Virus record (IMG/VR): IMGVR_UViG_3300034104_002622
Location: 1-64,000 of that record
Direction: 5' to 3' (one strand)
Source of the DNA: a virus
Length of the DNA: 64,000 nucleotides
Part shown: positions 1 to 64,000 of the stretch, piece after piece
Layout of the letters: every line of letters begins with the position of its first letter
How positions within the stretch are numbered: position 1 is the first letter of the stretch
The notes under the pieces: generated by a model
What the model saw: the letters and a program-made list of their open reading frames with translations, nothing else
The model's database searches: none
What the model was told of the DNA's origin: nothing
Position numbers and translations under genes: made by a program

Positions 1-2
1 CA

Positions 3-482
3 AGACTTCTTGGTAAGCGTCAGGAAATGCTTCAAGATGCTGAAAAATACATTCAGAAGATTGAAGCTGACCGTGTAATGCAAACTGAAAAAGCATTGGA
101 AGAAAACAGGAAGGTTTATCAAACTCATCTCCGAACCCTATGGGATAAATACAAGGAGAAGATTCCGGGTTTGGTCGGAGAGGATGGCAAAGAAACAGAA
201 GCATTCAAAGAGATGCGAAACAAAACAATGTCTTTGGACTTCTCTAGGGCTGGGACTCGTGATATGGCTCTTGCTTCCTTTTCTGGAGTGATGGTAAAGC
301 ATCTTGCTGGAGAGATTAATAATCTCCGTCAAAGACTTCATGAGTATGAAGTTGGTGATGAAAAAGCAATTAAGGCTAGGGCTAATACTGGGAATAGCAT
401 TAATTCAAGTAAGGCATCTGCACCTTCAGGTGATAACAGGAGCTTTGTAGAGAGATTTGGAGATATGGATTTCTCTGGTTAA
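3..482 (+). CDS. Probable scaffolding protein, 5' end cut by window edge
   Basis: The frame is open to the left window edge; the first visible ATG at 27 is probably internal. The protein is highly charged and helix-rich, with long heptad-like stretches, then a Ser/Asn/Gly-rich segment and a short C-terminus ending DMDFSG. It lies directly upstream of the probable major capsid gene, the usual place for a scaffolding protein, which guides procapsid assembly and then leaves. No catalytic motif is seen. The assignment rests on position and composition only. Confidence 0.5.
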   Translation, partial: RLLGKRQEMLQDAEKYIQKIEADRVMQTEKALEENRKVYQTHLRTLWDKYKEKIPGLVGEDGKETEAFKEMRNKTMSLDFSRAGTRDMALASFSGVMVKHLAGEINNLRQRLHEYEVGDEKAIKARANTGNSINSSKASAPSGDNRSFVERFGDMDFSG

Positions 483-506
483 ATAAATTAATTTTTTTCT
501 GGACAA

Positions 507-667
507 AGCGGGTGAATTCGGCAATTGTTTCTACGAACCTAAGATTTGGCAGGTTCTAAAAGCAGACCAGATTCACCCGCTCGCCGTGTTAGTGCGTTCT
601 AATTGAAAGCATTTTCTGAGTAATCCCATCTGGGACAAACTCTGTTTTCCTCGTAGTGATACGTCAC
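507..667 (+). promoter_or_regulatory. Structured leader of the capsid gene
   Basis: The 232-bp gap before the capsid gene holds an 11-bp perfect inverted repeat (507-517 with 571-581). It encloses a second hairpin (535-540 with 551-556). A third small hairpin (654-658 with 663-667) follows. There is no U-run after the large stem, so it is more likely a leader structure or RNA-processing site than a terminator. A promoter could lie between 600 and 700, but I see no convincing -35/-10 pair. Confidence 0.4.
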
Positions 668-714
668 TATATTAACGCTAACTAACAAACTAAAATTCTA
701 ACTGAAATAAAATT

Positions 715-2265
715 ATGCCTGCTCCAACAATCAACGACTTCCTAGTCGAACAAGCTCCGCAAATCGGAACTGATATTAACCAAAAAATGATGAGCCAACC
801 CACTCCGTGGATTACGCTCTATCGTCAAGAAATGTGGGAGGATGAAAAATCTTCCGTGCAAAAAACATTCCAATTCGACCGCGTAATGCTGACGGATGAG
901 AATGGCGCAAATGCTGCAACTACCGATCCTGTAGATTGGGCAGACATGAGCACTGCTGCATCTGACACTAACAACGGTGCGTATTCGCAAGCCGCTGACA
1001 GCACTGGTGGTGTTCCACCCGCTGACTTCGTTGCTTATTCGCAAACCATTCGTGACTTCAATCTGAAGCACAAAGCTATTTGGGGTCCTCCAATGAACAC
1101 AAACAACCTCCGCGACAAGTTCGTTCGTGTCCAACAAATGAATGCTTGCGTAAAGGCTATGGCCGAGCAAGAGCGTGAGTTTTGGATTGAGCGTAAGCGT
1201 TCTGAGTATGAGCGTGTTTCGGACAATCTTGTTGTTCTTGATTCTGGTTTCAACCTTACTGGTGGTGATTATGATAGCTACGGCTTCCCTTCCGCAACTG
1301 GAACTGATTCCTCGATTCTGACCAATGGATTCCTTGATTCCGTTTATGAATACCTGAACTTCCAAGGCGCTGCTGAAGGTGCTCTTGGCATGGCTGAAAA
1401 CCGTCCTGTTTATGGACTGGTTACTTCCGCTCGCCAATCCCGTCGCCTCATCATGGCTGATCCCGATATTCGTGAGGATTTCCGTTATTCTAGCATGAAT
1501 GAAAAGCTTCTTGGGCCTATGGGTCAAAAGTGGACTTACAACGGATTTAGTCACATCAATGATGACCGGATTCGTCGCTGGGAGAAATATCATACCGCAG
1601 CTTCTGGCGCGGATGATACTCGTCACATCGACGACATTACTCGTGACGCTGGCAACAAGACGGCTGTTATTACTGTCAACTCTGGCTTCAGTTCGGGAAC
1701 GACTCTGAATACCATTCTTGGCACTACCTACATGACTCGTCTGTTCCCGGGAAGTCAAATCACTCCGTCTTCGGGGACTTACAGTGGTGTTCCACTTATT
1801 GTTGTGAAGTATCTTACTGCTACTACCTATCGCGTTAAACGCGCTGATGGTGCAGTGTTCTCAGCAGACGATGCAACTGATGACATCTACTTTAAAGCAT
1901 GGCTTCGTATTCCTCAGTTCGTTATGAACATTGCTGGAACCAAGCGGATTCCTAATCCAGATTGGCTTGAAGGCACTTGGGAAGATTCCTTCATCTTCCA
2001 TCAAGACGTTGTTTGCTCGAAAGTTCCTCGTCCAATCACTTCGGTTGGCAAGGCTCAATTCGATGCCGTCAACTATGCTGGTGAGATTAAGTGGACCAAC
2101 TACGATGACAAGTCGGATAACCCTGATGGAACTATCGGACAATTCCGCGCTGTTCTTGCAAGTGGAACTAAGCCGCTTAATCCTGAGTATGGTATTGTTA
2201 TTCGTCACCTTGCTGTTCCAAGTCCAGATGGCCGAGTTAATCCCGGCGACTCTCTTGGTCTGTAA
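715..2265 (+). CDS. Probable major capsid protein
   Basis: 516 aa. It follows the probable scaffolding gene, has a long structured leader and is closed by a strong terminator at 2274-2310, as expected for a very highly expressed gene. The N-terminal region (residues 1-60) has the 'LYRQEMWEDEKSS' type of helix followed by a long charged helix around residues 135-170, reminiscent of HK97-fold proteins. There is no signal peptide or membrane segment. The start is the only ATG after the leader; the upstream bases are A-rich without Shine-Dalgarno. The role is inferred from context; I do not recognise the subfamily. Confidence 0.7.
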   Translation: MPAPTINDFLVEQAPQIGTDINQKMMSQPTPWITLYRQEMWEDEKSSVQKTFQFDRVMLTDENGANAATTDPVDWADMSTAASDTNNGAYSQAADSTGGVPPADFVAYSQTIRDFNLKHKAIWGPPMNTNNLRDKFVRVQQMNACVKAMAEQEREFWIERKRSEYERVSDNLVVLDSGFNLTGGDYDSYGFPSATGTDSSILTNGFLDSVYEYLNFQGAAEGALGMAENRPVYGLVTSARQSRRLIMADPDIREDFRYSSMNEKLLGPMGQKWTYNGFSHINDDRIRRWEKYHTAASGADDTRHIDDITRDAGNKTAVITVNSGFSSGTTLNTILGTTYMTRLFPGSQITPSSGTYSGVPLIVVKYLTATTYRVKRADGAVFSADDATDDIYFKAWLRIPQFVMNIAGTKRIPNPDWLEGTWEDSFIFHQDVVCSKVPRPITSVGKAQFDAVNYAGEIKWTNYDDKSDNPDGTIGQFRAVLASGTKPLNPEYGIVIRHLAVPSPDGRVNPGDSLGL

Positions 2266-2273
2266 GTAACCTT

Positions 2274-2310
2274 AAACCCCGGTTCGAACGCCCATTCGGG
2301 CCGGGGTTTT
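2274..2310 (+). terminator. Rho-independent terminator after the capsid gene
   Basis: AACCCCGG pairs with CCGGGGTT across a loop that can form a smaller hairpin, followed by TTTTCTTCTT. It lies just after the stop codon of the capsid gene. Confidence 0.85.
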
Positions 2311-2337
2311 CTTCTTAATGGGTAACTCGATAAAAAT

Positions 2338-2766
2338 ATGAAAACAATTCTTTCACTCGTTCTTCCAACTAAGGCCACATGGCGTTACATTAACAAAGGT
2401 CGCAAGGCTCTTGGTTTTGTTGACAGTGTTTTGGCAACAAGAGATGCTGAGGGTAATATCCATGGTGTTAATGAACTCACTGCTAGCGATGTTGATTCAT
2501 CTGTAGCTAATGGTGACGTTATCAATAAGCGTTTGAATGTAGTGGTTGGGACAACTCCAACTGTAACTCTTCCGCTTGCTGCTGCGTTTCCTCGTGAAGT
2601 TTTCATTCTTAACACTGCTTCTGGAAACTGCACTGTTGATGGTTCTGGTTCTGAAGTGATTCTGACTGGCACTGCTGACGCAGCAAACGTTGTTATTGCT
2701 ACAGCAAAAGCTGCAAGGCTGCTGTCTGACGGAACTCGTTGGTATCATGTGTCTAATGATGCCTAA
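2338..2766 (+). CDS. Small beta-rich virion protein (decoration/fibre candidate)
   Basis: 142 aa. After a short basic N-terminus, the protein is Thr/Val/Ala/Gly-rich with alternating hydrophobics, ending in an 'AKAARLLSDGTRWYHVS' motif. Segments of this type occur in phage fibre and head-decoration proteins. It sits alone between two terminators directly after the capsid gene, which suggests an abundant head-associated protein. No enzymatic motif is visible. The function is inferred. Confidence 0.5.
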   Translation: MKTILSLVLPTKATWRYINKGRKALGFVDSVLATRDAEGNIHGVNELTASDVDSSVANGDVINKRLNVVVGTTPTVTLPLAAAFPREVFILNTASGNCTVDGSGSEVILTGTADAANVVIATAKAARLLSDGTRWYHVSNDA

Positions 2767-2774
2767 ATAATTAT

Positions 2775-2812
2775 GCTCGCCTCATACTTTTTATGGGGCG
2801 AGCTACTTTTTC
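2775..2812 (+). terminator. Rho-independent terminator
   Basis: GCTCGCC (2775-2781) pairs with GGCGAGC (2797-2803), followed by TACTTTTTCTC. It closes the 142-aa gene. Confidence 0.8.
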
Positions 2813-2827
2813 TCTAATTGCTCCTTA

Positions 2828-2843
2828 TTTAGTCGGGGCTAAA
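2828..2843. repeat. 16-bp interspersed palindrome, copy upstream of a fibre operon
   Basis: TTTAGTCGGGGCTAAA. It lies between the terminator at 2775-2812 and the ATG at 2864, so it may be a promoter/operator element for the fibre genes. It is a full match to the consensus TTTAGYCNNGRCTAAA found at about 18 places in the window. Confidence 0.7.
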
Positions 2844-2863
2844 ACAACTAAAGAAATCAACCA

Positions 2864-3154
2864 ATGCCTGACTTATACAGAAATAATCCAATTACTGCCA
2901 ATGGCTCTTATGATCTAGCAGTTAATATGGGGGATGTTTATCTCTTCACATTAAAAGGGACTTTTGGTGGCGCGACAGTAGTGATGACCATTCAAAGCAA
3001 TGTTGACAAGAGTTCTTTTGATAGTGTCGCTGATGGATCTTGGACTGCTCAAACAGAGCAGACATTAATTCCATCTGGAACTTTAGTTCGCCTTACTGTT
3101 ACCAATGCCTCTGGCAGCACTTCTATTCGCACAAACTTTGTCCCAATCTCCTAA
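2864..3154 (+). CDS. Small beta-rich virion/fibre-associated protein
   Basis: 96 aa, beta-rich, with the pattern 'GDVYLFTLKGTF..ATVVMTIQSN' and a C-terminus rich in Thr/Ser. It looks like a single beta-sandwich domain and opens the fibre operon. Its TAA stop overlaps the ATG of the next gene (TAATG), so the two are probably translationally coupled. No specific family is recognised. Confidence 0.55.
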   Translation: MPDLYRNNPITANGSYDLAVNMGDVYLFTLKGTFGGATVVMTIQSNVDKSSFDSVADGSWTAQTEQTLIPSGTLVRLTVTNASGSTSIRTNFVPIS

Positions 3155-4044
3155 TGTTATTCGGTAAAGGAATACTCAATCCTGCGCAACTCCGCGCTAA
3201 CTCCTTAGTTGGCACAGGGATTATTGGGGGGCTGCATCCCGGAAAGATTCCGGGTCTTTATCCTATTGAATCTGATCCCGATGCGAAGGCATACATCAAT
3301 GCAGTTGTCGCTGCTGGTGGGACGGTTAGCGAAGGGCAGAGGACAGCAATCAATACCTTCTACAAGACAGGGAAAGCCGATGGCTGGTATTCCTCGCTGA
3401 AACGTCTCTACCTTCCAATCTGGGGAGTCGCCGCGCCAAATGCTATCTGCATGACAAGCCTGACTAGCGGCACGTTTGTCGGCAGCGTGACGCACGGGGC
3501 GGGCTTTGTCCTGAGCGACATCACAACCGGCTACATGGACACCAATGTCGGGCTTACGACTTTGGGGCTATCTCTAAGCAGCTACCACTTCGCAGGGCTT
3601 TACAAGGCATCGTCGAGCAAAGCCAACTCCTATTTGTTTGGTGCTTCGTTAGGAAGCAACGTCAACCGGATATTCGTTAGTGGCACAACTGTGACCGCAG
3701 ATTTACATAGTGTGATAACTGGCAGGGCAAGTGGCACCGTGGCTAGTGGAGACAGACTTGGCATCTTTACTTTTAGCGGTGCGGCATCAGCGCGTTTTCT
3801 TAAAAGACGCAAAACCAGCGGAGTCACTACGCTCGGATCGACGACAACGACAATTACAGCGCAGCCAAACAACCTCAACGTCGCGTTCCTAGCCAACAAT
3901 AGTTCAGGAACTGTATCTAGCTTCTGCGGAGAAGAGATCGGCGCGTTCAGCGTCGGGCTTGAACTAACCAACGCGCAGGACACCGCATATTCCCTCGCCC
4001 TCAAAAACCTCTGGGAAGGAACCACTAACTTGGTTCTTCCTTAA
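3154..4044 (+). CDS. Probable tail fibre / receptor-binding protein with lectin-like fold
   Basis: 296 aa from the ATG that overlaps the preceding stop; a longer frame starting at 3040 would overlap the upstream gene and is rejected. The N-terminal part contains 'YINAVVAAGGTVS...INTFYKTGK', a motif I know from many phage fibre proteins, here followed by a Ser/Thr/Gly-rich beta region of the concanavalin/laminin-G type. A role in host recognition is inferred from the motif and from the neighbouring fibre genes. Confidence 0.6.
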   Translation: MLFGKGILNPAQLRANSLVGTGIIGGLHPGKIPGLYPIESDPDAKAYINAVVAAGGTVSEGQRTAINTFYKTGKADGWYSSLKRLYLPIWGVAAPNAICMTSLTSGTFVGSVTHGAGFVLSDITTGYMDTNVGLTTLGLSLSSYHFAGLYKASSSKANSYLFGASLGSNVNRIFVSGTTVTADLHSVITGRASGTVASGDRLGIFTFSGAASARFLKRRKTSGVTTLGSTTTTITAQPNNLNVAFLANNSSGTVSSFCGEEIGAFSVGLELTNAQDTAYSLALKNLWEGTTNLVLP

Positions 4045-4056
4045 ATTCACTTTACC

Positions 4057-4362
4057 ATGATCGGATTCGTCGTCACTCCAGAGCAAGCCGAAGCAGCCAA
4101 CGCTGCCATTGCAGAAGCGCAGACAAGTCGTGGTATGCCCGTGTTTTGGCTGGCGGGCAGCAACCCTATCTACACCGGAGAACACGCGGGAGAATCCTTT
4201 ATTCCATGCGACGACGAAACGCTCTCCACCCCCCTTATCGGACACCCGCCACAGACTCCGCAGGATTTCCCTGAGTTCGCCGTAATCATTGATTCAATGG
4301 GTGGGCTAGACGCTCGCATTGATATTCCAGCCTCCGACATTGCCCCACCCGAACAACCATAA
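4057..4362 (+). CDS. Hypothetical protein of the fibre operon
   Basis: 101 aa, with an Ala-rich helical N-terminus (EQAEAANAAIAEAQ) and a Pro-rich, acidic C-terminus. There is no membrane segment. It is packed between fibre genes with very short gaps, so it may be a fibre assembly or adaptor protein. I do not recognise a family. Confidence 0.5.
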   Translation: MIGFVVTPEQAEAANAAIAEAQTSRGMPVFWLAGSNPIYTGEHAGESFIPCDDETLSTPLIGHPPQTPQDFPEFAVIIDSMGGLDARIDIPASDIAPPEQP

Positions 4363-4365
4363 CCA

Positions 4366-4728
4366 ATGCTCGCCGCCAACTACAACATCACGATTGATCG
4401 GGCAGCCGAATACACGTTCGTGCTGACGATCCAGAATCAGGCTGGAACCGCCGTGAACATTAGTGGTTTTACTTTTTATGCCGACATTCGTGATTTAGTT
4501 AATGATACAGAAGCTGTTTCTTTTGCTTATGTTATTCTTGATAGTGGAGTAAATGGTCAAGTATCATTTAGTCTTACGGAGGCAAATACGCTATTACTTC
4601 GTCCTGCGGGTAGATACAGTTATGACATATTTATGATTCGAAGTGGCTCGACAGAGCGTTTGCTTTATGGTTCAGTGACTGCGCGGGCCAACATAACTAA
4701 AGGGGTTCCAATAGATCCAATCAGCTAA
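4366..4728 (+). CDS. Beta-sandwich virion protein, BppU-N-like
   Basis: 120 aa. The pattern 'NITIDRAAEYTFVLTIQNQ..GTAVNISGFTFYADIRD' then 'GQVSFSLTEANTLLLRPAGRYSYDI' is a common small beta-sandwich module at the base of phage fibres, resembling the N-terminal domain of lactococcal baseplate upper protein. It probably links the fibre to the tail. It lies 4 bp after the previous gene and 4 bp before the large repeat fibre gene. Confidence 0.6.
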   Translation: MLAANYNITIDRAAEYTFVLTIQNQAGTAVNISGFTFYADIRDLVNDTEAVSFAYVILDSGVNGQVSFSLTEANTLLLRPAGRYSYDIFMIRSGSTERLLYGSVTARANITKGVPIDPIS

Positions 4729-4732
4729 TAAA

Positions 4733-6805
4733 ATGCCATCAGACACCTATACCTTAACCATTTCCGACGTTGGCGTTAGTACGCCATCCGCAGGTTCAGT
4801 TACGAATACATCCGTCGCTGCTGGCGCAGCAATCGCGTTTAGCAAGCTGGCGACCCTGACCAGCGGGAACATTCTTGTTGGCAGCAGCGCAAACGTCCCT
4901 ACGTCCGTTGCGGTTACAGGAAATGTTACGTTGTCTAATACGGGAGTAACGACCATTGCCAACGATGCCGTCACCTTCGCCAAGATGCAGAACGTGGCAG
5001 GTTTGTCTATCCTAGGCAAACCAACTTCAGGGTCGGGGGACGTTGAGGAAATCGGGTCTTCCTCTTTCATGCTGGACGCCTCTACTGGATTTTTGAGGCA
5101 AGCTGATGCGACGTCTGCACGATCCACCTTGGGCATAGTCGATGCCGCCACGGGCAACGCTCTTCTATCCAGCGGCGTAGGCGTAGCCCCAGCCTACGGA
5201 AAGGTAGGACTTACCACTCACGTCTCCGGGACTCTGCCCGTTGCGAATGGTGGAACTGGCGTAACTACTTCGACAGGAAGTGGAGCTAACGCACTGGCTA
5301 CTTCTCCGACTTTAGTCACACCGATCCTAGGAACGCCCACCTCTGGCACACTCACAAATTGCACTGGTCTTCCTTTAACTACTGGCGTCACTGGAACTCT
5401 GCTTGTTGCGAATGGCGGCACTGGTGTAACTACTTCGACTGGGAGTGGAGCTAACGCACTGGCTACTTCTCCGACCTTAGTTACACCAATCTTGGGTACG
5501 CCTACTTCCGGCACACTCACAAATTGCACTGGTTTACCAATATCCACTGGAGTTTCTGGACTCGGCACCGGAGTAGCAACTTTCCTCGCAACTCCTTCTA
5601 GCGCAAATCTTGCTGCGGCAGTTACAGGTGAGACGGGATCAGGTGCGCTTGTCTTCGCTACCTCTCCGACCTTAGTTACGCCAATCTTGGGTACGCCCAC
5701 CTCTGGCACGCTTACAAGTTGCACTGGTTTGCCTTTAACTACTGGTGTTACTGGAACTCTGCCCGTTGCAAATGGCGGAACTGGCGTTACCACCTCGACT
5801 GGGAGTGGGGCTAACGCACTGGCTACTTCTCCGACTTTCGTCACTCCCGTCTTGGGCACGCCCACTTCTGGCACGCTCACGAGTTGCACTGGTTTGCCCC
5901 TAACCACTGGCGTTACTGGCACTTTACCTGTTGCGAATGGTGGAACTGGCGTTACCACCTCGACAGGAAGTGGAGCCAACGCACTAGCCACTTCTCCGAC
6001 TTTGGTTACGCCGATCTTGGGCACGCCTACTTCCGGCACACTCACAAATTGCACTGGTCTGCCTTTAACCACTGGCGTTACTGGACTCGGCATCGGAGTG
6101 CCAACTTTCCTTGCAACTCCTTCAAGTGCGAATCTTGCTGCGGCAGTTACAGGAGGGACAGGATCAGGTGCGCTTGTCTTCGCTACCTCTCCGACCTTAG
6201 TTACCCCCGACCTAGGCACACCTACTTCTGGCACGCTTACAGACTGCACTGGTTTACCAATATCCACTGGAGTTTCTGGACTCGGCACTGGAGTAGCAAC
6301 TTTCCTTGCGACCCCGTCTAGCGCGAATCTTGCTGCGGCAGTTACAGGTGAGACAGGATCAGGTGCGCTTGTCTTCGCTACTTCTCCGACTTTGGTTACT
6401 CCTGTAATTGGAGCCGCCACAGGCACGAGTTTAGCGGCTACGGGCGCAATTACTTCTTCCGGCACAGCAGGTATAGGCTATGCAACAGGAGCGGGGGGGA
6501 CAGTAACGCAACTTACAGACAAGGCTACTGAGGTCACACTCAATAAGACTTGTGGTCGGATTATAATGCACGACGATTCATTAGCGCATGGTACTACTGT
6601 TTCATTTACACTAGCCAATAGCACAATAGCCGCTGGTAATGTCCTAATTCTTAATCATGTCAGTGGCGGCACCGCTGGTAAATACCTACTGAATGCTCAG
6701 TGCAGTAATGGATCAGCAAGTATTGACGTAACCAACATAACTTCGGGTGCTGAATCAGAAGCCATTGTCATTGCCTTCGTAGTCATCAAAGCCGTAACAG
6801 CATAA
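4733..6805 (+). CDS. Long tail fibre with tandem repeats
   Basis: 690 aa. After an N-terminal region of about 160 residues, residues 165-570 are tandem repeats of two alternating types sharing 'ATSPTLVTPILGTPTSGTLT' and 'CTGLP': one carries 'LPVANGGTGVTTSTGSG', the other 'GVATFLATPSSANLAAAVTG'. Such repeats are common in phage fibres and probably form an extended trimeric beta shaft. The last 120 residues are unique, with 'TLNKTCGRIIMHDDSLAHG', and probably form the distal tip. DNA repeats are nearly identical, so copy number may vary by recombination. Confidence 0.75.
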   Translation: MPSDTYTLTISDVGVSTPSAGSVTNTSVAAGAAIAFSKLATLTSGNILVGSSANVPTSVAVTGNVTLSNTGVTTIANDAVTFAKMQNVAGLSILGKPTSGSGDVEEIGSSSFMLDASTGFLRQADATSARSTLGIVDAATGNALLSSGVGVAPAYGKVGLTTHVSGTLPVANGGTGVTTSTGSGANALATSPTLVTPILGTPTSGTLTNCTGLPLTTGVTGTLLVANGGTGVTTSTGSGANALATSPTLVTPILGTPTSGTLTNCTGLPISTGVSGLGTGVATFLATPSSANLAAAVTGETGSGALVFATSPTLVTPILGTPTSGTLTSCTGLPLTTGVTGTLPVANGGTGVTTSTGSGANALATSPTFVTPVLGTPTSGTLTSCTGLPLTTGVTGTLPVANGGTGVTTSTGSGANALATSPTLVTPILGTPTSGTLTNCTGLPLTTGVTGLGIGVPTFLATPSSANLAAAVTGGTGSGALVFATSPTLVTPDLGTPTSGTLTDCTGLPISTGVSGLGTGVATFLATPSSANLAAAVTGETGSGALVFATSPTLVTPVIGAATGTSLAATGAITSSGTAGIGYATGAGGTVTQLTDKATEVTLNKTCGRIIMHDDSLAHGTTVSFTLANSTIAAGNVLILNHVSGGTAGKYLLNAQCSNGSASIDVTNITSGAESEAIVIAFVVIKAVTA

Positions 6806-6809
6806 TGCC

Positions 6810-7211
6810 ATGACCAAGTTTCCCGACACCGCTATTTTCAAAGACGCAGGGATGCGGGGCGACTCACGCATCTTTCAACTCACTGCGCCGTTCCGATACT
6901 ACTCCCGTATCGGGTGGATTGAGATACCTGCTGGCTTCAAGACGGACGGAGCGTCAGTCCCACGCGTGTTCTGGAACATCCTTTCACCGTTCGGCACGTA
7001 CTTCCCCGCCGCACTCATTCACGACTATCTCTACTCCAAAGCTAGTTCGTTCCACATTACCCGTGAACAGGCGGATCAAATCTTCCTCGACGCGATGGAC
7101 GACCTTGGTGTCGGCTGGCTGATCCGCCGTACGATCCACCGTGCCGTTCGCCTTGGCGGATGGAAAGGCTACAAGAAAAGCAAACTACAAGACGACTTCC
7201 AACCAGAATGA
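6810..7211 (+). CDS. DUF1353-family phage protein
   Basis: 133 aa. The central motif 'IGWIEIPAGFKTDGASVPRVFW' and 'AALIHDYLYS' are characteristic of the DUF1353 family (PF07087), which is frequent in phage tail/lysis regions and of unknown biochemical function. Its stop overlaps the start of the next gene (ATGA), linking it to the lysis genes. Confidence 0.85.
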   Translation: MTKFPDTAIFKDAGMRGDSRIFQLTAPFRYYSRIGWIEIPAGFKTDGASVPRVFWNILSPFGTYFPAALIHDYLYSKASSFHITREQADQIFLDAMDDLGVGWLIRRTIHRAVRLGGWKGYKKSKLQDDFQPE

Positions 7212-7474
7212 GCGACAACGAAACATCAGAGCTTTCCCGCGAGTGGCGGCAATCCGTCCGTGATGAAATGCGGAAGAATGGCGAAAAGCTGGATATGGTT
7301 CTTGTGGAGATTGGAAAAATCCGCAACGAGTTCGCCCCTGTTGATAGGCATGAGGATTTAGCAAGCCGCGTCCGTAGCCTAGAGGAAAATCAAGCTCGCT
7401 TTCTTGGTGGAATTCTGATACTTAACTTCATTGGCGGAATTGCTCTGGCAATTATAATGAAAATCTGGAAATGA
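7208..7474 (+). CDS. Small coiled-coil protein with C-terminal membrane anchor (holin/spanin candidate)
   Basis: 88 aa from the ATG overlapping the previous stop. The first 60 residues are charged and coiled-coil-like; residues about 65-85 form one hydrophobic helix (GGILILNFIGGIALAIIM) followed by KIWK. It lies immediately before the endolysin and overlaps it by 4 bp. A role in lysis, as holin or pinholin-like anchor, is inferred from position and topology. Confidence 0.6.
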   Translation: MSDNETSELSREWRQSVRDEMRKNGEKLDMVLVEIGKIRNEFAPVDRHEDLASRVRSLEENQARFLGGILILNFIGGIALAIIMKIWK

Positions 7475-7968
7475 AAAACCTCATAACAGAAATTATCCGT
7501 ATCGCCAAGGCGGAAGTCGGCGTTCGTGAAGTCGGCAATACAAACTGCGGCGTTCGCGTGAACGAATACAAGGCTGCGACATGGCTGAACCCAAAGAGAG
7601 GCTGGCCGTGGTGCGCTGCTTTCGTCTGCTGGGTAATCCGCGAGGCGTTGGCATCATCCAACACGAAGCAGACAAAAACATTCAAGCGTCCGAGAACCGC
7701 TGGCGCATGGGACTTTGAGAACTGGTCTATCGAACAAGACTCAACGACTTGGCTGCGGCGTTCTCCAGGCAAAGACATCATGGCAGGGGACATCGTGATA
7801 TTCACCTTCTCCCATATTGGCATCGCAGTTTCCTCGCCCGACAAGAAGGGCAATGTTACTACGGTCGAGGGGAACACGGACGAGGCTGGGTCAAGAGAGG
7901 GTGGTGGGGTTTACCTTAAGACCCGACACCTCTCGAAGATCCGCAGTCGCATTCGATTCAACGTCTGA
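7471..7968 (+). CDS. CHAP/NlpC-like peptidoglycan hydrolase (endolysin)
   Basis: 165 aa. The N-terminal 'EIIRIAKAEVGVREVG' helix, the 'WPWCAAFVCW' segment carrying the probable catalytic Cys (near residue 48), 'SHIGIAVS' carrying the probable catalytic His, and 'VEGNT' fit the papain-like CHAP amidase/endopeptidase fold. There is no signal peptide, so export would need the adjacent membrane protein. It degrades host peptidoglycan at lysis. Confidence 0.85.
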   Translation: MKNLITEIIRIAKAEVGVREVGNTNCGVRVNEYKAATWLNPKRGWPWCAAFVCWVIREALASSNTKQTKTFKRPRTAGAWDFENWSIEQDSTTWLRRSPGKDIMAGDIVIFTFSHIGIAVSSPDKKGNVTTVEGNTDEAGSREGGGVYLKTRHLSKIRSRIRFNV

Positions 7969-8025
7969 GCAAACAATTGCGCAAAAAGCAACTACTCTGT
8001 CTGATTTGAGCAACATTACACGCAA

Positions 8026-8826
8026 ATGAAACCACTGAAAAGCAAGTCTAGAATTATTGTCCTTTTATCTGACCTGCATATTGGTTCAGTTGTAGGGTTG
8101 TGGCCGTCAGATTTTATATCTAATGAAGGATTTTTGATTGGGCAGAATGCCTTTCAAGAATGGTTATGGGCTTGTTGGCAAGATTGCCATGAGTGGATTT
8201 CAAAGACTGTTGGGGATGAACCCTATGATCTGGTAATCAATGGAGACTTGGTTGAAGGTATCCACCACCGGACAACTCAAGTAATGAGTGCTGATGTTGG
8301 GGATCAATCCTCTGCCGTTATTCAGATTCTTGAACCCGTTACAAATAAAGCTGCTGGTATCCATATCATCAAGGGAACTGAGTGTCACACGCGCAATGAT
8401 GAGATTCGACTTGGCAGAGTTTTGGGCGCATCGAAAAATCCTGAGAACGGGCAAAATGCTTGGGACAACCTTGACATTGAAATCAACGGGACGCTTATCA
8501 ACTTCGCGCACCATATCTCAGCCACCTCCCGCTCGTATCTTGAGGCAGGAGCGCACAGCATTGCCTTGGGAGTAATCACCCACACCCGCGCTAGGGTTGG
8601 CAAGCGTGTCCCATCGGTGATTTGTCGGGCGCATCGCCATCGGCATGGAATCTGGACGGACGGCAACCAAGCCTCGCTTATCACGGGCGCATGGCAGGGC
8701 TTGACCCGCCACGGCTACAAAGTAGTCCCAGACGCTATTGTAGAGCCCTCCTGCATTATTCTAGACGCAAGAACGACCGACAAAGGCGACCTTCCACTAT
8801 TTCACCAACGTAAATACATACCATAA
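8026..8826 (+). CDS. Calcineurin-like metallophosphoesterase
   Basis: 266 aa. The motif set of the two-metal phosphoesterases is visible in order: 'DLHIGS' (residues about 15-20), 'GDLVEG' (about 72), 'GTECH' in place of the usual GNH(E/D), 'AHH' (about 162) and 'HRHRHG' near residue 205. The family includes nucleases, phosphodiesterases and protein phosphatases; the substrate here is unknown. A phosphoesterase amid late genes is unusual and may act during lysis or entry. It is followed without gap by a small HTH-like gene. Confidence 0.75.
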   Translation: MKPLKSKSRIIVLLSDLHIGSVVGLWPSDFISNEGFLIGQNAFQEWLWACWQDCHEWISKTVGDEPYDLVINGDLVEGIHHRTTQVMSADVGDQSSAVIQILEPVTNKAAGIHIIKGTECHTRNDEIRLGRVLGASKNPENGQNAWDNLDIEINGTLINFAHHISATSRSYLEAGAHSIALGVITHTRARVGKRVPSVICRAHRHRHGIWTDGNQASLITGAWQGLTRHGYKVVPDAIVEPSCIILDARTTDKGDLPLFHQRKYIP

Positions 8827-9056
8827 TGGCAAAAAGCATCCCGAAAGTTAGCGGCATGGACTGGATTGTTGAGCAGCTCAGCCAGCAAGAAATGGAGCCT
8901 GACGAGTTCACGGCGGAAATGGTCATGGAGAAAACCAAGACGACTAACTCGTCAGTTCGTTGCCGCCTAGCAAGGATGTGCAAAAGCGGCGAATTGACAA
9001 AGCGAAAAGTCACATTGAACGGAACGCTAGCGAATGTTTACAAAAAAGCAAAATAG
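8826..9056 (+). CDS. Small winged-helix-like protein
   Basis: 76 aa. The pattern 'MDWIVEQLSQQEMEPDEFTAEMV...SSVRCRLARMCKSGELTKRKV' resembles a winged-helix DNA-binding unit: a helix, a recognition helix around the SSVRCRLARM segment and a basic wing. It overlaps the phosphoesterase stop, so they are coupled. Possible regulator; target unknown. Confidence 0.55.
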   Translation: MAKSIPKVSGMDWIVEQLSQQEMEPDEFTAEMVMEKTKTTNSSVRCRLARMCKSGELTKRKVTLNGTLANVYKKAK

Positions 9057-9115
9057 CTTAATTTCAATTAGATTTAATTTAATTATAATTTAACAATTCA
9101 AACAAATTCAATTCA

Positions 9116-11287
9116 ATGGCTATCGTAAATGAATGGCAACAAGTTAAGTCTTTTCCAACTCCAGTTCCTTCTGATCTTTTATTCTATGAAATAAAAGATT
9201 CAAACATTCCTAGGAATGAGAATTGGAATTATGGAGATCCACATCCTAATAAAACTAGGTATCCAGACCATGAATTGATTTTTGTTACTCCTGTTGTAAA
9301 AGGTTCTAATCCAAGCGCGGAACAACAATGGTGGTATGCTGCTAAGCGTGAGAATCAGGACGACTACAACTTCTCTTATACAAAAGCCGACATCGGTGGC
9401 ACAAGATTCGACGCTGTAGCTCGCACCTACGTCACGCTCCGTTCAGCGTTCACGCCAGACACTCCAGCAATGGGAGCGACTATGCCGAACGACCCTGAGT
9501 CCCTTTTTACTGGAGCTTACGTCCTCGCCGAGAAACGGCAGACTCGTATCGGTGAGCAGGAACTCGATTCTCTCTACGTCGCGGAAACGCACGTTTATGT
9601 GAAAAGGGCAACAATCACCAACAACGGTTTCAACGAAGCCCTCGGCGTGAATCTTTCCCGCACCACCACCCTGTATTACCGGGGCGAGACGGTTAGCGGA
9701 GTCGCTATCGAGACACTAGTGGCCGACGACAAAAACGCCTATTGGGGGACGCAAGTGAACCTCAAGATTTCTCGCTCTGGCGAGCAGCTTTCCGATAACT
9801 GGTTCGCCGTTACTGAGCAGCAGATCACCCTCAAGCGCGAAACTAGCGGGGCACTCACCGATGATTGGCCGATTGGGCAAGTCAAGAGTAAGGCCAGAGA
9901 AAACCCCACTCCACAGAAGTTCCGCGCAAGCACGAATGTAGTGCAGACCACCACCCCCATTGATCTTGCGGCGGCCAACGTGGACAACCTTCCGGCACCC
10001 GCTACACCTACCGGCGATGAGGTGGAGGTTCAAGTAACCAAGATCAATGATTACCGATACGAAAAGAAGATCACAACGGAGACAATCGACACGGATAACC
10101 CTTTGACGGGGACTGAGTGGGTTGCAGCTTTTGGCGGAGGAATCTTGACTACGGAGGAAACACTCGCATCTGAAAGAACGAATGCCGCAGGTGGATTTAG
10201 CATTATCAAAAGCAAAGTCACACCAATTGGTCAAGGTAAGTTCATTGAGGAAGTTGGGACGATGGATTCTTTCCCTTCATTATCAGGCTCCAAGTATGAC
10301 GCCGATCTTGACATCAATCTGCCATTTACCGAGCAAGTTGTTCAGGCGGGGACTAATAGTCCGGGTAGTGACACTGAACCTATTGACGAATACCGCTCTA
10401 AGGAACGCACCGTAGACCGTTCTGCTGTCCAAGCTGCACTAGCCGGGATTCATCTCACCCTGCCATCTCAGGAGAACATCCAACTCCCCAATGTCTTGAA
10501 GAGCGTTTCGGTTTTAGCGTCTCGTTCGGTAGGTAACGGCAACACTTACGGATGGGGTAACTCTTACAGCGGGTCAAACACTAGCTCGTTAGCCGTCAGT
10601 GCCGATCTGACTTACGAGATTGAAGAGGGGTATAGTGGGCCAGTTGCTTCCGAGATTCATGTGTTTTTCCTACCGTTAGGTGGATCATCTCCGGGAGATA
10701 TACTGGCTGCGGTAAATGCCGAACCGTGGCCAATGTATCGGCCTATCTCATCTCGCATCGTCATTTCTGGCAACGGAGGAAAACGATCTTTCTCAGAAAG
10801 TGTATCGGATAATTCTGCCTCGGCCAGTGAGAGTTCTTTGGTTTCTGCATTTACAAATGTAGGCGTACTGCCTGCAACTCTACACGGTACAATGGAAATT
10901 GGAGTAACATACTCCGATTTTACATCTCCAGCAGGGCTACTAGACGCGACTTGGGCAGCGAATGTTGCAGCCAATGAAGCGCGTGTTCAGGCTGTCCGCA
11001 ATGCTCTTGAAACAATTCCTCCAACTTATGCGGGGGAAGCAGTAACGCCCTTACAAAAGCAACTCCTACTGACGAAGCTAGAAACTATTGAGAGCACTAT
11101 GACCGTCAAAACCGACTTTGATCCCACTGATGCTGAAGTGATTGTATCACCTGATACTTTAGCAGCTACATCTCCGACAGGCATACAATACGGACGCTTC
11201 GTCAAATCTAGTTCCGCAAGCATTTATGGCTACGGAATGGTGCGCGTTACCGCAGTGGTTGTGGATCTCTCAGTTCTAGCCCCCTAA
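9116..11287 (+). CDS. Large virion protein (tail or fibre), unknown family
   Basis: 723 aa after an A/T-rich 59-bp gap that might hold a promoter. It has no membrane segment or enzymatic motif. The first 120 residues are aromatic-rich (DHELIFVTPVV, WWYAAKREN), the middle is Thr/Glu-rich and the last 180 residues Ser/Ala-rich. It is followed by two genes spaced 4 bp apart or overlapping, together forming a structural operon. It is probably a tail or appendage component. Confidence 0.5.
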   Translation: MAIVNEWQQVKSFPTPVPSDLLFYEIKDSNIPRNENWNYGDPHPNKTRYPDHELIFVTPVVKGSNPSAEQQWWYAAKRENQDDYNFSYTKADIGGTRFDAVARTYVTLRSAFTPDTPAMGATMPNDPESLFTGAYVLAEKRQTRIGEQELDSLYVAETHVYVKRATITNNGFNEALGVNLSRTTTLYYRGETVSGVAIETLVADDKNAYWGTQVNLKISRSGEQLSDNWFAVTEQQITLKRETSGALTDDWPIGQVKSKARENPTPQKFRASTNVVQTTTPIDLAAANVDNLPAPATPTGDEVEVQVTKINDYRYEKKITTETIDTDNPLTGTEWVAAFGGGILTTEETLASERTNAAGGFSIIKSKVTPIGQGKFIEEVGTMDSFPSLSGSKYDADLDINLPFTEQVVQAGTNSPGSDTEPIDEYRSKERTVDRSAVQAALAGIHLTLPSQENIQLPNVLKSVSVLASRSVGNGNTYGWGNSYSGSNTSSLAVSADLTYEIEEGYSGPVASEIHVFFLPLGGSSPGDILAAVNAEPWPMYRPISSRIVISGNGGKRSFSESVSDNSASASESSLVSAFTNVGVLPATLHGTMEIGVTYSDFTSPAGLLDATWAANVAANEARVQAVRNALETIPPTYAGEAVTPLQKQLLLTKLETIESTMTVKTDFDPTDAEVIVSPDTLAATSPTGIQYGRFVKSSSASIYGYGMVRVTAVVVDLSVLAP

Positions 11288-11291
11288 CACC

Positions 11292-11972
11292 ATGGACGCA
11301 GGAAACTTACAAGCAATCATAGACGAAGCGCTGAAGTCCGCCTCGGATGAAGCGAACCGCCGCTTGGCTGCGCAGGATAAAAAACTACCACCGATCAATA
11401 CTACGGTTGAAGCGTCAGGCCAGACAAACTACCGTCAACCTGCACAGCTTGAGCAGCGTGTTACAGAGATGCGTTTCGACCCCCCACCGCCCGTAGCACC
11501 TAAGCCGGAAGGAGTAATAGGTGACACCCTTCTACTCAGCGCCGGGAGCGGCGATGGGCAGGCTCATCAATGGAAGGTCACAGCCGCGACGAATCAAGGA
11601 GTGAACGTGACGGGTGGCGTTTTTCGCAGTCAAGGGGATTTCGACCAAGCGGATGTGCCCGATGTTGTTGAGTTGGAAGTAGGGGCTAGTGGGTATGTAA
11701 TCCTTACCGTTATCCGCGACATTGATTCCCGCGAAGTAGTTGAGATACCAGAAATCTCGTATGTTGAAGGCGACCTGCCCGAATCAGATTACAACAATCA
11801 AATTATCCCGCTCGCCAAAGTCACCTTTGAAGATGGAGTAATAACCAACATCCTCCAACTAAAATTTGAAGAGTTGCATGTATTCGAGGATCTGGTGGTG
11901 GTCAATGGGGAATTTAGGTTTGCTGAGTTGCTGATGGCTGGGCGCAAAATTTACGAGCTACCACCACCATGA
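11292..11972 (+). CDS. Structural operon protein, unknown
   Basis: 226 aa. A helical N-terminus (AIIDEALKSASDEANRRLA) is followed by a Pro-rich linker (PPPPVAPKPEG) and a beta-rich domain of about 150 residues. The stop overlaps the next start by 4 bp. The pattern of an N-terminal helix tethering a beta domain suggests a virion adaptor. Confidence 0.45.
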   Translation: MDAGNLQAIIDEALKSASDEANRRLAAQDKKLPPINTTVEASGQTNYRQPAQLEQRVTEMRFDPPPPVAPKPEGVIGDTLLLSAGSGDGQAHQWKVTAATNQGVNVTGGVFRSQGDFDQADVPDVVELEVGASGYVILTVIRDIDSREVVEIPEISYVEGDLPESDYNNQIIPLAKVTFEDGVITNILQLKFEELHVFEDLVVVNGEFRFAELLMAGRKIYELPPP

Positions 11973-12967
11973 GTCAGGGAGTCTATACACGGATGAAGCG
12001 GTTTGAGTTTGTCAAAGGCTGGGTTACTGGTGGGACAGATCCAGCGGACGGCAGTGTGGAGTGTGGAGATGGAACACACTATCCCCTAGAAGCTACGCTC
12101 GACCAGATTGCAGAAATTTATTATAGGGCTAGGGATTCCTATTTGACCGGATCAATAACCACAACATACACATCTAGTTCTGCTCCTGAATTACTAGCAA
12201 TAACGACAACTGGATTTACAGGGACACCCTCGACCGATTTAGTTGAGTCTGGGGTAACGTCTGAGGGGGAAACTACTTTATCACAAAGAGCTTACTCAAC
12301 AGGGGACGTTGCTGGTTTTGCTCAGTATTTTGGAAGTGCTTACAGTGTTAATGGACAGGATTTCTATGATGCAAATAGTGAGTTAGCTATCTACTCGTTG
12401 CCGTTCAATAGTTATAACTCTAGATCTGGATTGACTCAGAATTTTTTTACTACTTTTTCAGAGGATGCGGTTCGCTTTCACCCTATAACTATGCCGTCTT
12501 TCTATTCGGCGTATCACGAAATCTATCGTAATGATACTACTGCCCCCCAGTCAGGCATATACATTTACGAAGCAATCTCTTCCTCAACAGGAGCATTCTC
12601 TTCCTCAGGAGGAGTGCAAATAGCGTGGATTGATGATAACGAATCTGGAAATCCATTAGATCCGTTAAATAGAAAATTTATCAATTTTCATTTTGCGCTT
12701 CGACAAAATTTTATATATGGTGGCGCTGAGCCATCTTATTCGACATTTCAGAGCTACGATACTTCAAATACTTTAGTCAATTTTAATGTAGAGCTTTCCA
12801 CTTCAACTCTTAGTTGCCCACTTTACGCTGGGAATCGTGGTTATGCCGCGTTTGACGGAATAACTCATTCAGGAGGAATAAATTTAGTGGTGACTAAATG
12901 GTGGCCATACGCCAAGGACTCCCCCGCTGTCCCTGTCTGGGACGCGGATACGGGGTTAAAACTCTAA
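11969..12967 (+). CDS. Probable appendage protein, unknown
   Basis: 332 aa, Ser/Thr/Tyr-rich and beta-rich, with few Lys. Composition and the end position of the operon fit an exposed appendage or receptor-binding tip. 'EFVKGWVTGGTDPADGSVECGDGTHYP' at the N-terminus may be the anchoring part. The codons from about 12,120 on are more A/T-rich than the 5' part, which could mark a module boundary. Confidence 0.45.
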   Translation: MSQGVYTRMKRFEFVKGWVTGGTDPADGSVECGDGTHYPLEATLDQIAEIYYRARDSYLTGSITTTYTSSSAPELLAITTTGFTGTPSTDLVESGVTSEGETTLSQRAYSTGDVAGFAQYFGSAYSVNGQDFYDANSELAIYSLPFNSYNSRSGLTQNFFTTFSEDAVRFHPITMPSFYSAYHEIYRNDTTAPQSGIYIYEAISSSTGAFSSSGGVQIAWIDDNESGNPLDPLNRKFINFHFALRQNFIYGGAEPSYSTFQSYDTSNTLVNFNVELSTSTLSCPLYAGNRGYAAFDGITHSGGINLVVTKWWPYAKDSPAVPVWDADTGLKL

Positions 12968-13100
12968 TTTGACACGCTCGCGTAATCTGCTCTTTCAAAC
13001 AAATCAAATAGGGTGACAATCCCTAAAACTTTATTGGATTTTAATTATTTTCAATCTTCTCTTGTCTTTTAAGCAAGGGGTAATTACTATTTCTCAAAAG

Positions 13101-13763
13101 ATGGCAAAGCAAATCACATTAGAAGAGGCGATTGTTCAGTTTGGGCCGCTTGTTTCCACAAGGGTAGAAATTGAAGATGCAATTCGTGAGGCGGTTACTC
13201 GCATTTATGAAATGGGTCGTTACCCCGGTACCATTCGCGAACTTTCTTTTAGTGATGGAGATTTTGTTAATGAAGATGATTTGATGTTTTTGTATCTGGA
13301 TGATTCTCTTTACGATGGAATGATTGGTTTCCGTAACAAGAATAGGGGTTGGTCAATCATGGATCAAAGCATTCTCTATTTGAATAAATTGAATGGAGGC
13401 GATATGTCGCTGATTGACATGGGACAGGTTGAAATCACTGTTGATTCCCAGCTTGTTTTACGCAGGAAATACCGTATGCCTCTTGGATTCACCATATCTG
13501 GTGGACCTTATTACGCGTTAATGAAGCTGGAAGCTCCTACACTTCTGCATAATACTATTATTCCAATTCACTCAATTGGAGCTTTGAAGGCTGCGATCAT
13601 AGCAATTAGTTATGAGTATGTGAATGATGATGAAAGAGCTCAATTCAATTGGAGTAAATTTACTCAACTAATGCAACTTTCCGAAAGGCAAGTTGAAGGA
13701 TCTAAAAAATACCACATCGGCATGGACTCAAGTCTACGCCGTCGTCCAACTCAATTCATGTAA
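13101..13763 (+). CDS. Possible tail-tube/connector protein
   Basis: 220 aa from ATG 13101; an in-frame TTG at 13062 is possible but AAAAG precedes the ATG. The N-terminal 'ITLEEAIVQFG...IEDAIREAVTRIYEMGRYPGT' helix resembles the start of podovirus connector or tail-tubular proteins, which cap the portal. It lies just upstream of the ejection proteins, as in T7-like phages. The family match is from memory and weak. Confidence 0.5.
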   Translation: MAKQITLEEAIVQFGPLVSTRVEIEDAIREAVTRIYEMGRYPGTIRELSFSDGDFVNEDDLMFLYLDDSLYDGMIGFRNKNRGWSIMDQSILYLNKLNGGDMSLIDMGQVEITVDSQLVLRRKYRMPLGFTISGGPYYALMKLEAPTLLHNTIIPIHSIGALKAAIIAISYEYVNDDERAQFNWSKFTQLMQLSERQVEGSKKYHIGMDSSLRRRPTQFM

Positions 13764-13767
13764 AAAT

Positions 13768-15429
13768 ATGAGTGAACGTAATTCACGCTTAAACGAAGAC
13801 ATTGCACCAAGGCTGGGGCAAGATCCCGGACTGCCCACAAAGCAGGAGAGGACTGAGATTGCACAGGCGCGGAGAAGGGAGCAGGATATTGGTAAGTTTG
13901 CCCGTGAAGCTAAGAGGAATGGCGACTTGCGAGGGTATCTTGAAGCTGTTAGAGCGGGTTATACGAATCGTGGGATAGAAAACACTAAGGACAAGGATGC
14001 TCGTTACCGCGAGACTGGATACCAGCGCTTTGTAGCGGGTTCTACGGGGGTTGGCGGACAGCAGCCCGCTGGAGGCGCACAACCAACATCTCGCCTAGAT
14101 GCCAGCCCCACGCCGAGACTGGACGCACAGGGAGCTGCTGGGACATCCCCAGAGAACCCCAGAAGCGCTGCACAGGGATCTAGTGGTGGCCAATGGGTGA
14201 ATGTAGGTGGAGCACCATCAGCAGCCCCTGTAGGCACTACAGCGCCAGTAGCAGGGCAACCAGCAGCGCCAACCAAGCCTAAGTCATTCTTTGAGGAGAG
14301 AGCTTCTGGCAGACAGGCATTTGTGGACACCGTTGGAACTCTTCGCGGTAAGCAAGGCGGAATGACTCCAAAAGAGACTGAACAAGCTAAGGCTCGTGGA
14401 GCAGCGCTTGGCCTTACCCCTCAGCAGATACAGGAAACACTGGACGGGCAAACCGATCTTTCTCCTGAGGCTATTGCTGGCAGAGCCAAGGGGAGGAAAG
14501 AAGAGGCTTACCAGAAGGAATTTGGGGACAGTGATAAGCAATGGGCTAAGCTTCTTGAGAAGTATCCTGATCAAAAAGCAATGCTAGAAGGGCTCACTCC
14601 TCAGCAGAAAAAAGACGCTTTGGCAAAAGGCAAAGAAAATGCTGGAGAAAAGATTGCTAGTGCAAAAGCAAAAGGGGGTCGGGCAGGTAGAGAAGTTCAA
14701 GATTCTTTGGATAGAATTGATGCCTTCATGGAAAAAGCTGATGATGCCTCAGCCACAAGAGAAGGATTCAAAGATTCTCGCTCAAAAAGACTATCTGAAA
14801 AACCAATGCTCGTAGGGGGTAAGGATGTTGCGAAAGCTACGGATGAGGATCGTCGTATGTGGGCGGAAGAGAGCCAACGCAGGAAAGTGGACGCTAATCG
14901 TCCTTCGTTAAATCAATTCATGGATTCATTAGATGATTCCCCTGGCCCTCTTGATAAGCGTCCTGAGATGGACGCTCGTGGAATGCTAGCTGATCAACAG
15001 CCTATTCTTAATGAAACTGCATTACGTAGTGACGCAAAACCGAAAACATTGAGAAATGATTTAGAGGCTACATTAAAAGGCGCTTATGATGTGACAATCG
15101 GAGACTACCAAAGATACAACATCAAAAACAACGCCGAAGCAAACAAAGCAAAAGAACAAGGAAAACTTAAAGAGAATGATGCGTTGATCAATGCCATAAA
15201 TTACACTCATGGGAATACGGGTGACGCAAAAATACCAACCAGTGAGGATATTTCTGCCTACGCTCAAAAAAACAAAGTGTCAGTGAAGGAAGCTGGTAAA
15301 ATATTAAAGAAGAAATCCGCCGAGGCTAGAGGCGAGGCCCCCACAGCACAAATTGACACAAGCAAAGCCTCTAAGGAATTTCGCTCTGGTTACGACAACC
15401 TCAGAGCGCTAGAATCATTCACTATTTAA
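13768..15429 (+). CDS. Internal virion/ejection protein 1, unknown
   Basis: 553 aa from the ATG just after the preceding stop; the upstream in-frame extension overlaps that gene. It is very rich in Lys, Glu, Ala and Gln, with a disordered Ala/Pro/Gly segment at residues 90-175 and long amphipathic helices after. No Cys-rich or catalytic motif is seen. It is the first of three adjacent large helical proteins, the typical set of ejection proteins that enter the cell with the DNA. Confidence 0.55.
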   Translation: MSERNSRLNEDIAPRLGQDPGLPTKQERTEIAQARRREQDIGKFAREAKRNGDLRGYLEAVRAGYTNRGIENTKDKDARYRETGYQRFVAGSTGVGGQQPAGGAQPTSRLDASPTPRLDAQGAAGTSPENPRSAAQGSSGGQWVNVGGAPSAAPVGTTAPVAGQPAAPTKPKSFFEERASGRQAFVDTVGTLRGKQGGMTPKETEQAKARGAALGLTPQQIQETLDGQTDLSPEAIAGRAKGRKEEAYQKEFGDSDKQWAKLLEKYPDQKAMLEGLTPQQKKDALAKGKENAGEKIASAKAKGGRAGREVQDSLDRIDAFMEKADDASATREGFKDSRSKRLSEKPMLVGGKDVAKATDEDRRMWAEESQRRKVDANRPSLNQFMDSLDDSPGPLDKRPEMDARGMLADQQPILNETALRSDAKPKTLRNDLEATLKGAYDVTIGDYQRYNIKNNAEANKAKEQGKLKENDALINAINYTHGNTGDAKIPTSEDISAYAQKNKVSVKEAGKILKKKSAEARGEAPTAQIDTSKASKEFRSGYDNLRALESFTI

Positions 15430-15432
15430 CCA

Positions 15433-16824
15433 ATGCCATACGAAACCTACACAAATGATTCGGACGCTCAGTTTGCAGCGCAGATTGACCGTTACAAGCT
15501 TGGACCGGGAGTAAGTCCGGGTGGTAATGCTTTTGCTGCTTCTGAAGCCATGATGGATTCCTTGGGGAATGACAACATGAACGTGGCTAAGTTGATGCAA
15601 GCAAGGGCTGCGTTGCACGGAAGCTCAATGGATACGAGGAAGTTGATCAGTGATGACCGGATGCTGAAGCAGGATTTGGACGAGTTTGATTCTTACAGTA
15701 AGATGATGGAAGCTGGTGTCACTGGCGACCCGCTAGAGGACGCAAAGCTTCGCAAGAGGGCTGTATTGCAGTTTGGTGACAATGAGCGCGTGAATAGGCA
15801 TTTGAGCGCCTTTGCTGCGGCAGATGCGGGAGTGATCCAAGGACGTAAAGCTATTTCTGAAAACCGACAGCTTGATTACGAGGATGAAACTTGGGACGAG
15901 CGTAGGGATCTTGATCGTCAGATGCTCTCAATAAGTAAGCAAAAAAATGATTTGGAAATGGTTAGGCAGAATGATCTTATGACTGCTACTAACGAGAATG
16001 TTGGGACGCTTGTGTATGGGAGTGCTGGAGCAATGATTGATAAGAATGGCGCTCTTGCTTCATCAATAACGAAGGCAGCTTATCATTTAAGGGATGACCT
16101 TGAGATGAGTAAAGCTCTTGGAAAAGCTTCTTCAGTAATGTCTCAGACTTACGGATTGGAGTCAGTGTATGCTGAGCGTCACAAGAAAAACGCCCCAGCC
16201 ATGGCGGTAATATCCCAAAAGGTTGGAATGAATGCTGATGACATTGACGATCCGGCGATGTATGACGTTTTTTTAGCCAAGGCTAAAGCTGTGATTGAAA
16301 GTGGGCCAGAGAATGAAAAGGAAGGAGCTTTAGCGGCTCTTGATAACCACGCTTCGATGAAAGGGATTTTCTTGCAGAGAAGTGCCTTGGAAAAAGATTT
16401 CAACTCCCACCTAGATAAAAGGCCAGCAAACCTATCCAGTCCTCAAGGGGAGGAGTGGAAGGCTGGGCTTGTAGCTCTTAGGGAGAAAGCAACATTTATT
16501 GGTGGTCATATCGCCAAGAAGCAAGAAGAGCTCAACGACCAGCTTTCTAAGCAGGATGCGTATACGAAGGCTGCACTTCAGATTCAACGGATGAAGAAAA
16601 ATGACGCTGAGATGAAAAATTCAGCATCTCGCATTATGTTAGCTGAGCGCGCTCATGAATGGAACGTAGAAAAATTTAGCAGGACGGAGAAGTTAAGGCT
16701 TTTGCAAATGGCTATGCCTGATAAGAAAAAAGCAGAACTTGAAGTTGAATTGGAACTTCTTAAGAATGAATTTGAGGAGATGGAGTTGAACTCCTCTTCT
16801 GGAAATGGCTCGCTTATTGATTGA
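15433..16824 (+). CDS. Internal virion/ejection protein 2, unknown
   Basis: 463 aa, almost entirely alpha-helical by composition, with heptad patterns at residues 140-180 and 370-450 (MVRQ..., LVALREKATF...KKQEELNDQ). It lies 3 bp after the previous gene and 18 bp before the giant gene. One copy of the 16-bp palindrome sits inside it (16272-16287). The ejection role is inferred from position. Confidence 0.55.
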   Translation: MPYETYTNDSDAQFAAQIDRYKLGPGVSPGGNAFAASEAMMDSLGNDNMNVAKLMQARAALHGSSMDTRKLISDDRMLKQDLDEFDSYSKMMEAGVTGDPLEDAKLRKRAVLQFGDNERVNRHLSAFAAADAGVIQGRKAISENRQLDYEDETWDERRDLDRQMLSISKQKNDLEMVRQNDLMTATNENVGTLVYGSAGAMIDKNGALASSITKAAYHLRDDLEMSKALGKASSVMSQTYGLESVYAERHKKNAPAMAVISQKVGMNADDIDDPAMYDVFLAKAKAVIESGPENEKEGALAALDNHASMKGIFLQRSALEKDFNSHLDKRPANLSSPQGEEWKAGLVALREKATFIGGHIAKKQEELNDQLSKQDAYTKAALQIQRMKKNDAEMKNSASRIMLAERAHEWNVEKFSRTEKLRLLQMAMPDKKKAELEVELELLKNEFEEMELNSSSGNGSLID

Positions 16825-16842
16825 TAACTATTACATAAAACA

Positions 16843-19800
16843 ATGAATTTCGATAATTATGACTACGGTAGCAATACAGATCAACTTCAAGAAGATCAGC
16901 CAATTAAGGCTCCTGTGGAGTTTGATTTCACTGATGCACTGGGAATTGTTAAGGCCGATAAATGGGTTGGAGCAAACCAAACTCGCCGCATAGCCACTGT
17001 AGACAAGGCTTTTGAAAAGATTGTCGAACAAGCCGAATCAGACAAATCACGTAAGATTAAATGGAATCGCCTTGGTGGAAACAAGGAGCTAGTCGAAATG
17101 CCTTTGTTTCATTCGGATGGAAGCTGGACATCCCAAGGGAAAGAATGGCTTGGTCAGCAAAGGAATTATCTAGAAGCTGCCGCTAATGACGAAACTGGTG
17201 GGATGGTAGTAAATCCTTTGTCTGGAGAATTTGAGATTGCTTCGCATTTGGCCCCGCTACTTGGAAGGAAGCAAAAACAATTTGATCCATTCAAGGATTT
17301 TGACGACATCAAACAAGATGTGGAAAGTGAAGTCGTTGATGGCAAGCCACGAGATTTTACATATGAAGCATTTCTTGAGCGAGTTAATCAAGGTAAAGAT
17401 CCTGATTCTCCATCTGCAATTGATCCTGATAACAAAGCGATGCGTGAGCAGTTTGAATCGCGTAAAAGATTAAATGATTTTGATCCTTCTACAATGGGCA
17501 ACACTCCATTTTTAATGAAAGAGGGAGTCCCTATTTTCAATCCCAAAATGCTCAATGAGCCAACAAAAATTGAAAGCGCTATTGAAACTTCTGAATTGTC
17601 TGTTGCTGATAAGAAAATGGCCCTTATCAATTTTCGTGACACTTACAATAAACTTGGTGCCGGAATAGTTAATGAGGTTTCAGATGCAGATGATATGCAG
17701 ATGCACAAGATGCCTTTGAATGCAATTGCTGATATTTTTGGCGTTGACCGTAATAATATTAGCAAACGCTTTCGTGACCATATGGCTCAGGAAGGTGGCA
17801 AGGGTTCACTGTATACTTTCATTAAAGAGAATGAAGCTGAGTTTAGTGGTGAACAGTTTGGATGGGCTGATAAACTCAATAATGCTTTTTGGAATGCTAA
17901 CCGCTCAACAGGTGGTGGTGCGTTATGGCTACTTACTGCTGGACAGAATAAAGGAGTGAATCAATTTCTTTCTGATTCAGCTCGTTCTTCCGATAGTGCT
18001 TTTGAAGGAATGGGAGGAGTTGAGAACTACCGTGTGCTTGGAATGGATTTCACCAACAAGGGCATGTATGACATGGCTGGGCAGGTTGCTTCAATGCTTG
18101 CTACTGGCGGTGCTAGTTTGGCTTTGAAGGGTGGTATCAAAGCGGCTGGCACAGTTGCTGGCGCTACTGCTGGTTCTCTTGTTCCTAAAGCTGGTGTTCT
18201 TGGAGCTGCGGCAAAAGGAGTGATGGCTTCAGATGAGGCTATTTTAGCCGCGACTAAAGCTCTTGCCCCAAACACTGCTAAGAATTTAACGATCAAAGCG
18301 CTTCGTGATCCATCTGCTTACATTGGTGGTCTTCAAGCTTCGGGTATGTCTTTTGGTTCCACCTTTAATCAAGTGATGGAAGAAACTGGTGACTATGATT
18401 TAGCTACTAAAAAAGCTAACATCGAAGGTATTTCCAGTGGTCTTTCTGCTTTTATTGCTACATCTGTTTTCAACCGGATTGCTCCGGGTGCTGAAAAGAT
18501 GATGACAGGGGTTGAGGGATCGTTGAGCGGCAGCATTGCGTCAAGGATAGCATTTGCCAAGGCTAGTGGCAGCTCCGCTACAAGAAAGGCGACTATTAAA
18601 GCCTTTGAAGACTTAGCTACAGACGAGGTGACCCGTAAGCTCTTATCTAAGGGAATGGCTGAAGCGGCGGATAAAGCTGCTAAACAAGCTGGACTAAAGG
18701 GATTTGGTCCTGCTGCTGGCGTTGTTTCGGAGTTCTTTGAGGAATCTACAGATACAGCACTCAATGATGTCATTAGCGCCGTATTGGATGATTCCAAGAC
18801 TTGGACGGATACTGTCTGGGACAACATCGGGGAGAAGTTTAGCGAGTATATGGCTGCTGGTGTAATGGGTGCTTTTGGTGGCGCTATGGGTGAAAGCGTT
18901 GGTGGTCTTACTTCGTTCTCCAAAGCCAGTCGAGAACAGCGAGCCAAAGCCGTAAAGGAACACGCATTTGCCAAATGGGAGACGATAAAAGGAAACATTG
19001 ATAGTTTTGGTGAATCAGAGATTGCTGACAAGGATGGTAAGTTTCGCCCTATTGCTGAGTTTTTAGCTTGGGATGGAGCTACTTCAGAAGAGAAAAGTAA
19101 GGCATTGGTAAATGCCGCTAGGGAGCGCACAGGGCTCCAGATCTCTCTTGAAGGGCGAGCAGTCGCTCCGGTAGTCGCAAAGCCCCCTGAGGCAGTAGAG
19201 AAGCCCAAGGAGGGAGCTTCTATAATGGATGACCTATTTGAGTCCAGACCAAAGGACGAGAATGGTAACGACATGGAATGGCAGGAAGCTAAGATCACCT
19301 ACGGACCAGAGCATAAGCTTGTGTTGGGTGGCAAGGAGGTAACGATGCAGCAGGTTGACCTTCCAAGGGATGAAGGGGTGGGAGCTCTCATTACCGATGC
19401 TGACGGCAAGAAGACGCACATCTCGGCTGCAAAGGCGAAGAAGATGCTAGAGGAGTCTAAGCCCCTTAAGAAAGGGCTTCGCGTCGGAGCTAGTCCTGAG
19501 ATGAAGCAAAGAGCAGCAATGCTTGAAAGATTTTCCGCTGATTCAAACCCAGCGCAATATGCAAAGAAAAATGAAACCAGTAAACAAAGCACAACAGTTG
19601 ATGCAGATAATAAGCAAATCGCACCTCCCAGCGAAACGCGTTCAAGAGATAGCGCTCCGCCCCAAGATGACGGCGATAGCGGAATTGCAGGGGATGGCGG
19701 GGCTAAGCAGACACGACAGTCAGACATTGGTGCACCTACTTCAACAACCCTAATTCCAGCGGCACAGAAACTTTTAGATGAAAAGGTTTCTGAAGAACGT

Positions 19801-22800
19801 CTTATTGAATTAGCTTCTTGGAAAAAAGAATCCGGAAGCCTAGATCCAAGCAACGAGCAAAAAACCCTTAATCAAATTGCAGCGAAGGCTGTATTAAAAA
19901 GCCAAGGCAAATGGGATGATGCTAACAATTCTCCATTAGCCCAGACTAAATCAGAGACACCCGCTCCAGTATCCACTGAAGCAGCCCCAGAGGTTAAGGA
20001 CACAGAGGAAGATCCTCCATTTCGTCCTGTGAATGATCCTGAAGAAATTGCTTATCGCAAAAATAAAACGATTGCTTGGGCGAAAAATACTGAGTCAGAA
20101 AGAGGTTCAAATGTTGGCAGAAAAACCATCTTTGAAAAGATTGCAGCGCTCTTTGATTCATCTCCAAAGACGGGGAATAAAGAAGAGGTTCTCGAAAGAC
20201 TAAAGAAATTTGGCGCGATGGGTCATGTTTCTGGATGGTTGAATGAAGATGCTATTCGTGAGGATTATCGCTCAGGACTGAAATACATACGTGGTGAAGT
20301 TGCTGATTCTAAGGGATCGGAACAAAAGAAACTTCTATTTGAAAGAATGGGAATCACTCCTGATGAGTTTCTTTCGTTCATAAATGATCATGGTGGAGAA
20401 GAGGCTTACGTCGAATTCATTAAGGCCCATGAGATGGGGCATATTGCTAGCGGCCATCGTGGTCAGAAAACCATCAATCAGGGTGATCTTTTAGATGATC
20501 AACACATGGGTTGGGAAACTGAGGCTAATCATTGGGCTCTAGAAACACTTGGCTTTTACGAATGGAGAAAACAACAACCAAACAAACCAAATGAAAAACA
20601 AACCGAAAACCAAGGTGACGAAGCCAAAGGGCCGCAAGTAGGTAAGATTCACAGGCCCGCTAATTCCAACGGGCTTACTGGTGATATTGTTGCGAAGTTT
20701 GCCAAAGACGGAAACAGCATCATCGTGGCAGACAATGAGACTGCGGCAAACAATGAGATCAAAAGGCAAGGCCTTGAGGGTCGTCCTGTTCTCGTGGTGA
20801 ACGCAGCTACCGCTAGTAACCGCGCAGCCGTGGAAGATGCCATTGAGGACTTCCAGAGTGGTGATAAACAGCTTGGTTCCGAAGTGGAGAGCAACACTCC
20901 CGCAATGGTTGATCCGTTAATGGAAGACCCAACCGCACCTAAGTTTTTTGCTGACATTAGTAGTCTTGATACTGAAGACAAGTTTGGTGGCAAGTGGTAT
21001 AAGTCAGGAGATACTTATACTTACACTCCAACGCAAGGTAAAGTGTTGCCTATTGGCTTAAACTCTGTTGTGGCTATTGATGGTGAACCGGATGCTGTCT
21101 TGCTTCTTGTTGGTGAAAAAGATGGTGTCTATGAATTCCGCAAGGTGGATTACAAGGTGATGGCGAAGACCCTAGGTGAGGACTTCAAGGGATACGGGAA
21201 GTTCTCTAAGGATTGGAATGATAACAGACTTAAGGAAGCAGGAAGGCACATTGAAGCTCATTTAGATAAACTCTTCAGCGGCAAGCTGAGTGAAAAAGAG
21301 TTTGATTCTATGCTCCGCAAGATTATGGCGGTTGTTGCTCCGGGTGTTCGCTTAGAGTCGATTGCTTTTGAGAAGCTTGAAAACGGTGAGTTTTTTGTAG
21401 CCCGCAGAACAACTCCTAAAGATGGAGATGGTAATGCAACGGGATTAGCCCAGACTAAAATTGTGTTAGATCGGCAAGCTTTCATGGCGAATCTTGCGAA
21501 GGTCTTCCGTGGCTATCGCACAGGTCAGGATGCGTTCTACAACAAGCTTGTAGGTAATGAGGTTGCTCGCCAGTTAGCTGCTCACGTTGACGAAGAGCTC
21601 ACCCACGTCGTTGGGATGAAGGAATTCAAAGACATCGAGGTGATTGGTTTGTTTGATGAGTTGGTTGCGTTGTCTAGAAAGGGTAAGCAGAAATTCATTT
21701 CCAGCGTGTTTAATCAGATTGCTGCAAGGCGCGTTAAGGGAAAAACCTTGGACTCTTTCACTGAGGACGAGAAATACATGGTGGGAGCAGAGACGCTACG
21801 TGCGCTCAATCAAATCCTCACCACTGGTTCATGGACGGAAGAGCAAACCAACGACGCTAAGAGGCTTCTCTTTGCGTTGAATGAGGATGCTGCTGAGGCC
21901 AAGGGGCCGCTCAAGACAGTGATCGAGCTTCTACGCCGCTACATGCTGAAGATTCGTAGGATGCTGCATATGCGCCTTCTCATGGGTCAACTGCCTCCAA
22001 ACCTTCAGGCGATGCTGAAGCGTCAGGAAACTGCTTACGTCAGGGCTAATTTGTTCGGTGACGTAGACATGATCAAAGACAAGAACGCTCAGGAAAAGAT
22101 GGAGATGGCTAGGGAGTCTCTTCTTTCCAGCCGTAAGATGATCGGCAAGGTTGCAATGAAAAATACTGGAGCTTTAGTTGAGCTAAAGAGAATTGTTAAA
22201 ACACTAAATCTAAATATCGAAGACATAATTGAAATTGATTACCGCAATGGAACAATCCGTTTGATAGATGATAGTAAGAAAGCATTCAACGGAATGAGCT
22301 TTCAAGATTTAATCAAAAGGTATGAGCCAGATGTTAACCTTGAAGATATTAATAAAGCTCTTTCGGAACTGGAAATGGAAGGTTCTGTTTTTGCTATTAT
22401 GCAGGATTTGGGTTTGGCATATCGCGCTCTTGAGGCCGCTCGCAATCTTACGCCTGATCTTCTCCCCATTCTTGATGATTCGTATGGGTTGTCCGTGAGT
22501 GAAGGTGATGAAGAAGGAGCTACGCGCAGCGATAAGGAAGATGCTGCTGAGACTGAAAAGTATCGGGTGATGCAGATGTTGGTGGCCGCTGCCCCAGCGT
22601 TTGATAACGGCAGTGCATTCATTAAAAGAAAGATGGCTGAGGTTGATTCTCTTGCGAAGAACGATTCGTTAGTTCTTTCGCAAATGAACCTTGATGTGAT
22701 TGCGGTTGTTGCTGAACTTGATTTAGGCGTTGCTAATGATGCAATCAAATTATCTAGAATTGCTGAGATGGTGAAGTATTCGCCGGGGCAAGAGGTGATG

Positions 22801-25800
22801 GATTTAAATATGGCAGCTCCTGACTTCCGGAAAAACTTGCTTAAGCGCCTCCATGAAAGGGCTACTATTAATTCGACTGATTCACTCAATTACGATGGTG
22901 AGTCACTGATTGGTGTTCATAGGATTCTCTTTGGCAAGAGGCCTGACTACAAACCATTTGTTTCTACACGTATGAAAAGGCGTGAGATGTTGGAGGATTT
23001 AGAAGCCTTCCGTCTTGCACAAATGACCGAAGCTCAAGCTGATCGTCTTCAAGCAGAACAGCTAACGCCAGAGCAAGTTAAGTCGCTCAAGCTTCTTCGT
23101 GACGCTCAAGTGGAGTCAGCTATTGCGGCTGGTCAATATGAGCAGTATGGAAGCAGCGCATTCGTAGAAAGAGCAAGGCTGAGGGCTCGTCGTATGCGTT
23201 CTGAGGCAGGAGTGAACATGGAAGTGGCGAATCGCCTTTACCAAGATTACCTCACCTACACAAAAGCATTGGATGACTACAACAAGCTGGCTACTACAGC
23301 CATCCGTGAGATGATCGGTGAAGAGTCACTGGACACAAAAGGTTTTGGTATGAGTCATCAGGACTACAACTATAACATGGATGAGTTGGTAAGCCAAAAA
23401 CCAGAAAATGTAATTCAAGTTCAAAAGGATATGTTGGCACGGCGCAGAGGAAAGATGTTTTCCGAAGCTGAGTATGAAACAGTAACTCCAGTCCGCGCAG
23501 GATTACCAAAGGAACAATCTCATAGCATAGCTCATGGTTATCCTTATAAAGATGTAGCTTGGAACGTCGCCAATAAAGACAAATCAATGACTTTAATAAC
23601 GGTCACTCAAAGTGATCCTATTACTCCTTGGTTTCCAAAGAAAGAAGGTGATCAACCTCCCAGCGATTCATTCAAAGTCACTGCGCTTCCAACTTCTAGC
23701 AATCCTTTATTTAAAAGAGGAATTCTATCTAGTGCTGCTTTTCGTGGAAACATCAATGCAATGCAGTTTTTGCAAATGCTTGATCGTGGTATCACGGGAG
23801 ACACGGCTGAGCGCTACATGGCTACTTTGGGATACGTTTCTGAGGTTGTTGAAAACGAGGATTTTGATGACATCCAATACGAAAGTATTGATAGGATACT
23901 GCCTCGCTACGCAGTCTCTAGGCTTTATGCTTTTCAAAAGGAAGAACTTTATCTTGGTAGCAGTAACGGAAAAAACCGTGCCTTAGGAATTAAAGATTTG
24001 AACAAGACATTTGGATCTAATTTAGATAAAAATCATCCTGATTACAAAAACTCAATACAAAGTTTAATTGACTCAATTCGTGACTACGCTACAAAACTTA
24101 GTCGCTCCACTAATCCTGATCTTACGATTAATGATATTGATGGACTTCAGACTCTTGCGGGAAGAAGTGCTCCGGTTATTAACGATAGAGCTAGTGAGGT
24201 TCTAAAATATCTAGCTGAGTTTGAAGCTGAGGTAAATTCTATTTCATATGCAATTAGAACTGCTGGTGAAAAAGCAACCCGTAATGAGATGGTTGGATTT
24301 TCTTCTAGGCTTTTTGCTCTTTTTAACACTAAGACAAATAGCGCTTTTGAAAATCTTGATGTTGCTATTCGTTTAGCAAACGTAAGCTCTGAAATTGCAA
24401 GGCAGGAAGCCAACTCGTTTAAGCGCATTATTCCTAATGTAATCCGAGAAAAAACTAGAACGGCTCGTGACGCTGGTTATGCTTCTAGCGAACTCTTCAG
24501 AGAGACTCGTGACAGCATGATTGATCCGGTCACGTTGACAAACATGAAGTGGTGGATTAACCGTTTTGGTAAAGATTCTCTTGCTTCGGTTGGGGGAACG
24601 TGGGCTATTGATTTAATGGAGCGGGCTGGTCGGATTGGTTTTGGCACAGCTGGAGAAATGCTGGTTACTGATGCTGCATGGGTTTGGACTCAGGCTCCAG
24701 TGTTTGAGTTTGATTCAAACGGTGATGTTGTGATGGAGCCTTTGCTTGATGAAGACGGCAAGCCTGTCATGGAGTTTTACATTGAAGATGGTCTCCAGAA
24801 AATTCAGCCAGCCATGAAGTTCAAGGCTAAGCTTGATGAGTTTGGAGAGCCTCTTACGGAGCTTCGCCAAGTTCACATAGATATGAGCGATGATGACGCA
24901 ATTGCTTACTTGATTTCCGAAAAAGACAATGCTGGTCGTGCTCCTATAAGTAGCAATATGAATGAAATTGGCTCTTCCGTTAAAGATGCGAAGATCGGAC
25001 GTTCTAGTAGCGAATCAAAGCAGTCTCCTTACGAAAAAAGTTTGCGTCAGATGGATGTGGAGAGGCAGCTTCAAAAGAAGTTTATTACTGAGGCTGGTCT
25101 ATTGATCGGCTTGCGTATTGGTGTGGATAAGAGCGCTGACGATGCTCAAGATTTTTTGAATAGGCTTTTAGCTTTGGATAGTGATTCATCTAGTTATAAT
25201 GATGTCCTTCGGGATGGACTGTCTGGTTTGTTTGGTATTGATCCATCTAATGTTGGCGAACTGATTGGAAAATTCAAAGATTTCCAACAAGGGATTTTTG
25301 AAATTAAAAGCGCACCTATTACTTCAAGGACTGAAGAGTTTGTAACTCAGAAAAAATTAGACTTATTTTCTCCATCAGGAACAATTGCAGAAAATAGAAT
25401 TGATCCCTTCTCTTTTTTAATGGAGATGATTGAGTTCAAGTCTCGGTTTGAGCGTGATCTTATTGATGCTGCACGGGTTGGTTCTGTTGACTTAGAGACA
25501 GGTGAACTTATAAGTGGTGGAAGGGGAGACTTCCGGCTTACTGAAGCGCTTAGAACGCTTTCTAACCACGCTACAGCAGGAGGACAGAATCCTCAACTTC
25601 GTGATGATTTGGCCGCAATGAATGAATCAATGATTAGGAAGGGTCGTAAGACTCTTTTCTCTGAGGTGGGTTTAGCCCAGACTAATCAGGAAGAAGCCGC
25701 TGTGATCGCTAAAATGCTTCATGATGAAAGCTTAGGAAAGGGTGAGGTTTACCTGTATGACGCGAACACGTTTGCTAAGATGGGTGACCAAGGAATTATT

Positions 25801-28800
25801 TCAACTAACGAAACAATCAACCTTATTCTCCAAAACATCCCAGACGCAATCCTCTACAAACCAACCAAGCAAACAAAAGCCAAAAACGAAGCCTACTTTG
25901 GGACGCGGTTTTTTGTTCCTATGGATGGTTCTCCTCCGGTGATCTACGTGGGAGACACGAGCAATCAGGAGGACAACAGGGTTCTCATCGAGCAAGCGCT
26001 TGGTTATCTCACCCGCCAGAAGACCGCAGAGGCCGATTTGATCGCTCAGAGGCTTATTCAGACGGCTTCCAGCATCCGGCTGGCACTAAGTCCCATAACG
26101 CACCTAGAGGAGCTAATACGCGGCCTAGGAAACAAAGCTGATTCCATCGACAATTTTATCCGTCAATACACAGATGAGCTCGCCCTAGCTAATCCAGCCT
26201 CAATGGATGGTTTAGACGAGGCTAAAAAGGCTGAGTTAAGTGGAATGATCAGAGCCTACTTCATGAAGATGCAGGACATCGGATTGATCAACACCGCCCA
26301 AAAAGCGGAACTAAACAAGATCACCGCGCTTCTGAACGAGACATCCCCTGAAGACAGCCGGAATTCTTATTCCACAGAGCGCTCACTTCTCAGTGATTCT
26401 GACCAACGTGCAGTTGAAAGAGAAAGGGACTATATAAGGCTTATGGCGGCAGACCCAATCAATGATTCAATTTCTTTGATTGCTGAAGTTTGGAGCAATC
26501 CAGAAGCTAAACGACTGTTGGATCGTGTGATGATTGGGGATAACATCGTCAACACGCTCGACTCTCTTTCCGATCAAACCCTTGCCCGTGGCATTCAAGC
26601 CGTGAAGCAAATGGGTGAATCCAATCCAGAGGATCAGACAATCGCTGATCATTTTGATTCCGTTAATTCCCAAGAAGTGGCTCAGGACAACCTCAATGAA
26701 GAGGGTTCTGAGGACATCGACAACAGGGACGTTGACACATGGGCTGATGAGTATGACAAAGCCCTAGAGCAAGCTAGGAAAGAGGCTGGTGAGCAATCCG
26801 ATCTTGAGAAACCACAGGAGCTTTCTACTGAAGACAAGGAAAAGTTTCTTGCTCTTGTTCCATCGGCAAACAACATCCGTCGATTCTTCCGTGCTCGCTT
26901 GTTCGACAAGGCCGAGTTTGGCCCAATGGACGACAAGTTAGCTGCTATTGTTGAGGATTACTCCCAGAATGGGGGGTTGAGCCCAGCAGATGCGTTGCTC
27001 TTCAATACCTTGATGGATGTGGTGAGCGTTCAAAAGACGCTACAAGCTCCCGTTATTGTGGATAACAACAGCGATGTCACTCCGGGTCGTGAAATTCTTG
27101 GTGATCTTGGCACTCGTGATGGCGCAAATCCTATAGTTGGAAACAACGAGGGATCAAAATGGAGGGGTCGCCGTGGTGAGCGAGCTCCGTTTGTTGGGGC
27201 ATGGCACACGTTAATGACTGGAAGACAGAACGGAAGAACCGCTCCTACTCTTGTTTTTGAACGGAAACGCTATCAAAAGTTTGCTGGTGGATTTCTTGAT
27301 CGTGTTCCTTTTATTAATGAGATAATTCAGACTCAAGCTGAAAAATCAATTAATGAAGCTGTCGATAATTACAATGAAGCTAAGCATAAGAATTTGCCTA
27401 ATTTTATTTCTTATCCACGTGCATACGTTGACATCCCGCTAACTCAGGAGGTTTACGAGCAGATTGGTTCTTACCTGCCTACTGGCAAGCTTGCTGCGGC
27501 TGAGGCCGAAGTAAGGGAGAATATCCAGAAGATGTTTAAGTTGCGCGAGAACGCAGAGAGACAGCGGGATAAGGCCAAGGCTGTAATCGAGGAGTTTGAG
27601 AATCGGGCTCTGGAGAATCCATTGTTTGAGCGTATTCAGCAATGGCAATTCCAAGGAAACGTCCGTAGCATGATTGAGGCTCAAATCTTGGATGAGGCCT
27701 ACAATACAGCTTTGGAGGTTAAGTCTGCTGCTGGTGGGGATACAAGGCTTGAGAAACTGCTGAACACCTACGCTACAAAATCACGTTTTCAGAGTGATCG
27801 TTACAAAGAAGTTTTCAACGACATTCAACAGGATGCTATTCGCCTTCGTCAGTTGATTGCTAATGCTGATGCGCTGATTGAGGCAGAGCAAGAGGCTACT
27901 GGTGAGATTGTGAAAGATCGTGGGGTCGTTTACTACGCTGATCCAAAAATTTTTCTTCAGCAGAAATTATTGAATAGCAATATCCAGAAGCTCAATCAGA
28001 TCGTTAACAAGGACATGGAATCCGTATGGCGGCTTGTTATCGAGGATGACAATAACGCTAAGTCGGTATTCTCTGAGAACTCCAAGAAGTTCATCAAGAT
28101 TAATGAAGTGGAAGACCTTTTCAAATTTAGGTTTGGAATGCTTGAAGATGATTTAACGAGGATGTTTTCTCGTGATGGTTTGCGTAATGTGTTTCTTCGT
28201 CCGTTGGTTGAACAAGCGGTTGGCGGGTTTGGTCGGGAAACTTCTTCTCTTGCTTCCCGCGAGATGCAGATGCCGACGAAGACCACGGCTAAGAAAAAAT
28301 CGAAAGAGATTGAAGCAGTAAGGCTGCAAGCGAAGCGTCAACGCAGAAAGATGATTTCTCGCCTTGTCAATATGATTAAGCAGGGCAGCACACGTAATGA
28401 GATTAAAATGTATCTGACTCGTCAGCTTGAAGGTCGTTTTAACGCGCTAGAAAGTAATGCGAATAGTCCATTCAATGATTCTTTTCGCGCTATGCTGGAT
28501 GAGATTTCAATGCCTAGTGATGCGCTTGTTGAAATCCTTCGCTATGACGAAGGAGTTAAGAGTACGGAAGAAGCAGCAAGGCTTACAAAAGCAGAGAACG
28601 TCTTATTAAAAAGTGAGCGCTTACTGGCTCAGATGAACGACCCAAACGTCACAGTTAAATCTGGTGGATATTTTTCTCGTCTGGCTTTTAATAATACAAG
28701 CGATGCTCTCGCTGGTATCCACACTCACATCGGTAGCGATCAATCTTTAAATCCGCTTGGTGGTCGCCACAAAGTCCCTATCACCATGACGTTTGTCCCT

Positions 28801-31800
28801 GAGGACGCGTTAAGTCCAATGGTCACTGAGATGACCCGCAAGGATGAGCTTGCGGCCTACCGCTCTAAGTGGAACAAGGAGTTTAAGGATGCAGCTAATC
28901 CGTATGAGTTTTACATTAGGCAACAAGCTATCTCTCGCGCATTGAGCGACTACGCTGAAAAAGCTGACGTTCTGCACCGTGCAATTAAGCAACAAGAAAC
29001 CTATATCAACAACTACAACCCAGCAGCCATCATCCAACAAGTTACGGATACGATGGCTATTCAGGACAGGCTCTCACAAGAGCGGATTAACCGTATCAAA
29101 GCTGATTCTGAAGGAGTGAGCCATCATGCTGTTGCACCGGACGTAGTAGCCCTCTTAGCCGTCCCTGAAGAGCAGAGCTTCTACTCTGTGAGTAACGTGA
29201 AGGAACTCAACAAGCTCGCTGATAAGGCGAAGCAGAAAGGCCTTGAGTTATCGAAGGCTATTGATGAAGTGAAGGGTTACGAGACGCGGATTGCACAAGC
29301 AAAGAACAAAGGCCAATTCATGCAAGCCGACAAGCTTGGAGTTCTTTTAGTTAAGGCTAAAGCAAATAGGGATGGCATTGCCGACGATCTTAAGACCATT
29401 GGGAAACGTCGTGTGGCTCTTCGGGCTGCACGTAGGGTTTCTAGGCACACGATTCCAGAGAACATGAAAGAGCGCCGCGAGTTGGTTGCTCACCTTGTTA
29501 ATGATGGCGAATGGTTGCTTCTTGGTTCCATCACCGCAGCGCAGGACTTGAAGAACCGATTCGTAGTTCAGAGCGGGAAAGCCCAAAGTGGAGAGTCAAT
29601 GATGCGTGACATCGTATTGAGTTCCGTTCCTGAAGAAGATGAATCAGAAGACGGGACAGTTCACCTCCAGAACAGGATGGGCTTTACTTCCGTATACAGG
29701 AATGAAGCATGGACTCACACTGATTTCACATCTCCCGCTTGGAGTCTCGCTGCAAATTCAACCAGAGAAAGCGCATCAAAACAATTTGCTGCTCGCTATT
29801 CATCGAACGTAGTTGAACGAGCCAATAGAAGGCTGGCAGAAAGAAGGAATGATCCACTTGCTCGCGCTGGAGACGAAGACAGGAAGATTGACACGAACAA
29901 CACTTTCGTTAAAAAACAACTGGAGATGTTTGAGTTCTACGTTGAATCCATTGCTCTTGCCTATGACCGAAACACTTTGAGTGGGGAAACAAGGAAAAGG
30001 GTTTTTGATTTCCTGAAAACGCTAGCGGATGGAAAGATTGCCCAATCGAATGATGCTGCTGAGTCTGTCGATCTCATTGATCTTTATGCCTCGGTTGTTT
30101 CTGAGATTGAAGGACCGGAGGCTATGAAGCTGCTGATTGCTGGTATCGTGCCGCTGTCGGGACCTGCTCGCTTCTCAATGAAGGCTTTGCACCACCATGA
30201 GTCTAAGCTAAGAATGACGTTTATGAAGACCCATATTGCTCAGATGGAGGCCCGTAGGCTTCATGGATACCTTGAGCACGGCTTCGACCTGAAATCAGGA
30301 CGCAACACCCACACAAACGAATTCAACAAAGCAAAGGCAAAACTAGAAGAAAAGGCAAAGCTCTTAGGATTGGATTCTTTGCAGCAGTCAATTCCTTATG
30401 TGATTGCTAGTCTAAAGGGTTTGACTAAAACTAGATCGGCTTCTCTTGCTGGCAATCTTTCGATGTGGGCTAGTGATTTCCAAACAGGATCGCGTGATCT
30501 TAAGCAGTTGTTTGATTCTCAAAATGAATTAGCAGCGGGACAAAAGTTTGGGAAGATACGCAAGTATTTCACAGCGGAGCATGTGGATGTCATTCGTGAC
30601 TACGCAATGGTCAAAGAAGTGTATGAAACCATTCGCCCTATTTTGCGTGATGTTGGAACGAGCCCGTCTGGAACTGATAAGAACGCTCATGCTTTGGAAT
30701 TGATCAATAAAGCTATCGCTGCGCTAGAGGAAAAGATTCCAGCGAACTTGCAACAAGCATCCAAAGACTACTCTGACACTTTAGGAACAACTTTCAAAGG
30801 CTTATCGGATGCTTCTGAGTTGACATTGATTATGATGAGTCATCCTGATGCCACTCCAGATGAAGGACAGGCTTACCAGAAGTGGTTGCATGGAGGATTA
30901 AGAGGTGACGCTACGTTCGTGACTACAGTTCCTCTTCGCTACGGACACGCGGCCAATCCTAAGTCTATTGGTAAAAGTTTTGAACCCCGCCAATACAAGG
31001 AAGACCCATTAGAAGAGGTTGGCATGATGAGTCTTTCGCTTTTGGGTGGTCCGGGAAAACAAGCTAGAACTCGTAAAGATAACGAAGATGCTCAAACTTA
31101 CCGCCCAATCAATCTCAATGGGCTGTCTGGGACTATCGCTCTTTTGGATGATACTCTTTACCGCCTTAACGTAACTCCTACCTACTCTATTCTCAGGAAG
31201 ATTGTAGGAAAGGAGGAAGTGAATCAGCGGAATCAGGGTGAGGTTGTTGGATCAAAGGTGATGGCTAAGCTTGGTGATTCTCCCGAAGGTGAAATAGCTA
31301 GGAAGTGGCGTGTGGCGCTTGGTGCAATCTCGGAAGAAATGGACATCAAGGTTGCTAACGACATGAAGTTTGGAGTGGCGAACACTGCTTTCTCTGAAAC
31401 CCTCAATTACCTTTCATCGTTGATGATGGTTAGGTCGTTGTTTTCTTTCCAGCAGTTCTGGAACCAATCTGGTCCATCAGTATTGGGATACATTGTGAAA
31501 AAGTCTGTGACGGGGAATTACAAGGATGCTATTCAGATGGTTCGCCTACTATCTAAGATTATCGCTTCAAAAGCTGGAGGTGATTCTCAATTTAACGACG
31601 AAGCTAAGCAGTTTGTAGCGAATGTTGCTACTTGGGTAAACTTCCGTGGTGCTGATGGCATTGATAAGCTTGACCAACTTCGCAGGAAGCAAGTCAGGCA
31701 TGGCGCTGGGCTTGGTAAAAAATGGTCAGGATATGCTCTTAATCAGATTACCAACCTTGGAGAAAAGTCTCTTGACTTTAGTATAGCTAAAGTTGAGCGG

Positions 31801-32904
31801 GCTTTATCTCGCTCTATTTTCATTACTGAATTGTTAGCTGAACTTCGATGGATGGAAAAGAACGGACAAATTGAAAAGGCTCCAAAGGACGAAATGGAAT
31901 TGATTGGCAGGAAGGATTTTAAAAACATTCCCATGGAAGCTGTTCAATACGCTGAGGCGAAAGTGAGCGATCACATGGGGGTTGCTGACCAAGCCAAGAA
32001 AGCAATGCCTTTCCAAAATCTCACTAGGTCTCCTTCGTGGAATGCCTTGATCCGCACCATATCTAGGTTCTCTAATCACCAAGCCTCCACTTCAAGCGGT
32101 ATGGCTGCTATGCTGCCGATGATCTGGAAGGCTGAGACAGGAGAGGATGGTAAGCTCACAATTGGTGGTCAGAGAGCGAGACAAGAAGCCATCGAGAACA
32201 TTACGGGAACGGTAATCCAAAACAGCTTGTTCCACATTATGAAGCTCAAGGTGCTTGTTCCAATTGTTTTGTCGGTGATTTACGGAATGGGTGACGACGA
32301 TGACGAGGAAGCTCAAGTTAGGGCTCAGGAGATGGCCGACAAATTAATGGCCCCGGACGAAGAGGGTAATCCAATAGTCAATGCGGCCAAAGCGGTGATT
32401 TTTGGAAAGCAGTCCCAATTTTTCAGGGACGAAAAAACACCCGAGGCTGCGGCGGCTTCGGCATATGCTTCGCTAGGATCGAGCATTGTGTCTGAAATAA
32501 TCCCTATGGCTCACCCGCTAACTGCGGCATTTGGGTTTTATCCTGCGCATTTTGCGTTTAAGGCAGCGATTACGAACCAGTTGATTCAAGATGCTACAGC
32601 AAAAATGACTGGATTAGATTCAGCACAAAGCAGATGGGAAGATGATGCGGTTTACATTTACGAGCGAGAAGAAGGTGGGGTGCAGACTGCTATGGGCATG
32701 ACTGCTCCTAGTTCTGTTGTTTACGACTTGGGTGCTGCGGCCGCATTATCAACAGAAGCTGCTTTCGCAGAAGAATCTAATGTCTTAGACATTATTGCTT
32801 ACATGATAAGCGAAGTCGTTCCGGTTACTCGTGAACTTCGCGGAAGGTTGAAGCAGAAGGTTGAAGAGTCTGTCTGGGAACAGCGTTCAGAAGATAATCG
32901 TTAG
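16843..32904 (+). CDS. Giant 5,353-aa virion/ejection protein with ImmA/IrrE-type metallopeptidase motif
   Basis: One uninterrupted frame of 16 kb, about a quarter of the window. Residues about 410-480 are a hydrophobic Gly/Ala-rich segment (GGASLALKGGIKAAG...). Near residue 1196 is 'HEMGHIASGHR', followed by 'ETEANHWALETLGF', the HExxH...ExEAN arrangement of ImmA/IrrE (M78) zinc peptidases. Residues about 1,900-4,900 are helical and highly charged. Near residue 5,140 is a hydrophobic helix (LVPIVLSVIYGMG) followed by a DDDDEE cluster. I see no RNA polymerase motifs like those of N4 vRNAP. Giant 'polyvalent' phage proteins of this kind are thought to be injected with the DNA. The stop is TAG, within a palindrome copy. 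Confidence 0.75.
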   Translation: MNFDNYDYGSNTDQLQEDQPIKAPVEFDFTDALGIVKADKWVGANQTRRIATVDKAFEKIVEQAESDKSRKIKWNRLGGNKELVEMPLFHSDGSWTSQGKEWLGQQRNYLEAAANDETGGMVVNPLSGEFEIASHLAPLLGRKQKQFDPFKDFDDIKQDVESEVVDGKPRDFTYEAFLERVNQGKDPDSPSAIDPDNKAMREQFESRKRLNDFDPSTMGNTPFLMKEGVPIFNPKMLNEPTKIESAIETSELSVADKKMALINFRDTYNKLGAGIVNEVSDADDMQMHKMPLNAIADIFGVDRNNISKRFRDHMAQEGGKGSLYTFIKENEAEFSGEQFGWADKLNNAFWNANRSTGGGALWLLTAGQNKGVNQFLSDSARSSDSAFEGMGGVENYRVLGMDFTNKGMYDMAGQVASMLATGGASLALKGGIKAAGTVAGATAGSLVPKAGVLGAAAKGVMASDEAILAATKALAPNTAKNLTIKALRDPSAYIGGLQASGMSFGSTFNQVMEETGDYDLATKKANIEGISSGLSAFIATSVFNRIAPGAEKMMTGVEGSLSGSIASRIAFAKASGSSATRKATIKAFEDLATDEVTRKLLSKGMAEAADKAAKQAGLKGFGPAAGVVSEFFEESTDTALNDVISAVLDDSKTWTDTVWDNIGEKFSEYMAAGVMGAFGGAMGESVGGLTSFSKASREQRAKAVKEHAFAKWETIKGNIDSFGESEIADKDGKFRPIAEFLAWDGATSEEKSKALVNAARERTGLQISLEGRAVAPVVAKPPEAVEKPKEGASIMDDLFESRPKDENGNDMEWQEAKITYGPEHKLVLGGKEVTMQQVDLPRDEGVGALITDADGKKTHISAAKAKKMLEESKPLKKGLRVGASPEMKQRAAMLERFSADSNPAQYAKKNETSKQSTTVDADNKQIAPPSETRSRDSAPPQDDGDSGIAGDGGAKQTRQSDIGAPTSTTLIPAAQKLLDEKVSEERLIELASWKKESGSLDPSNEQKTLNQIAAKAVLKSQGKWDDANNSPLAQTKSETPAPVSTEAAPEVKDTEEDPPFRPVNDPEEIAYRKNKTIAWAKNTESERGSNVGRKTIFEKIAALFDSSPKTGNKEEVLERLKKFGAMGHVSGWLNEDAIREDYRSGLKYIRGEVADSKGSEQKKLLFERMGITPDEFLSFINDHGGEEAYVEFIKAHEMGHIASGHRGQKTINQGDLLDDQHMGWETEANHWALETLGFYEWRKQQPNKPNEKQTENQGDEAKGPQVGKIHRPANSNGLTGDIVAKFAKDGNSIIVADNETAANNEIKRQGLEGRPVLVVNAATASNRAAVEDAIEDFQSGDKQLGSEVESNTPAMVDPLMEDPTAPKFFADISSLDTEDKFGGKWYKSGDTYTYTPTQGKVLPIGLNSVVAIDGEPDAVLLLVGEKDGVYEFRKVDYKVMAKTLGEDFKGYGKFSKDWNDNRLKEAGRHIEAHLDKLFSGKLSEKEFDSMLRKIMAVVAPGVRLESIAFEKLENGEFFVARRTTPKDGDGNATGLAQTKIVLDRQAFMANLAKVFRGYRTGQDAFYNKLVGNEVARQLAAHVDEELTHVVGMKEFKDIEVIGLFDELVALSRKGKQKFISSVFNQIAARRVKGKTLDSFTEDEKYMVGAETLRALNQILTTGSWTEEQTNDAKRLLFALNEDAAEAKGPLKTVIELLRRYMLKIRRMLHMRLLMGQLPPNLQAMLKRQETAYVRANLFGDVDMIKDKNAQEKMEMARESLLSSRKMIGKVAMKNTGALVELKRIVKTLNLNIEDIIEIDYRNGTIRLIDDSKKAFNGMSFQDLIKRYEPDVNLEDINKALSELEMEGSVFAIMQDLGLAYRALEAARNLTPDLLPILDDSYGLSVSEGDEEGATRSDKEDAAETEKYRVMQMLVAAAPAFDNGSAFIKRKMAEVDSLAKNDSLVLSQMNLDVIAVVAELDLGVANDAIKLSRIAEMVKYSPGQEVMDLNMAAPDFRKNLLKRLHERATINSTDSLNYDGESLIGVHRILFGKRPDYKPFVSTRMKRREMLEDLEAFRLAQMTEAQADRLQAEQLTPEQVKSLKLLRDAQVESAIAAGQYEQYGSSAFVERARLRARRMRSEAGVNMEVANRLYQDYLTYTKALDDYNKLATTAIREMIGEESLDTKGFGMSHQDYNYNMDELVSQKPENVIQVQKDMLARRRGKMFSEAEYETVTPVRAGLPKEQSHSIAHGYPYKDVAWNVANKDKSMTLITVTQSDPITPWFPKKEGDQPPSDSFKVTALPTSSNPLFKRGILSSAAFRGNINAMQFLQMLDRGITGDTAERYMATLGYVSEVVENEDFDDIQYESIDRILPRYAVSRLYAFQKEELYLGSSNGKNRALGIKDLNKTFGSNLDKNHPDYKNSIQSLIDSIRDYATKLSRSTNPDLTINDIDGLQTLAGRSAPVINDRASEVLKYLAEFEAEVNSISYAIRTAGEKATRNEMVGFSSRLFALFNTKTNSAFENLDVAIRLANVSSEIARQEANSFKRIIPNVIREKTRTARDAGYASSELFRETRDSMIDPVTLTNMKWWINRFGKDSLASVGGTWAIDLMERAGRIGFGTAGEMLVTDAAWVWTQAPVFEFDSNGDVVMEPLLDEDGKPVMEFYIEDGLQKIQPAMKFKAKLDEFGEPLTELRQVHIDMSDDDAIAYLISEKDNAGRAPISSNMNEIGSSVKDAKIGRSSSESKQSPYEKSLRQMDVERQLQKKFITEAGLLIGLRIGVDKSADDAQDFLNRLLALDSDSSSYNDVLRDGLSGLFGIDPSNVGELIGKFKDFQQGIFEIKSAPITSRTEEFVTQKKLDLFSPSGTIAENRIDPFSFLMEMIEFKSRFERDLIDAARVGSVDLETGELISGGRGDFRLTEALRTLSNHATAGGQNPQLRDDLAAMNESMIRKGRKTLFSEVGLAQTNQEEAAVIAKMLHDESLGKGEVYLYDANTFAKMGDQGIISTNETINLILQNIPDAILYKPTKQTKAKNEAYFGTRFFVPMDGSPPVIYVGDTSNQEDNRVLIEQALGYLTRQKTAEADLIAQRLIQTASSIRLALSPITHLEELIRGLGNKADSIDNFIRQYTDELALANPASMDGLDEAKKAELSGMIRAYFMKMQDIGLINTAQKAELNKITALLNETSPEDSRNSYSTERSLLSDSDQRAVERERDYIRLMAADPINDSISLIAEVWSNPEAKRLLDRVMIGDNIVNTLDSLSDQTLARGIQAVKQMGESNPEDQTIADHFDSVNSQEVAQDNLNEEGSEDIDNRDVDTWADEYDKALEQARKEAGEQSDLEKPQELSTEDKEKFLALVPSANNIRRFFRARLFDKAEFGPMDDKLAAIVEDYSQNGGLSPADALLFNTLMDVVSVQKTLQAPVIVDNNSDVTPGREILGDLGTRDGANPIVGNNEGSKWRGRRGERAPFVGAWHTLMTGRQNGRTAPTLVFERKRYQKFAGGFLDRVPFINEIIQTQAEKSINEAVDNYNEAKHKNLPNFISYPRAYVDIPLTQEVYEQIGSYLPTGKLAAAEAEVRENIQKMFKLRENAERQRDKAKAVIEEFENRALENPLFERIQQWQFQGNVRSMIEAQILDEAYNTALEVKSAAGGDTRLEKLLNTYATKSRFQSDRYKEVFNDIQQDAIRLRQLIANADALIEAEQEATGEIVKDRGVVYYADPKIFLQQKLLNSNIQKLNQIVNKDMESVWRLVIEDDNNAKSVFSENSKKFIKINEVEDLFKFRFGMLEDDLTRMFSRDGLRNVFLRPLVEQAVGGFGRETSSLASREMQMPTKTTAKKKSKEIEAVRLQAKRQRRKMISRLVNMIKQGSTRNEIKMYLTRQLEGRFNALESNANSPFNDSFRAMLDEISMPSDALVEILRYDEGVKSTEEAARLTKAENVLLKSERLLAQMNDPNVTVKSGGYFSRLAFNNTSDALAGIHTHIGSDQSLNPLGGRHKVPITMTFVPEDALSPMVTEMTRKDELAAYRSKWNKEFKDAANPYEFYIRQQAISRALSDYAEKADVLHRAIKQQETYINNYNPAAIIQQVTDTMAIQDRLSQERINRIKADSEGVSHHAVAPDVVALLAVPEEQSFYSVSNVKELNKLADKAKQKGLELSKAIDEVKGYETRIAQAKNKGQFMQADKLGVLLVKAKANRDGIADDLKTIGKRRVALRAARRVSRHTIPENMKERRELVAHLVNDGEWLLLGSITAAQDLKNRFVVQSGKAQSGESMMRDIVLSSVPEEDESEDGTVHLQNRMGFTSVYRNEAWTHTDFTSPAWSLAANSTRESASKQFAARYSSNVVERANRRLAERRNDPLARAGDEDRKIDTNNTFVKKQLEMFEFYVESIALAYDRNTLSGETRKRVFDFLKTLADGKIAQSNDAAESVDLIDLYASVVSEIEGPEAMKLLIAGIVPLSGPARFSMKALHHHESKLRMTFMKTHIAQMEARRLHGYLEHGFDLKSGRNTHTNEFNKAKAKLEEKAKLLGLDSLQQSIPYVIASLKGLTKTRSASLAGNLSMWASDFQTGSRDLKQLFDSQNELAAGQKFGKIRKYFTAEHVDVIRDYAMVKEVYETIRPILRDVGTSPSGTDKNAHALELINKAIAALEEKIPANLQQASKDYSDTLGTTFKGLSDASELTLIMMSHPDATPDEGQAYQKWLHGGLRGDATFVTTVPLRYGHAANPKSIGKSFEPRQYKEDPLEEVGMMSLSLLGGPGKQARTRKDNEDAQTYRPINLNGLSGTIALLDDTLYRLNVTPTYSILRKIVGKEEVNQRNQGEVVGSKVMAKLGDSPEGEIARKWRVALGAISEEMDIKVANDMKFGVANTAFSETLNYLSSLMMVRSLFSFQQFWNQSGPSVLGYIVKKSVTGNYKDAIQMVRLLSKIIASKAGGDSQFNDEAKQFVANVATWVNFRGADGIDKLDQLRRKQVRHGAGLGKKWSGYALNQITNLGEKSLDFSIAKVERALSRSIFITELLAELRWMEKNGQIEKAPKDEMELIGRKDFKNIPMEAVQYAEAKVSDHMGVADQAKKAMPFQNLTRSPSWNALIRTISRFSNHQASTSSGMAAMLPMIWKAETGEDGKLTIGGQRARQEAIENITGTVIQNSLFHIMKLKVLVPIVLSVIYGMGDDDDEEAQVRAQEMADKLMAPDEEGNPIVNAAKAVIFGKQSQFFRDEKTPEAAAASAYASLGSSIVSEIIPMAHPLTAAFGFYPAHFAFKAAITNQLIQDATAKMTGLDSAQSRWEDDAVYIYEREEGGVQTAMGMTAPSSVVYDLGAAAALSTEAAFAEESNVLDIIAYMISEVVPVTRELRGRLKQKVEESVWEQRSEDNR

Positions 32905-32915
32905 CCTAGACTAAA
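32900..32915. repeat. 16-bp palindrome at the convergent junction
   Basis: GTTAGCCTAGACTAAA, one mismatch to the consensus. It lies exactly between the rightward giant gene and the leftward block, overlapping the giant gene's TAG stop. The whole gap between the two operons is this element, so it may serve as a bidirectional boundary. Confidence 0.55.
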
Positions 32916-33161
32916 TCACCAAGTTGAAACATCTGGAATTGGAACGGAGAAAACCGAACCTTCTCCACCCACTACTAAGTCAATAACCTCGATGTTACTG
33001 CATAGTCCGTGGTCAATGTAGGTGTATTTCCACCTGCTCATGGAGTTGACGCAATTGTCGTAATCGTGATCAGGGCGTGTAGCCATCCATTGTTTGACTA
33101 AGTGAACGTCTTCTTTGTGGATTAGGCGAGGCAGGGTTATTGGGATGCTGGTTGCTTTCAT
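32916..33161 (-). CDS. Hypothetical protein, last gene of leftward operon
   Basis: 81 aa from ATG 33161; the frame extends upstream but overlaps the previous gene. Contains 'PRLIHKEDVHLVKQWMATRPDHDYDN'. No recognisable family, no membrane segment. It is convergent with the giant gene. Confidence 0.5.
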   Translation of the reverse strand: MKATSIPITLPRLIHKEDVHLVKQWMATRPDHDYDNCVNSMSRWKYTYIDHGLCSNIEVIDLVVGGEGSVFSVPIPDVSTW

Positions 33162-33163
33162 AA

Positions 33164-33478
33164 TTACCGATGGAACGAGGAACTTAAGTGCCAGCTTTTG
33201 CAAGTGTCGCAAAAATACTGCCTAAGCTTTCCTACATTGGCTGAGTTGCGAAGTCTGTGCTTGGCTCCAGCTTTTGCGTTAGACTCACTAGAGTAGCACA
33301 CTTTATTGCATTCGTTGTCGAGACGGACTCCTGATCGCGTTTCAATCTCAACTCCTTCCATTTCAGCCAACATCCTAGCTTCTTCTATGCTGGTAGGTGG
33401 AGCCCCAGCGTCTTCTCCTAGTAATTCTAGGAGGCGCTTTTTGGATTCGGCTTTTTTTTTGCCGGGGCTTATTTTCAT
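33164..33478 (-). CDS. Small zinc-ribbon-like protein
   Basis: 104 aa. After a Lys/Glu-rich N-terminus comes 'CNKVCYSSESNAKAGAKHR' and, 16 residues on, 'FCDTCKSWHLSS'. The pair C-x3-C and C-x2-C with trailing 'WHLSS' is a zinc-binding unit seen in many small phage proteins. Function unknown; nucleic acid binding is likely. The start overlaps the preceding stop. Confidence 0.6.
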   Translation of the reverse strand: MKISPGKKKAESKKRLLELLGEDAGAPPTSIEEARMLAEMEGVEIETRSGVRLDNECNKVCYSSESNAKAGAKHRLRNSANVGKLRQYFCDTCKSWHLSSSFHR

Positions 33479-34035
33479 TGCAGGGCTTTTATGAGCTCTT
33501 CCAGACGTGTAATCCTGAGATTTAAGATCGCACAGGTTTTAAGAGGCAGGTTTCTAGCTTTCTGAGATAGCCATTTAATAGCATCTACGGCCTGTTCTAG
33601 GCGCTCTACGGAGTCTTTGGGTAGATTGTAGCTGAATTGAATTGAACTGGCTTTAGGGGCATCCTCAGCTTCAGCAACAGACTCCTCTAGGGACATTGCT
33701 GCTTTATCTGTTTCGACAACCTTAATATCATCAATCGAATGCCAGTATCCGGGTTTAATTGCAGTTTCTTGGGTCTCTCCTTGCGCTAGAGGCACGTTGT
33801 TTGCTTTTGGAGCATAGGGCTCCCACTCATCTGCGTCTAGGTTGCTATTTGTTGGTGGAGGCAAATGGATTCCATCGTCATCATGACTTTGAAAATCTGC
33901 TGCTTTTATGGTTTCGTTTACTGGTTGTGTTTCAAGAACCTCTTTAAACATTGCTGCTTCCTTTTTAGCTTTTTTATTGGCTAGGTAACGTTTGTTTGAT
34001 TCGGCCTTGGTCATTGCTTTTTTTCTTGCTGGCAT
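33475..34035 (-). CDS. Hypothetical charged protein
   Basis: 186 aa, with a very basic N-terminus (PARKKAMTKAESNKRYLANKKAKKE), an acidic/Pro-rich middle and a helical C-terminus with a leucine-rich heptad pattern. No family recognised. It is coupled by overlap to the zinc-ribbon gene. Confidence 0.5.
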   Translation of the reverse strand: MPARKKAMTKAESNKRYLANKKAKKEAAMFKEVLETQPVNETIKAADFQSHDDDGIHLPPPTNSNLDADEWEPYAPKANNVPLAQGETQETAIKPGYWHSIDDIKVVETDKAAMSLEESVAEAEDAPKASSIQFSYNLPKDSVERLEQAVDAIKWLSQKARNLPLKTCAILNLRITRLEELIKALQ

Positions 34036-34053
34036 TGTTTTATTTTATTTGAA

Positions 34054-34710
34054 TTATTGTTTGATTCCTTTGTGTTCGTCTCCTTCAAGTGTTGCCTTAA
34101 AGCCTATGTTTCCTGCTACATGAAATAGAATGATTCCTTCTGGTTTCATAAAGCCCGGTGCTGCTACACTTCCATTAGTTCTTAGTAGCTCTAGGCATTG
34201 TTCTGCTTTATATGTATCAAACAGTCCTTGATAGATAACTGGGACTAGATGGCAGCACTCTGGAAGGACTTCTTGCATTTTCACAATGCGTGGATCAGCA
34301 GTTGGTATTTGTTTAGGTTCTGTTCCATGGAGCACCCAACGCTGCGTATTAAATAGGCTGAAACGCTTTTCTTTCATCCCATATTTTCTTTGGATGCCTT
34401 GTCCCCACCATTCGCCAAAATGTTGACCAACTCCAAGATTGATAAGCTCATCTCTGTTTTGATTTACCCATGCGGCAAATTCAAAGTTGTCATCACTTGG
34501 CGTGATCCATCTATTTCGGCTTCCGGCGCGAATAGTTAAATCGCCAACAATAGCAATGATACCTTGGGAATCCCAAGATTCGGAACCTTTTTCATCAACA
34601 GTTGTTTTAGTAATCATAATGGAAGCATTTGTTCCATCAATTTTTTCACTTATGATTACTTCCCTTAAAAGGCGCGGCATTTTGGGAAACCCTTTGAATT
34701 CTAATTTCAT
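34054..34710 (-). CDS. RNA ligase family protein
   Basis: 218 aa. Nucleotidyltransferase motif I 'EKIDGTNASI' gives the adenylated Lys near residue 23. Later motifs 'FGEWWGQGIQR', 'EGIILF' and 'GFKATLE' match motifs IIIa, IV and V of the T4 Rnl2/PF09414 class. It would join 3'-OH and 5'-phosphate ends in RNA, for example repairing host anticodon-nuclease cuts. No polynucleotide kinase partner is seen in the window. Length fits a catalytic core without C-terminal domain. Confidence 0.8.
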   Translation of the reverse strand: MKLEFKGFPKMPRLLREVIISEKIDGTNASIMITKTTVDEKGSESWDSQGIIAIVGDLTIRAGSRNRWITPSDDNFEFAAWVNQNRDELINLGVGQHFGEWWGQGIQRKYGMKEKRFSLFNTQRWVLHGTEPKQIPTADPRIVKMQEVLPECCHLVPVIYQGLFDTYKAEQCLELLRTNGSVAAPGFMKPEGIILFHVAGNIGFKATLEGDEHKGIKQ

Positions 34711-34774
34711 ATATATTTGTATGTGTTGAGATTTTGGTATTTAACTGAAATGTTTTTTAACTTGTTACCTTAGA

Positions 34775-35158
34775 CTACTGGCAGGATTCGCACACTTCAC
34801 CATCAGTGCAAGTGCGTTCTGGAAGCGGATCATTAAAGTCGTCGTCAGGTAAGTCTTTAACAAATGCGCCATCTACAATCTTGCCAGTGCGTTCTTTGAT
34901 TTCATTGTATGCGCTGAGAAGGCAGTCTTCAAACTTTACTCCAGCCAATTCAGAAAGTAGAATTAGAACAACTGTGCAGTCACCGACCGCATCTACAAGT
35001 TCATCATGGTTAGGAATGGCAATCGCGACATTGAGTTCTTCGACTTCTTCGAGCAGCTTAACAAATTGAGTTTGTGTAGTTGCTTTTGCATTTGTTCCGA
35101 TAATGTTGCGTTCTTCACCCCATGTGCGGATGGCTTCGATTAGTTCTTGTGTTGTCAT
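34775..35158 (-). CDS. MazG-like nucleotide pyrophosphohydrolase
   Basis: 127 aa. The all-alpha NTP-PPase signature is visible: 'LLEEVEELNVAI' (ExxE) followed by 'DELVDAVGDCTVVLI' (ExxD). The family hydrolyses (d)NTPs to monophosphates and often sits among phage replication genes, where it may alter nucleotide or alarmone pools. The C-terminus carries an extra 'CTDGEVCESC' Cys cluster, which is unusual and might bind a metal. Confidence 0.75.
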   Translation of the reverse strand: MTTQELIEAIRTWGEERNIIGTNAKATTQTQFVKLLEEVEELNVAIAIPNHDELVDAVGDCTVVLILLSELAGVKFEDCLLSAYNEIKERTGKIVDGAFVKDLPDDDFNDPLPERTCTDGEVCESCQ

Positions 35159-35171
35159 TTTTGTTTATTGT

Positions 35172-35603
35172 TTAGAGTTGGATTTCGTCAGAAAAAATAT
35201 TGAGGTCTTCTGCGTTGCGTTGGATTTCAGATGCAATTCCGAGAAGGCGTTCTACAAATTGTGAATTAGTTAATTGGTTTTTATCTTTATCAGTGGCAGG
35301 ATAAGCAGGAGACGTGATTCGGATTTTATCTGTTTTTATTCCAATTCGAGTAACTGCTTCGGCAAGAATAGTTAATAAGTGGTCGATTTCACGAAACGCT
35401 TTTTCTGCTGGTGATTGGGATTCTGTTACACATTCTCCTTTGTATTGTTGTGTGTTCATTTTTGTTTTTGTTGTTGTTTGGTTAATTTGGTTGAATTTAA
35501 AACTTGTGTGTGATGGCGCTAGCTGGTCAGGCCAATTGTCTGAGTTGAACATCTCCCTTGCTGCCCATGAGTAAACTGATTCGATTCCGTTCCATTCTTT
35601 CAT
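35172..35603 (-). CDS. Hypothetical protein
   Basis: 143 aa from the ATG that overlaps the upstream stop (ATGA). An internal ATG at 35459 follows a typical A/C-rich leader, and starting there would give 96 aa, so the true start is uncertain. The C-terminal half is helical (KAFREIDHLLTILAEAVTRIG). No family recognised. Confidence 0.45.
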   Translation of the reverse strand: MKEWNGIESVYSWAAREMFNSDNWPDQLAPSHTSFKFNQINQTTTKTKMNTQQYKGECVTESQSPAEKAFREIDHLLTILAEAVTRIGIKTDKIRITSPAYPATDKDKNQLTNSQFVERLLGIASEIQRNAEDLNIFSDEIQL

Positions 35604-35857
35604 AATTGCTGGTTGGTTTCTATTCTGTTTTTGAGATAAGCGCGTGATCCTATAATCGGCCTTAGCATAGCTCGGCAGTTGCGGATTTCCTGTGCGGTAA
35701 GTTCCCCCATTCGGAGACGTAACTCGCTGTCTGACATGTGCAGCCACTCCCAGCAACGGGAATGCACCGCTTCCATCTCATCCACTTCCACGGAGGAGAG
35801 CTTGAGCTTGATGTATTTCTTCCCGATTTTGCCGTAGAGGGGTCCTTCGTATTTCAT
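35600..35857 (-). CDS. Hypothetical protein
   Basis: 85 aa. Begins 'MKYEGPLYGKIGKKYIKL', a type of opening seen in small phage replication-region proteins, then an acidic helical middle. Overlaps both neighbours by 4 bp, so it belongs to a translationally coupled string. Function unknown. Confidence 0.55.
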   Translation of the reverse strand: MKYEGPLYGKIGKKYIKLKLSSVEVDEMEAVHSRCWEWLHMSDSELRLRMGELTAQEIRNCRAMLRPIIGSRAYLKNRIETNQQL

Positions 35858-36111
35858 GGCTTGATTTTATTTATGAACCGAAGGGCTCGTTCTCCAGCTT
35901 GATGAGCTTTGTTCCAAGTTCTGAACTTCTTTTTGAAGCGGCGATCCCCAAAGTCTCCTTTGCTGGCGAAGTAGCGGAACGAAACGGTAAACCCGTCATT
36001 TTGACCTACGTAATCAGCACCGGGGGAAACAAAGGGGCAAACTGTATTGTCCCACTCAAGATACCCGCCATAAGGCAATATCCATGTCCATTTATGTCTC
36101 AGGATTCTCAT
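35854..36111 (-). CDS. Hypothetical protein, palindrome abuts its start codon
   Basis: 85 aa, basic and aromatic-rich (WTWILPYGGYLEWDN, FRYFASKGDFGDRRFKKKF). The 16-bp palindrome lies directly against the ATG, leaving no room for a ribosome binding site. Function unknown. Confidence 0.5.
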   Translation of the reverse strand: MRILRHKWTWILPYGGYLEWDNTVCPFVSPGADYVGQNDGFTVSFRYFASKGDFGDRRFKKKFRTWNKAHQAGERALRFINKIKP

Positions 36112-36125
36112 TAGTCAGGGCTAAA
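36110..36125. repeat. 16-bp palindrome overlapping a start codon
   Basis: ATTAGTCAGGGCTAAA, one mismatch to the consensus, overlapping the ATG of the leftward gene at 36111 and the end of the HNH gene upstream. Confidence 0.6.
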
Positions 36126-36626
36126 TTGTTTCAGGATTATAAGAGGATAGAAGCATGGGAAAGGCCACCTAGCTACCAACCCCACTGCGTCTGCATAGGT
36201 GAAGACTTTACTGTTACGTCCTTTCCAGAGGAGGCCTTGTTCTTGAGCCCACAGGGGGTTTTCATGGACTTTGCGGTGACATTGGCTATGGAGCAACACG
36301 GTGAAGCAGAACGCTGTTTTACGTCGTCCGGCCGGATGGTGTCTTTCCATTGTGGAGGACTGGGCTTTAACCCCGCAGACGGCACAAATGGCTTCAGTTG
36401 GTAGCAACGCACCACTTGCCCTGTAATCGGATTCAAGTTTGGCTCTCCTACAAGCGGCATCACTCTTGTTCTTTGTAGGTGTCGAAGCGGGCTTGTTCGG
36501 TTTCTTCTTCACTTGGGCTGAAGAGTTTAGCAAATCCCCCAATGCCTTGTTCCACGAGGGCTTTTTGTGCTGCTTGCTCTGCTTCAATGTTGAGAAATTC
36601 TTCGAGAGCTTTTTGGGAGTATTCAT
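36111..36626 (-). CDS. HNH endonuclease-like protein
   Basis: 171 aa. A Lys-rich N-terminus leads to 'CAVCG' then 'MERHHPAGR', and 'HSQCHRKVHENPLWAQEQGLL', the order C-x2-C, HH, C-x-K-x-H of small HNH nucleases. It may nick or cut DNA in packaging, recombination or homing. The start is uncertain because the ORF overlaps the end of the upstream gene; a shorter form from a downstream ATG would keep the HNH core. Confidence 0.65.
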   Translation of the reverse strand: MNTPKKLSKNFSTLKQSKQHKKPSWNKALGDLLNSSAQVKKKPNKPASTPTKNKSDAACRRAKLESDYRASGALLPTEAICAVCGVKAQSSTMERHHPAGRRKTAFCFTVLLHSQCHRKVHENPLWAQEQGLLWKGRNSKVFTYADAVGLVARWPFPCFYPLIILKQFSPD

Positions 36627-36798
36627 GTATGATAGAAAGTTCTAAGAATTCTTTTCCACGGTTTGGTGTTGCCATCGCTATACGAGCTATTACTAGCCCC
36701 ATTGCTTGTTGGATAGTTTTATAATCAGGCTCTTCATGAAACAAAGGCCCTAAAGCGTATGTCATGGATTCGACTAGGTTGTGTGTTTTACTTAACAT
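36460..36798 (-). CDS. Hypothetical protein
   Basis: 112 aa, helical, with 'EEFLNIEAEQAAQKALVEQGIGGFAKLF' and an acidic C-terminus. It overlaps the HNH ORF in another frame by about 167 bp, which is long; either the HNH start is further downstream or this is a real overlap. Amino acid composition looks coding. No family recognised. Confidence 0.5.
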   Translation of the reverse strand: MLSKTHNLVESMTYALGPLFHEEPDYKTIQQAMGLVIARIAMATPNRGKEFLELSIIHEYSQKALEEFLNIEAEQAAQKALVEQGIGGFAKLFSPSEEETEQARFDTYKEQE

Positions 36799-37081
36799 AT
36801 TTTTGATTAAATTCGTTTTCTAGTTTTTTTGCAGTTGTTAAAGCGCATACATAATTGTCTGAGTCTTTTATTCCTACAAGCTTTTTAAGCTCAAGAGATA
36901 AACAACTTAAACAAATATTGCTACCGCGAGCGTTATTGCCACATTTCTTTTCACAATAACCCCATGTTGAAATTCCTTCGTATGCTTGATAATGAATTTC
37001 ACTAATTAAAGCTTTTAACTTTTGATGCTTTTCTTTTTTAGTCATTGTTATTTTTGCTTTCTGGGGGGCATTGGTATCCAC
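36788..37081 (-). CDS. Small Cys-containing protein
   Basis: 97 aa with 'CEKKCGNNARGSNICLSCLSLEL', a C-x3-C...C-x2-C cluster that probably binds zinc. The rest is Lys/Glu-rich. The start overlaps the upstream gene by 44 bp; an internal Met 13 residues on is an alternative start. Function unknown. Confidence 0.5.
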   Translation of the reverse strand: MDTNAPQKAKITMTKKEKHQKLKALISEIHYQAYEGISTWGYCEKKCGNNARGSNICLSCLSLELKKLVGIKDSDNYVCALTTAKKLENEFNQKYVK

Positions 37082-37262
37082 ATTTTTTACACCAGTTCAT
37101 TTCTGTGTGATACGGAGCAAGATGATCCATCTTATGATACCATTTACCACAAAGGCAAATAGCAATTTCTGAACCAGTCCATTTTTCATTTACTTCTAAC
37201 CATGCTTTTGTATCAGCGGGAATCCTTCCTACAGGTCGCTTAATATTATTCTTTGGTTTCAT
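37038..37262 (-). CDS. Small Cys-containing protein
   Basis: 74 aa with 'AICLCGKWYHKMDHLAPYH' and 'WCKKCGYQCPPE', suggesting a zinc finger (C-x-C...H...C-x2-C-x3-C). The basic N-terminus 'NNIKRPVGRIP' may contact DNA. It overlaps the next gene. Function unknown. Confidence 0.5.
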   Translation of the reverse strand: MKPKNNIKRPVGRIPADTKAWLEVNEKWTGSEIAICLCGKWYHKMDHLAPYHTEMNWCKKCGYQCPPESKNNND

Positions 37263-37291
37263 TTTAATTGATAATGAAATTGGTTATGCTT

Positions 37292-37516
37292 TTAATTGTC
37301 GTAGTAGTCGCGCTGCGGTGGGTCTTGGATAATCATCTCGTATACTTCGTCACGCTCATCGTCGGTTAGCTCAATTCTATCGCCGTCAACGTGTGCTCCA
37401 ATGATTTCGACGTTAGCGTGTTCCTCCGGCTGCAAGTGGGTTGCAGGTGTGCCAGAGAAATAGTGAACCTTGACTTCAATCTCAACCTCGCGGATTATTG
37501 TAACTGTCGTTCTCAT
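37292..37516 (-). CDS. Hypothetical acidic protein
   Basis: 74 aa: a beta-rich N-terminus (RTTVTIIREVEIEVKVHYF) and an acidic C-terminus (ELTDDERDEVYEMIIQDP). A pattern 'T..EVEIEV.V.Y....PA' followed by 'GDRIELTDDERDEV' occurs in many phage genomes without known function. Confidence 0.6.
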   Translation of the reverse strand: MRTTVTIIREVEIEVKVHYFSGTPATHLQPEEHANVEIIGAHVDGDRIELTDDERDEVYEMIIQDPPQRDYYDN

Positions 37517-37616
37517 AGATTGGTTTCTATAGTAAATTGTGGAACGTTTTTTGGGATGCGTTACCTTTCCCCTTTGCCCCTGCTCGTCGGGTCATCCCAA
37601 TCTGCGAGGAAATTGT

Positions 37617-37814
37617 TTATTGGGCAAACTCATCCATCCAGAATGTTGTAGGCTTTACAGTTTGAGTTATTCCTACGCACATAAGGATTTCAAATGCGTC
37701 TCCTTTGTGCTGTTCTGATAGGCGCAGCGACTCTTTATGAGCTGATGCTATGGTGTTGTGTTTTACTGTTGCTTTTTGTCCGTCTGTTTTTTGCACGTAG
37801 TAGTATGGTTTCAT
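37617..37814 (-). CDS. Hypothetical protein
   Basis: 65 aa beginning 'MKPYYYVQKTDGQKATVKH', then a helix 'SAHKESLRLSEQHKGDAFEILMC'. It is a compact small protein upstream of an intergenic gap; it follows the primase-helicase by 13 bp. Family not recognised. Confidence 0.55.
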   Translation of the reverse strand: MKPYYYVQKTDGQKATVKHNTIASAHKESLRLSEQHKGDAFEILMCVGITQTVKPTTFWMDEFAQ

Positions 37815-37827
37815 ATAGTTTTGTTTT

Positions 37828-39663
37828 TTATTTCCAAGGACATTCAGAATACATTGGCATTGGACCAGATGGTTTTGATGTGAACCTTTTTGTTTCTTTG
37901 TGAAACCAAAAATTAGTCAATGGTGTTTCTCCTGTAGTTCTTTGCTTTCTTACAATTAATTTTCCGCATGGAGTAGACTCAAAGAATCTTTCAATATCAG
38001 AACTGTCAAAGTCACTGTCAGTCATTTCAGCCATGCGTTCACTTTTTGCCATGTCGCGCCATACTGTGATAATGTTATGTGGCATATCGCCCCACTCTGA
38101 TGCTCCTCGAATTTCTGCCATTCCGGGTGGTTTGGATGTGTTTTCGGGAGGCTTGCGTGGATGAGCTACAATCATTAAATGAACTGGATACTTGGAAACA
38201 AATACACGCAGTCCGTCAATTGCTTCTGCTTGAGCTGTATTATCACCACGGTCAATGTTCATTGTCATTACGTTGTCGATTACAAATGTATCGACTCCAT
38301 AACGTTTATGAGCATGGATGAATGTTGATATTAGGTGTTTTGGGTCAGCTCTCTCCATACTTTTATACATGAACACTAAATTGCTCAGGTGATCATAAGC
38401 CAACTCAAAGTCATCCGTATATGGAAGATTGGGATAAGCTGTGAACTGTGTAAGTATTTGAGAGAAGGTAAGCTCAGGTGGTTGCTCGAATGAAGCAACG
38501 CATACTTGCTTTCCTTTCGCCGCAAGTGATGCAACTTGATTAGCCACAGCAACAGATTTACCATGGAAAGAAAAACCAAACCACAAAGTAATCTCATGCT
38601 TTCTGAATGATAGGTCAAAATTAGGCAAGAAGAATGGATCGCCATCAACAAGATGGTCTCCCTTCATGTAAGAGCGAACACCTTCTCGCATTGATGTTGG
38701 ATCAACAATTTCAGCAATTGGTTCTGGCGCAGTGTTTTCAATCACTGTAGCAATTTCTTTACCTCTGCCAGCACGGAGCATATCATTTGCATCCTTGAGT
38801 GGTAGTGTAACAATAAGGCATCGTTCTTGACCGAGCCTTGCTGCTGCATCTTTTGCTGCTTTCTTACCTGCTTGATCGTTATCAAACAACAATACAATCT
38901 CATCGTAATGAGAAAGAAATTGATAGTCTTCTGTGATCCATTGTGTATTAGAACAACCCATTGGTATGCTTACCGCTGGAATGCCCATTTCCCAACAAGC
39001 CATTGCATCCCATTCGCCTTCAGTAATTACTAGTTTCTGAATGCCGGTATCTGGATCGCAAACATCTTTTCCAAATAAAGACATGATAGGATCGGAGCTT
39101 GTCCATGTATCTTTTTTGCCATCTGGTTTCAACGTAAGCCCCCAATGCTTAATCATGCCAAGCCTTCCATAAGCGTCATAATATGGAAATGAGATTTTCC
39201 CTTGAGCATCTGTGCCTACTCCATACTTAAGCAATGTTTCTTCACTGATCCCGCGATTCTTTGCATATTCAATACAAGATGGGGACAAGGTGCGTATATC
39301 CTTAGCTAATTTTTCTGGGTCTTTTGATTTACTTACAGTTCCAAAGGATTGAATTGGTTTGATGTTAAGGAAGTTAGCAAGCCACTGAAGTCCTTCCTTG
39401 AAAGACATTGACTTGTTGAGTGATACAAGTCTCCATGCTTTTCCTTTTTCCCCTGTAGCGAAATCAATGAAGTAACCAGCATTATTAGCTCGTGTGCTAA
39501 TAAGCATTGAGTCACCTTTTTCACCGTTTATATTACCAATTCGATACCCTTGGCTTTCTCGTTTTGCATTAGGGTAAATGGTAAGAACAAATTCATCTAT
39601 CCTGCTAGCTAATGCGCTTTTGATTTCTTCTAAGTCGTAGAAGCGACCTTCTTGTTCATTCAT
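37828..39663 (-). CDS. Primase-helicase (T7 gp4/Twinkle-like)
   Basis: 611 aa. Residues 1-105 form an N-terminal domain without the Cys ligands of a canonical zinc ribbon. Residues about 205-275 hold a Toprim domain ('LVITEGEWDAMACWEMG', 'LLFDNDQAGKKAA'). Residues about 320-600 form a RecA-like helicase with Walker A 'GFSFHGKS', 'FEQPPEL', Walker B 'FVIDNVM', 'MIVAHPRKP' and 'IRGASEW'. It would unwind DNA at the fork and possibly prime. Missing zinc ligands suggest weak or absent primase activity, as in Twinkle. It is the anchor of the leftward replication operon. Confidence 0.9.
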   Translation of the reverse strand: MNEQEGRFYDLEEIKSALASRIDEFVLTIYPNAKRESQGYRIGNINGEKGDSMLISTRANNAGYFIDFATGEKGKAWRLVSLNKSMSFKEGLQWLANFLNIKPIQSFGTVSKSKDPEKLAKDIRTLSPSCIEYAKNRGISEETLLKYGVGTDAQGKISFPYYDAYGRLGMIKHWGLTLKPDGKKDTWTSSDPIMSLFGKDVCDPDTGIQKLVITEGEWDAMACWEMGIPAVSIPMGCSNTQWITEDYQFLSHYDEIVLLFDNDQAGKKAAKDAAARLGQERCLIVTLPLKDANDMLRAGRGKEIATVIENTAPEPIAEIVDPTSMREGVRSYMKGDHLVDGDPFFLPNFDLSFRKHEITLWFGFSFHGKSVAVANQVASLAAKGKQVCVASFEQPPELTFSQILTQFTAYPNLPYTDDFELAYDHLSNLVFMYKSMERADPKHLISTFIHAHKRYGVDTFVIDNVMTMNIDRGDNTAQAEAIDGLRVFVSKYPVHLMIVAHPRKPPENTSKPPGMAEIRGASEWGDMPHNIITVWRDMAKSERMAEMTDSDFDSSDIERFFESTPCGKLIVRKQRTTGETPLTNFWFHKETKRFTSKPSGPMPMYSECPWK

Positions 39664-40015
39664 GTGTTGAGTTGTTGATTTGTTGAATTTTCTCGCCTAC
39701 AATAACCATTGAATCAGCGAGCGTAGGATTGCCTGTTATTGATGAATGTGTGGCAATTACATTCATTATGATGTTTACTCCATAGCTTTCAGCTATAGCC
39801 ATAGAAACAATAAAATCTCTTACGCTTTTATTTAAGCTTTCTACAATTTCATGGTCTGGCTTATTGATTATTTTTTCTATCCGAGTCCTAATTTTTGGAC
39901 TCATTACTAAAGCTATAGCAATTTCATTTTGTATAGCTTGAGTAAATTGCGTCATTCCAAACATCATTTCCTCAAAGCTTTCATTTTCATTAGCTTCTTG
40001 AATGTATTCTGACAT
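39656..40015 (-). CDS. Hypothetical helical protein
   Basis: 119 aa, helix-rich (FTQAIQNEIAIALVMSPKIRTRIEKII). It overlaps the primase-helicase start by 8 bp, which suggests a co-translated partner, for instance a helicase accessory protein. No motif supports a specific function. Confidence 0.5.
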   Translation of the reverse strand: MSEYIQEANENESFEEMMFGMTQFTQAIQNEIAIALVMSPKIRTRIEKIINKPDHEIVESLNKSVRDFIVSMAIAESYGVNIIMNVIATHSSITGNPTLADSMVIVGEKIQQINNSTHE

Positions 40016-40021
40016 TTGAAA

Positions 40022-41032
40022 TTAAGCTTTGCTTTTTTTGATTTCTACAGGTTCTCCGTTATTTGCTCTTGCTGTCCAGTTTTTTAAGTCGATTACAACT
40101 TTACCTTGCGGGATAGATGATGCGGTTCCGCTAATGCGTCTCCAACCATCATCAAAAACAAGATAGGTTACTTTGTTTGATTTGTGCGCTAGAATAAGGT
40201 TTTCTGCTTGTTGCTTGCTTCGGATGTTTTTAATCACCTGATCGTCTCCCATAGTCTTGACGATGCAGGCTAGGTGGCGAATTGGTTTTGGTCCAAGCTT
40301 GAACACTTCTGCCTTGTGAAGAATTAGATGCTTTGATTCATCTGGAATCTTTTGATGGAACGCTTCTTTGTGGGATGAGAATGACAGCTTGTAACGCTTT
40401 TTCTTGAATGCACGATAGACGCTAACGGTTGTCCAGATGGTATTCAAGGATTTGTCTGTGGTTTCTGCTACTTGTCCTACTTCGAAGTTTTCTCCATGCA
40501 GATTTTCAAGCTCATCAATGATTGATCCAAGCATCCATGAGGTCTTGTCTTCCATTTTAGGAGCTAGGTCGCGTAGCTTCAGGACGTTTGCAACTACTTC
40601 GTATGACTCAATAAGTGAAGGAGGTGAGCTTTTGTTAATCGTGCAAATTCCATCTTCGGTAATAATGAAGCTTCCAGTTTTGGTTTCGGACATGGCTTGC
40701 ATCAAAGAAATTGCAGCGTGTTCAACAATGTCGTCTTCTTCGCTTACAGGGAGCGGTTCTAGGCTTTCTTGCTCTTCTTTGGGGCTTTCTACCACGGACT
40801 CTTCTTGAGCTTCCTCAGAGGGCTTTTCTGGCTCAAGAGAAATGTTATCTACCATTTGGCCGATTCTTTGTCGGATGGTTCCTGTGTATGAAGCCCAATT
40901 TGGGAATCCGTCTTCTTGCATTTGCTCAATGACTTCAGCAACAGTGTCGTAAGGAACACGGAATCTTTCTGAAAGATCGGAAAAATCTTCTGGTTGGATA
41001 AGGCAGTTTTGGTAATATAGTGGTTTGTTCAT
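40022..41032 (-). CDS. Replication-region protein with possible ParB-type HTH
   Basis: 336 aa. Residues 1-65 are helical, 66-100 are a Glu/Pro/Ser-rich linker, and residues about 150-270 contain 'LGSIIDELENLHGENFEVG', 'TIWTTVSVYRAF', 'LSFSSHKEAFHQKIPDESKHLILHK' and 'IRHLACIVK', reminiscent of ParB-like HTH proteins. The C-terminal 60 residues look like a small beta unit. Directly upstream of the primase-helicase, it might be a replication initiator or helicase loader; this is inference. Confidence 0.5.
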   Translation of the reverse strand: MNKPLYYQNCLIQPEDFSDLSERFRVPYDTVAEVIEQMQEDGFPNWASYTGTIRQRIGQMVDNISLEPEKPSEEAQEESVVESPKEEQESLEPLPVSEEDDIVEHAAISLMQAMSETKTGSFIITEDGICTINKSSPPSLIESYEVVANVLKLRDLAPKMEDKTSWMLGSIIDELENLHGENFEVGQVAETTDKSLNTIWTTVSVYRAFKKKRYKLSFSSHKEAFHQKIPDESKHLILHKAEVFKLGPKPIRHLACIVKTMGDDQVIKNIRSKQQAENLILAHKSNKVTYLVFDDGWRRISGTASSIPQGKVVIDLKNWTARANNGEPVEIKKSKA

Positions 41033-41083
41033 TTGTTATTTTGGTGAGAATGAAAACGGTCAATATGGTATTGATCAGTTTGT

Positions 41084-41338
41084 TTAGTTGTCGATTTTAT
41101 AATGGGTGATTACAAAGTCCTCACCTGTTTCTTTGCCAAGTGACTCAGCGATTTCGGACTCGGTTAACCCGTAAAAGAAGATGCTGTCGTCATCCTCTTC
41201 GATGTCATTGGATTGGGATATGACATACCCCTCGAACTTGGTGCGGTCGTTTACCCAGTAGCCATCTACGATGATGTGAGGGAGGCCCCAGCAGTCATCT
41301 ACGATGATGTGAGGGAGGAGTGTAATGGTGTTGCTCAT
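41084..41338 (-). CDS. Hypothetical protein with internal duplication
   Basis: 84 aa from ATG 41338; a TTG at 41350 could extend it by four codons. The N-terminus repeats 'PHIIVD' twice ('LLPHIIVDDCWGLPHIIVDGYWV'), reflecting a short tandem DNA duplication at 41265-41315. The rest is acidic. It is preceded by a full palindrome copy 3 bp upstream of the ATG. Confidence 0.5.
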   Translation of the reverse strand: MSNTITLLPHIIVDDCWGLPHIIVDGYWVNDRTKFEGYVISQSNDIEEDDDSIFFYGLTESEIAESLGKETGEDFVITHYKIDN

Positions 41339-41341
41339 ATT

Positions 41342-41357
41342 TTTAGTCAAGGCTAAA
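41342..41357. repeat. 16-bp palindrome just upstream of a start codon
   Basis: TTTAGTCAAGGCTAAA, full consensus match, 3 bp upstream of ATG 41338 and overlapping the 3' end of the next gene. Confidence 0.7.
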
Positions 41358-41568
41358 AGAATTTTACTTCTGGGGGTTCATCGACTTTATAAGAATCGCA
41401 ATACCCAAATGCTTCGGTAATGTCTTCTGACTTGTTTGCATAGGCTAATGTTAAATCTACAATTCTTTTTTGCAGTCCAGCAATTAATTGAATTGCTGGG
41501 ACATCTTCAGGTAGCTCCCAAGGTCCTTCGACCGTGAAAGCTACGTCGAACATAAAGTTGGTTTTCAT
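41353..41568 (-). CDS. Hypothetical protein
   Basis: 71 aa from ATG 41568, overlapping the stop of the upstream gene. Contains 'AFTVEGPWELPEDVPAIQLIAGLQKRIVDL', a beta strand then helix. Unknown family. Confidence 0.55.
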   Translation of the reverse strand: MKTNFMFDVAFTVEGPWELPEDVPAIQLIAGLQKRIVDLTLAYANKSEDITEAFGYCDSYKVDEPPEVKFF

Positions 41569-41855
41569 GGCTTTTGTCCAGTGGCTAGGTTGATGGCGGA
41601 GCGAGCAAGCTTGACGGCGGCTGCGGAGTCGTCGTCGTATTGTTCGTGGGCGCAAAACATGGAATACATTTCCTGAAGCGCCGAAAGAAGGTCAGGGCTG
41701 GACGCTATAAGGCGGGCGTTGGCTTCAATATTACAAGGAGTGATAATTGCAAGATGGCTTTTGTCTTTTGCGACAATGTGCGTTGTAATGCAAAATTCTC
41801 CTTGTTTTGTTCGATTTTCAATTCCCCATGGTCCGGGCGTGAATGAGGTTTTCAT
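41565..41855 (-). CDS. Small conserved phage-type protein
   Basis: 96 aa beginning 'MKTSFTPGPWGIENRT', with 'NIEANARLIASSPDLLSALQEM'. This 'FTPGPW...NA.LIA.APDLL.AL' pattern is very common in phage and prophage hypothetical proteins across many hosts. Biochemical role unknown. Confidence 0.85.
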   Translation of the reverse strand: MKTSFTPGPWGIENRTKQGEFCITTHIVAKDKSHLAIITPCNIEANARLIASSPDLLSALQEMYSMFCAHEQYDDDSAAAVKLARSAINLATGQKP

Positions 41856-41867
41856 AAAGTATTATTT

Positions 41868-41999
41868 TTAGATTTTCCATCCGAAGAAAGTATTTGGATT
41901 AGATGCTTCTCTAAAAAATCCAAAGCGTTTGTCGTCTTGGTATCCAAGAAAAATAGCTAATGTGCCATCAGACAGGATAATTTGATCATTTATGTTCAT
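41868..41999 (-). CDS. 43-aa hypothetical protein
   Basis: MNINDQIILSDGTLAIFLGY is followed by a basic, aromatic C-terminus. It fills the gap between two leftward genes with tight spacing and a normal start. The short length makes it uncertain, but composition and spacing fit a real gene. Confidence 0.45.
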   Translation of the reverse strand: MNINDQIILSDGTLAIFLGYQDDKRFGFFREASNPNTFFGWKI

Positions 42000-42010
42000 A
42001 GATTCAGAGT

Positions 42011-42280
42011 TTAATTAAGTGGCGAGTTGTCTGAAGCCCACGCTTGAAAGAATGTGATTTTGTCTCTAATCTTCATTAAAGAGTTAATCATTGTGCAGAT
42101 TGCTTCTTTTGAGGCTTTAGCTTCTTTTAAGCACAATTCTTCATTGTTATCATAATCGCCAGCTCTATACGCATTGCGAAGACTTGCTGTGATAAACGAT
42201 AAGTCATGAATTAAATCATATCCGTCTAGTCTCGCCTCTCCAAGAAGATCAGCGCATGGAAATTCTTTTTTTTTCTTCAT
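42011..42280 (-). CDS. Hypothetical helical protein
   Basis: 89 aa, Lys/Glu-rich and helical, beginning 'MKKKKEFPCADLLGEA'. 3 bp separates it from the DUF932 gene's stop. No family recognised. Confidence 0.55.
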   Translation of the reverse strand: MKKKKEFPCADLLGEARLDGYDLIHDLSFITASLRNAYRAGDYDNNEELCLKEAKASKEAICTMINSLMKIRDKITFFQAWASDNSPLN

Positions 42281-42283
42281 GAT

Positions 42284-43291
42284 TTAAACGGTTAGCATTT
42301 CTTCGGTAAGGAGCTTTTCACCATGTCTTACATGGCGTGTCCAGTCTTTCTCCAGTCCGGCAATTGCGAGCGTTTTTACTTGAGCCGATGTTCCCCACTC
42401 TGAGGAGTAGTATTGAGAGCCATTGCTTTTGCGGTTGGAAGATTCATGACTATGGAACTCTGTGAGGGCTGAGAATGCGTCAAGGCGTGTGCGTCCTACG
42501 TTTCCTCGTCCACCAGTGAACAGTTCCATCATTCTTGCTCCTTTTTGTTTGAGTCCGTTGGAGAGATTTTCAGTATTCCGCCCTTCGATACCAGTGAGCC
42601 ATGCGCGAGCTTCGTCTGGTGAGCATACTGTGCGATCAGCCTGACTCAAGACTTCTTGGTAAACTTTACTTGTTCCCATGAAGTTTTTCATGGCTACAAC
42701 AAGCCGTTCGATGTTTACATCAAGGTTGAGTGTGTGCTTGGCTTTACCGATGGTCTGTCCGGTTTGCATGGATGCTGCGAACGTATTGGCGCAAACTACG
42801 CAGATATTGGTGTAGCGGGCTTGGAAGCTAGTGCTTTTGTCGTAGGAGTCGATTACTGTGATAAAGTCGTTGAACTCACGATCACCGATCTTGAATCCAT
42901 CTGTTACTTTAAGAGAGGCAAATAGCTTGCAGCGGTTGTCTACCGTGCCAGCGGAAGCAATCTCGAACGGAATTTCCTCCATTCCTTTAGCAATGACGTT
43001 CCAGAACGTCTCTACCGTGGAGGGGTGGTAGCTGCTACCATACGGTTCTCCGATTGGGAGAAAATCGTCATTAGCAATGAGTTGCTTGAACTCAGGGGAT
43101 TCGATCATCACGTCCTGATAAAAGTCAGGAATTGTGTCGTGTGGCTTTTGCACTTTGTAGTAGATAGGGCTTTCTACTACGTCGAATGGCATGGAGTTTT
43201 CCCGTGTTACCGTATCTACGATGGTAGTTAGTCCGTGCCAAGCTTGTGTTGATGCTGCTTGAATGTCGCGTTCAGTTATATTGTGGCTCAT
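42284..43291 (-). CDS. DUF932 (phage/plasmid-like) protein
   Basis: 335 aa. 'AWHGLTTIVD' near the N-terminus, 'IGEPYGSSYHPSTVETFW', 'RYTNICVVCANTFAASM' and a C-terminal 'TRLDAFSALTEFHSHESSN..GSQYYSSEWG' match the DUF932/TIGR03299 family, frequent in phages and plasmids near replication genes. The activity is unknown. It uses an A/C-rich leader with no Shine-Dalgarno. Confidence 0.85.
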   Translation of the reverse strand: MSHNITERDIQAASTQAWHGLTTIVDTVTRENSMPFDVVESPIYYKVQKPHDTIPDFYQDVMIESPEFKQLIANDDFLPIGEPYGSSYHPSTVETFWNVIAKGMEEIPFEIASAGTVDNRCKLFASLKVTDGFKIGDREFNDFITVIDSYDKSTSFQARYTNICVVCANTFAASMQTGQTIGKAKHTLNLDVNIERLVVAMKNFMGTSKVYQEVLSQADRTVCSPDEARAWLTGIEGRNTENLSNGLKQKGARMMELFTGGRGNVGRTRLDAFSALTEFHSHESSNRKSNGSQYYSSEWGTSAQVKTLAIAGLEKDWTRHVRHGEKLLTEEMLTV

Positions 43292-43318
43292 TGTTGTTTG
43301 TTTTTTTCTTGGTTGTTG

Positions 43319-43537
43319 TTATTGAGAGTGTTTGTTTTTTATTTGTTTTCCTATTTCCGGATCATCTAGCATGACCACAGCTTCTAGGATAGAGTAAATT
43401 CCTGCTCTAGCTACTTGCCAGTAAGGTTCGCCTAAGCGTTGTGTGATGGGTTCATAGATGCTCCAAACTTCTTGATATGCTCGGAACAAAGCGTGTGCTT
43501 CTGAAGATAGATGATTAGGAAGATGTAGTTCATTCAT
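43319..43537 (-). CDS. Hypothetical protein
   Basis: 72 aa, helical, with 'SSEAHALFRAYQEVWSIYEPITQRLGEPYW'. It is one of few genes here with a strong Shine-Dalgarno (GGAGG 5 bp before ATG), directly after hairpin 43548-43560, so translation may depend on that hairpin. Confidence 0.55.
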   Translation of the reverse strand: MNELHLPNHLSSEAHALFRAYQEVWSIYEPITQRLGEPYWQVARAGIYSILEAVVMLDDPEIGKQIKNKHSQ

Positions 43538-43547
43538 AAATACCTCC

Positions 43548-43560
43548 AGCCCGAAGGGCT
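43548..43560 (-). repeat. Dispersed TTC-loop hairpin, copy 1
   Basis: On the minus strand AGCCC-TTC-GGGCT followed directly by GGAGG. It lies right after the HNH stop and before the next start. Confidence 0.75.
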
Positions 43561-43974
43561 CTATGAAAGCAGCTTGTTAAACTGTCTTCCGATACGTTCT
43601 TGCGCTGTTATTTCGCCGTGGCACTTTTTGCAGACGACACGAAATCCTTCTGCGGGACAAAACAGCCTCTGAATAAACCGATCCCATGAGACGAATCCTT
43701 CTGATCCGACAACTGGGATGATATGATCCGCTTGAACAGCGTTTTGGGGGAATAGATTTCCGCATACGGAGCATTTGTGTAGCTTGCATTTGCGCCCAGT
43801 GGCGGGGTTGATTCCGTGCTCGACGAAGGCAAGGTTGATAGCTCGGTATTTCTCGGGCCACCTAGCTCCTCGCAAGGCGCTTTTGATAAAGCTAATGTAT
43901 CTTGCTTCTGTCCATTCTCCATTGCAGTAGGGGCGTTCGATGTCGGTTCTTTTTTTTGTCGATTTTTTAGCCAT
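43561..43974 (-). CDS. HNH endonuclease
   Basis: 137 aa. 'CSVCGNLFPQNAVQADHIIPV' and 'RVVCKKCHGEITAQER' give the classical C-x2-C, DH, C-x2-CH HNH/beta-beta-alpha-metal nuclease order. The ATG lies within a copy of the 16-bp palindrome. Upstream is a 418-bp structured gene-free region. It could be a homing-type nuclease or a DNA-processing enzyme. Confidence 0.85.
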   Translation of the reverse strand: MAKKSTKKRTDIERPYCNGEWTEARYISFIKSALRGARWPEKYRAINLAFVEHGINPATGRKCKLHKCSVCGNLFPQNAVQADHIIPVVGSEGFVSWDRFIQRLFCPAEGFRVVCKKCHGEITAQERIGRQFNKLLS

Positions 43975-43981
43975 GACTAAA
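43966..43981. repeat. 16-bp palindrome containing a start codon
   Basis: TTTAGCCATGACTAAA; on the minus strand its central ATG is the start of the HNH gene, so the first residues MAK are encoded by the palindrome. Confidence 0.7.
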
Positions 43982-44392
43982 TAAAAAGTGAAGCCAGTTA
44001 CCGTATCTGGCGCTAGCTTGACGCTACTAGCGGTTTCATAAATACCACATATTTCAGAGGGTTTCTTAGTTTATGCTTAAGGCAACGTCTTTCCGTTGTG
44101 TCACTATTTTACCAGCTTTTGTCAATTGTTTTGACGCATTTTCGGACTACTGGTTTCCGAGCCGTGCCTTCCGTCTCGTTGCGGCTATGCGCTTCCGTTT
44201 ATGATCCCAAGGGAGCTTATACAGGGACGACGCAGAAATTGTCCAGCTTACCGTTTACTGGGACGGCATTACGCTCCGTCGGTTCCGTTTCAATCCTTGG
44301 AGCACCATGCAACTCTAGGTATTTATCCGTATTCTCGTTTTACCGTAGTCTCTTGGTTCTATCTGCTGCACGGTTAACACAACAGCAAGAGA
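43982..44392 (-). ncRNA. Candidate structured RNA: chain of hairpins with repeated ACGGWA motif
   Basis: No convincing ORF in 411 bp; a 113-codon rightward frame (44098-44439) looks like chance. At least six perfect 5-bp hairpins follow one another (43993/44007, 44012/44027, 44083/44094, 44121/44131, 44262/44276, 44342/44370). On the minus strand ACGGA or ACGGT recurs about nine times, roughly every 30-50 nt. The orientation is assumed to follow the neighbours. It may be a decoy RNA or a structured spacer. Confidence 0.4.
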
Positions 44393-44863
44393 TTATTCTG
44401 CTTTTGCACCTTGAAGCATTGCATTGGCAGCGAAAGTGAATGCTACTTCTGCAAGTTCAGGGCGTTCTTTGCGGATCATGTAATCGGCTGCTCTTATTCC
44501 AGTTTCAAGACATTCTTTGATTGTTGGCTTCTCAACTGGCTTTTGGATGTCTTCAGGCTTAACTGCTACTGCTCCTTCAGGTTTTGATAGCTCATCACAA
44601 TTAAGACTTGCTGATCCATTGAAGGTGTTTTTTGTAAACCTTCCTCGCAGTGTCAGTGTTTCTCCTAGTGGTAGTTTCCATTCAGCGGCTGTTTCCCACA
44701 TTGTCATGAACATTTCGTCTGATCCGCTTTTCAATACTACGGATGAGAAGATTTTATTGTTCTTTGCTGTTTTGGGATTGAACTGCTTGTGAATGGTTAC
44801 TGGGCCAATTGAAATGAATGTCTCTCCATCTTTGGCCGAGGCTACTTGGTGGAGAGTGCTCAT
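44393..44863 (-). CDS. Possible ssDNA-binding (OB-fold) protein
   Basis: 156 aa. Residues 15-90 alternate beta strands ('ISIGPVTIHKQFN', 'TMWETAAEWKLPLGETLTLRGRFT') in a pattern compatible with an OB fold, followed by a Pro/Lys linker and an Ala-rich helix. It sits next to another small nucleic-acid protein and the ERF recombinase. The function is inferred. Confidence 0.5.
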   Translation of the reverse strand: MSTLHQVASAKDGETFISIGPVTIHKQFNPKTAKNNKIFSSVVLKSGSDEMFMTMWETAAEWKLPLGETLTLRGRFTKNTFNGSASLNCDELSKPEGAVAVKPEDIQKPVEKPTIKECLETGIRAADYMIRKERPELAEVAFTFAANAMLQGAKAE

Positions 44864-45157
44864 TTAGAATGCTTCTTCTGAACTGCCGCTATTTGCTGCA
44901 ATTTCTTTTGCTGTTTTGATGTCACCTTTTGAAAACACAACCTTACCATTACCTAGATAGGTTTTGGTTTTCTTTGCTTCGCGATCTTCTTGGCTTTGAG
45001 AAAGCTGAACGGATACGTTATTTCCATAATTGTCATTCTTGTCATCGACAAAAATGGACAAAGGAATGAATGTGGCGGTTTTACCTTTGATCATTTGATC
45101 TTCGGTGAGTTTTGCGATGTCTTCTTTTTTGATGCTGGCGCTAATAATAAGTCCCAT
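44864..45157 (-). CDS. Small recombination-module protein, ssDNA-binding candidate
   Basis: 97 aa. 'MGLIISASIKKEDI', 'KGKTATFIPLSIFVDDKNDNYG' and 'YLGNGKVVF' form a beta-rich pattern that I recall from many phages next to annealing proteins. It ends one base before the next start. A single-strand-binding role is plausible but not shown. Confidence 0.55.
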   Translation of the reverse strand: MGLIISASIKKEDIAKLTEDQMIKGKTATFIPLSIFVDDKNDNYGNNVSVQLSQSQEDREAKKTKTYLGNGKVVFSKGDIKTAKEIAANSGSSEEAF

Positions 45158-45185
45158 ATTTTTGTTTTTCTTGTTTGTTTGTTGT

Positions 45186-45776
45186 TTACTTAATGAAAAC
45201 TGAAGCGCATTCTGAATAAGCTGCGACTACGAGTGGTTCTTTCCCATAGGGAGTGTTTCTGGCTTTTTCCATCTTGGCATTTAGATCCTCTAAGGATTTT
45301 TGGATCTTAAAGGATTCGATGATTTTGTCCATCATTCCGTCACTTTTTTGCGAGGTGGCTTTACTTTGATCAGAATTGTCCTTTCCGTGCGTTTCCGTAG
45401 CGTCTGCGTCTTTGGTGTCATCAATGCAGAACAAGCCGTTCAGGGCGTATTTACGGGCGTAGGAGGAGCAAGCGCCCGTCACTTGAGCGTCATCCATACC
45501 TTTTTTGCTTTCAGCTTCACGAGCAAATGCTGTGGTGGAGATGCTTTCTCCTGCATGAGTGAATGTTGCTGTAGCTTTTACGTAAACACGCCCACCAACT
45601 TCAACAATTTCATCGCTGATGGTTAGGATTGCGTCCACTGCATGAAGAAATGGCTTGAGGGCTTCAAGAATTCCCTCTGCGGATCTGTATTTGTAATTTC
45701 CAAATTTGTTCTCAAGGTTTTTTGGAGCGTTGAGGTCAACTTGGATTGTTCTTAGTTTGTCTGCTGCTTTTTGCAT
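45186..45776 (-). CDS. erf: ERF-family single-strand annealing protein
   Basis: 196 aa. 'NKFGNYKYRSAEGILEALKP' and 'QVTGACSSYARKYALNGLFCIDD' are the diagnostic motifs of the ERF superfamily (P22 Erf). The protein anneals complementary single strands in phage recombination, probably with the PD-(D/E)XK nuclease at 47757-48599 and the small adjacent ssDNA-binding candidates. The C-terminal 60 residues form a charged tail. Confidence 0.93.
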   Translation of the reverse strand: MQKAADKLRTIQVDLNAPKNLENKFGNYKYRSAEGILEALKPFLHAVDAILTISDEIVEVGGRVYVKATATFTHAGESISTTAFAREAESKKGMDDAQVTGACSSYARKYALNGLFCIDDTKDADATETHGKDNSDQSKATSQKSDGMMDKIIESFKIQKSLEDLNAKMEKARNTPYGKEPLVVAAYSECASVFIK

Positions 45777-45793
45777 TTATTTATTTGTTTTGA

Positions 45794-45809
45794 TTTAGTT
45801 AAGGCTAAA
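45794..45809. repeat. 16-bp palindrome upstream of erf
   Basis: TTTAGTTAAGGCTAAA, 17 bp upstream of the ATG. An identical copy occurs inside the giant gene (29346-29361). Confidence 0.7.
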
Positions 45810-45815
45810 ATATAT

Positions 45816-45867
45816 TCGAACAGTTCGATACACTGAACGCTGCGCATCAGTGATCTTAGCTGTTATC
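45816..45867 (+). repeat. attC-like site A
   Basis: TCGAACAG...CTGTTATC outer boxes; inner stem GATaCACTGA with TCAGTGATC, where one A is unpaired. It overlaps the stop of the leftward gene 45856-46059. Confidence 0.6.
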
Positions 45868-46059
45868 CAAAGAAATCAGCAGTTTGGCGGCGCGTTCCAG
45901 TTCAGGATTGAGCCAGTCCCTCTTTTGCGGTAGATCCGTAAGGATGTTGCGAATCACATAGAGCGCATCCGCTAGGCGGTCAGCGGCTTCATTCGATGGG
46001 CGATAGACTCCCGAGCTATTGTCTCGGAGCCATTTGATTAGTTCAGCGTTTGATTTCAT
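45856..46059 (-). CDS. Small cassette-type protein, 'DLPQKRDWL' family
   Basis: 67 aa with 'EAADRLADALYVIRNILTDLPQKRDWLNPELERAAKLL'. The same 'DLPQKRDWL-P-LER-AK' core occurs in 52928-53203, so the two are paralogues. Its last codons lie within attC-like site A and its start follows site B. Function unknown. Confidence 0.65.
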   Translation of the reverse strand: MKSNAELIKWLRDNSSGVYRPSNEAADRLADALYVIRNILTDLPQKRDWLNPELERAAKLLISLDNS

Positions 46060-46072
46060 AATTTCGGAAGAT

Positions 46073-46163
46073 GGATAACAAGTTTGTAGAGGCGACGACG
46101 GGCAGCGTCCCCATTCAGGTTGGTAGTCCTTTCCCGTCGTCGCGCCTCACATCGGCGTTAGCG
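46073..46163 (+). repeat. attC-like site B
   Basis: GATAACAAG...GGCGTTAGCGG. Inner arms GAGGCGACGACGGG (46089-46102) and CCCGTCGTCGCGCCTC (46133-46148) pair with two extra bases on one arm. The 46115-46354 gene stops in its loop. Confidence 0.75.
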
Positions 46164-46354
46164 GAAGATTTCAGAATGGCTTCCAGTTTCCATTTAACGT
46201 GATAGAACCAGTCCTGACTGATCCGCCCTGAGAAGGTTGCCATGTCTCCATCGTCCTCAACGTCCGAGTAGTCCAACTCGTCAAGAATCCCGAAGATCGC
46301 TAACAAGTCATGCGAGGCAACCTCTACAACGTCTTTTGGTGGATTCTGGCTCAT
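46115..46354 (-). CDS. Small acidic cassette-type protein
   Basis: 79 aa, acidic ('ILDELDYSDVEDDGDMATFSG'). The start lies in the loop of attC-like site C and the C-terminus (ANADVRRDDG) is encoded by one arm of site B. No known family. Confidence 0.6.
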   Translation of the reverse strand: MSQNPPKDVVEVASHDLLAIFGILDELDYSDVEDDGDMATFSGRISQDWFYHVKWKLEAILKSSANADVRRDDGKGLPT

Positions 46355-46384
46355 GCGTTCGGTGCCTCCATATTTGCGTTAGGC
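46298..46384 (+). repeat. attC-like site C
   Basis: CGCTAACAAG...TTTGCGTTAGGC; inner arms GAGGCaACC (46314-46322) and GGTGCCTC (46361-46368) pair except for one extra A. GTTAGGC fits the integron R' consensus GTTRRRY exactly. Confidence 0.8.
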
Positions 46385-46641
46385 AGAATTAAATCTTCAC
46401 GTTCGCGCCAGAATGCCAGTTGTTCAGACCAATCGCCGGCAAACATCTCCAACGGATATATTTCGTCGTTTTTCCGGTGCAGTTCCCTCCATGAGGATTC
46501 AAAATCCTCAAGGGATTTGAGTTGCTCAAATATAAACTCGTCTAACGTCAAAGAATGCCGAACAAGACGTGAGACGCAATCCCCACTAGTCTCCTGTTGG
46601 GTTAGGGTTTTCTGCTTCGGTGGTGATTTATCGTTTGGCAT
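46351..46641 (-). CDS. Small cassette-type protein
   Basis: 96 aa, acidic: 'HSLTLDEFIFEQLKSLEDFESSWRELHRKNDEIYPLE'. It stops inside attC-like site C, overlapping the next start (ATGA). The other side has no attC-like site, so it marks an edge of the first cluster. Confidence 0.6.
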   Translation of the reverse strand: MPNDKSPPKQKTLTQQETSGDCVSRLVRHSLTLDEFIFEQLKSLEDFESSWRELHRKNDEIYPLEMFAGDWSEQLAFWREREDLILPNANMEAPNA

Positions 46642-46903
46642 GGTCTTGGGGTATAAGTGGTGGGGATGCGTCTACATTGACGTTCGTAGGTGAGAATTGC
46701 AGTTCATCCAGCATATCGCTTGGATTGTTATTTCCGTTTGCCATCGCTTCAATCCATCGCGCTGGGTCAATCGTTGCGGTGTGCTTCCATCCTTTATCTA
46801 AAAGTTTTGCTTCTACTTCTTGAAGCTCTTGGTCTGAGTAACATTTTATCATTCCATCAAGAGCGTAAATAAAAAGCATTCGATCTAATCTAATTGTTTT
46901 CAT
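46628..46903 (-). CDS. Hypothetical protein
   Basis: 91 aa from ATG 46903; the longer frame overlaps the upstream gene. Contains 'YSDQELQEVEAKLLDKGWKHTATIDPARWIEAMANG'. Unknown. Confidence 0.55.
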   Translation of the reverse strand: MKTIRLDRMLFIYALDGMIKCYSDQELQEVEAKLLDKGWKHTATIDPARWIEAMANGNNNPSDMLDELQFSPTNVNVDASPPLIPQDHAKR

Positions 46904-47144
46904 GTGTTTTGGGTTTTGCTGGTAAAACATTAAATATTTCAACTACTGGCTTTCCTGTCTCTGGATGACTAATCATTTTAAACTCAACATCAAATTTTTT
47001 GATGCGTTCTCTAAAGTTATAAGCCATGTCAAAATCTGGAAACTCAACGTAAAGGTTAGAGTCGCGTTGGCTTACTTCTTCTTCAAGTCCAGAGTCTTCT
47101 AAAGCTCGCTGAAGGTAATAAGGTAAGTATTGGATGACACTCAT
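46890..47144 (-). CDS. Hypothetical protein
   Basis: 84 aa, 'YYLQRALEDSGLEEEVSQRDSNLYVEFPDFDMAYNF' then a beta-rich segment with 'ETGKPVVEI'. The shape resembles a small alpha/beta phage protein. Unknown. Confidence 0.55.
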   Translation of the reverse strand: MSVIQYLPYYLQRALEDSGLEEEVSQRDSNLYVEFPDFDMAYNFRERIKKFDVEFKMISHPETGKPVVEIFNVLPAKPKTHENN

Positions 47145-47494
47145 TTTTTAAGTTGTTTTAGGTTTTCGATGAATTGCGCTGCTTCTGTTGCTGTTACCGT
47201 AATGTTAGAGCCGGGGTCGATAGTTGTTTGTGCTCCTCCTGTCCAAGAGTTGCCTATTCGTTTAGCTGGAGAAGGCATAGACATTATCTTCCAATGGACA
47301 ACTGAGCATTCTGATACTTTCCATGAATAGGGATTACCAGCTTGCCATTCATGATAGATGGCTGATGCCGACTGTTTAAGTGACCATTCAACCACTTTAT
47401 TTTCTTTAAGTAGTTCTTGGGTGTAACGCATAGCATTTAGCCAAAGCTTCTGCTTGGCTACTTGATGCAGCGATTCGATTAGATTCACACTCAT
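47141..47494 (-). CDS. Hypothetical protein
   Basis: 117 aa from ATG 47494, preceded by hairpin 47510-47524 and GAGG. Trp-rich centre ('EWQAGNPYSWKVSECSVVHWKI'). Overlaps the next gene by 4 bp. No family recognised. Confidence 0.55.
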   Translation of the reverse strand: MSVNLIESLHQVAKQKLWLNAMRYTQELLKENKVVEWSLKQSASAIYHEWQAGNPYSWKVSECSVVHWKIMSMPSPAKRIGNSWTGGAQTTIDPGSNITVTATEAAQFIENLKQLKK

Positions 47495-47499
47495 GACAA

Positions 47500-47754
47500 T
47501 CAATCCTCTAGCCCCGAAGGGGCTTTGCGCGCTATTAGCATTGCGTCGGCGATTGAGTATGCTCCTTTGGCAACGTCGCAATTCCAGTTGTAAGACATTG
47601 CGGCTCTTCCGGACGCTACCATGATGGCAATAGCGATATTTTCACTTTGCATGGCTTGCCCAGCGAACCAGTCGCGCAGACTCATGCCGCGTAATGCGTC
47701 GTCTCTTTCGTGCATCGGGAACGCTTGCCCGCCGTTGTCTTGTGGTGTGTTCAT
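47500..47754 (-). CDS. Conserved small phage protein ('AFP...SLRDWFAGQA')
   Basis: 84 aa. 'NGGQAFPMHERD', 'GMSLRDWFAGQAM' and 'AYSIADAMLIAR' match a protein family common in phages and prophages of many hosts. Role unknown. The last codons form hairpin 47510-47524. Confidence 0.8.
   Translation of the reverse strand: MNTPQDNGGQAFPMHERDDALRGMSLRDWFAGQAMQSENIAIAIMVASGRAAMSYNWNCDVAKGAYSIADAMLIARKAPSGLED
47510..47524 (-). repeat. Dispersed TTC-loop hairpin, copy 2
   Basis: Minus strand AGCCCC-TTC-GGGGCT, then AGAGG, at the end of one gene and 16 bp before the next ATG. Confidence 0.75.
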
Positions 47755-47756
47755 TT

Positions 47757-48599
47757 TTATTTTGATTCACGTTTGTATTGTTCGCAAACATCTTTGAATC
47801 CACAGAATGAATTGCAGAATGTTTTTTCACCTTTGCGAATTTCTACTGTTTGATTTGGTTTTTTGAGTTCTTCTGCTTCTGATAGCGTGTCGCATAGTTT
47901 TGAAGCTCGCTTGGCTCCGGGCGACATGATTGCGTAAACTGATGGCTTTTCCCATTGCTCTTCTGCTGTGCATGGGCGTGGTGAGCCATTATAAGCCTTC
48001 CAGTGGTCTTCTACGGTCTCTTTAATTAGCTTGGCTGCGAAGTCTTGATCATAGGGTTCTACGTAGATAGCAAAGGGTGTTTGCGGATACGTGGGGTCGA
48101 AGGTTGAGCGCATGTAGGACCAATCACGTTGAAGGTAAACAATTGAAACGTGTTCTACTTCATATCCATTTTTTTCTGCTAACCATCCATTGATTTGAAT
48201 TTGTTGGCGATGTTCTGGTTTCATTTTTTCCTGAAAACCAGCAGTGTTTTTGTAGTCGAACACTGTTTTATTTTCGTAGAAGTCTATTTGTCCTGAAATT
48301 GCAATGGTCTCTCCAAGATATGGATACTCATAGTGAAGTCGTTCTTCTGCTACTTCTCCGTTTTCAGTATCTACGTTATCTTCTAGGATGGAATGAATAG
48401 CTGTTCCCATCAAAGCATGGAACATAGTGTAGGGATTTTCTTGCTTTTCGTGGTTCTTTGCCAGCCATGTGCGTTGCGGAGGAGAGATTAACTGCGTGGT
48501 TGAAAATAAAGACTTTCCTTTTTCATACTTGTCTTTTGACAAAGCGCGAATGAACGGGCTAGGAAAGCTTTTGAGGTAGGATGCTGGTGTTTGTTTCAT
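47757..48599 (-). CDS. PD-(D/E)XK exonuclease, Cas4/RecB-like, with Cys cluster
   Basis: 280 aa. 'MGTAIHSILED' (motif with His), 'ISGQIDFYENKTVFDYKNT' (D...DxK core) and 'HRQQIQINGWL' follow the RecB/Cas4 nuclease order. The C-terminal 'FCNSFCGFKDVCEQYK' supplies Cys residues like the 4Fe-4S ligands of Cas4 and AddB. It probably generates single strands for the ERF annealing protein, forming a two-component recombination system. Confidence 0.85.
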   Translation of the reverse strand: MKQTPASYLKSFPSPFIRALSKDKYEKGKSLFSTTQLISPPQRTWLAKNHEKQENPYTMFHALMGTAIHSILEDNVDTENGEVAEERLHYEYPYLGETIAISGQIDFYENKTVFDYKNTAGFQEKMKPEHRQQIQINGWLAEKNGYEVEHVSIVYLQRDWSYMRSTFDPTYPQTPFAIYVEPYDQDFAAKLIKETVEDHWKAYNGSPRPCTAEEQWEKPSVYAIMSPGAKRASKLCDTLSEAEELKKPNQTVEIRKGEKTFCNSFCGFKDVCEQYKRESK

Positions 48600-48796
48600 T
48601 GTTCGATAATAGTGTATTCGTTTTTTTCGAGCAGGAATCCCGGTAATGGACCGATGAAGATCAATTCTCTTTCTTTCCAGTCAGGAATATTCATTGCGTA
48701 GACTGCCGTATAAATTTTTTGTGGATCAAGCTCTAAGTCAGTTCCTAAGAGCTTGTAAGCTTTGTCTGGTTTTACTTTGAATTTTTTGGATCTCAT
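48596..48796 (-). CDS. Hypothetical protein
   Basis: 66 aa, beta-rich ('FKVKPDKAYKLLGTDLELDPQKIYTAVYA'). Overlaps the nuclease start by 4 bp. Function unknown. Confidence 0.6.
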   Translation of the reverse strand: MRSKKFKVKPDKAYKLLGTDLELDPQKIYTAVYAMNIPDWKERELIFIGPLPGFLLEKNEYTIIEQ

Positions 48797-48800
48797 TTAT

Positions 48801-49049
48801 TTAATCTTGAGCTTCTATAATTACGTTCCAGATTGAGTCAGGTATCATATCTCTAACTGCTGTGTCTGCGTATCTTGCTAGATTTCCAGCTTCTTTCCAC
48901 TTTTTTGATTTGTAAAAAAAAAGGATTTTTCTTAGGATTTTTCTGTCTTCTGTATACATTTTTCTTATGCTTTGATCTTCATCATGCTCAGCTTGGTGAT
49001 TTTTAATGATGTGCTTAAAAAGTTTGATTGCGTTTTCATCTATTGTCAT
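48801..49049 (-). CDS. Hypothetical helical protein
   Basis: 82 aa, Lys/Glu/Ile-rich and helical: 'AIKLFKHIIKNHQAEHDEDQSIRK'. A palindrome copy lies 17 bp upstream of its ATG. Family not recognised. Confidence 0.55.
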   Translation of the reverse strand: MTIDENAIKLFKHIIKNHQAEHDEDQSIRKMYTEDRKILRKILFFYKSKKWKEAGNLARYADTAVRDMIPDSIWNVIIEAQD

Positions 49050-49066
49050 TTTGAATTCTTTTTTTA

Positions 49067-49081
49067 TTTAGTCAGGCTAAA
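49067..49081. repeat. 15-bp variant of the interspersed palindrome
   Basis: TTTAGTCAGGCTAAA, lacking one central base, between two leftward genes and 17 bp from an ATG. Confidence 0.6.
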
Positions 49082-49083
49082 TT

Positions 49084-49284
49084 TTAATCGAGCACACTGC
49101 GTCCACATAGCATTATAATGGTGTAATATGGCGGGAAATCATCTCCTGCACACATTTCTATTCCCTTCAGCAACCCAAATTCAATGCAATTTGCGTTGAT
49201 GCTGTTTTTTCTGAATCCTGAATTTTTAATCAGTTTTTCCAGTTTGTTTTTTATTTCTTCTTCTGTCGGTATGTTTTTATTCAT
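49084..49284 (-). CDS. Hypothetical protein
   Basis: 66 aa beginning 'MNKNIPTEEEIKNKLEKLIKNSGFRKNSINANCIEFG'. It diverges from the rightward island that starts at 49332; the 47-bp gap must hold both start signals. Unknown. Confidence 0.5.
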   Translation of the reverse strand: MNKNIPTEEEIKNKLEKLIKNSGFRKNSINANCIEFGLLKGIEMCAGDDFPPYYTIIMLCGRSVLD

Positions 49285-49297
49285 TGTGATTTTAGCG

Positions 49298-49326
49298 TTG
49301 ACAAATTTTTTGATTGCTTTAGGTAG
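49298..49326 (+). promoter_or_regulatory. Possible promoter of the rightward island
   Basis: A perfect TTGACA (49298-49303) is followed by 17 bp and a poor -10 (AGGTAG), then the ATG at 49332. The -10 is weak, so this is a tentative call. Confidence 0.25.
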
Positions 49327-49331
49327 CGCTC

Positions 49332-49574
49332 ATGGAAAAGAGATTCAAGAAAGTAATCACTAACCCTGCGACTGGTCGCAAGAAAACTGTGAAGTTTGGA
49401 CAGGCTGGCAAGGCTGCTGACGGTGGGGATCGCATCAGGCCGGGAACTTCTAAGGGTGACGCTTATTGCGCTCGCTCTGCTAAGATTAAAGGTGATTGGA
49501 AGTCCAATCCTAATTCGCCTAACAACCTTTCACGCCGGAAATGGAAGTGCAAAGGCAGCAAGTCTATGAAGTAA
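49332..49574 (+). CDS. Small basic protein with 'KGDAYCARS' motif
   Basis: 80 aa, strongly basic: 'NPATGRKKTVKFGQAGKAADGGDRIRPGTSKGDAYCARS...SPNNLSRRKWKCKG'. Small basic proteins of this type are recurrent in marine and freshwater phages. It opens a rightward island within the leftward block. It may bind DNA or be packaged; no function is known to me. Confidence 0.65.
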   Translation: MEKRFKKVITNPATGRKKTVKFGQAGKAADGGDRIRPGTSKGDAYCARSAKIKGDWKSNPNSPNNLSRRKWKCKGSKSMK

Positions 49575-49600
49575 TTGCTTTCTGAATCAGAAACAGCTTT

Positions 49601-49777
49601 ATGAAAAAAAAATCTACTGTCAACTCTTCTGGTAACTACACAAAGCCTACCATGAGAAAAGCCTTGTTTAATCGCATTAAAGCTGGCACGAAAGGCGGTG
49701 ATCCCGGCGAGTGGAGCGCCAGAAAAGCTCAGCTTTTAGCTTCTGAGTATAAGAAAAAAGGCGGAGGCTACAAATAA
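49601..49777 (+). CDS. 58-aa basic protein, DUF5872-like
   Basis: 'KALFNRIKAGTKGGDPGEWSARKAQLLASEYKKKGGGYK' style C-terminus matches a short motif family (K-AG-KGG-PG-WSARK-QLLA-EY) seen in phages and large viruses; I recall it as DUF5872. Basic, with no Cys. Likely DNA-associated and possibly in the virion. Confidence 0.65.
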   Translation: MKKKSTVNSSGNYTKPTMRKALFNRIKAGTKGGDPGEWSARKAQLLASEYKKKGGGYK

Positions 49778-49810
49778 CAACTCTCATTAAACGTAAACTA
49801 AAATAAAAAT

Positions 49811-49972
49811 ATGAAAGCAAAACCAAAGAAAGCAATGGTGTCTCCTAAGTCTAAAAAAGCAATGTCCAAGCCAATGTTAAAAGCAGCGGCTTCGAAAAAG
49901 ATGGCCAAGAAAATGCCTAAGAGTATGGCAATGGGCATGAAGATGGGAATGCCTAGCAATATGGGATATTAA
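49811..49972 (+). CDS. 53-aa Lys/Met-rich protein
   Basis: Composed largely of Lys, Met, Ala, Ser and Gly ('KPMLKAAASKKMAKKM', 'MAMGMKMGMPSNMGY'). Its histone-tail-like composition suggests DNA or polyanion binding. A/C-rich leader, with island genes on both sides. No family recognised. Confidence 0.55.
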   Translation: MKAKPKKAMVSPKSKKAMSKPMLKAAASKKMAKKMPKSMAMGMKMGMPSNMGY

Positions 49973-49987
49973 TCCTATTTTGATTGA

Positions 49988-50218
49988 ATGAAAGCACCTC
50001 AACAATCCTTGAAAGATTGGACAGCCCAAAAATGGCGAACCTCTGATGGTAAGCCAAGCAAGGGCAAAAAGAGGTATTTGCCTGATTCTGCGTGGAAGTC
50101 TTTGACGGCTTCTGAAAAGGCTTCCACGAATCGGGCAAAGGCTAAGGGTAATGCTCAAGGCAAGCAGTTTGTTAAGCAACCTAAGTCGATAGCTAGAAAA
50201 ACATCAGCACACAGATGA
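49988..50218 (+). CDS. 76-aa basic protein of a widespread phage family
   Basis: 'LKDWTAQKWRTSDGKPSKGKKRYLPDSAWKSL', then 'NRAKAKGNAQGKQFVKQP'. This 'W....WRTSDGKPS..GKRYLP' pattern is found in many aquatic phages and some giant viruses, function unknown. It overlaps the next start by 4 bp. It may act with the other basic island proteins in genome packaging. Confidence 0.7.
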   Translation: MKAPQQSLKDWTAQKWRTSDGKPSKGKKRYLPDSAWKSLTASEKASTNRAKAKGNAQGKQFVKQPKSIARKTSAHR

Positions 50219-50847
50219 GAAACGCCAACCTACCAAAGTGTCGAGTTTACGTCCGTTGTGATGCCTTTGGTGGCAGTGAGACAGAGTTTGAACCTGCGTG
50301 GTTAGTCAGCGTCCGAGCGATGCGTAATCGTCCATTTTGTTTTCAAGTTTGGGTAGATAAATACGCTGCTTGCTTTGACAAGATTCCGCCACAGTGCATC
50401 TACCATTACGAGCCGGATGGGAATCAAGCTAACTTACCGCTTCACAAGGTGCAAATGTGGGAGTGTTTATCTGGCAGCATTGAAGTCTGGCAGAAGAGTC
50501 AGCTTTGCGATGTGCCGATGCTTGTCAACATGGGTAAGGGTTTTGCTCCGATGACTGGGCATTACTGGTTTACGATTGATTTTTTACCCGAACATCAATG
50601 TGCAGGAATACTGGACATTGGTGACGTTGAGTTGCTGGAAGAGCACAAAGAGGGAAACGTGGTAAAGTTGTCGAACGGACAGATTGCCATCTACCCAAAT
50701 AATAGGCTTAAATGGTTGCCTATAAGCCTTGTGAAAGAAGGCGCGGCAGAACGCATCCCTAGCTGGGAGGTTGCCACAAACGAGCAATGGGACGACTGGT
50801 GGCAAGACTCATCAGAAATCCTCGGAGACTCCAAGTGGGCTTACTAA
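50215..50847 (+). CDS. Hypothetical protein, last of rightward island
   Basis: 210 aa, Trp/Cys-containing: 'LPKCRVYVRCDAFGGSETEFEPAWLVSVRAMRNRPFCFQVWV'. The N-terminal 110 residues look like a compact beta-rich domain; the C-terminal part ends 'DDWWQDSSEILGDSKWAY'. It is convergent with the HTH gene and overlaps it by 89 bp. Unknown. Confidence 0.6.
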   Translation: MRNANLPKCRVYVRCDAFGGSETEFEPAWLVSVRAMRNRPFCFQVWVDKYAACFDKIPPQCIYHYEPDGNQANLPLHKVQMWECLSGSIEVWQKSQLCDVPMLVNMGKGFAPMTGHYWFTIDFLPEHQCAGILDIGDVELLEEHKEGNVVKLSNGQIAIYPNNRLKWLPISLVKEGAAERIPSWEVATNEQWDDWWQDSSEILGDSKWAY

Positions 50848-51043
50848 TATTTAATTGTTTAGCTTTAATTTGTAGGTCTTTTGTTGTTTTTTCCATGTGC
50901 TCAAGAAGAATGTCTTGCATCCAATATGGAGGACAGCGTCTTCCTGACCTCCAATCGTAAGCTGTTGGCATAGAGCATCCAATTTTTTCAGCAATTTGCT
51001 TAGCTGTGTATTTTGATATTTTTTGTTTGAATGTTTTTTTCAT
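50759..51043 (-). CDS. Small helix-turn-helix protein (Cro/XRE-like)
   Basis: 94 aa. 'AKQIAEKIGCSMPTAYDWRSGRRCPPYWM' is a helix-turn-helix of the YdaS/Cro kind, followed by a helical dimerisation segment. The frame runs into the opposite gene; the C-terminal 25 residues may be chance read-through, so the real end may differ in related phages. A transcriptional regulator is the likely role. Confidence 0.6.
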   Translation of the reverse strand: MKKTFKQKISKYTAKQIAEKIGCSMPTAYDWRSGRRCPPYWMQDILLEHMEKTTKDLQIKAKQLNISKPTWSLRGFLMSLATSRPIARLWQPPS

Positions 51044-51051
51044 GTTTTTAA

Positions 51052-52221
51052 TTACAGGTCAATTTCCAAATGAATGCTCCATGCTTTAACAAGTTCGTTC
51101 ATTAGAAATTGCTCAAAACGTCTTGATTCGTCTGAATAGCCAATTGTATGACAATGCTCTTCTAGCAGCGTGGTAATCAAAAAAAACAATCCTTGGTCAA
51201 AAGAACGTTCTGTTAAGTGGATAATTTCTGAATGAACAAAAGCGATGTTTAAGTTATCTTCATTTGAGATATATTTGATTTTTGCTTTTACGTCGTATCC
51301 CATTTTTGCCAAAAACTCTTTAGCCTTGGCTAACATCCGTTCGTGGCGCTCAGGCATTTCAATTTGATTGAACTCAGCGTCAGGCAATTGGCTGCGTATT
51401 TGGTGTTGGAGATTACTGATTAGTTTGGTGGGGGATTCTTCCCAGATTTCAGCTACAACTTCTTTCATTGTTACTCCCCACGTGCCGTAATATCCACGGT
51501 CAGCTTCCCAATTAGGTTTTTTCGCTGTAAATAAGTGTTTTAAGATAGACTTATTCGTTAGTTTTTCGATGCCTCTTTCAATAGACCGATAGACATCGTA
51601 GATATTAAAGATAGTGCGATCTTCTGTAAGTTTTACTTCATCTAGCAATTCGTAAGAATACATCGCTTCTTCGATGAAGCCTACCTTAACTCCACGATAA
51701 AATATTTCGCCATCTCCTTTGTAAATGTTGATTTTGTCGGAAGAGGCAATAGGGACGCGAGCACCTACGAAAATGTTTTCGTGATTGTCATAGCACTCTG
51801 CAAATTTTTTGTGAGTGATATAGATAGTGCTGTCTTGTATTGAAACTGGGTGGCGACCCCATTCTCCTCCTTCGTCTATTGTATTCGAAACAAGCTCACG
51901 GTAGGCTCCTTCTAGCTCCCACTGCTTTCCAAGTTCTGTTGTAAATCCAAGCTCACGATCATTGCAAGTAATTACATCAAATGTTTTTCCACGGAATTCT
52001 TTAGTTTCTTTTCCAAATTCATATATCCCATTGGGAGTGATGATGCTGACTGTTGCGTTTTCACGAATGAGAACAGCTAAGGCTAATTTCATTCCGGTTC
52101 CAAAGAAGCCAATTGGAGAATTATTATCTGGTTTAGCATTAATTCCCATAATACTCCAGCTTTCAGGGTGAAGAATGCCAGGAGTGGTAAGCATTATTGT
52201 ATTTGAACAATCTGTATTCAT
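51052..52221 (-). CDS. GHKL-type ATPase domain protein
   Basis: 389 aa. The N-terminal region carries 'FGTGMKLALAVLI' (residues about 39-51), 'YRELVSNTIDEGGEW' and related motifs of the Bergerat (HATPase) fold shared by Hsp90, MutL and MORC proteins. The C-terminal part ends in a region with 'LLEEHCHTIGYSDESR' (HExxH-like arrangement is absent). Phages carry such proteins with unknown roles, possibly DNA handling or defence evasion. It lies 8 bp downstream of the HTH gene's start in the same operon. Confidence 0.65.
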   Translation of the reverse strand: MNTDCSNTIMLTTPGILHPESWSIMGINAKPDNNSPIGFFGTGMKLALAVLIRENATVSIITPNGIYEFGKETKEFRGKTFDVITCNDRELGFTTELGKQWELEGAYRELVSNTIDEGGEWGRHPVSIQDSTIYITHKKFAECYDNHENIFVGARVPIASSDKINIYKGDGEIFYRGVKVGFIEEAMYSYELLDEVKLTEDRTIFNIYDVYRSIERGIEKLTNKSILKHLFTAKKPNWEADRGYYGTWGVTMKEVVAEIWEESPTKLISNLQHQIRSQLPDAEFNQIEMPERHERMLAKAKEFLAKMGYDVKAKIKYISNEDNLNIAFVHSEIIHLTERSFDQGLFFLITTLLEEHCHTIGYSDESRRFEQFLMNELVKAWSIHLEIDL

Positions 52222-52257
52222 TGTTTATTTGTTTATTTGTTGTTACAAATCAACCTC

Positions 52258-52272
52258 AAGCCCGAAGGGCTT
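52258..52272 (-). repeat. Dispersed TTC-loop hairpin, copy 3
   Basis: Minus strand AAGCCC-TTC-GGGCTT then GAGG, 33 bp before the GHKL gene's ATG. Confidence 0.75.
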
Positions 52273-52306
52273 TAAGTTTATTGATTTATGATTTATTTGT
52301 AATTGT

Positions 52307-52438
52307 TCAGTATCTCTTTGAGCAATTAGAGCAAACGCTCTGTCCGTGCTTTGTGAAGATCAAGGGTGTTTTGCAGTCGCGGCAAAAGCCGAAGAACTTG
52401 CAGGGTTTTCTGAGGTAGTAGCGTAGTTTGCATCTCAT
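52307..52438 (-). CDS. 43-aa zinc-ribbon protein, copy 1
   Basis: 'CKFFGFCRDCKTPLIFTKHG' and 'CSNCSKRY' give two C-x2-C knuckles. A paralogue of equal length lies at 56823-56954, and both are followed upstream by the same attC-like hairpin (sites D and M). Probably a small zinc-binding nucleic-acid or protein-binding unit. Confidence 0.7.
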   Translation of the reverse strand: MRCKLRYYLRKPCKFFGFCRDCKTPLIFTKHGQSVCSNCSKRY

Positions 52439-52454
52439 GGTGTTTGTTGTTGTT

Positions 52455-52505
52455 CAAACAGGTTGATGCACTGAACGCTTTGCGTCACCGATCTTGGCTG
52501 TTCGG
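52455..52505 (+). repeat. attC-like site D
   Basis: Near-identical in sequence to site M: AAACAGGTTGATGC...GCGTCACCGATCTTGGCTGTTCGG. The inner stem carries two mismatches. It covers the last codons of 52485-52712. Confidence 0.55.
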
Positions 52506-52712
52506 AATAAAAACTCGCATCCAGAATGCGACGGGCTGAGACGATGTTTGTCCGCGCCACCCGAATCTTTTGCTCCATGATCCTTTGTCCCACCAACCGT
52601 CAGCGCGGATGATGACTACTTGTTCACCGTCATTCGGCAATGTTGAATCGGCAGAAAAGATTTCCGAACAATTCGTGAGAGGCAACGCCTCGGAGTTTTC
52701 TTGTGTATTCAT
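52485..52712 (-). CDS. Small cassette-type protein, DUF551-like
   Basis: 75 aa. 'LPNDGEQVVIIRADGWWDKGSW...PVAFWMRVFIP' resembles the DUF551 phage proteins ('P-D-E-VL--...W-P'). Its first 15 residues (NTQENSEALPLTNCS) are encoded by attC-like site E and its last by site D. The N-terminus is shared with 53581-53835. Confidence 0.65.
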   Translation of the reverse strand: MNTQENSEALPLTNCSEIFSADSTLPNDGEQVVIIRADGWWDKGSWSKRFGWRGQTSSQPVAFWMRVFIPNSQDR

Positions 52713-52748
52713 AGTCGTTAAGGGCGTGCCTCCACAGAGGCGTTCGAC
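52664..52748 (+). repeat. attC-like site E
   Basis: CCGAACAATTCG...CAGAGGCGTTCGAC; arms GAGGCaACGCC (52679-52689) and GGCGTGCCTC (52723-52732) pair with one extra A. Nearly identical to site I. Confidence 0.8.
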
Positions 52749-52907
52749 TTACTCATAGAAGGCCAGCTTGATCTTTTGTTGTGTCACATCCAGACTCAGC
52801 AATGACCAAGAGTGCCCGGTGTTGAAGTTTTGGACATCAATGACTGAGATTCTCCAGCCACCGTCAGGCCGGATGTAGAGTTTGAAGAGTTGTATTTCGA
52901 TTTCCAT
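52749..52907 (-). CDS. 52-aa cassette-type protein
   Basis: 'MEIEIQLFKLYIRPDGGWRISVIDVQNF...SLDVTQQKIKLAF', beta-rich. It lies between sites E and F, stopping at E. The start is the ATG at 52907; the longer frame runs into site F. Unknown. Confidence 0.5.
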   Translation of the reverse strand: MEIEIQLFKLYIRPDGGWRISVIDVQNFNTGHSWSLLSLDVTQQKIKLAFYE

Positions 52908-52927
52908 GTTAGTGTGGTGTGTTGTCG

Positions 52928-53203
52928 TTACAAAGTCGAACAAGGCGCGGCAGATAACCGCTCTGGGCTATCTGTCGTATTTGCCACGTCCTGGGTTCGC
53001 GGTATCTGCGCTTGGGCGTTAGCCTGAAGAATAAATTTTGCCTCACGCTCAAGCTGCGGGTCGAGCCAATCCCTTTTTTGCGGAAGGTCATTGATGATTC
53101 GCCGCAAGACCGATTCGACCGATCCAGCAAATGCAATCATGTCTTCGATGGCTCGCGGCTTAGGGATGCGGCTTCGTATTTCGTCTCGTATTGGTGTATT
53201 CAT
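52928..53203 (-). CDS. Small cassette-type protein, 'DLPQKRDWL' family
   Basis: 91 aa. 'VLRRIINDLPQKRDWLDPQLEREAKFIL' is shared with 45856-46059. The last 30 residues are read entirely from attC-like site F and look non-conserved (low structure). The start follows site G. Function unknown. Confidence 0.65.
   Translation of the reverse strand: MNTPIRDEIRSRIPKPRAIEDMIAFAGSVESVLRRIINDLPQKRDWLDPQLEREAKFILQANAQAQIPRTQDVANTTDSPERLSAAPCSTL
52935..53024 (+). repeat. attC-like site F
   Basis: GTCGAACAAGGC...TTGGGCGTTAGCC. Arms GCGgCAGATAaCCGC (from 52947) and GCGGTATCTGCGC (from 52999) pair leaving a G and an A unpaired on the left arm. Confidence 0.8.
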
Positions 53204-53213
53204 AATTCAAAGA

Positions 53214-53304
53214 GGCTAACAAGTGGATGCTGGCAACGGCGGGAGTTGCCCTGTTGGTTTATTCGGAGTCCAGCGCCCGCCGCGCCAGATCCTTGTCGTT
53301 CGGC
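53214..53304 (+). repeat. attC-like site G
   Basis: GGCTAACAAGTGG...CTTGTCGTTCGGC; arms TGGCaaCGGCGGG (53231-53243) and CCCGCCGcGCCA (53276-53287). Confidence 0.75.
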
Positions 53305-53534
53305 TTAGAAAGCATGAGTAGCGTCCATGAGATTGTAACCAGCACCAAGATACCCAACGGGAGTCCGATCTTAGCGGTATTGCCTGAGTCCAGACGGGTC
53401 AGCACCGATGAGAGAAGAAAGCCCATCTGGAAGGTTACAATCAGTGTCGTGATTAGCCACGCTTTGAAACGTGCCGAACAAAGCGTAGATGGCGATTCCG
53501 AGGAATCGCTCTGTTCAAGTTTTGGGGTAGTCAT
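53259..53534 (-). CDS. Small two-helix membrane protein (cassette-type)
   Basis: 91 aa with two hydrophobic segments: 'WLITTLIVTFQMGFLLSSVL' (about residues 26-45) and 'IGLPLGILVLVTISWTLLML' (about 56-75). It stops within attC-like site G and starts within site H. A membrane role is evident; function unknown. Confidence 0.65.
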   Translation of the reverse strand: MTTPKLEQSDSSESPSTLCSARFKAWLITTLIVTFQMGFLLSSVLTRLDSGNTAKIGLPLGILVLVTISWTLLMLSKPNDKDLARRALDSE

Positions 53535-53597
53535 AATGTTTGATTGATGTTGAGAGAGTCACTGAGCCTCGGAACCGCCATTACTCGACGTTCTGGC
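53473..53597 (+). repeat. attC-like site H
   Basis: GCCGAACAAAGCG...TCGACGTTCTGGC; arms ATGGCGATTCCGAGG (53489-53503) and CCTCGGAACCGCCAT (53567-53581), one mismatch over 15 bp. Confidence 0.75.
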
Positions 53598-53835
53598 CAT
53601 ACAATGCAGACAAGATGGCATCGACGCGCCCTTGCGCTGGATCGGTTCCTTTGCGCCGGTGTTCGTGCAGATCCTCGTCCTCCATGAATGGGACTTTCAC
53701 GATGACTATCAACTCGCCCGCTTCGTCTCGGAGCCATCCCCAATCAGCATGTTTGGATCGGTCATGGGAGAGACGCCCAACCCAGCCAGAACAAGTCGTG
53801 AGAGGCAACGCCTCGGAGTTTGTTGGTGTATTCAT
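53581..53835 (-). CDS. Small cassette-type protein
   Basis: 84 aa. 'RSKHADWGWLRDEAGELIVIVKVPFMEDEDLHEHRRKG' gives an alpha/beta core. The N-terminus 'NTPTNSEALPLTTCS' is encoded by attC-like site I and parallels that of 52485-52712. Function unknown. Confidence 0.65.
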   Translation of the reverse strand: MNTPTNSEALPLTTCSGWVGRLSHDRSKHADWGWLRDEAGELIVIVKVPFMEDEDLHEHRRKGTDPAQGRVDAILSALYGQNVE

Positions 53836-53872
53836 AGTCGTTATTGGCGTGCCTCCACAAAGGCGTTGTAGC
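53786..53872 (+). repeat. attC-like site I
   Basis: CCAGAACAAGTCG...AAAGGCGTTGTAGC; arms GAGGCaACGCC (53802-53812) and GGCGTGCCTC (53846-53855), one extra A on the left arm. Confidence 0.8.
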
Positions 53873-53881
53873 AAAGAATGC

Positions 53882-54187
53882 TCATTTGCGGCGATCTCCG
53901 AGGATTCCAAGCATGGAGGTTGTGCCGCGTTGCCGTGGCATCAAGACCCGCTCTCCGGGTTCGCCGCGATCCCCTCCGCATTGGGCGTGTGTCCCATCCT
54001 CGAATCGGGCAAGGGTCATTACATCCGTTCCCACGTATCCCCAATTCGTGCCCTCTTTGACGACCTTCCTGACGATTGCGGGTTCGTCCACGTAGTAAGG
54101 CATTACAGACATTGCCTCCAGCCCGAATCCGAAGACTGCTATTGCGGATGCGCAGAGCGCGGCGATTCCAAGGTGTTCAAGTTTCAT
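53882..54187 (-). CDS. Secreted or membrane-anchored small protein
   Basis: 101 aa. 'MKLEHLGIAALCASAIAVFGFGLEAM' looks like a signal peptide or N-terminal anchor; the rest is polar with 'NWGYVGTDVMTLARFEDGTHAQCGG'. The frame lies between sites I and J. Unknown function. Confidence 0.55.
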   Translation of the reverse strand: MKLEHLGIAALCASAIAVFGFGLEAMSVMPYYVDEPAIVRKVVKEGTNWGYVGTDVMTLARFEDGTHAQCGGDRGEPGERVLMPRQRGTTSMLGILGDRRK

Positions 54188-54218
54188 ATTTTATCGGAGT
54201 TTGAGATTGGTTCGGAAG

Positions 54219-54320
54219 AGCTACAACAAGCGGATCGTGGCAACCCGCTCCCGCCCGCCATTTTAGATTTGATCGGGCTTCACTGGTGCGGGATCGGTTG
54301 CCACATCCTCGGCGTTCTCG
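54219..54320 (+). repeat. attC-like site J
   Basis: TACAACAAGCGG...CTCGGCGTTCTCGG; arms GTGGCAACC (54236-54244) and GGTTGCCAC (54295-54303), with an inner TCCCGC/GCGGGA stem. Confidence 0.75.
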
Positions 54321-54505
54321 GATAACTTGTTGAGGGCGCGGCGGTGGTGCTTGTAGCGGTTGTCGTGGTGGCATGATCCATCGGAGCAAGTGAAGGTCAC
54401 GGGGTCGCCTACTCTTTCGAGGTGGTAACACGCCCACACTGAATGCCAGCTTCCGAGAACAAGGCGTCGCACGCCGACGCCGCGAAGTTTTGTGATGATT
54501 TTCAT
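54263..54505 (-). CDS. Small Cys/His-containing cassette-type protein
   Basis: 80 aa: 'WACYHLERVGDPVTFTCSDGSCHHDNRYKHHRRALNK' contains C...H, C-x4-C-HH, suggestive of zinc binding. It starts in the loop of attC-like site K and stops in site J. Unknown. Confidence 0.55.
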   Translation of the reverse strand: MKIITKLRGVGVRRLVLGSWHSVWACYHLERVGDPVTFTCSDGSCHHDNRYKHHRRALNKLSENAEDVATDPAPVKPDQI

Positions 54506-54540
54506 GGTTTATTTTCGGCGCGGGTGGACTCGACGTTCGC
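54454..54540 (+). repeat. attC-like site K
   Basis: CGAGAACAAGGCG...CTCGACGTTCGC; arms CCGaCGCCG (54474-54482) and CGGCGCGG (54516-54523), one extra A. Confidence 0.75.
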
Positions 54541-54825
54541 AGAAATAAGGCCCGCGACGAGTTCGGGGACTTTCAGAGCCAGAACGTCTTCCTGTATGCT
54601 CCCATCGTCCGATGTCTTTGCTGCCTCGCCGAACATCTCCCCTATCTGGGTGACGATTCCGTGATAGAACGCCTCGTTCCGTGAGAACTGAGCGGCAGAG
54701 TCCATCCATGCGGCAATCCGCTTTGCCACGGCTTCCGCAAGGACAACGTCCATTTCAATGTGCTTGGTTTCATCGTCGCACCAGCATTGGGCGGCGATCT
54801 GTCTTGCTTCTTCGATGTATGTCAT
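54502..54825 (-). CDS. Helical cassette-type protein
   Basis: 107 aa, helical: 'YIEEARQIAAQCWCDDETKHIEMDVVLAEAVAKRIAAWM'. This pattern occurs in phage hypothetical proteins. It starts 15 bp below site L and its end overlaps the next start within site K. Unknown. Confidence 0.6.
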   Translation of the reverse strand: MTYIEEARQIAAQCWCDDETKHIEMDVVLAEAVAKRIAAWMDSAAQFSRNEAFYHGIVTQIGEMFGEAAKTSDDGSIQEDVLALKVPELVAGLISANVESTRAENKP

Positions 54826-54839
54826 AAGATAAAATTCTG

Positions 54840-54930
54840 CGAACAAGGCGGTCCACGGAACGGCTACCCGTTGGACGCTTTGGGTGAAGGTTGAGTCTCA
54901 GCCACGGGTAGCCGCGCGTGGCCTTGTTCG
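54840..54930 (+). repeat. attC-like site L
   Basis: CGAACAAGGC pairs with GCCTTGTTCG at the ends, and CGGCTACCCGT with ACGGGTAGCCG inside, separated by unequal bulges. It is the most symmetrical site of the set. The next gene's C-terminal codons lie in it. Confidence 0.65.
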
Positions 54931-55235
54931 TTCGGGGTTAGGGATTGGAGGGCATCACAAATCATGGATTGCAGTGCCTGACGTGCAAACAGAGCTTGAT
55001 CTTCGCCTCCGCATTCTCGGCAACTTGTCCCATCCGCTATTAGACGCAGTTTCTCCGCCAGCCTGTCGCGCTGCTCGGTGACTGTCTTATTTTCCATCAT
55101 CAGGGATAAAGCGGTTGTCTCTATATTTGCATATTTGTTTTTTAGAATATCCAGTTCTTCTGCAATCTGATACCAAGATTTACCGCTAAGGCATAGAGCC
55201 TTCCATCTTTCGTTTGTGGTTGGTGTATTGTTCAT
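54864..55235 (-). CDS. Coiled-coil accessory protein, tandem family member 1
   Basis: 123 aa. 'TVTEQRDRLAEKLRLIADG', then 'LQSLTPNEQ'. It is the downstream-most of five tandem paralogues (54864-56452) that share an 'RDRLAE/ADNL' coiled coil and 'LQSLT' near the end. It adds a 'CRECGGEDQALFARQAL' insert. Its tail is encoded by site L. Confidence 0.65.
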   Translation of the reverse strand: MNNTPTTNERWKALCLSGKSWYQIAEELDILKNKYANIETTALSLMMENKTVTEQRDRLAEKLRLIADGTSCRECGGEDQALFARQALQSMICDALQSLTPNEQGHARLPVAETQPSPKASNG

Positions 55236-55528
55236 GCTTCCTTCGGGGTTAGGGATTGGAGGGTTGTTTCGGCAAGGTCTTTTGCTGATTGTGGGTCTTC
55301 GTGAATCAAATTGAAAACACTACAAAGATTATCCGCCAGCCTGTCCCGCTGTGCGGTGACGGTGGCGAGTTCCTCCTGTGCCTTGGCGAATCCGTAGTCC
55401 ATAAACTCGCGGGTTCGGATTGTCTCCTCCCGTGCCTCGTCCCGCTCGCGTTCTAACCTTCTGGCGAAGTCTATGCTAACTCTACCTGTCCCAAACTGGG
55501 CTTCGTCGGTTTCTGGTGTGTCGCTCAT
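55232..55528 (-). CDS. Coiled-coil accessory protein, tandem family member 2
   Basis: 98 aa. 'MSDTPETDEAQFG' start, then 'ARRLERERDEAREETIRTREF', 'TVTAQRDRLADNL' and 'TLQSLTPKEA'. The 'DTPETD...LERERDEA' type is a recurring small protein in PVC bacteria and their phages, as I recall. Overlaps neighbours by 4 bp. Confidence 0.7.
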   Translation of the reverse strand: MSDTPETDEAQFGTGRVSIDFARRLERERDEAREETIRTREFMDYGFAKAQEELATVTAQRDRLADNLCSVFNLIHEDPQSAKDLAETTLQSLTPKEA

Positions 55529-55884
55529 TTCGCGCCCTCCAATGCTTTTTCTGCTTTGATTTGTGATCTATCCCATCCAACTCCGTAAAGGTCGCCGTGA
55601 ACTTGCCTAATGTATCGCCAGCCAGATAGCATATCGCGCAAAGCCTCCCGCGCCTTGTCCCGCTCGCGTTGCAATGTCTTAGCATGATCCCAGATAGTTC
55701 CGTTGGGGTCGCGGAGTTCGCAACCAAGGTCTTTGTTTTGTTGGATGTATTTTGCCTTCCATTCGTCGCGTTCGCGTTTGAGTTCTGCGTTGGTTTCCTT
55801 TAGGAATTGCTTGTATGCTTTTATGTCCTCTATGTTGGTTGCTTTTAACGTAGATTCGTCCGTCTCAGGTGTGTCAGTTTTCAT
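55525..55884 (-). CDS. Coiled-coil accessory protein, tandem family member 3
   Basis: 119 aa. 'MKTDTPETDES', long charged helix 'LKRERDEWKAKYIQQNKDLGCELRDPNG', and 'LQRERDKAREALRDMLSGW'. It lacks the 'LQSLT' end and finishes 'KALEGAK'. Coupled to both neighbours. Confidence 0.7.
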   Translation of the reverse strand: MKTDTPETDESTLKATNIEDIKAYKQFLKETNAELKRERDEWKAKYIQQNKDLGCELRDPNGTIWDHAKTLQRERDKAREALRDMLSGWRYIRQVHGDLYGVGWDRSQIKAEKALEGAK

Positions 55885-56132
55885 GGCTTCTGGGTTAGGG
55901 ATTGGAGGGCTTGCTGGGCTTTTTCAAATGCTTCTGGCATGGATACTGGCATAAAATCAACGCTGTCAATACAGTTGCAAGATTCTATCAAGTCTTGTAG
56001 TGCCTCCGCCAGCCTGTCCCGCTGTGCGGTGATGGTGGAGAGTTGGTGTTTGAGTCTTGTTATGATTTGACTAATGTAACATGCGACTGCAATGATTGTA
56101 ATGGCTGGGGCAATTATGTCTAAATAGTTCAT
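55881..56132 (-). CDS. Coiled-coil accessory protein with N-terminal membrane helix, member 4
   Basis: 83 aa. The first 30 residues 'MNYLDIIAPAITIIAVACYISQII' form a membrane segment, replacing the usual 'DTPETD' start; then 'STITAQRDRLAEALQDLIESC' and 'ALQSLTQKP'. The family domain appears shuffled onto a membrane anchor. Confidence 0.65.
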   Translation of the reverse strand: MNYLDIIAPAITIIAVACYISQIITRLKHQLSTITAQRDRLAEALQDLIESCNCIDSVDFMPVSMPEAFEKAQQALQSLTQKP

Positions 56133-56452
56133 GGCTTATGGGTTAGGGATTGGAGGGCTTCGGTTGCAACAAATCTAGCTCCGTGACCATTATCGCATTG
56201 GAGGTCTGAGTAATCGAATGTCGTAATCATTTGCAACGCTTCCACCAGCCTGTCGCGCTCGTCTAATGTCTGTGCCAGTTTCTTGCCCATGCGCTCGTTG
56301 GCATCGTTTAGTTCTCGGCAAACACTCGACATCCTCCATTGCTCCCGTGCCTCGTCCCGCTCGCGCCTTGCTTCTTTTAAGAGTTCCCATGCAGCCAGTT
56401 CACATTGAAGGTCGTTCTCAGCATCCGTCTTAGGTGTTGGTTGTGTATTCAT
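56129..56452 (-). CDS. Coiled-coil accessory protein, tandem family member 5
   Basis: 107 aa from ATG 56452. 'PTPKTDAENDLQCELAAWELLKEARRERDEAREQ', 'QTLDERDRLVEALQMI' and 'ALQSLTHKP'. Upstream-most of the five. Function unknown; no attC-like sites occur between the five genes, which suggests duplication rather than cassette gain. Confidence 0.65.
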   Translation of the reverse strand: MNTQPTPKTDAENDLQCELAAWELLKEARRERDEAREQWRMSSVCRELNDANERMGKKLAQTLDERDRLVEALQMITTFDYSDLQCDNGHGARFVATEALQSLTHKP

Positions 56453-56811
56453 GGTTCTTTGTTCGGGTTGGTTGTCCACTTTCTAATCGTGCGAAAGAAA
56501 GCTTCTGCGCGTTGGGCGGCGGTTGCGGTAATGCACATATCAAAATCCATTTGTGCTTTTGTTACTCCAGCTTCTCGGCGGATCGCTTTTTTGATTTGTT
56601 GCGTGTATTTCTTTGGGAGATTCGGGTCGCCATAAAGCATTTTCTCGGCTTCGTGCATCGCGTTTAAGTCGTTGCAGTAGTCGGGAAGCTGGTGAACGTC
56701 ACGCGATAGACGCGCTTGTGGCGGTCGCCAGTATCGAATCTGTGAATTTCCCACGTGGGAAATCCATCCGCACGACTCAGCGATGGCGATTCTTTGCGCT
56801 TTTGGTTTCAT
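56449..56811 (-). CDS. ABA-sandwich-like phage protein, copy 1
   Basis: 120 aa from ATG 56811. 'RIAIAESCGW', 'LPDYCNDLNAMHEAEKML' and 'ATAAQRAEAFFRTI' define a protein type widespread in phages ('phage ABA sandwich'-like). Its paralogue is 58387-58842. Role unknown. Confidence 0.7.
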   Translation of the reverse strand: MKPKAQRIAIAESCGWISHVGNSQIRYWRPPQARLSRDVHQLPDYCNDLNAMHEAEKMLYGDPNLPKKYTQQIKKAIRREAGVTKAQMDFDMCITATAAQRAEAFFRTIRKWTTNPNKEP

Positions 56812-56822
56812 ATTTTTGTAGT

Positions 56823-56954
56823 TCAATATCTCTTTGAGCATCTAGGGCAGATGCCCTGTCCGTGTTTTGTGAACATCAAGGTCGCCCTGCAATCGCGGCA
56901 GAAACCGAGAAACTTGCAGAGTTTTCCGAGGTAGTATCGTAGTTTGTATTTCAT
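56823..56954 (-). CDS. 43-aa zinc-ribbon protein, copy 2
   Basis: 'CKFLGFCRDCRATLMFTKHG' and 'CPRCSKRY', a paralogue of 52307-52438 with the same length and Cys spacing, and with the same attC-like hairpin upstream (site M). This indicates a mobile two-part module. Confidence 0.7.
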   Translation of the reverse strand: MKYKLRYYLGKLCKFLGFCRDCRATLMFTKHGQGICPRCSKRY

Positions 56955-56973
56955 TGTGATAATTGAATTATAA

Positions 56974-57024
56974 TCGAACAGGTTGATGCGGTGAACGAAG
57001 CGTCACCGATCTTGGCTGTTCTCG
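56974..57024 (+). repeat. attC-like site M
   Basis: TCGAACAGGTT...CTTGGCTGTTCTCG; arms GATgCGGTGAaC (56985-56996) and GTCACCGATC (57002-57011) pair with a G and an A unpaired. Confidence 0.7.
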
Positions 57025-57308
57025 GAAGAAATTTCCGCAGCCATCTTGTCCATGACAGCTTCAGCCGCCACATGCCCGCGATGTTTCAGCAGTTGCCGGA
57101 TGCGGTGCTTTAGCTTGTTTTCGCTGCGTTCGAGCGCCTTGGCGTGTTCCTCCATCTTTTCGAGGTTGTGCCAGTCTTGCCAGTTGTTCCGCTTTATCTC
57201 TTCGGAGAGAGCGGCGGTCTTGGGAGTTTCGCGGAGTCGCTCGGACAAAGAAGACCGAGAACAAGTCGCCGCACGCAACGGGCTATCACTTTTCAATTTC
57301 TTTTTCAT
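57003..57308 (-). CDS. Small basic helical cassette-type protein
   Basis: 101 aa, Arg/Lys/Glu-rich: 'SLSERLRETPKTAALSEEIKRNNWQDWHNLEKMEEHAKALERSENKL'. The start is in the loop of site N and the last residues (ENSQDR) are encoded by site M. 'NSQDR' also ends 52485-52712 for the same reason. Unknown. Confidence 0.65.
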   Translation of the reverse strand: MKKKLKSDSPLRAATCSRSSLSERLRETPKTAALSEEIKRNNWQDWHNLEKMEEHAKALERSENKLKHRIRQLLKHRGHVAAEAVMDKMAAEISSENSQDR

Positions 57309-57348
57309 GGTCGTTTCAGGTTCGCCCGTGCGTGGGCTAGGCGTTAGC
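57255..57348 (+). repeat. attC-like site N
   Basis: CGAGAACAAGTCG...CTAGGCGTTAGC; arms CACGCaACGGGC (57272-57283) and GCCCGTGCGTG (57324-57334), one extra A on the left arm. Confidence 0.8.
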
Positions 57349-57612
57349 AAGATGAAGTTTCACGTAGTCCATCGCCGCCCGTTTCGCTTTGTCCTCGGAG
57401 AGAGGTTCGTCGTTGCAGGAATTGTAAAGCGGCACACTTTTGCCTCTTGCCACCCAATACCAACCTTGCTTCCCGCTGTGTCGGCGAGAATACTCGTAGG
57501 CGTTGGCGTATTCCTCCCCTCCCATGTTGAGCGAGTGTCCGGGATGACCGCTGCATACACCCGCAAGCCCTGTCGGACGCGGATTCTTTTTCCATCTCAA
57601 TGCCTGTTTCAT
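57337..57612 (-). CDS. Cassette-type protein, Trp/Tyr-rich
   Basis: 91 aa: 'CSGHPGHSLNMGGEEYANAYEYSRRHSGKQGWYWVARGKSVPLYNS' and 'KAKRAAMDYVKLHLANA'. The C-terminal 'LANA' is read from site N; site O lies upstream of the start. No family recognised. Confidence 0.6.
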   Translation of the reverse strand: MKQALRWKKNPRPTGLAGVCSGHPGHSLNMGGEEYANAYEYSRRHSGKQGWYWVARGKSVPLYNSCNDEPLSEDKAKRAAMDYVKLHLANA

Positions 57613-57642
57613 ATTTGTTTGGAGTTTTGGGGTTATTCGGTT

Positions 57643-57727
57643 TCGCTAACAAATCGCCGTATCCAACGGCGGCCAGATCTTTATTTTAGTCGGCGTCCTT
57701 TCCGCCGTGGATAGGTTCGGCGTACAC
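57643..57727 (+). repeat. attC-like site O
   Basis: TCGCTAACAAATCG...GTTCGGCGTACAC; arms TATCCAaCGGCGG (57660-57672) and CCGCCGTGGATA (57702-57713), one extra A. The right box has GTA in place of GTT, so it may be dead. Confidence 0.7.
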
Positions 57728-57882
57728 TTTTGGACTTCGATGCAAAGCTGTTCGTAAATCATGGTCGCTTTATAAGGGTGTAGTGTGACCCCTCGGGCTT
57801 TGAAATTCGCCACGATTCGGTGGCGTTCTTCCGAGAGAAAACGAATGAGGCTGTCCGGCTACGGGGGCGGTACTGTATTCAT
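57646..57882 (-). pseudogene. Cassette-type gene interrupted by an in-frame TAG
   Basis: From ATG 57882 the frame reads MNTVPPP, then TAG (57861-57859), then an open stretch of 70 codons ('LIRFLSEERHRIVANFKARG', 'MIYEQLCIEVQKC') to the stop in site O. The part after the TAG looks coding, so this is probably a decayed gene; a downstream GTG or ATG could still express it. TAG is a normal stop elsewhere, so recoding is unlikely. Confidence 0.5.
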
Positions 57883-57904
57883 TTGCTGAATTTTTTTATT
57901 GAAA

Positions 57905-58363
57905 TTATACTTTGATAACTAAATGTTCTTTTGAATTGAAAATAGACTCTAATAAATTTTCTAAAGCAATTGAAAGATCTGGGTTATCAAGCAATGGGTT
58001 AGGGCTTTTTAATGATTCTTTAATTTTATTTTTGGTTTCATTTTTATCGAAATATCCAATTGAATCAGCTTTTTGGTATTTTTCTCCAAGTTTATTGAAC
58101 AACGAGTCATTCATAACAAATCTGATGCTTACATCTCCCCGGTAATTTACTTCTACTTCAAGTTCGTTTAGTCGCTTTGGGATAGCGATTATTGCCTTTT
58201 CTTTGATTTCTTCTATGATTTTTTCTTGTTTGATGTTGGCTTCTTCTTTTTGCTTATTGAACTTTTCTTTAGCTTTTACAACTAAAGCTTCGATAAGTTG
58301 AGATTTAGTGGGTTTAGGTTGTGTTTTTTTGATTTTGTTTGGCAGTATTAGTGTTGTATTCAT
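57905..58363 (-). CDS. Hypothetical Lys-rich protein
   Basis: 152 aa. 'PTKSQLIEALVVKAKEKFNKQKEEANIKQEKIIEEIKEKA' is a coiled coil, followed by a globular part. It is A/T-rich, unlike the adjacent cassette genes, which marks the end of the accessory cluster. Unknown. Confidence 0.6.
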   Translation of the reverse strand: MNTTLILPNKIKKTQPKPTKSQLIEALVVKAKEKFNKQKEEANIKQEKIIEEIKEKAIIAIPKRLNELEVEVNYRGDVSIRFVMNDSLFNKLGEKYQKADSIGYFDKNETKNKIKESLKSPNPLLDNPDLSIALENLLESIFNSKEHLVIKV

Positions 58364-58386
58364 ATCGTTTGATTTTATTTTGTGTT

Positions 58387-58842
58387 TTATTTGGAAAGAG
58401 TTTTTACGAAAGCTTCTGCGCGTTGCGCGGCGGTTGCGTCAAGTAAAGTTTCTGCATCCCATTCGTTACGATTTACTTTTCGCTTTTTTATTATGTTGGC
58501 TAAGTGGTCGTTAAAAATACTTCGGAAGCTCCAGTCCATTTCCCAAAGCACTTTTTCCGCTTCGTGCATCGCGTTGAGGTCGCTGAGGTAGTCGGGTAAG
58601 TTTTCTACAACGAAGCATTTTTCTTCTTTGCGAAAAAGCAGGGTTTTAACTGGTTCGTATCCTCCTTGGTAACTATTAAGGGAGGCGTTCCACGTTGGGA
58701 CATCGGCGTATTCACGAGTCCACCCACACGCTTCTGCTATGGCTATTCTGATCGCAGATTTGCTGTTTTGCTGGTCGATCTCTTGCTGGAGTTTGTGCTC
58801 TTTGGCCAGACCCATATCATCTTCTTCGGGGAATCCGTTCAT
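58387..58842 (-). CDS. ABA-sandwich-like phage protein, copy 2
   Basis: 151 aa. 'AIRIAIAEACGW', 'LPDYLSDLNAMHEAEKVL' and 'ATAAQRAEAFVKTL' repeat the core of 56449-56811, here with an extra N-terminal helix (about 30 residues) and a longer middle. The ATG overlaps the preceding stop. Confidence 0.7.
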   Translation of the reverse strand: MNGFPEEDDMGLAKEHKLQQEIDQQNSKSAIRIAIAEACGWTREYADVPTWNASLNSYQGGYEPVKTLLFRKEEKCFVVENLPDYLSDLNAMHEAEKVLWEMDWSFRSIFNDHLANIIKKRKVNRNEWDAETLLDATAAQRAEAFVKTLSK

Positions 58843-58991
58843 GGTTGGTAGTCTTGGTGTATTTTTGTGTCGTGATCAAAAGATTCGTAGATTTCTTTTT
58901 TTATTGATTGAATTAATAGTTTTGTATCTTCAATCATTAGTTGCAGTATTAGTATTAGCATTCCTGTTAATGCGAATGTTAGAGTTATCAT
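58839..58991 (-). CDS. 50-aa single-pass membrane protein
   Basis: 'MITLTFALTGMLILILQLMI' is a membrane helix from the first residue, then an amphipathic charged tail ('EDTKLLIQSIKKEIYESF'). The stop overlaps the next ATG (ATGA), supporting reality. Function unknown. Confidence 0.55.
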   Translation of the reverse strand: MITLTFALTGMLILILQLMIEDTKLLIQSIKKEIYESFDHDTKIHQDYQP

Positions 58992-59033
58992 ATTATATTG
59001 TTTTGGGAAAGCGTCTCCCCTAGAAATTCTTTA

Positions 59034-59049
59034 TTTAGCCGAGGCTAAA
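59034..59049. repeat. 16-bp palindrome next to the structured region
   Basis: TTTAGCCGAGGCTAAA, the most symmetrical copy (perfect arms TTTAGCC/GGCTAAA), 43 bp upstream of the 50-aa gene and at the edge of the gene-free region. Confidence 0.7.
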
Positions 59050-59890
59050 AACCCAGTAACTAGGGAATTCGAATTGCTAGAGGAGACATTTACACACACA
59101 CTGAGAAAGTGATTGCCACTGGAGGTAGAGGGCGAGCTACTTGCGCCTCACTCATTCGTTCCATCTCCAGCGGCAAATTGATTGCTTCGCCCATGTTCTA
59201 GTTAGCATGGCTCAACCTGAGGCTTAGTGACTGCTGCTAAAGTCTACTTATTGCCTACGAAGCAAAGGGGTTTTGGTTGTACAAGTTACGTCTCCAAGAG
59301 TGGGATTGCACCATCTAGTATTCACTGGCATACGCCCTTACTGTTTTCACTTTACAACCAAAATTCATTACGTTTTTGAAAGTGGCAGTCTTTGTCAGCA
59401 ATTGGCGTGTGGAGACGCCTACGTTTTACACAGCAACCAAAGAGCTTATCATACTCATTTGGCTCTTTGCACCCGCTCCGTATCGTGATTACCGGATGCT
59501 GACTCACTGACAAAGACCTTTAGATAGCAGCTTACGGCTGCAAGTCGTAACGACTATGCTCAAACGGTCGTTAAGCGTCAGTGTGGGAGGAGTATTTTCT
59601 GCGTGGCTGCGAGGGCGCATACTCCATGGATATTTCTCACTCTTTAGCCATGACCTCATTTAAGCACCACATCTCAACCTTTGGTCAGGTCGCTCACGTA
59701 TCAGACCTCTGCCTACATGCTGTGACTGATAGCTAATCAGTTTGCCAAGGTGGGTTGAATGGGGCTGGCAAGTGTTCTTTTTTACCCTAAGTAAGATCGT
59801 CAGGTCATGCCCTCACTGCAAAGGCTGAAATGTGGTGACTGCTTACGCCAGTCAATCGAAGTGATGTTTTTTGTAGGCTCACTTATTTAT
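59050..59890 (-). ncRNA. Candidate large structured RNA (about 0.8 kb)
   Basis: No coding frame is convincing in 850 bp. Long perfect inverted repeats are nested: 11 bp at 59271-59281/59353-59363, 11 bp at 59388-59398/59507-59517, 6+6 bp at 59661-59672/59830-59845. Local hairpins add to these (59438/59462, 59527/59537, 59548/59567, 59589/59619). On the minus strand the region ends in a short CCC...GGG hairpin followed by TTTTT (59050-59065), which could terminate it. Large ornate RNAs such as GOLLD and ROOL occur in phages near tRNA/tmRNA genes; I cannot match it to either by eye. Confidence 0.5.
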
Positions 59891-59900
59891 CCCAGATTGT

Positions 59901-60113
59901 TTAGAACAAAGTGTTTGGAGCAAATTTGAATTTATGCCATCCAGCTTTGTGCTTTTCTTGCGCAAGTGCTTTGCGTTCTTTGTGATCTTGCAACATGGCT
60001 TGATGTTTTTCATGCCTGTCTTGACATTTTTGCGGTGTTTCTTTTGCTTTGAATTGCGGAGTCCATTTTGTTATGAATTCGATTTTATCGCTGTATTTTA
60101 CTGGGTTTGTCAT
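59901..60113 (-). CDS. Hypothetical basic protein
   Basis: 70 aa, Lys/Gln/His-rich: 'ITKWTPQFKAKETPQKCQDRHEKHQAMLQDHKERKAL'. A single charged helix is likely. It lies between the HNH gene and the structured region. Unknown. Confidence 0.5.
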   Translation of the reverse strand: MTNPVKYSDKIEFITKWTPQFKAKETPQKCQDRHEKHQAMLQDHKERKALAQEKHKAGWHKFKFAPNTLF

Positions 60114-60148
60114 GATTGAGTTGGTTAAAAAAAGTGGAGATGGGAGAG

Positions 60149-60688
60149 TTACCTATTGGTAAGAGTTCTGTATTTTCCGGTTTTTGACAATTGGTAAGAT
60201 AGTGATGAAGGGCTAATTCCGTATTTTAATTTTAGTTTTTTGTATCCGAGTCCAGCTTTGTGATCTGCTCGAACTTCCGCCCATGTTTCATCTGTGTGAC
60301 GGCTTGCTGATCTTGATGCTTTTTGTGCGTGAAGTCTTCTTTCTTTTGGGCATCTATCCATTGCATTTTCCGATCCTGTTCCTAAGCGGATGTTTTGAGG
60401 AGTGTTATTTAGGGAGTTCCCATCAAGATGTCTTGTGTGTATGGAATTTTTTAAAGCATCTTCGCCAAATAGCTGAAAAGCTAGTAGTCGATGCACTTTT
60501 ACTGGGTAGCGTTTGGAATTACCTATTCCTACGTTGAAAACATAATACGGGATTGGGTTTTGTCCTGTTCCTGATTTTGTGATTTGTAGTTTTCGGGTTT
60601 TTCCTATTGCATTGCATACACTTCCATCATTCATTACTCGATAGCCTTTCTTGAACGCTATTCTGATTGCTTCTTTTGTTTTAGACAT
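60149..60688 (-). CDS. HNH homing-type endonuclease
   Basis: 179 aa from ATG 60688. 'YPVKVHRLLAFQLFGEDAL' and 'HTRHLDGNSLNNTPQNIRLGT' are the core of HNH_3 homing endonucleases, followed by a small HTH-like C-terminus ('YKKLKLKYGISPSSLSYQL') that would read the target site. It lies directly downstream of the tmRNA, a location where homing genes often insert. Confidence 0.85.
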   Translation of the reverse strand: MSKTKEAIRIAFKKGYRVMNDGSVCNAIGKTRKLQITKSGTGQNPIPYYVFNVGIGNSKRYPVKVHRLLAFQLFGEDALKNSIHTRHLDGNSLNNTPQNIRLGTGSENAMDRCPKERRLHAQKASRSASRHTDETWAEVRADHKAGLGYKKLKLKYGISPSSLSYQLSKTGKYRTLTNR

Positions 60689-60736
60689 GTTCAAACTTAC
60701 TTGATTAAGGGTTTGATGCAAGTCTTAATTTGGAAC

Positions 60737-61128
60737 TGGAGCTGGCGGGAGTCGAACCCGCGTCCACAACACTGTTAAATACATTTTCTACAAGCTTAGT
60801 CCTTTCGGACATTGGGGACGCTGGTTAGGCGACCTTCCACCACTCAGTTTTTACGCCGCTGAGTTGCGTTGTTTGCCTTACTGTTTCAGGTCATCCGCCC
60901 GAAGGCACGGCGTAGGATGATCTTACCCGGTTTGTTTCCCTTCGTAGAGCGAGCGTTTCGGAGGGCGTGTTTTGCTTAGGCTACGAGAGCAACTGTGTTG
61001 CTTCCGAAGTTTCCGCGAATGACGTTGTTGCCATTTGTTTGTTTTGAGCGGCTTATTAAAGAGGCCAGCCGATCAACCTCTACTTGCTTATGTATCCTAT
61101 CGCGTTGTGTCGAAACCATTACAGCCCC
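60737..61128 (-). ncRNA. ssrA: tmRNA (transfer-messenger RNA)
   Basis: 392 nt. The 5' end GGGGCTGTAATGGTTTCGACA pairs with the 3' end CAGCTCC to form the acceptor stem, and the 3' part contains the canonical GCGGGTTCGACTCCCGC T-arm; CCA is not encoded. 'ACTAAGCTTGTAGA' near the 3' end matches the E. coli segment. The reading frame ends ...GTT GCT CTC GTA GCC TAA, giving a tag ending NTVALVA (preceded by about NNVIRGNFGS), close to the usual ALAA degron. It rescues ribosomes stalled on broken mRNA. Confidence 0.93.
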
Positions 61129-61145
61129 GTAAGATTGATATTGCT

Positions 61146-61190
61146 AAAAAAAGTGATAGCTCCACCCAAGATTTTGTCAAGGGTGGAGCT
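61146..61190 (-). terminator. Rho-independent terminator of the 150-aa gene
   Basis: A 10-bp perfect stem AGCTCCACCC/GGGTGGAGCT (61158-61167 with 61181-61190), with seven T on the minus strand after it. A TTGACA in its loop, 16-17 bp before a weak -10, could be the tmRNA promoter, so terminator and promoter may overlap. Confidence 0.85.
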
Positions 61191-61198
61191 AGGTATGA

Positions 61199-61651
61199 TT
61201 AGAACGCTACGTCAAGCGATGTTGGAGCTGTGAAAGCTGCGTCCAACTCGTCAAGATCAACGTCTTCAGCTTCTGTGCTGTTGTCTGGACCGACATAGCG
61301 AACTTTGGCTTGGATGCGTCCATTGTATTCTTCGTGTTCGATGCGTAGTGCGCATTTCTGATTTACAATTTGTGCAACGTCTTTGAAGGACTCGATGCTG
61401 AATGCTTCTTTGACTTGTTTTGCTGTGTTTTGCGCTGCTGCTGGTGTCGAGCAATACATTTCGTGGTTCACGATGCGCGTTCCTGTGTCGCAATCAAGTG
61501 CAAGGTGAAGCTTGCCGTTGCGATTACGGCGCATTGCTGCACCAATTACGACTGCATTGTGAATCCCGGGCTTAATAAGTCCGATGAACGGTGCGTTGGT
61601 GATGTTAGGTGCTGCTGCTGTTTCGATTTGTTCTGTAGTTTCAGTGTTCAT
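61199..61651 (-). CDS. Putative ssDNA-binding-like protein
   Basis: 150 aa. The N-terminal part is beta-rich ('KPGIHNAVVIGAAMRRNRNGKLHLALDCDTG', 'CALRIEHEEYNGRIQAKVRYV') and the C-terminus is acidic ('STEAEDVDLDELDAAF'), the build of an SSB. No SSB signature is clear, so the role is tentative. It ends at a strong terminator. Confidence 0.45.
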   Translation of the reverse strand: MNTETTEQIETAAAPNITNAPFIGLIKPGIHNAVVIGAAMRRNRNGKLHLALDCDTGTRIVNHEMYCSTPAAAQNTAKQVKEAFSIESFKDVAQIVNQKCALRIEHEEYNGRIQAKVRYVGPDNSTEAEDVDLDELDAAFTAPTSLDVAF

Positions 61652-61746
61652 TGTTTTTCCTTTTTGTTTGTTTTAGATTGTGCGTTGTCGTTGTGTCGCA
61701 CCCCACTGCTTGTTCTATTTCGTATCTTTTACATACTATAACCTCA

Positions 61747-61759
61747 AGCGCGAAGCGCT
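61747..61759 (-). repeat. Dispersed TTC-loop hairpin, copy 4
   Basis: Minus strand AGCGC-TTC-GCGCT followed by TGAGG, directly after the stop of the 575-aa gene. Confidence 0.75.
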
Positions 61760-61764
61760 CCCGA

Positions 61765-63492
61765 CTAACTCAGGAGTGCGTCGAGTGTAGAGGCGAATTC
61801 TTTTGCTGCGGCTTTTTCACGAATGAGCATACCGAAGCGGTTATGAGTGATGCTGTTTTCTACTGCTTTGCGACGGCGAAGCTGTTTTGCATCATTTAAG
61901 GTGCATGAAATCACTTTGCGGTTCATGTAGCGTGATGGCGACATGATGAACGTGGTTTCAGGCTCAATGTTGTTATCTGGTGCAATGGTCATGCACGGCA
62001 GGGTTTTGACTGGCTCCATCACGGATTTCTCCGTTCTTCCCATTGTCCACATATTGTGGGTTTGGGGATACCAGTAGCGACTTACATCTTGGGATGAGGA
62101 CTCAGTGCAGAATGCGTTGTGCAGTGTTGTGAGGCGTGTAAGGCGCTCAATCTTCTCTTGCATCCATTCGATGATTTGCTCGCTAAGCTCATTCGGCTCC
62201 TGCTTCATGCAACGCTCGATGGTTGCTTTGGCGCTCTCAATGCCTTCGTGGAGGTAGTCCTCGGTGAAGGCTTTGGATTGCGCGTCTCCCATCGTGATGC
62301 CGCTCTCAGACCGCTCTATGACGCTGGAAACAGCGCGGAACAGTTCAAGCTCGTCATCATCTTCGGCAAACTTGGATAGATCAATGAAGACTTGATCGTC
62401 CTCACGCTGTGGAAAGCAGGTTAGGAACTCTTCTTCTTCGTTCATGAAGTCCACAACTTCGCCGTTTTCGTTCTCAATTGCCAAGTCTGAGCTTTCGCTG
62501 AGTAAGTGGTAATCAAGCTGTGAAAGGCTTAATGGAGCCTGATACGCTTCGTGGCCTTCAGGAATACCCTTGTTGGGGTTGTCCTGTGTAAGCTCGTTGT
62601 TTGCATCAACCCAATAGCTAGATGGTGTGCATTTTGGATTCAACCTCCAGCCGATGTAAACCAGCCAGACGTTGCCTTGCCATGCCGATGTGTAGCTTGG
62701 GAGCCACTTGTAGCATTGTTCAATCTCACCCTTGTCGTTTGTCCACTCAATGAGCGGTGCTTCTAGGATTTGATTGAGGACTGCGGTGTCTCCACCTACA
62801 GGCACGATTCCTATGCGCGTAGCGATGTTTCTAAGAGCCCTTGACGGATACTTGTTCAGTATCGGAGCCAAGGAGCCTTGCGAAGCTCCTAGGTTGACGA
62901 TACGGCCATCTGGGAGCTTCATCGCATAGTAGGCTTCAGCGTGTGCCTTGCCTTTAACTGCTGGTGGCAACTCGTGAATCACCGAATCAACCCATTGGAA
63001 CCGATCTCCAACCTTTTCCTTTTTAGCCACGGCTAAATTAGCATAGTTGGATGGTGTTTGATGCTTGGATTGTTCTGCTTTCCACGCTTTGCGCGACTTT
63101 ACCGACTCAACTGCGTAGCAAGCTGCTGCCAGCCTGTCTTCTACGCTTTCAAGTCCTTCTTTGGCACGGTCAATGATGGCAATCTCATCTTTCTCCAGCC
63201 CGTAACGGCCAAAGTTGCGATAGATCATCAGCTTTTGCTGCCACATTGCGTTTGCGAGCTGCCGGGATTCGGCAAATTTCGCCATTTCATCAGCCATTGA
63301 ACTCATCACTGGGTCGTTGGCGATTAGTTCATTCAGTGGCACTCGCGGTGCAAGCTGGATAAACGGTGCTGGTTTGATGAAGTTGCGAGCGAACGCTTCT
63401 TCCAGTTGGCACACGATGTCGTGTGGGGTGACGCTATTCTCTGCCAGAGCGTCAATTGCGGCGTTAGGATATGCTGTAACCGATTTTGTCAT
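61765..63492 (-). CDS. Large hypothetical early-region protein
   Basis: 575 aa from ATG 63492, which has an AGGATG 4-9 bp upstream. The N-terminal 200 residues are helical, the middle has 'WLPSYTSAWQGNVWLVYIGWRLNPKC' and acidic stretches, and the C-terminus 'FIMSPSRYMNRKVISCTLNDAKQLRRRKA' is basic. No motif is recognised. It contains one palindrome copy (63022-63037), in coding frame. It is the largest unknown of the leftward block. Confidence 0.65.
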   Translation of the reverse strand: MTKSVTAYPNAAIDALAENSVTPHDIVCQLEEAFARNFIKPAPFIQLAPRVPLNELIANDPVMSSMADEMAKFAESRQLANAMWQQKLMIYRNFGRYGLEKDEIAIIDRAKEGLESVEDRLAAACYAVESVKSRKAWKAEQSKHQTPSNYANLAVAKKEKVGDRFQWVDSVIHELPPAVKGKAHAEAYYAMKLPDGRIVNLGASQGSLAPILNKYPSRALRNIATRIGIVPVGGDTAVLNQILEAPLIEWTNDKGEIEQCYKWLPSYTSAWQGNVWLVYIGWRLNPKCTPSSYWVDANNELTQDNPNKGIPEGHEAYQAPLSLSQLDYHLLSESSDLAIENENGEVVDFMNEEEEFLTCFPQREDDQVFIDLSKFAEDDDELELFRAVSSVIERSESGITMGDAQSKAFTEDYLHEGIESAKATIERCMKQEPNELSEQIIEWMQEKIERLTRLTTLHNAFCTESSSQDVSRYWYPQTHNMWTMGRTEKSVMEPVKTLPCMTIAPDNNIEPETTFIMSPSRYMNRKVISCTLNDAKQLRRRKAVENSITHNRFGMLIREKAAAKEFASTLDALLS

Positions 63493-63544
63493 GTTATCAT
63501 CCTTTCTATTTTGTCCATACACTCGCATGGACGCTGGTATCTCA

Positions 63545-63557
63545 AGCGCGAAGCGCT
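63545..63557 (-). repeat. Dispersed TTC-loop hairpin, copy 5
   Basis: Minus strand AGCGC-TTC-GCGCT then TGAG, in the leader of the 575-aa gene. Same stem as copy 4, with two G-C pairs swapped relative to copies 1-3. Confidence 0.75.
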
Positions 63558-63611
63558 CGAAACCCAGTCCTATCGCCTCTCAGTGTGAACCAAGAGACGA
63601 ATGGACTAGGC

Positions 63612-63626
63612 TTTAGTTAGGCTAAA
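63612..63626. repeat. 15-bp palindrome variant containing a stop codon
   Basis: TTTAGTTAGGCTAAA; the stop codon of 63617-63793 lies in it. It is upstream of the 575-aa gene's leader. Confidence 0.6.
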
Positions 63627-63793
63627 TACTGATTTAGGTCGTGGTGCTTCCTTAGCGATCTTAGTAGCAGTAGTTCCTTGGCGAGCTTGTTTCTAAGTGA
63701 TGGTTTTTTTGGGTTGGTAGCTAGATTAGCTCTAGCTTCTTTTACCATTTGCCTGTGGTGGTGCTTTACGTAGTGGTAGTCTTTTGGACTCAT
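63617..63793 (-). CDS. 58-aa basic protein
   Basis: 'MSPKDYHYVKHHHRQMVKEA' then 'LRNKLAKELLLLRSLRKHHDL', a His/Lys/Leu-rich helix. The start overlaps the upstream stop (ATGA). Unknown function. Confidence 0.55.
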   Translation of the reverse strand: MSPKDYHYVKHHHRQMVKEARANLATNPKKPSLRNKLAKELLLLRSLRKHHDLNQYLA

Positions 63794-63999
63794 GGGATTA
63801 GTGTTGTTGAAGGGATGAACTTGAATGACATTCTGACTTCATCGTAGTCGCAGTTGTCGTTTGCTACGTCTTCATAGTGCCTGTTCCGCAGCCATTTCAT
63901 TCGATCAAGGATTTGCTTGGCGGTTCTTGATGGGTAGATAATTTCGGGTTTGCCCCATTTGTCAAAGTAGCGTTTTTCAACCTGTATTCTCCATGGATA
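63790..63999 (-). CDS. Hypothetical protein, 5' end beyond the window
   Basis: The frame is open to the right edge; 69 codons are visible ('RIQVEKRYFDKWGKPEIIYPSRTAKQILDRMKWLRNRHYEDV'). Basic, no recognised family. Coupled to the next gene by ATGA overlap. Confidence 0.55.
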   Translation of the reverse strand, partial: YPWRIQVEKRYFDKWGKPEIIYPSRTAKQILDRMKWLRNRHYEDVANDNCDYDEVRMSFKFIPSTTLIP

Positions 64000-64000
64000 G

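What the first reader, a model, noticed from the sequence alone, without database searches (positions are those of the whole stretch)
59050..59890. Gene-free 0.84-kb region with nested long-range pairing: candidate giant ncRNA
In a genome with tightly packed genes, 850 bp has no plausible gene but has two 11-bp perfect inverted repeats (59271/59353, 59388/59507), a 6+6-bp long-range stem (59661/59830) and many local hairpins. CGTCTCC (59289) with GGAGACG (59411) crosses the first stem, a possible pseudoknot. The location near a tmRNA and an HNH gene is like that of GOLLD and ROOL RNAs in other phages.
Basis: partly seen in the sequence, partly recalled or inferred. Interest (0 to 1): 0.78.

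Follow-up and report, generated by a model that had tools for sequence, protein, structure and literature searches.

The report
New modular structured RNA in phages
The gene-free stretch in this environmental phage encodes a real structured RNA, built around a roughly 200-base folded unit that recurs in about 40 virus contigs and matches no family in the Rfam library, so it is a new phage RNA family whose function is still unknown.

Summary
Window 59,010-59,890 lies between two co-oriented minus-strand genes, has no plausible gene, and contains both 11-bp inverted repeats (0.06 expected by chance). The "6+6-bp long-range stem" is part of an 18-bp helix.

That helix closes a conserved RNA module (59,666-59,863, minus strand): 5' hairpin, P1, a sequence-conserved internal loop (UGAGGG / AGCGACCUGAY), P2 and an exchangeable apical insert. 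I found it in about 40 IMG/VR contigs, sometimes in tandem, before many different genes. Covariation is very strong: 95% of cells paired against 35-47% for slid controls. The apical insert is a second covarying domain. Two smaller elements 3' of it recur elsewhere with compensatory changes. The last ~500 nt (59,010-59,520) has only near-identical relatives and is unproven.

Rfam 15 has no match: not GOLLD, ROOL, HEARO or OLE. Most relatives are 110-200 nt and lack a nearby tRNA or tmRNA, so "giant" and "GOLLD/ROOL-like setting" are not family traits. The proposed pseudoknot is no better than chance.

Best reading: a modular stand-alone phage ncRNA of unknown function, probably a protein- or RNA-binding scaffold. 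A cis-acting intercistronic element is the main rival.

The parts
59901..60113 (-). 70-aa ORF just 5' of the RNA; its C-terminal part (HEKHQAMLQDHKERKALAQEKHKAGWHKFKFAPNTLF) has relatives directly 5' of the module in L046 and L074
   Evidence: no Pfam or PHROG match
59837..59853 (-). Module A, P0: 5' hairpin GACUG-GCGUAAG-CAGUC, directly before P1; the sequence differs but a hairpin forms in nearly all relatives
   Evidence: folds of the relatives' 30-nt leaders
59819..59836 (-). Module A, P1 5' strand (ACCACAUUUCAGCCUUUG), pairs with 59666-59683
   Evidence: helix 98% paired in 25 sequences, 10 pairs with double changes
59810..59816 (-). Module A, conserved internal loop 5' strand (R-UGAGGG); R59816 pairs with Y59684 (GC 14, AU 10, GU 1)
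59701..59809 (-). P2 (CAUG/CGUG) and apical insert; in this phage the insert is a second domain (nested domain N, about 59712-59789), shared with L046, L070, L074, L077, L079, L080, L085, L096, L137
   Evidence: 94.6% of cells paired vs at most 48% slid, 11 pairs with double changes
59684..59700 (-). P2 3' strand and conserved internal loop 3' strand (ACGUG-AGCGACCUGA-C)
59666..59683 (-). Module A, P1 3' strand (CAAAGGUUGAGAUGUGGU)
59589..59662 (-). Module C: shared with L204 (84% over 71 nt); stem 59589-59595/59619-59625 GGAGUAU/AUACUCC reads CUGGUGU/ACACCAG in L204, 4 of 7 pairs changed on both sides
   Evidence: a scan found it only in these relatives
59525..59548 (-). Hairpin B: ACGACUUGCAGC-CGUAA-GCUGCUA; CGACUUGCNGCCGUAAGCNGC occurs in 43 viral stretches, the two N always complementary (31 of 31 distinct copies; CG, TA, AT, GC)
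59388..59517 (-). Domain 2: 11-bp stem 59388-59398/59507-59517 enclosing local hairpins; lineage-specific, no covariation data
59271..59363 (-). Domain 3: 11-bp stem 59271-59281/59353-59363; lineage-specific, no covariation data
59115..59174 (-). Domain 4: long imperfect hairpin GCCGCUGGAG.../...CUCCAGUGGC
59013..59087 (-). 3' terminal stem GUCUCCUCUAG/CUAGGGGAGAC with inner palindrome hairpin UUUAGCC..GGCUAAA; one weak terminator-like site at 59064-59052

Best explanation
The region encodes a modular structured noncoding RNA of a family not in Rfam. SHOWN: the 5' ~200 nt (module A plus nested domain) is an RNA structure maintained by selection; module A occurs in about 40 virus contigs. SHOWN: two further elements 3' of it (module C, hairpin B) recur elsewhere with compensatory changes. 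SHOWN: the unit sits between co-oriented genes, its apical insert is swapped between phages, and it can be duplicated. INFERRED: it is transcribed with its neighbours as part of a polycistronic phage mRNA, since no minus-strand promoter was found and it fills the gap almost exactly, and is then trimmed out as a stable RNA. INFERRED: the conserved asymmetric internal loop in a long helix is the working site, a binding platform for a phage or host protein or RNA, and the apical insert and 3' domains are exchangeable arms. In this phage the arms have grown to about 0.85 kb.
For:: 95.2% of 650 cells paired vs 34.5-46.6% in slid controls; 15 of 26 pairs and 80 cells with double changes (0 of 500 shuffles reach any of these); the nested domain is likewise 94.6% vs at most 48%; hairpin B N-N complementary in 31 of 31 distinct copies; module C stem with 4 of 7 double changes; near-invariant loop sequence with inserts of 12-105 nt of varied sequence; tandem copies in L067 and the L089/L090 group; many different downstream ORFs (names given by eye from the sequences, not by a family search), which argues against control of one gene; z = -4.67 for the minus strand.
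Against: No transcript data. No minus-strand promoter and only a weak terminator-like site, so an independent RNA is not shown. The module is intercistronic and co-oriented with its neighbours, as a cis element would be. For 59,010-59,520 only near-identical relatives exist; of the 13 substitutions in the whole RNA between the window and L003, 3 break pairs of the centroid fold, the random expectation being 3.5.
Confidence: 0.6

Rival explanations
1. Cis-acting intercistronic mRNA element: the long helix with its conserved internal loop is a processing site (as RNase III sites between T7 early genes, from general knowledge), an attenuator or a ligand-sensing leader controlling the next gene.
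For: Lies between co-oriented genes, often 10-55 nt after a stop codon; no promoter of its own; a DNA polymerase-like ORF directly downstream in L079.
Against: Downstream ORFs look unrelated and start at very different distances. Tandem copies and swapped inserts. The near-invariant loop letters exceed what simple double-strand processing needs. In the window about 670 nt of further sequence separates the module from the next gene.
Confidence: 0.27
2. A giant self-assembling RNA working like GOLLD or ROOL (RNA-only cage), with module A as one domain.
For: Phage-borne, about 0.85 kb here, near a tmRNA, multi-domain.
Against: No Rfam similarity. Most relatives are far shorter and not near tRNA or tmRNA genes. 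The long 3' part is not conserved outside near-identical phages.
Confidence: 0.08
3. Module A is catalytic (self-cleaving ribozyme or degenerate intron).
For: Conserved internal loop in a compact fold; phages carry ribozymes and introns (general knowledge); an HNH gene lies about 300 nt 5' of the module.
Against: No match to any Rfam ribozyme or intron family. The module sits between genes, not within one. No HNH-like ORF was recognised as a regular neighbour.
Confidence: 0.04
4. Non-functional spacer with chance repeats, or a DNA-level element.
For: The 3' part is lineage-specific; a palindrome repeated in the genome (TTTAGCC..GGCTAAA) lies inside it.
Against: Covariation including G-U pairs excludes this for 59,666-59,863.
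Confidence: 0.01

Closest known systems
GOLLD RNA
   Same: Large structured RNA of phages, >800 nt, unknown function, often near tRNA islands (PMC12286853). One conserved region plus one less conserved region.
   Different: No Rfam match; the conserved unit here is at the 5' side (GOLLD's is 3'), 110-200 nt, and occurs alone and in tandem; no tRNA island in most relatives.
ROOL RNA
   Same: Large ornate RNA of phages and prophages, unknown function (PMC12286853).
   Different: No Rfam match; module A was not found in bacterial genomes.
Proteo-phage-1 RNA (Rfam RF03044)
   Same: Small phage RNA; one copy lies in L122, which also carries hairpin B.
   Different: The model matches neither the window's RNA nor hairpin B itself.
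T7-type RNase III processing sites
   Same: Long hairpins with an internal loop between co-oriented phage genes (general knowledge).
   Different: Module A has a near-invariant loop sequence, a separate 5' hairpin and exchangeable domain-size inserts; processing was not tested.

Membership tests
GOLLD | Score above the Rfam covariance-model threshold | tested here: not met
   no GOLLD match even at E up to 10 (window) or 1 (four relatives)
GOLLD | Location near tRNA islands in phages | tested here: not met
   a tmRNA is near the window copy and its near-identical relatives only; few of the other module loci scanned have a tRNA
GOLLD | Homo-oligomeric RNA cage (14-mer) | not testable with these tools
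   needs in vitro assembly or cryo-EM
ROOL | Score above the Rfam covariance-model threshold | tested here: not met
HEARO / OLE | Score above the Rfam covariance-model threshold | tested here: not met
Group I / group II introns | Rfam intron core and an interrupted gene | tested here: not met
   no Rfam match; the region lies between two ORFs
New module-A family (defined here) | P0 hairpin, 18-bp P1, loop UGAGGG/AGCGACCUGAY, P2, variable insert | tested here: met
   (the window copy was in the model's training set)
Trans-acting ncRNA | Discrete stable transcript on the minus strand | not testable with these tools
   no RNA data

The most novel reading that the evidence does not exclude
An undescribed lineage of uncultured phages uses a mix-and-match system of RNA domains (module A, nested domain N, module C, hairpin B, tRNA-like pieces) between its genes, assembled differently in each phage into RNAs of 0.1-0.9 kb that act in trans, with the conserved loop of module A binding one common phage or host target.
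Probability: 0.35. Interest if true: 0.85.

Novelty: new variant of a known kind. Interest (0 to 1): 0.62.

Why it matters
Structured phage RNAs of unknown function are an open problem. This adds a family with strong covariation support, absent from Rfam 15, with a small conserved core (about 110 nt) that can be made and probed, and swappable arms that hint at how giant phage RNAs may grow from small modules.

Tried and rejected
Rfam at permissive thresholds gave only chance matches for these loci. blastn of the RNA against cultured phages and plasmids gave nothing credible. Pattern scans of 84,980 bacterial and archaeal genomes: 0 hits (strict) and 29 hits (loose), of which none is convincing by model R1; the best is 15.7 bits, E = 0.067. 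Relative G005 has a tmRNA but no module, so tmRNA and module do not travel together. Substitutions between the window and its 98.7% relative L003 are too few to test domains 2-5. A Pseudomonas phage RSP match looked like an RNA gap but the gap reads as unannotated coding sequence without the hairpin. One phage blastn query covered the wrong stretch of L069; repeated with the right one. The pseudoknot 59289/59411 was not pursued because a 7-bp match in 850 nt is expected by chance.

Full report
What was checked. The window is part of a 73,283-bp IMG/VR virus record. Between a 70-aa ORF ending at 59,901 and a 50-aa ORF starting at 58,991, both on the minus strand, there is no plausible gene. Flanking proteins have no Pfam match except the HNH endonuclease at 60,149-60,721. 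The tmRNA at 60,737-61,128 is confirmed by ARAGORN and Rfam. The minus strand folds 4.7 standard deviations below shuffles, the plus strand 3.1.

Finding relatives. Only two contigs share the neighbouring 587-aa protein: L002, identical, and L003, 98.7% identical over the RNA. Relatives of the primase-helicase gave further phages. blastn of the RNA against those records gave a 73% match in G008 and short matches in G006, G007 and G014. The short matches fall on the two arms of one helix. Pattern scans with the arms and model searches gave about 40 contigs in all. All are IMG/VR records; no copy was found in the phage, plasmid or bacterial genome collections searched.

Module A. Twenty-five copies align without gaps once the variable insert is left out. 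The structure is a 5' hairpin (P0), an 18-bp P1, a two-base CA bulge, an R-Y pair (G-C 14, A-U 10, G-U 1), a conserved internal loop UGAGGG / AGCGACCUGAY, and P2 leading to an insert. Of 650 pair cells 95.2% are standard pairs, against 34.5-46.6% when the partner is slid; 15 of 26 pairs and 80 cells show changes on both sides, never reached in 500 shuffles. In the window P1 reads UUUG/CAAA where most relatives have UCCG/CGGG or UCCG/CGGA, and GUCG/CGAC occurs in L089.

Nested domain. The window's insert is itself a conserved domain shared with nine more distant contigs. Its 22 consensus pairs are 94.6% paired against at most 48% slid, with 11 pairs changed on both sides. That structure was derived from the same alignment, so the percentage leans in its favour; the double changes are the stronger evidence.

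Further 3'. Module C (59,589-59,662) was found only in L204 besides the close relatives, directly after module A as in the window, with 4 of 7 stem pairs changed on both sides. Hairpin B (59,525-59,548) matches CGACUUGCNGCCGUAAGCNGC, which occurs in 43 viral stretches of many different phages; in 31 of 31 distinct copies the two free positions are complementary, with all four Watson-Crick types. No Rfam family covers it where those loci were scanned. The remaining ~500 nt (59,010-59,520) has only near-identical relatives, so its domains rest on folding and the inverted repeats alone.

Context. Module A lies between co-oriented genes, often 10-55 nt after a stop codon, before many different ORFs. 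Two tandem copies occur in L067 and in the L089/L090 group. tRNA or tmRNA genes are absent from most of these loci. No minus-strand promoter-like site was found and one weak terminator-like site lies at 59,064-59,052.

Interpretation. The covariation shows selection on RNA structure. Variety of downstream genes, tandem copies and swapped inserts favour a stand-alone RNA over a regulator of one gene; the steady intercistronic position keeps a processing or regulatory element alive. The function proposed, a binding platform with exchangeable arms, is inference. Likeness to GOLLD and ROOL (described in PMC12286853 as large phage RNAs often near tRNA islands, forming cages) is superficial: phage origin and, in this one phage, length.

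Novelty. Nothing in Rfam 15 matches module A, the nested domain, module C or hairpin B in the sequences scanned. Literature searches found no description, but only open-licence papers are held and a sequence motif cannot be searched by words. It is best called a new family within the known kind of structured phage RNAs of unknown function.

Noticed in passing
window 16272, 51319, 59034, 63022; also L012, L014, L071, L074, L087: Palindrome TTTAGCC(0-3)GGCTAAA is repeated across these phage genomes, inside genes and between them (3 full copies in the window, 0 in 20 shuffles; 6 in 13 kb of L071). Possibly a protein-binding or replication-related site.
   Followed up: partly
L098-L136, window 59525-59548: Hairpin CGACUUGC-N-GCCGUAAGC-N-GC is widespread in different phages, including records whose neighbourhood matches Pseudomonas phages and one with a 15-tRNA array (L117), sometimes just upstream of a gene start or beside tRNA-like pieces; not in Rfam.
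   Followed up: partly
L066, L069, L120, L087: Next to module A or hairpin B are tRNA-like sequences with an intact T-arm (e.g. CGGAGGTTCGAATCCTCC) that ARAGORN does not call as tRNAs, and in L066/L069 several hundred further bases of ncRNA-looking sequence.
   Followed up: no
window 60149-60721 vs L003: The HNH gene is 100% identical between the window and L003 while the flanking RNA, small ORF and tmRNA differ, suggesting recent transfer or gene conversion of the HNH gene.
   Followed up: no
window 59901-60113: Small basic H/K-rich protein with relatives directly 5' of module A in L046 and L074; possible RNA-binding partner.
   Followed up: partly
window 16843-32904: A single 5353-aa ORF (about 16 kb) in a 73-kb phage record.
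   Followed up: no
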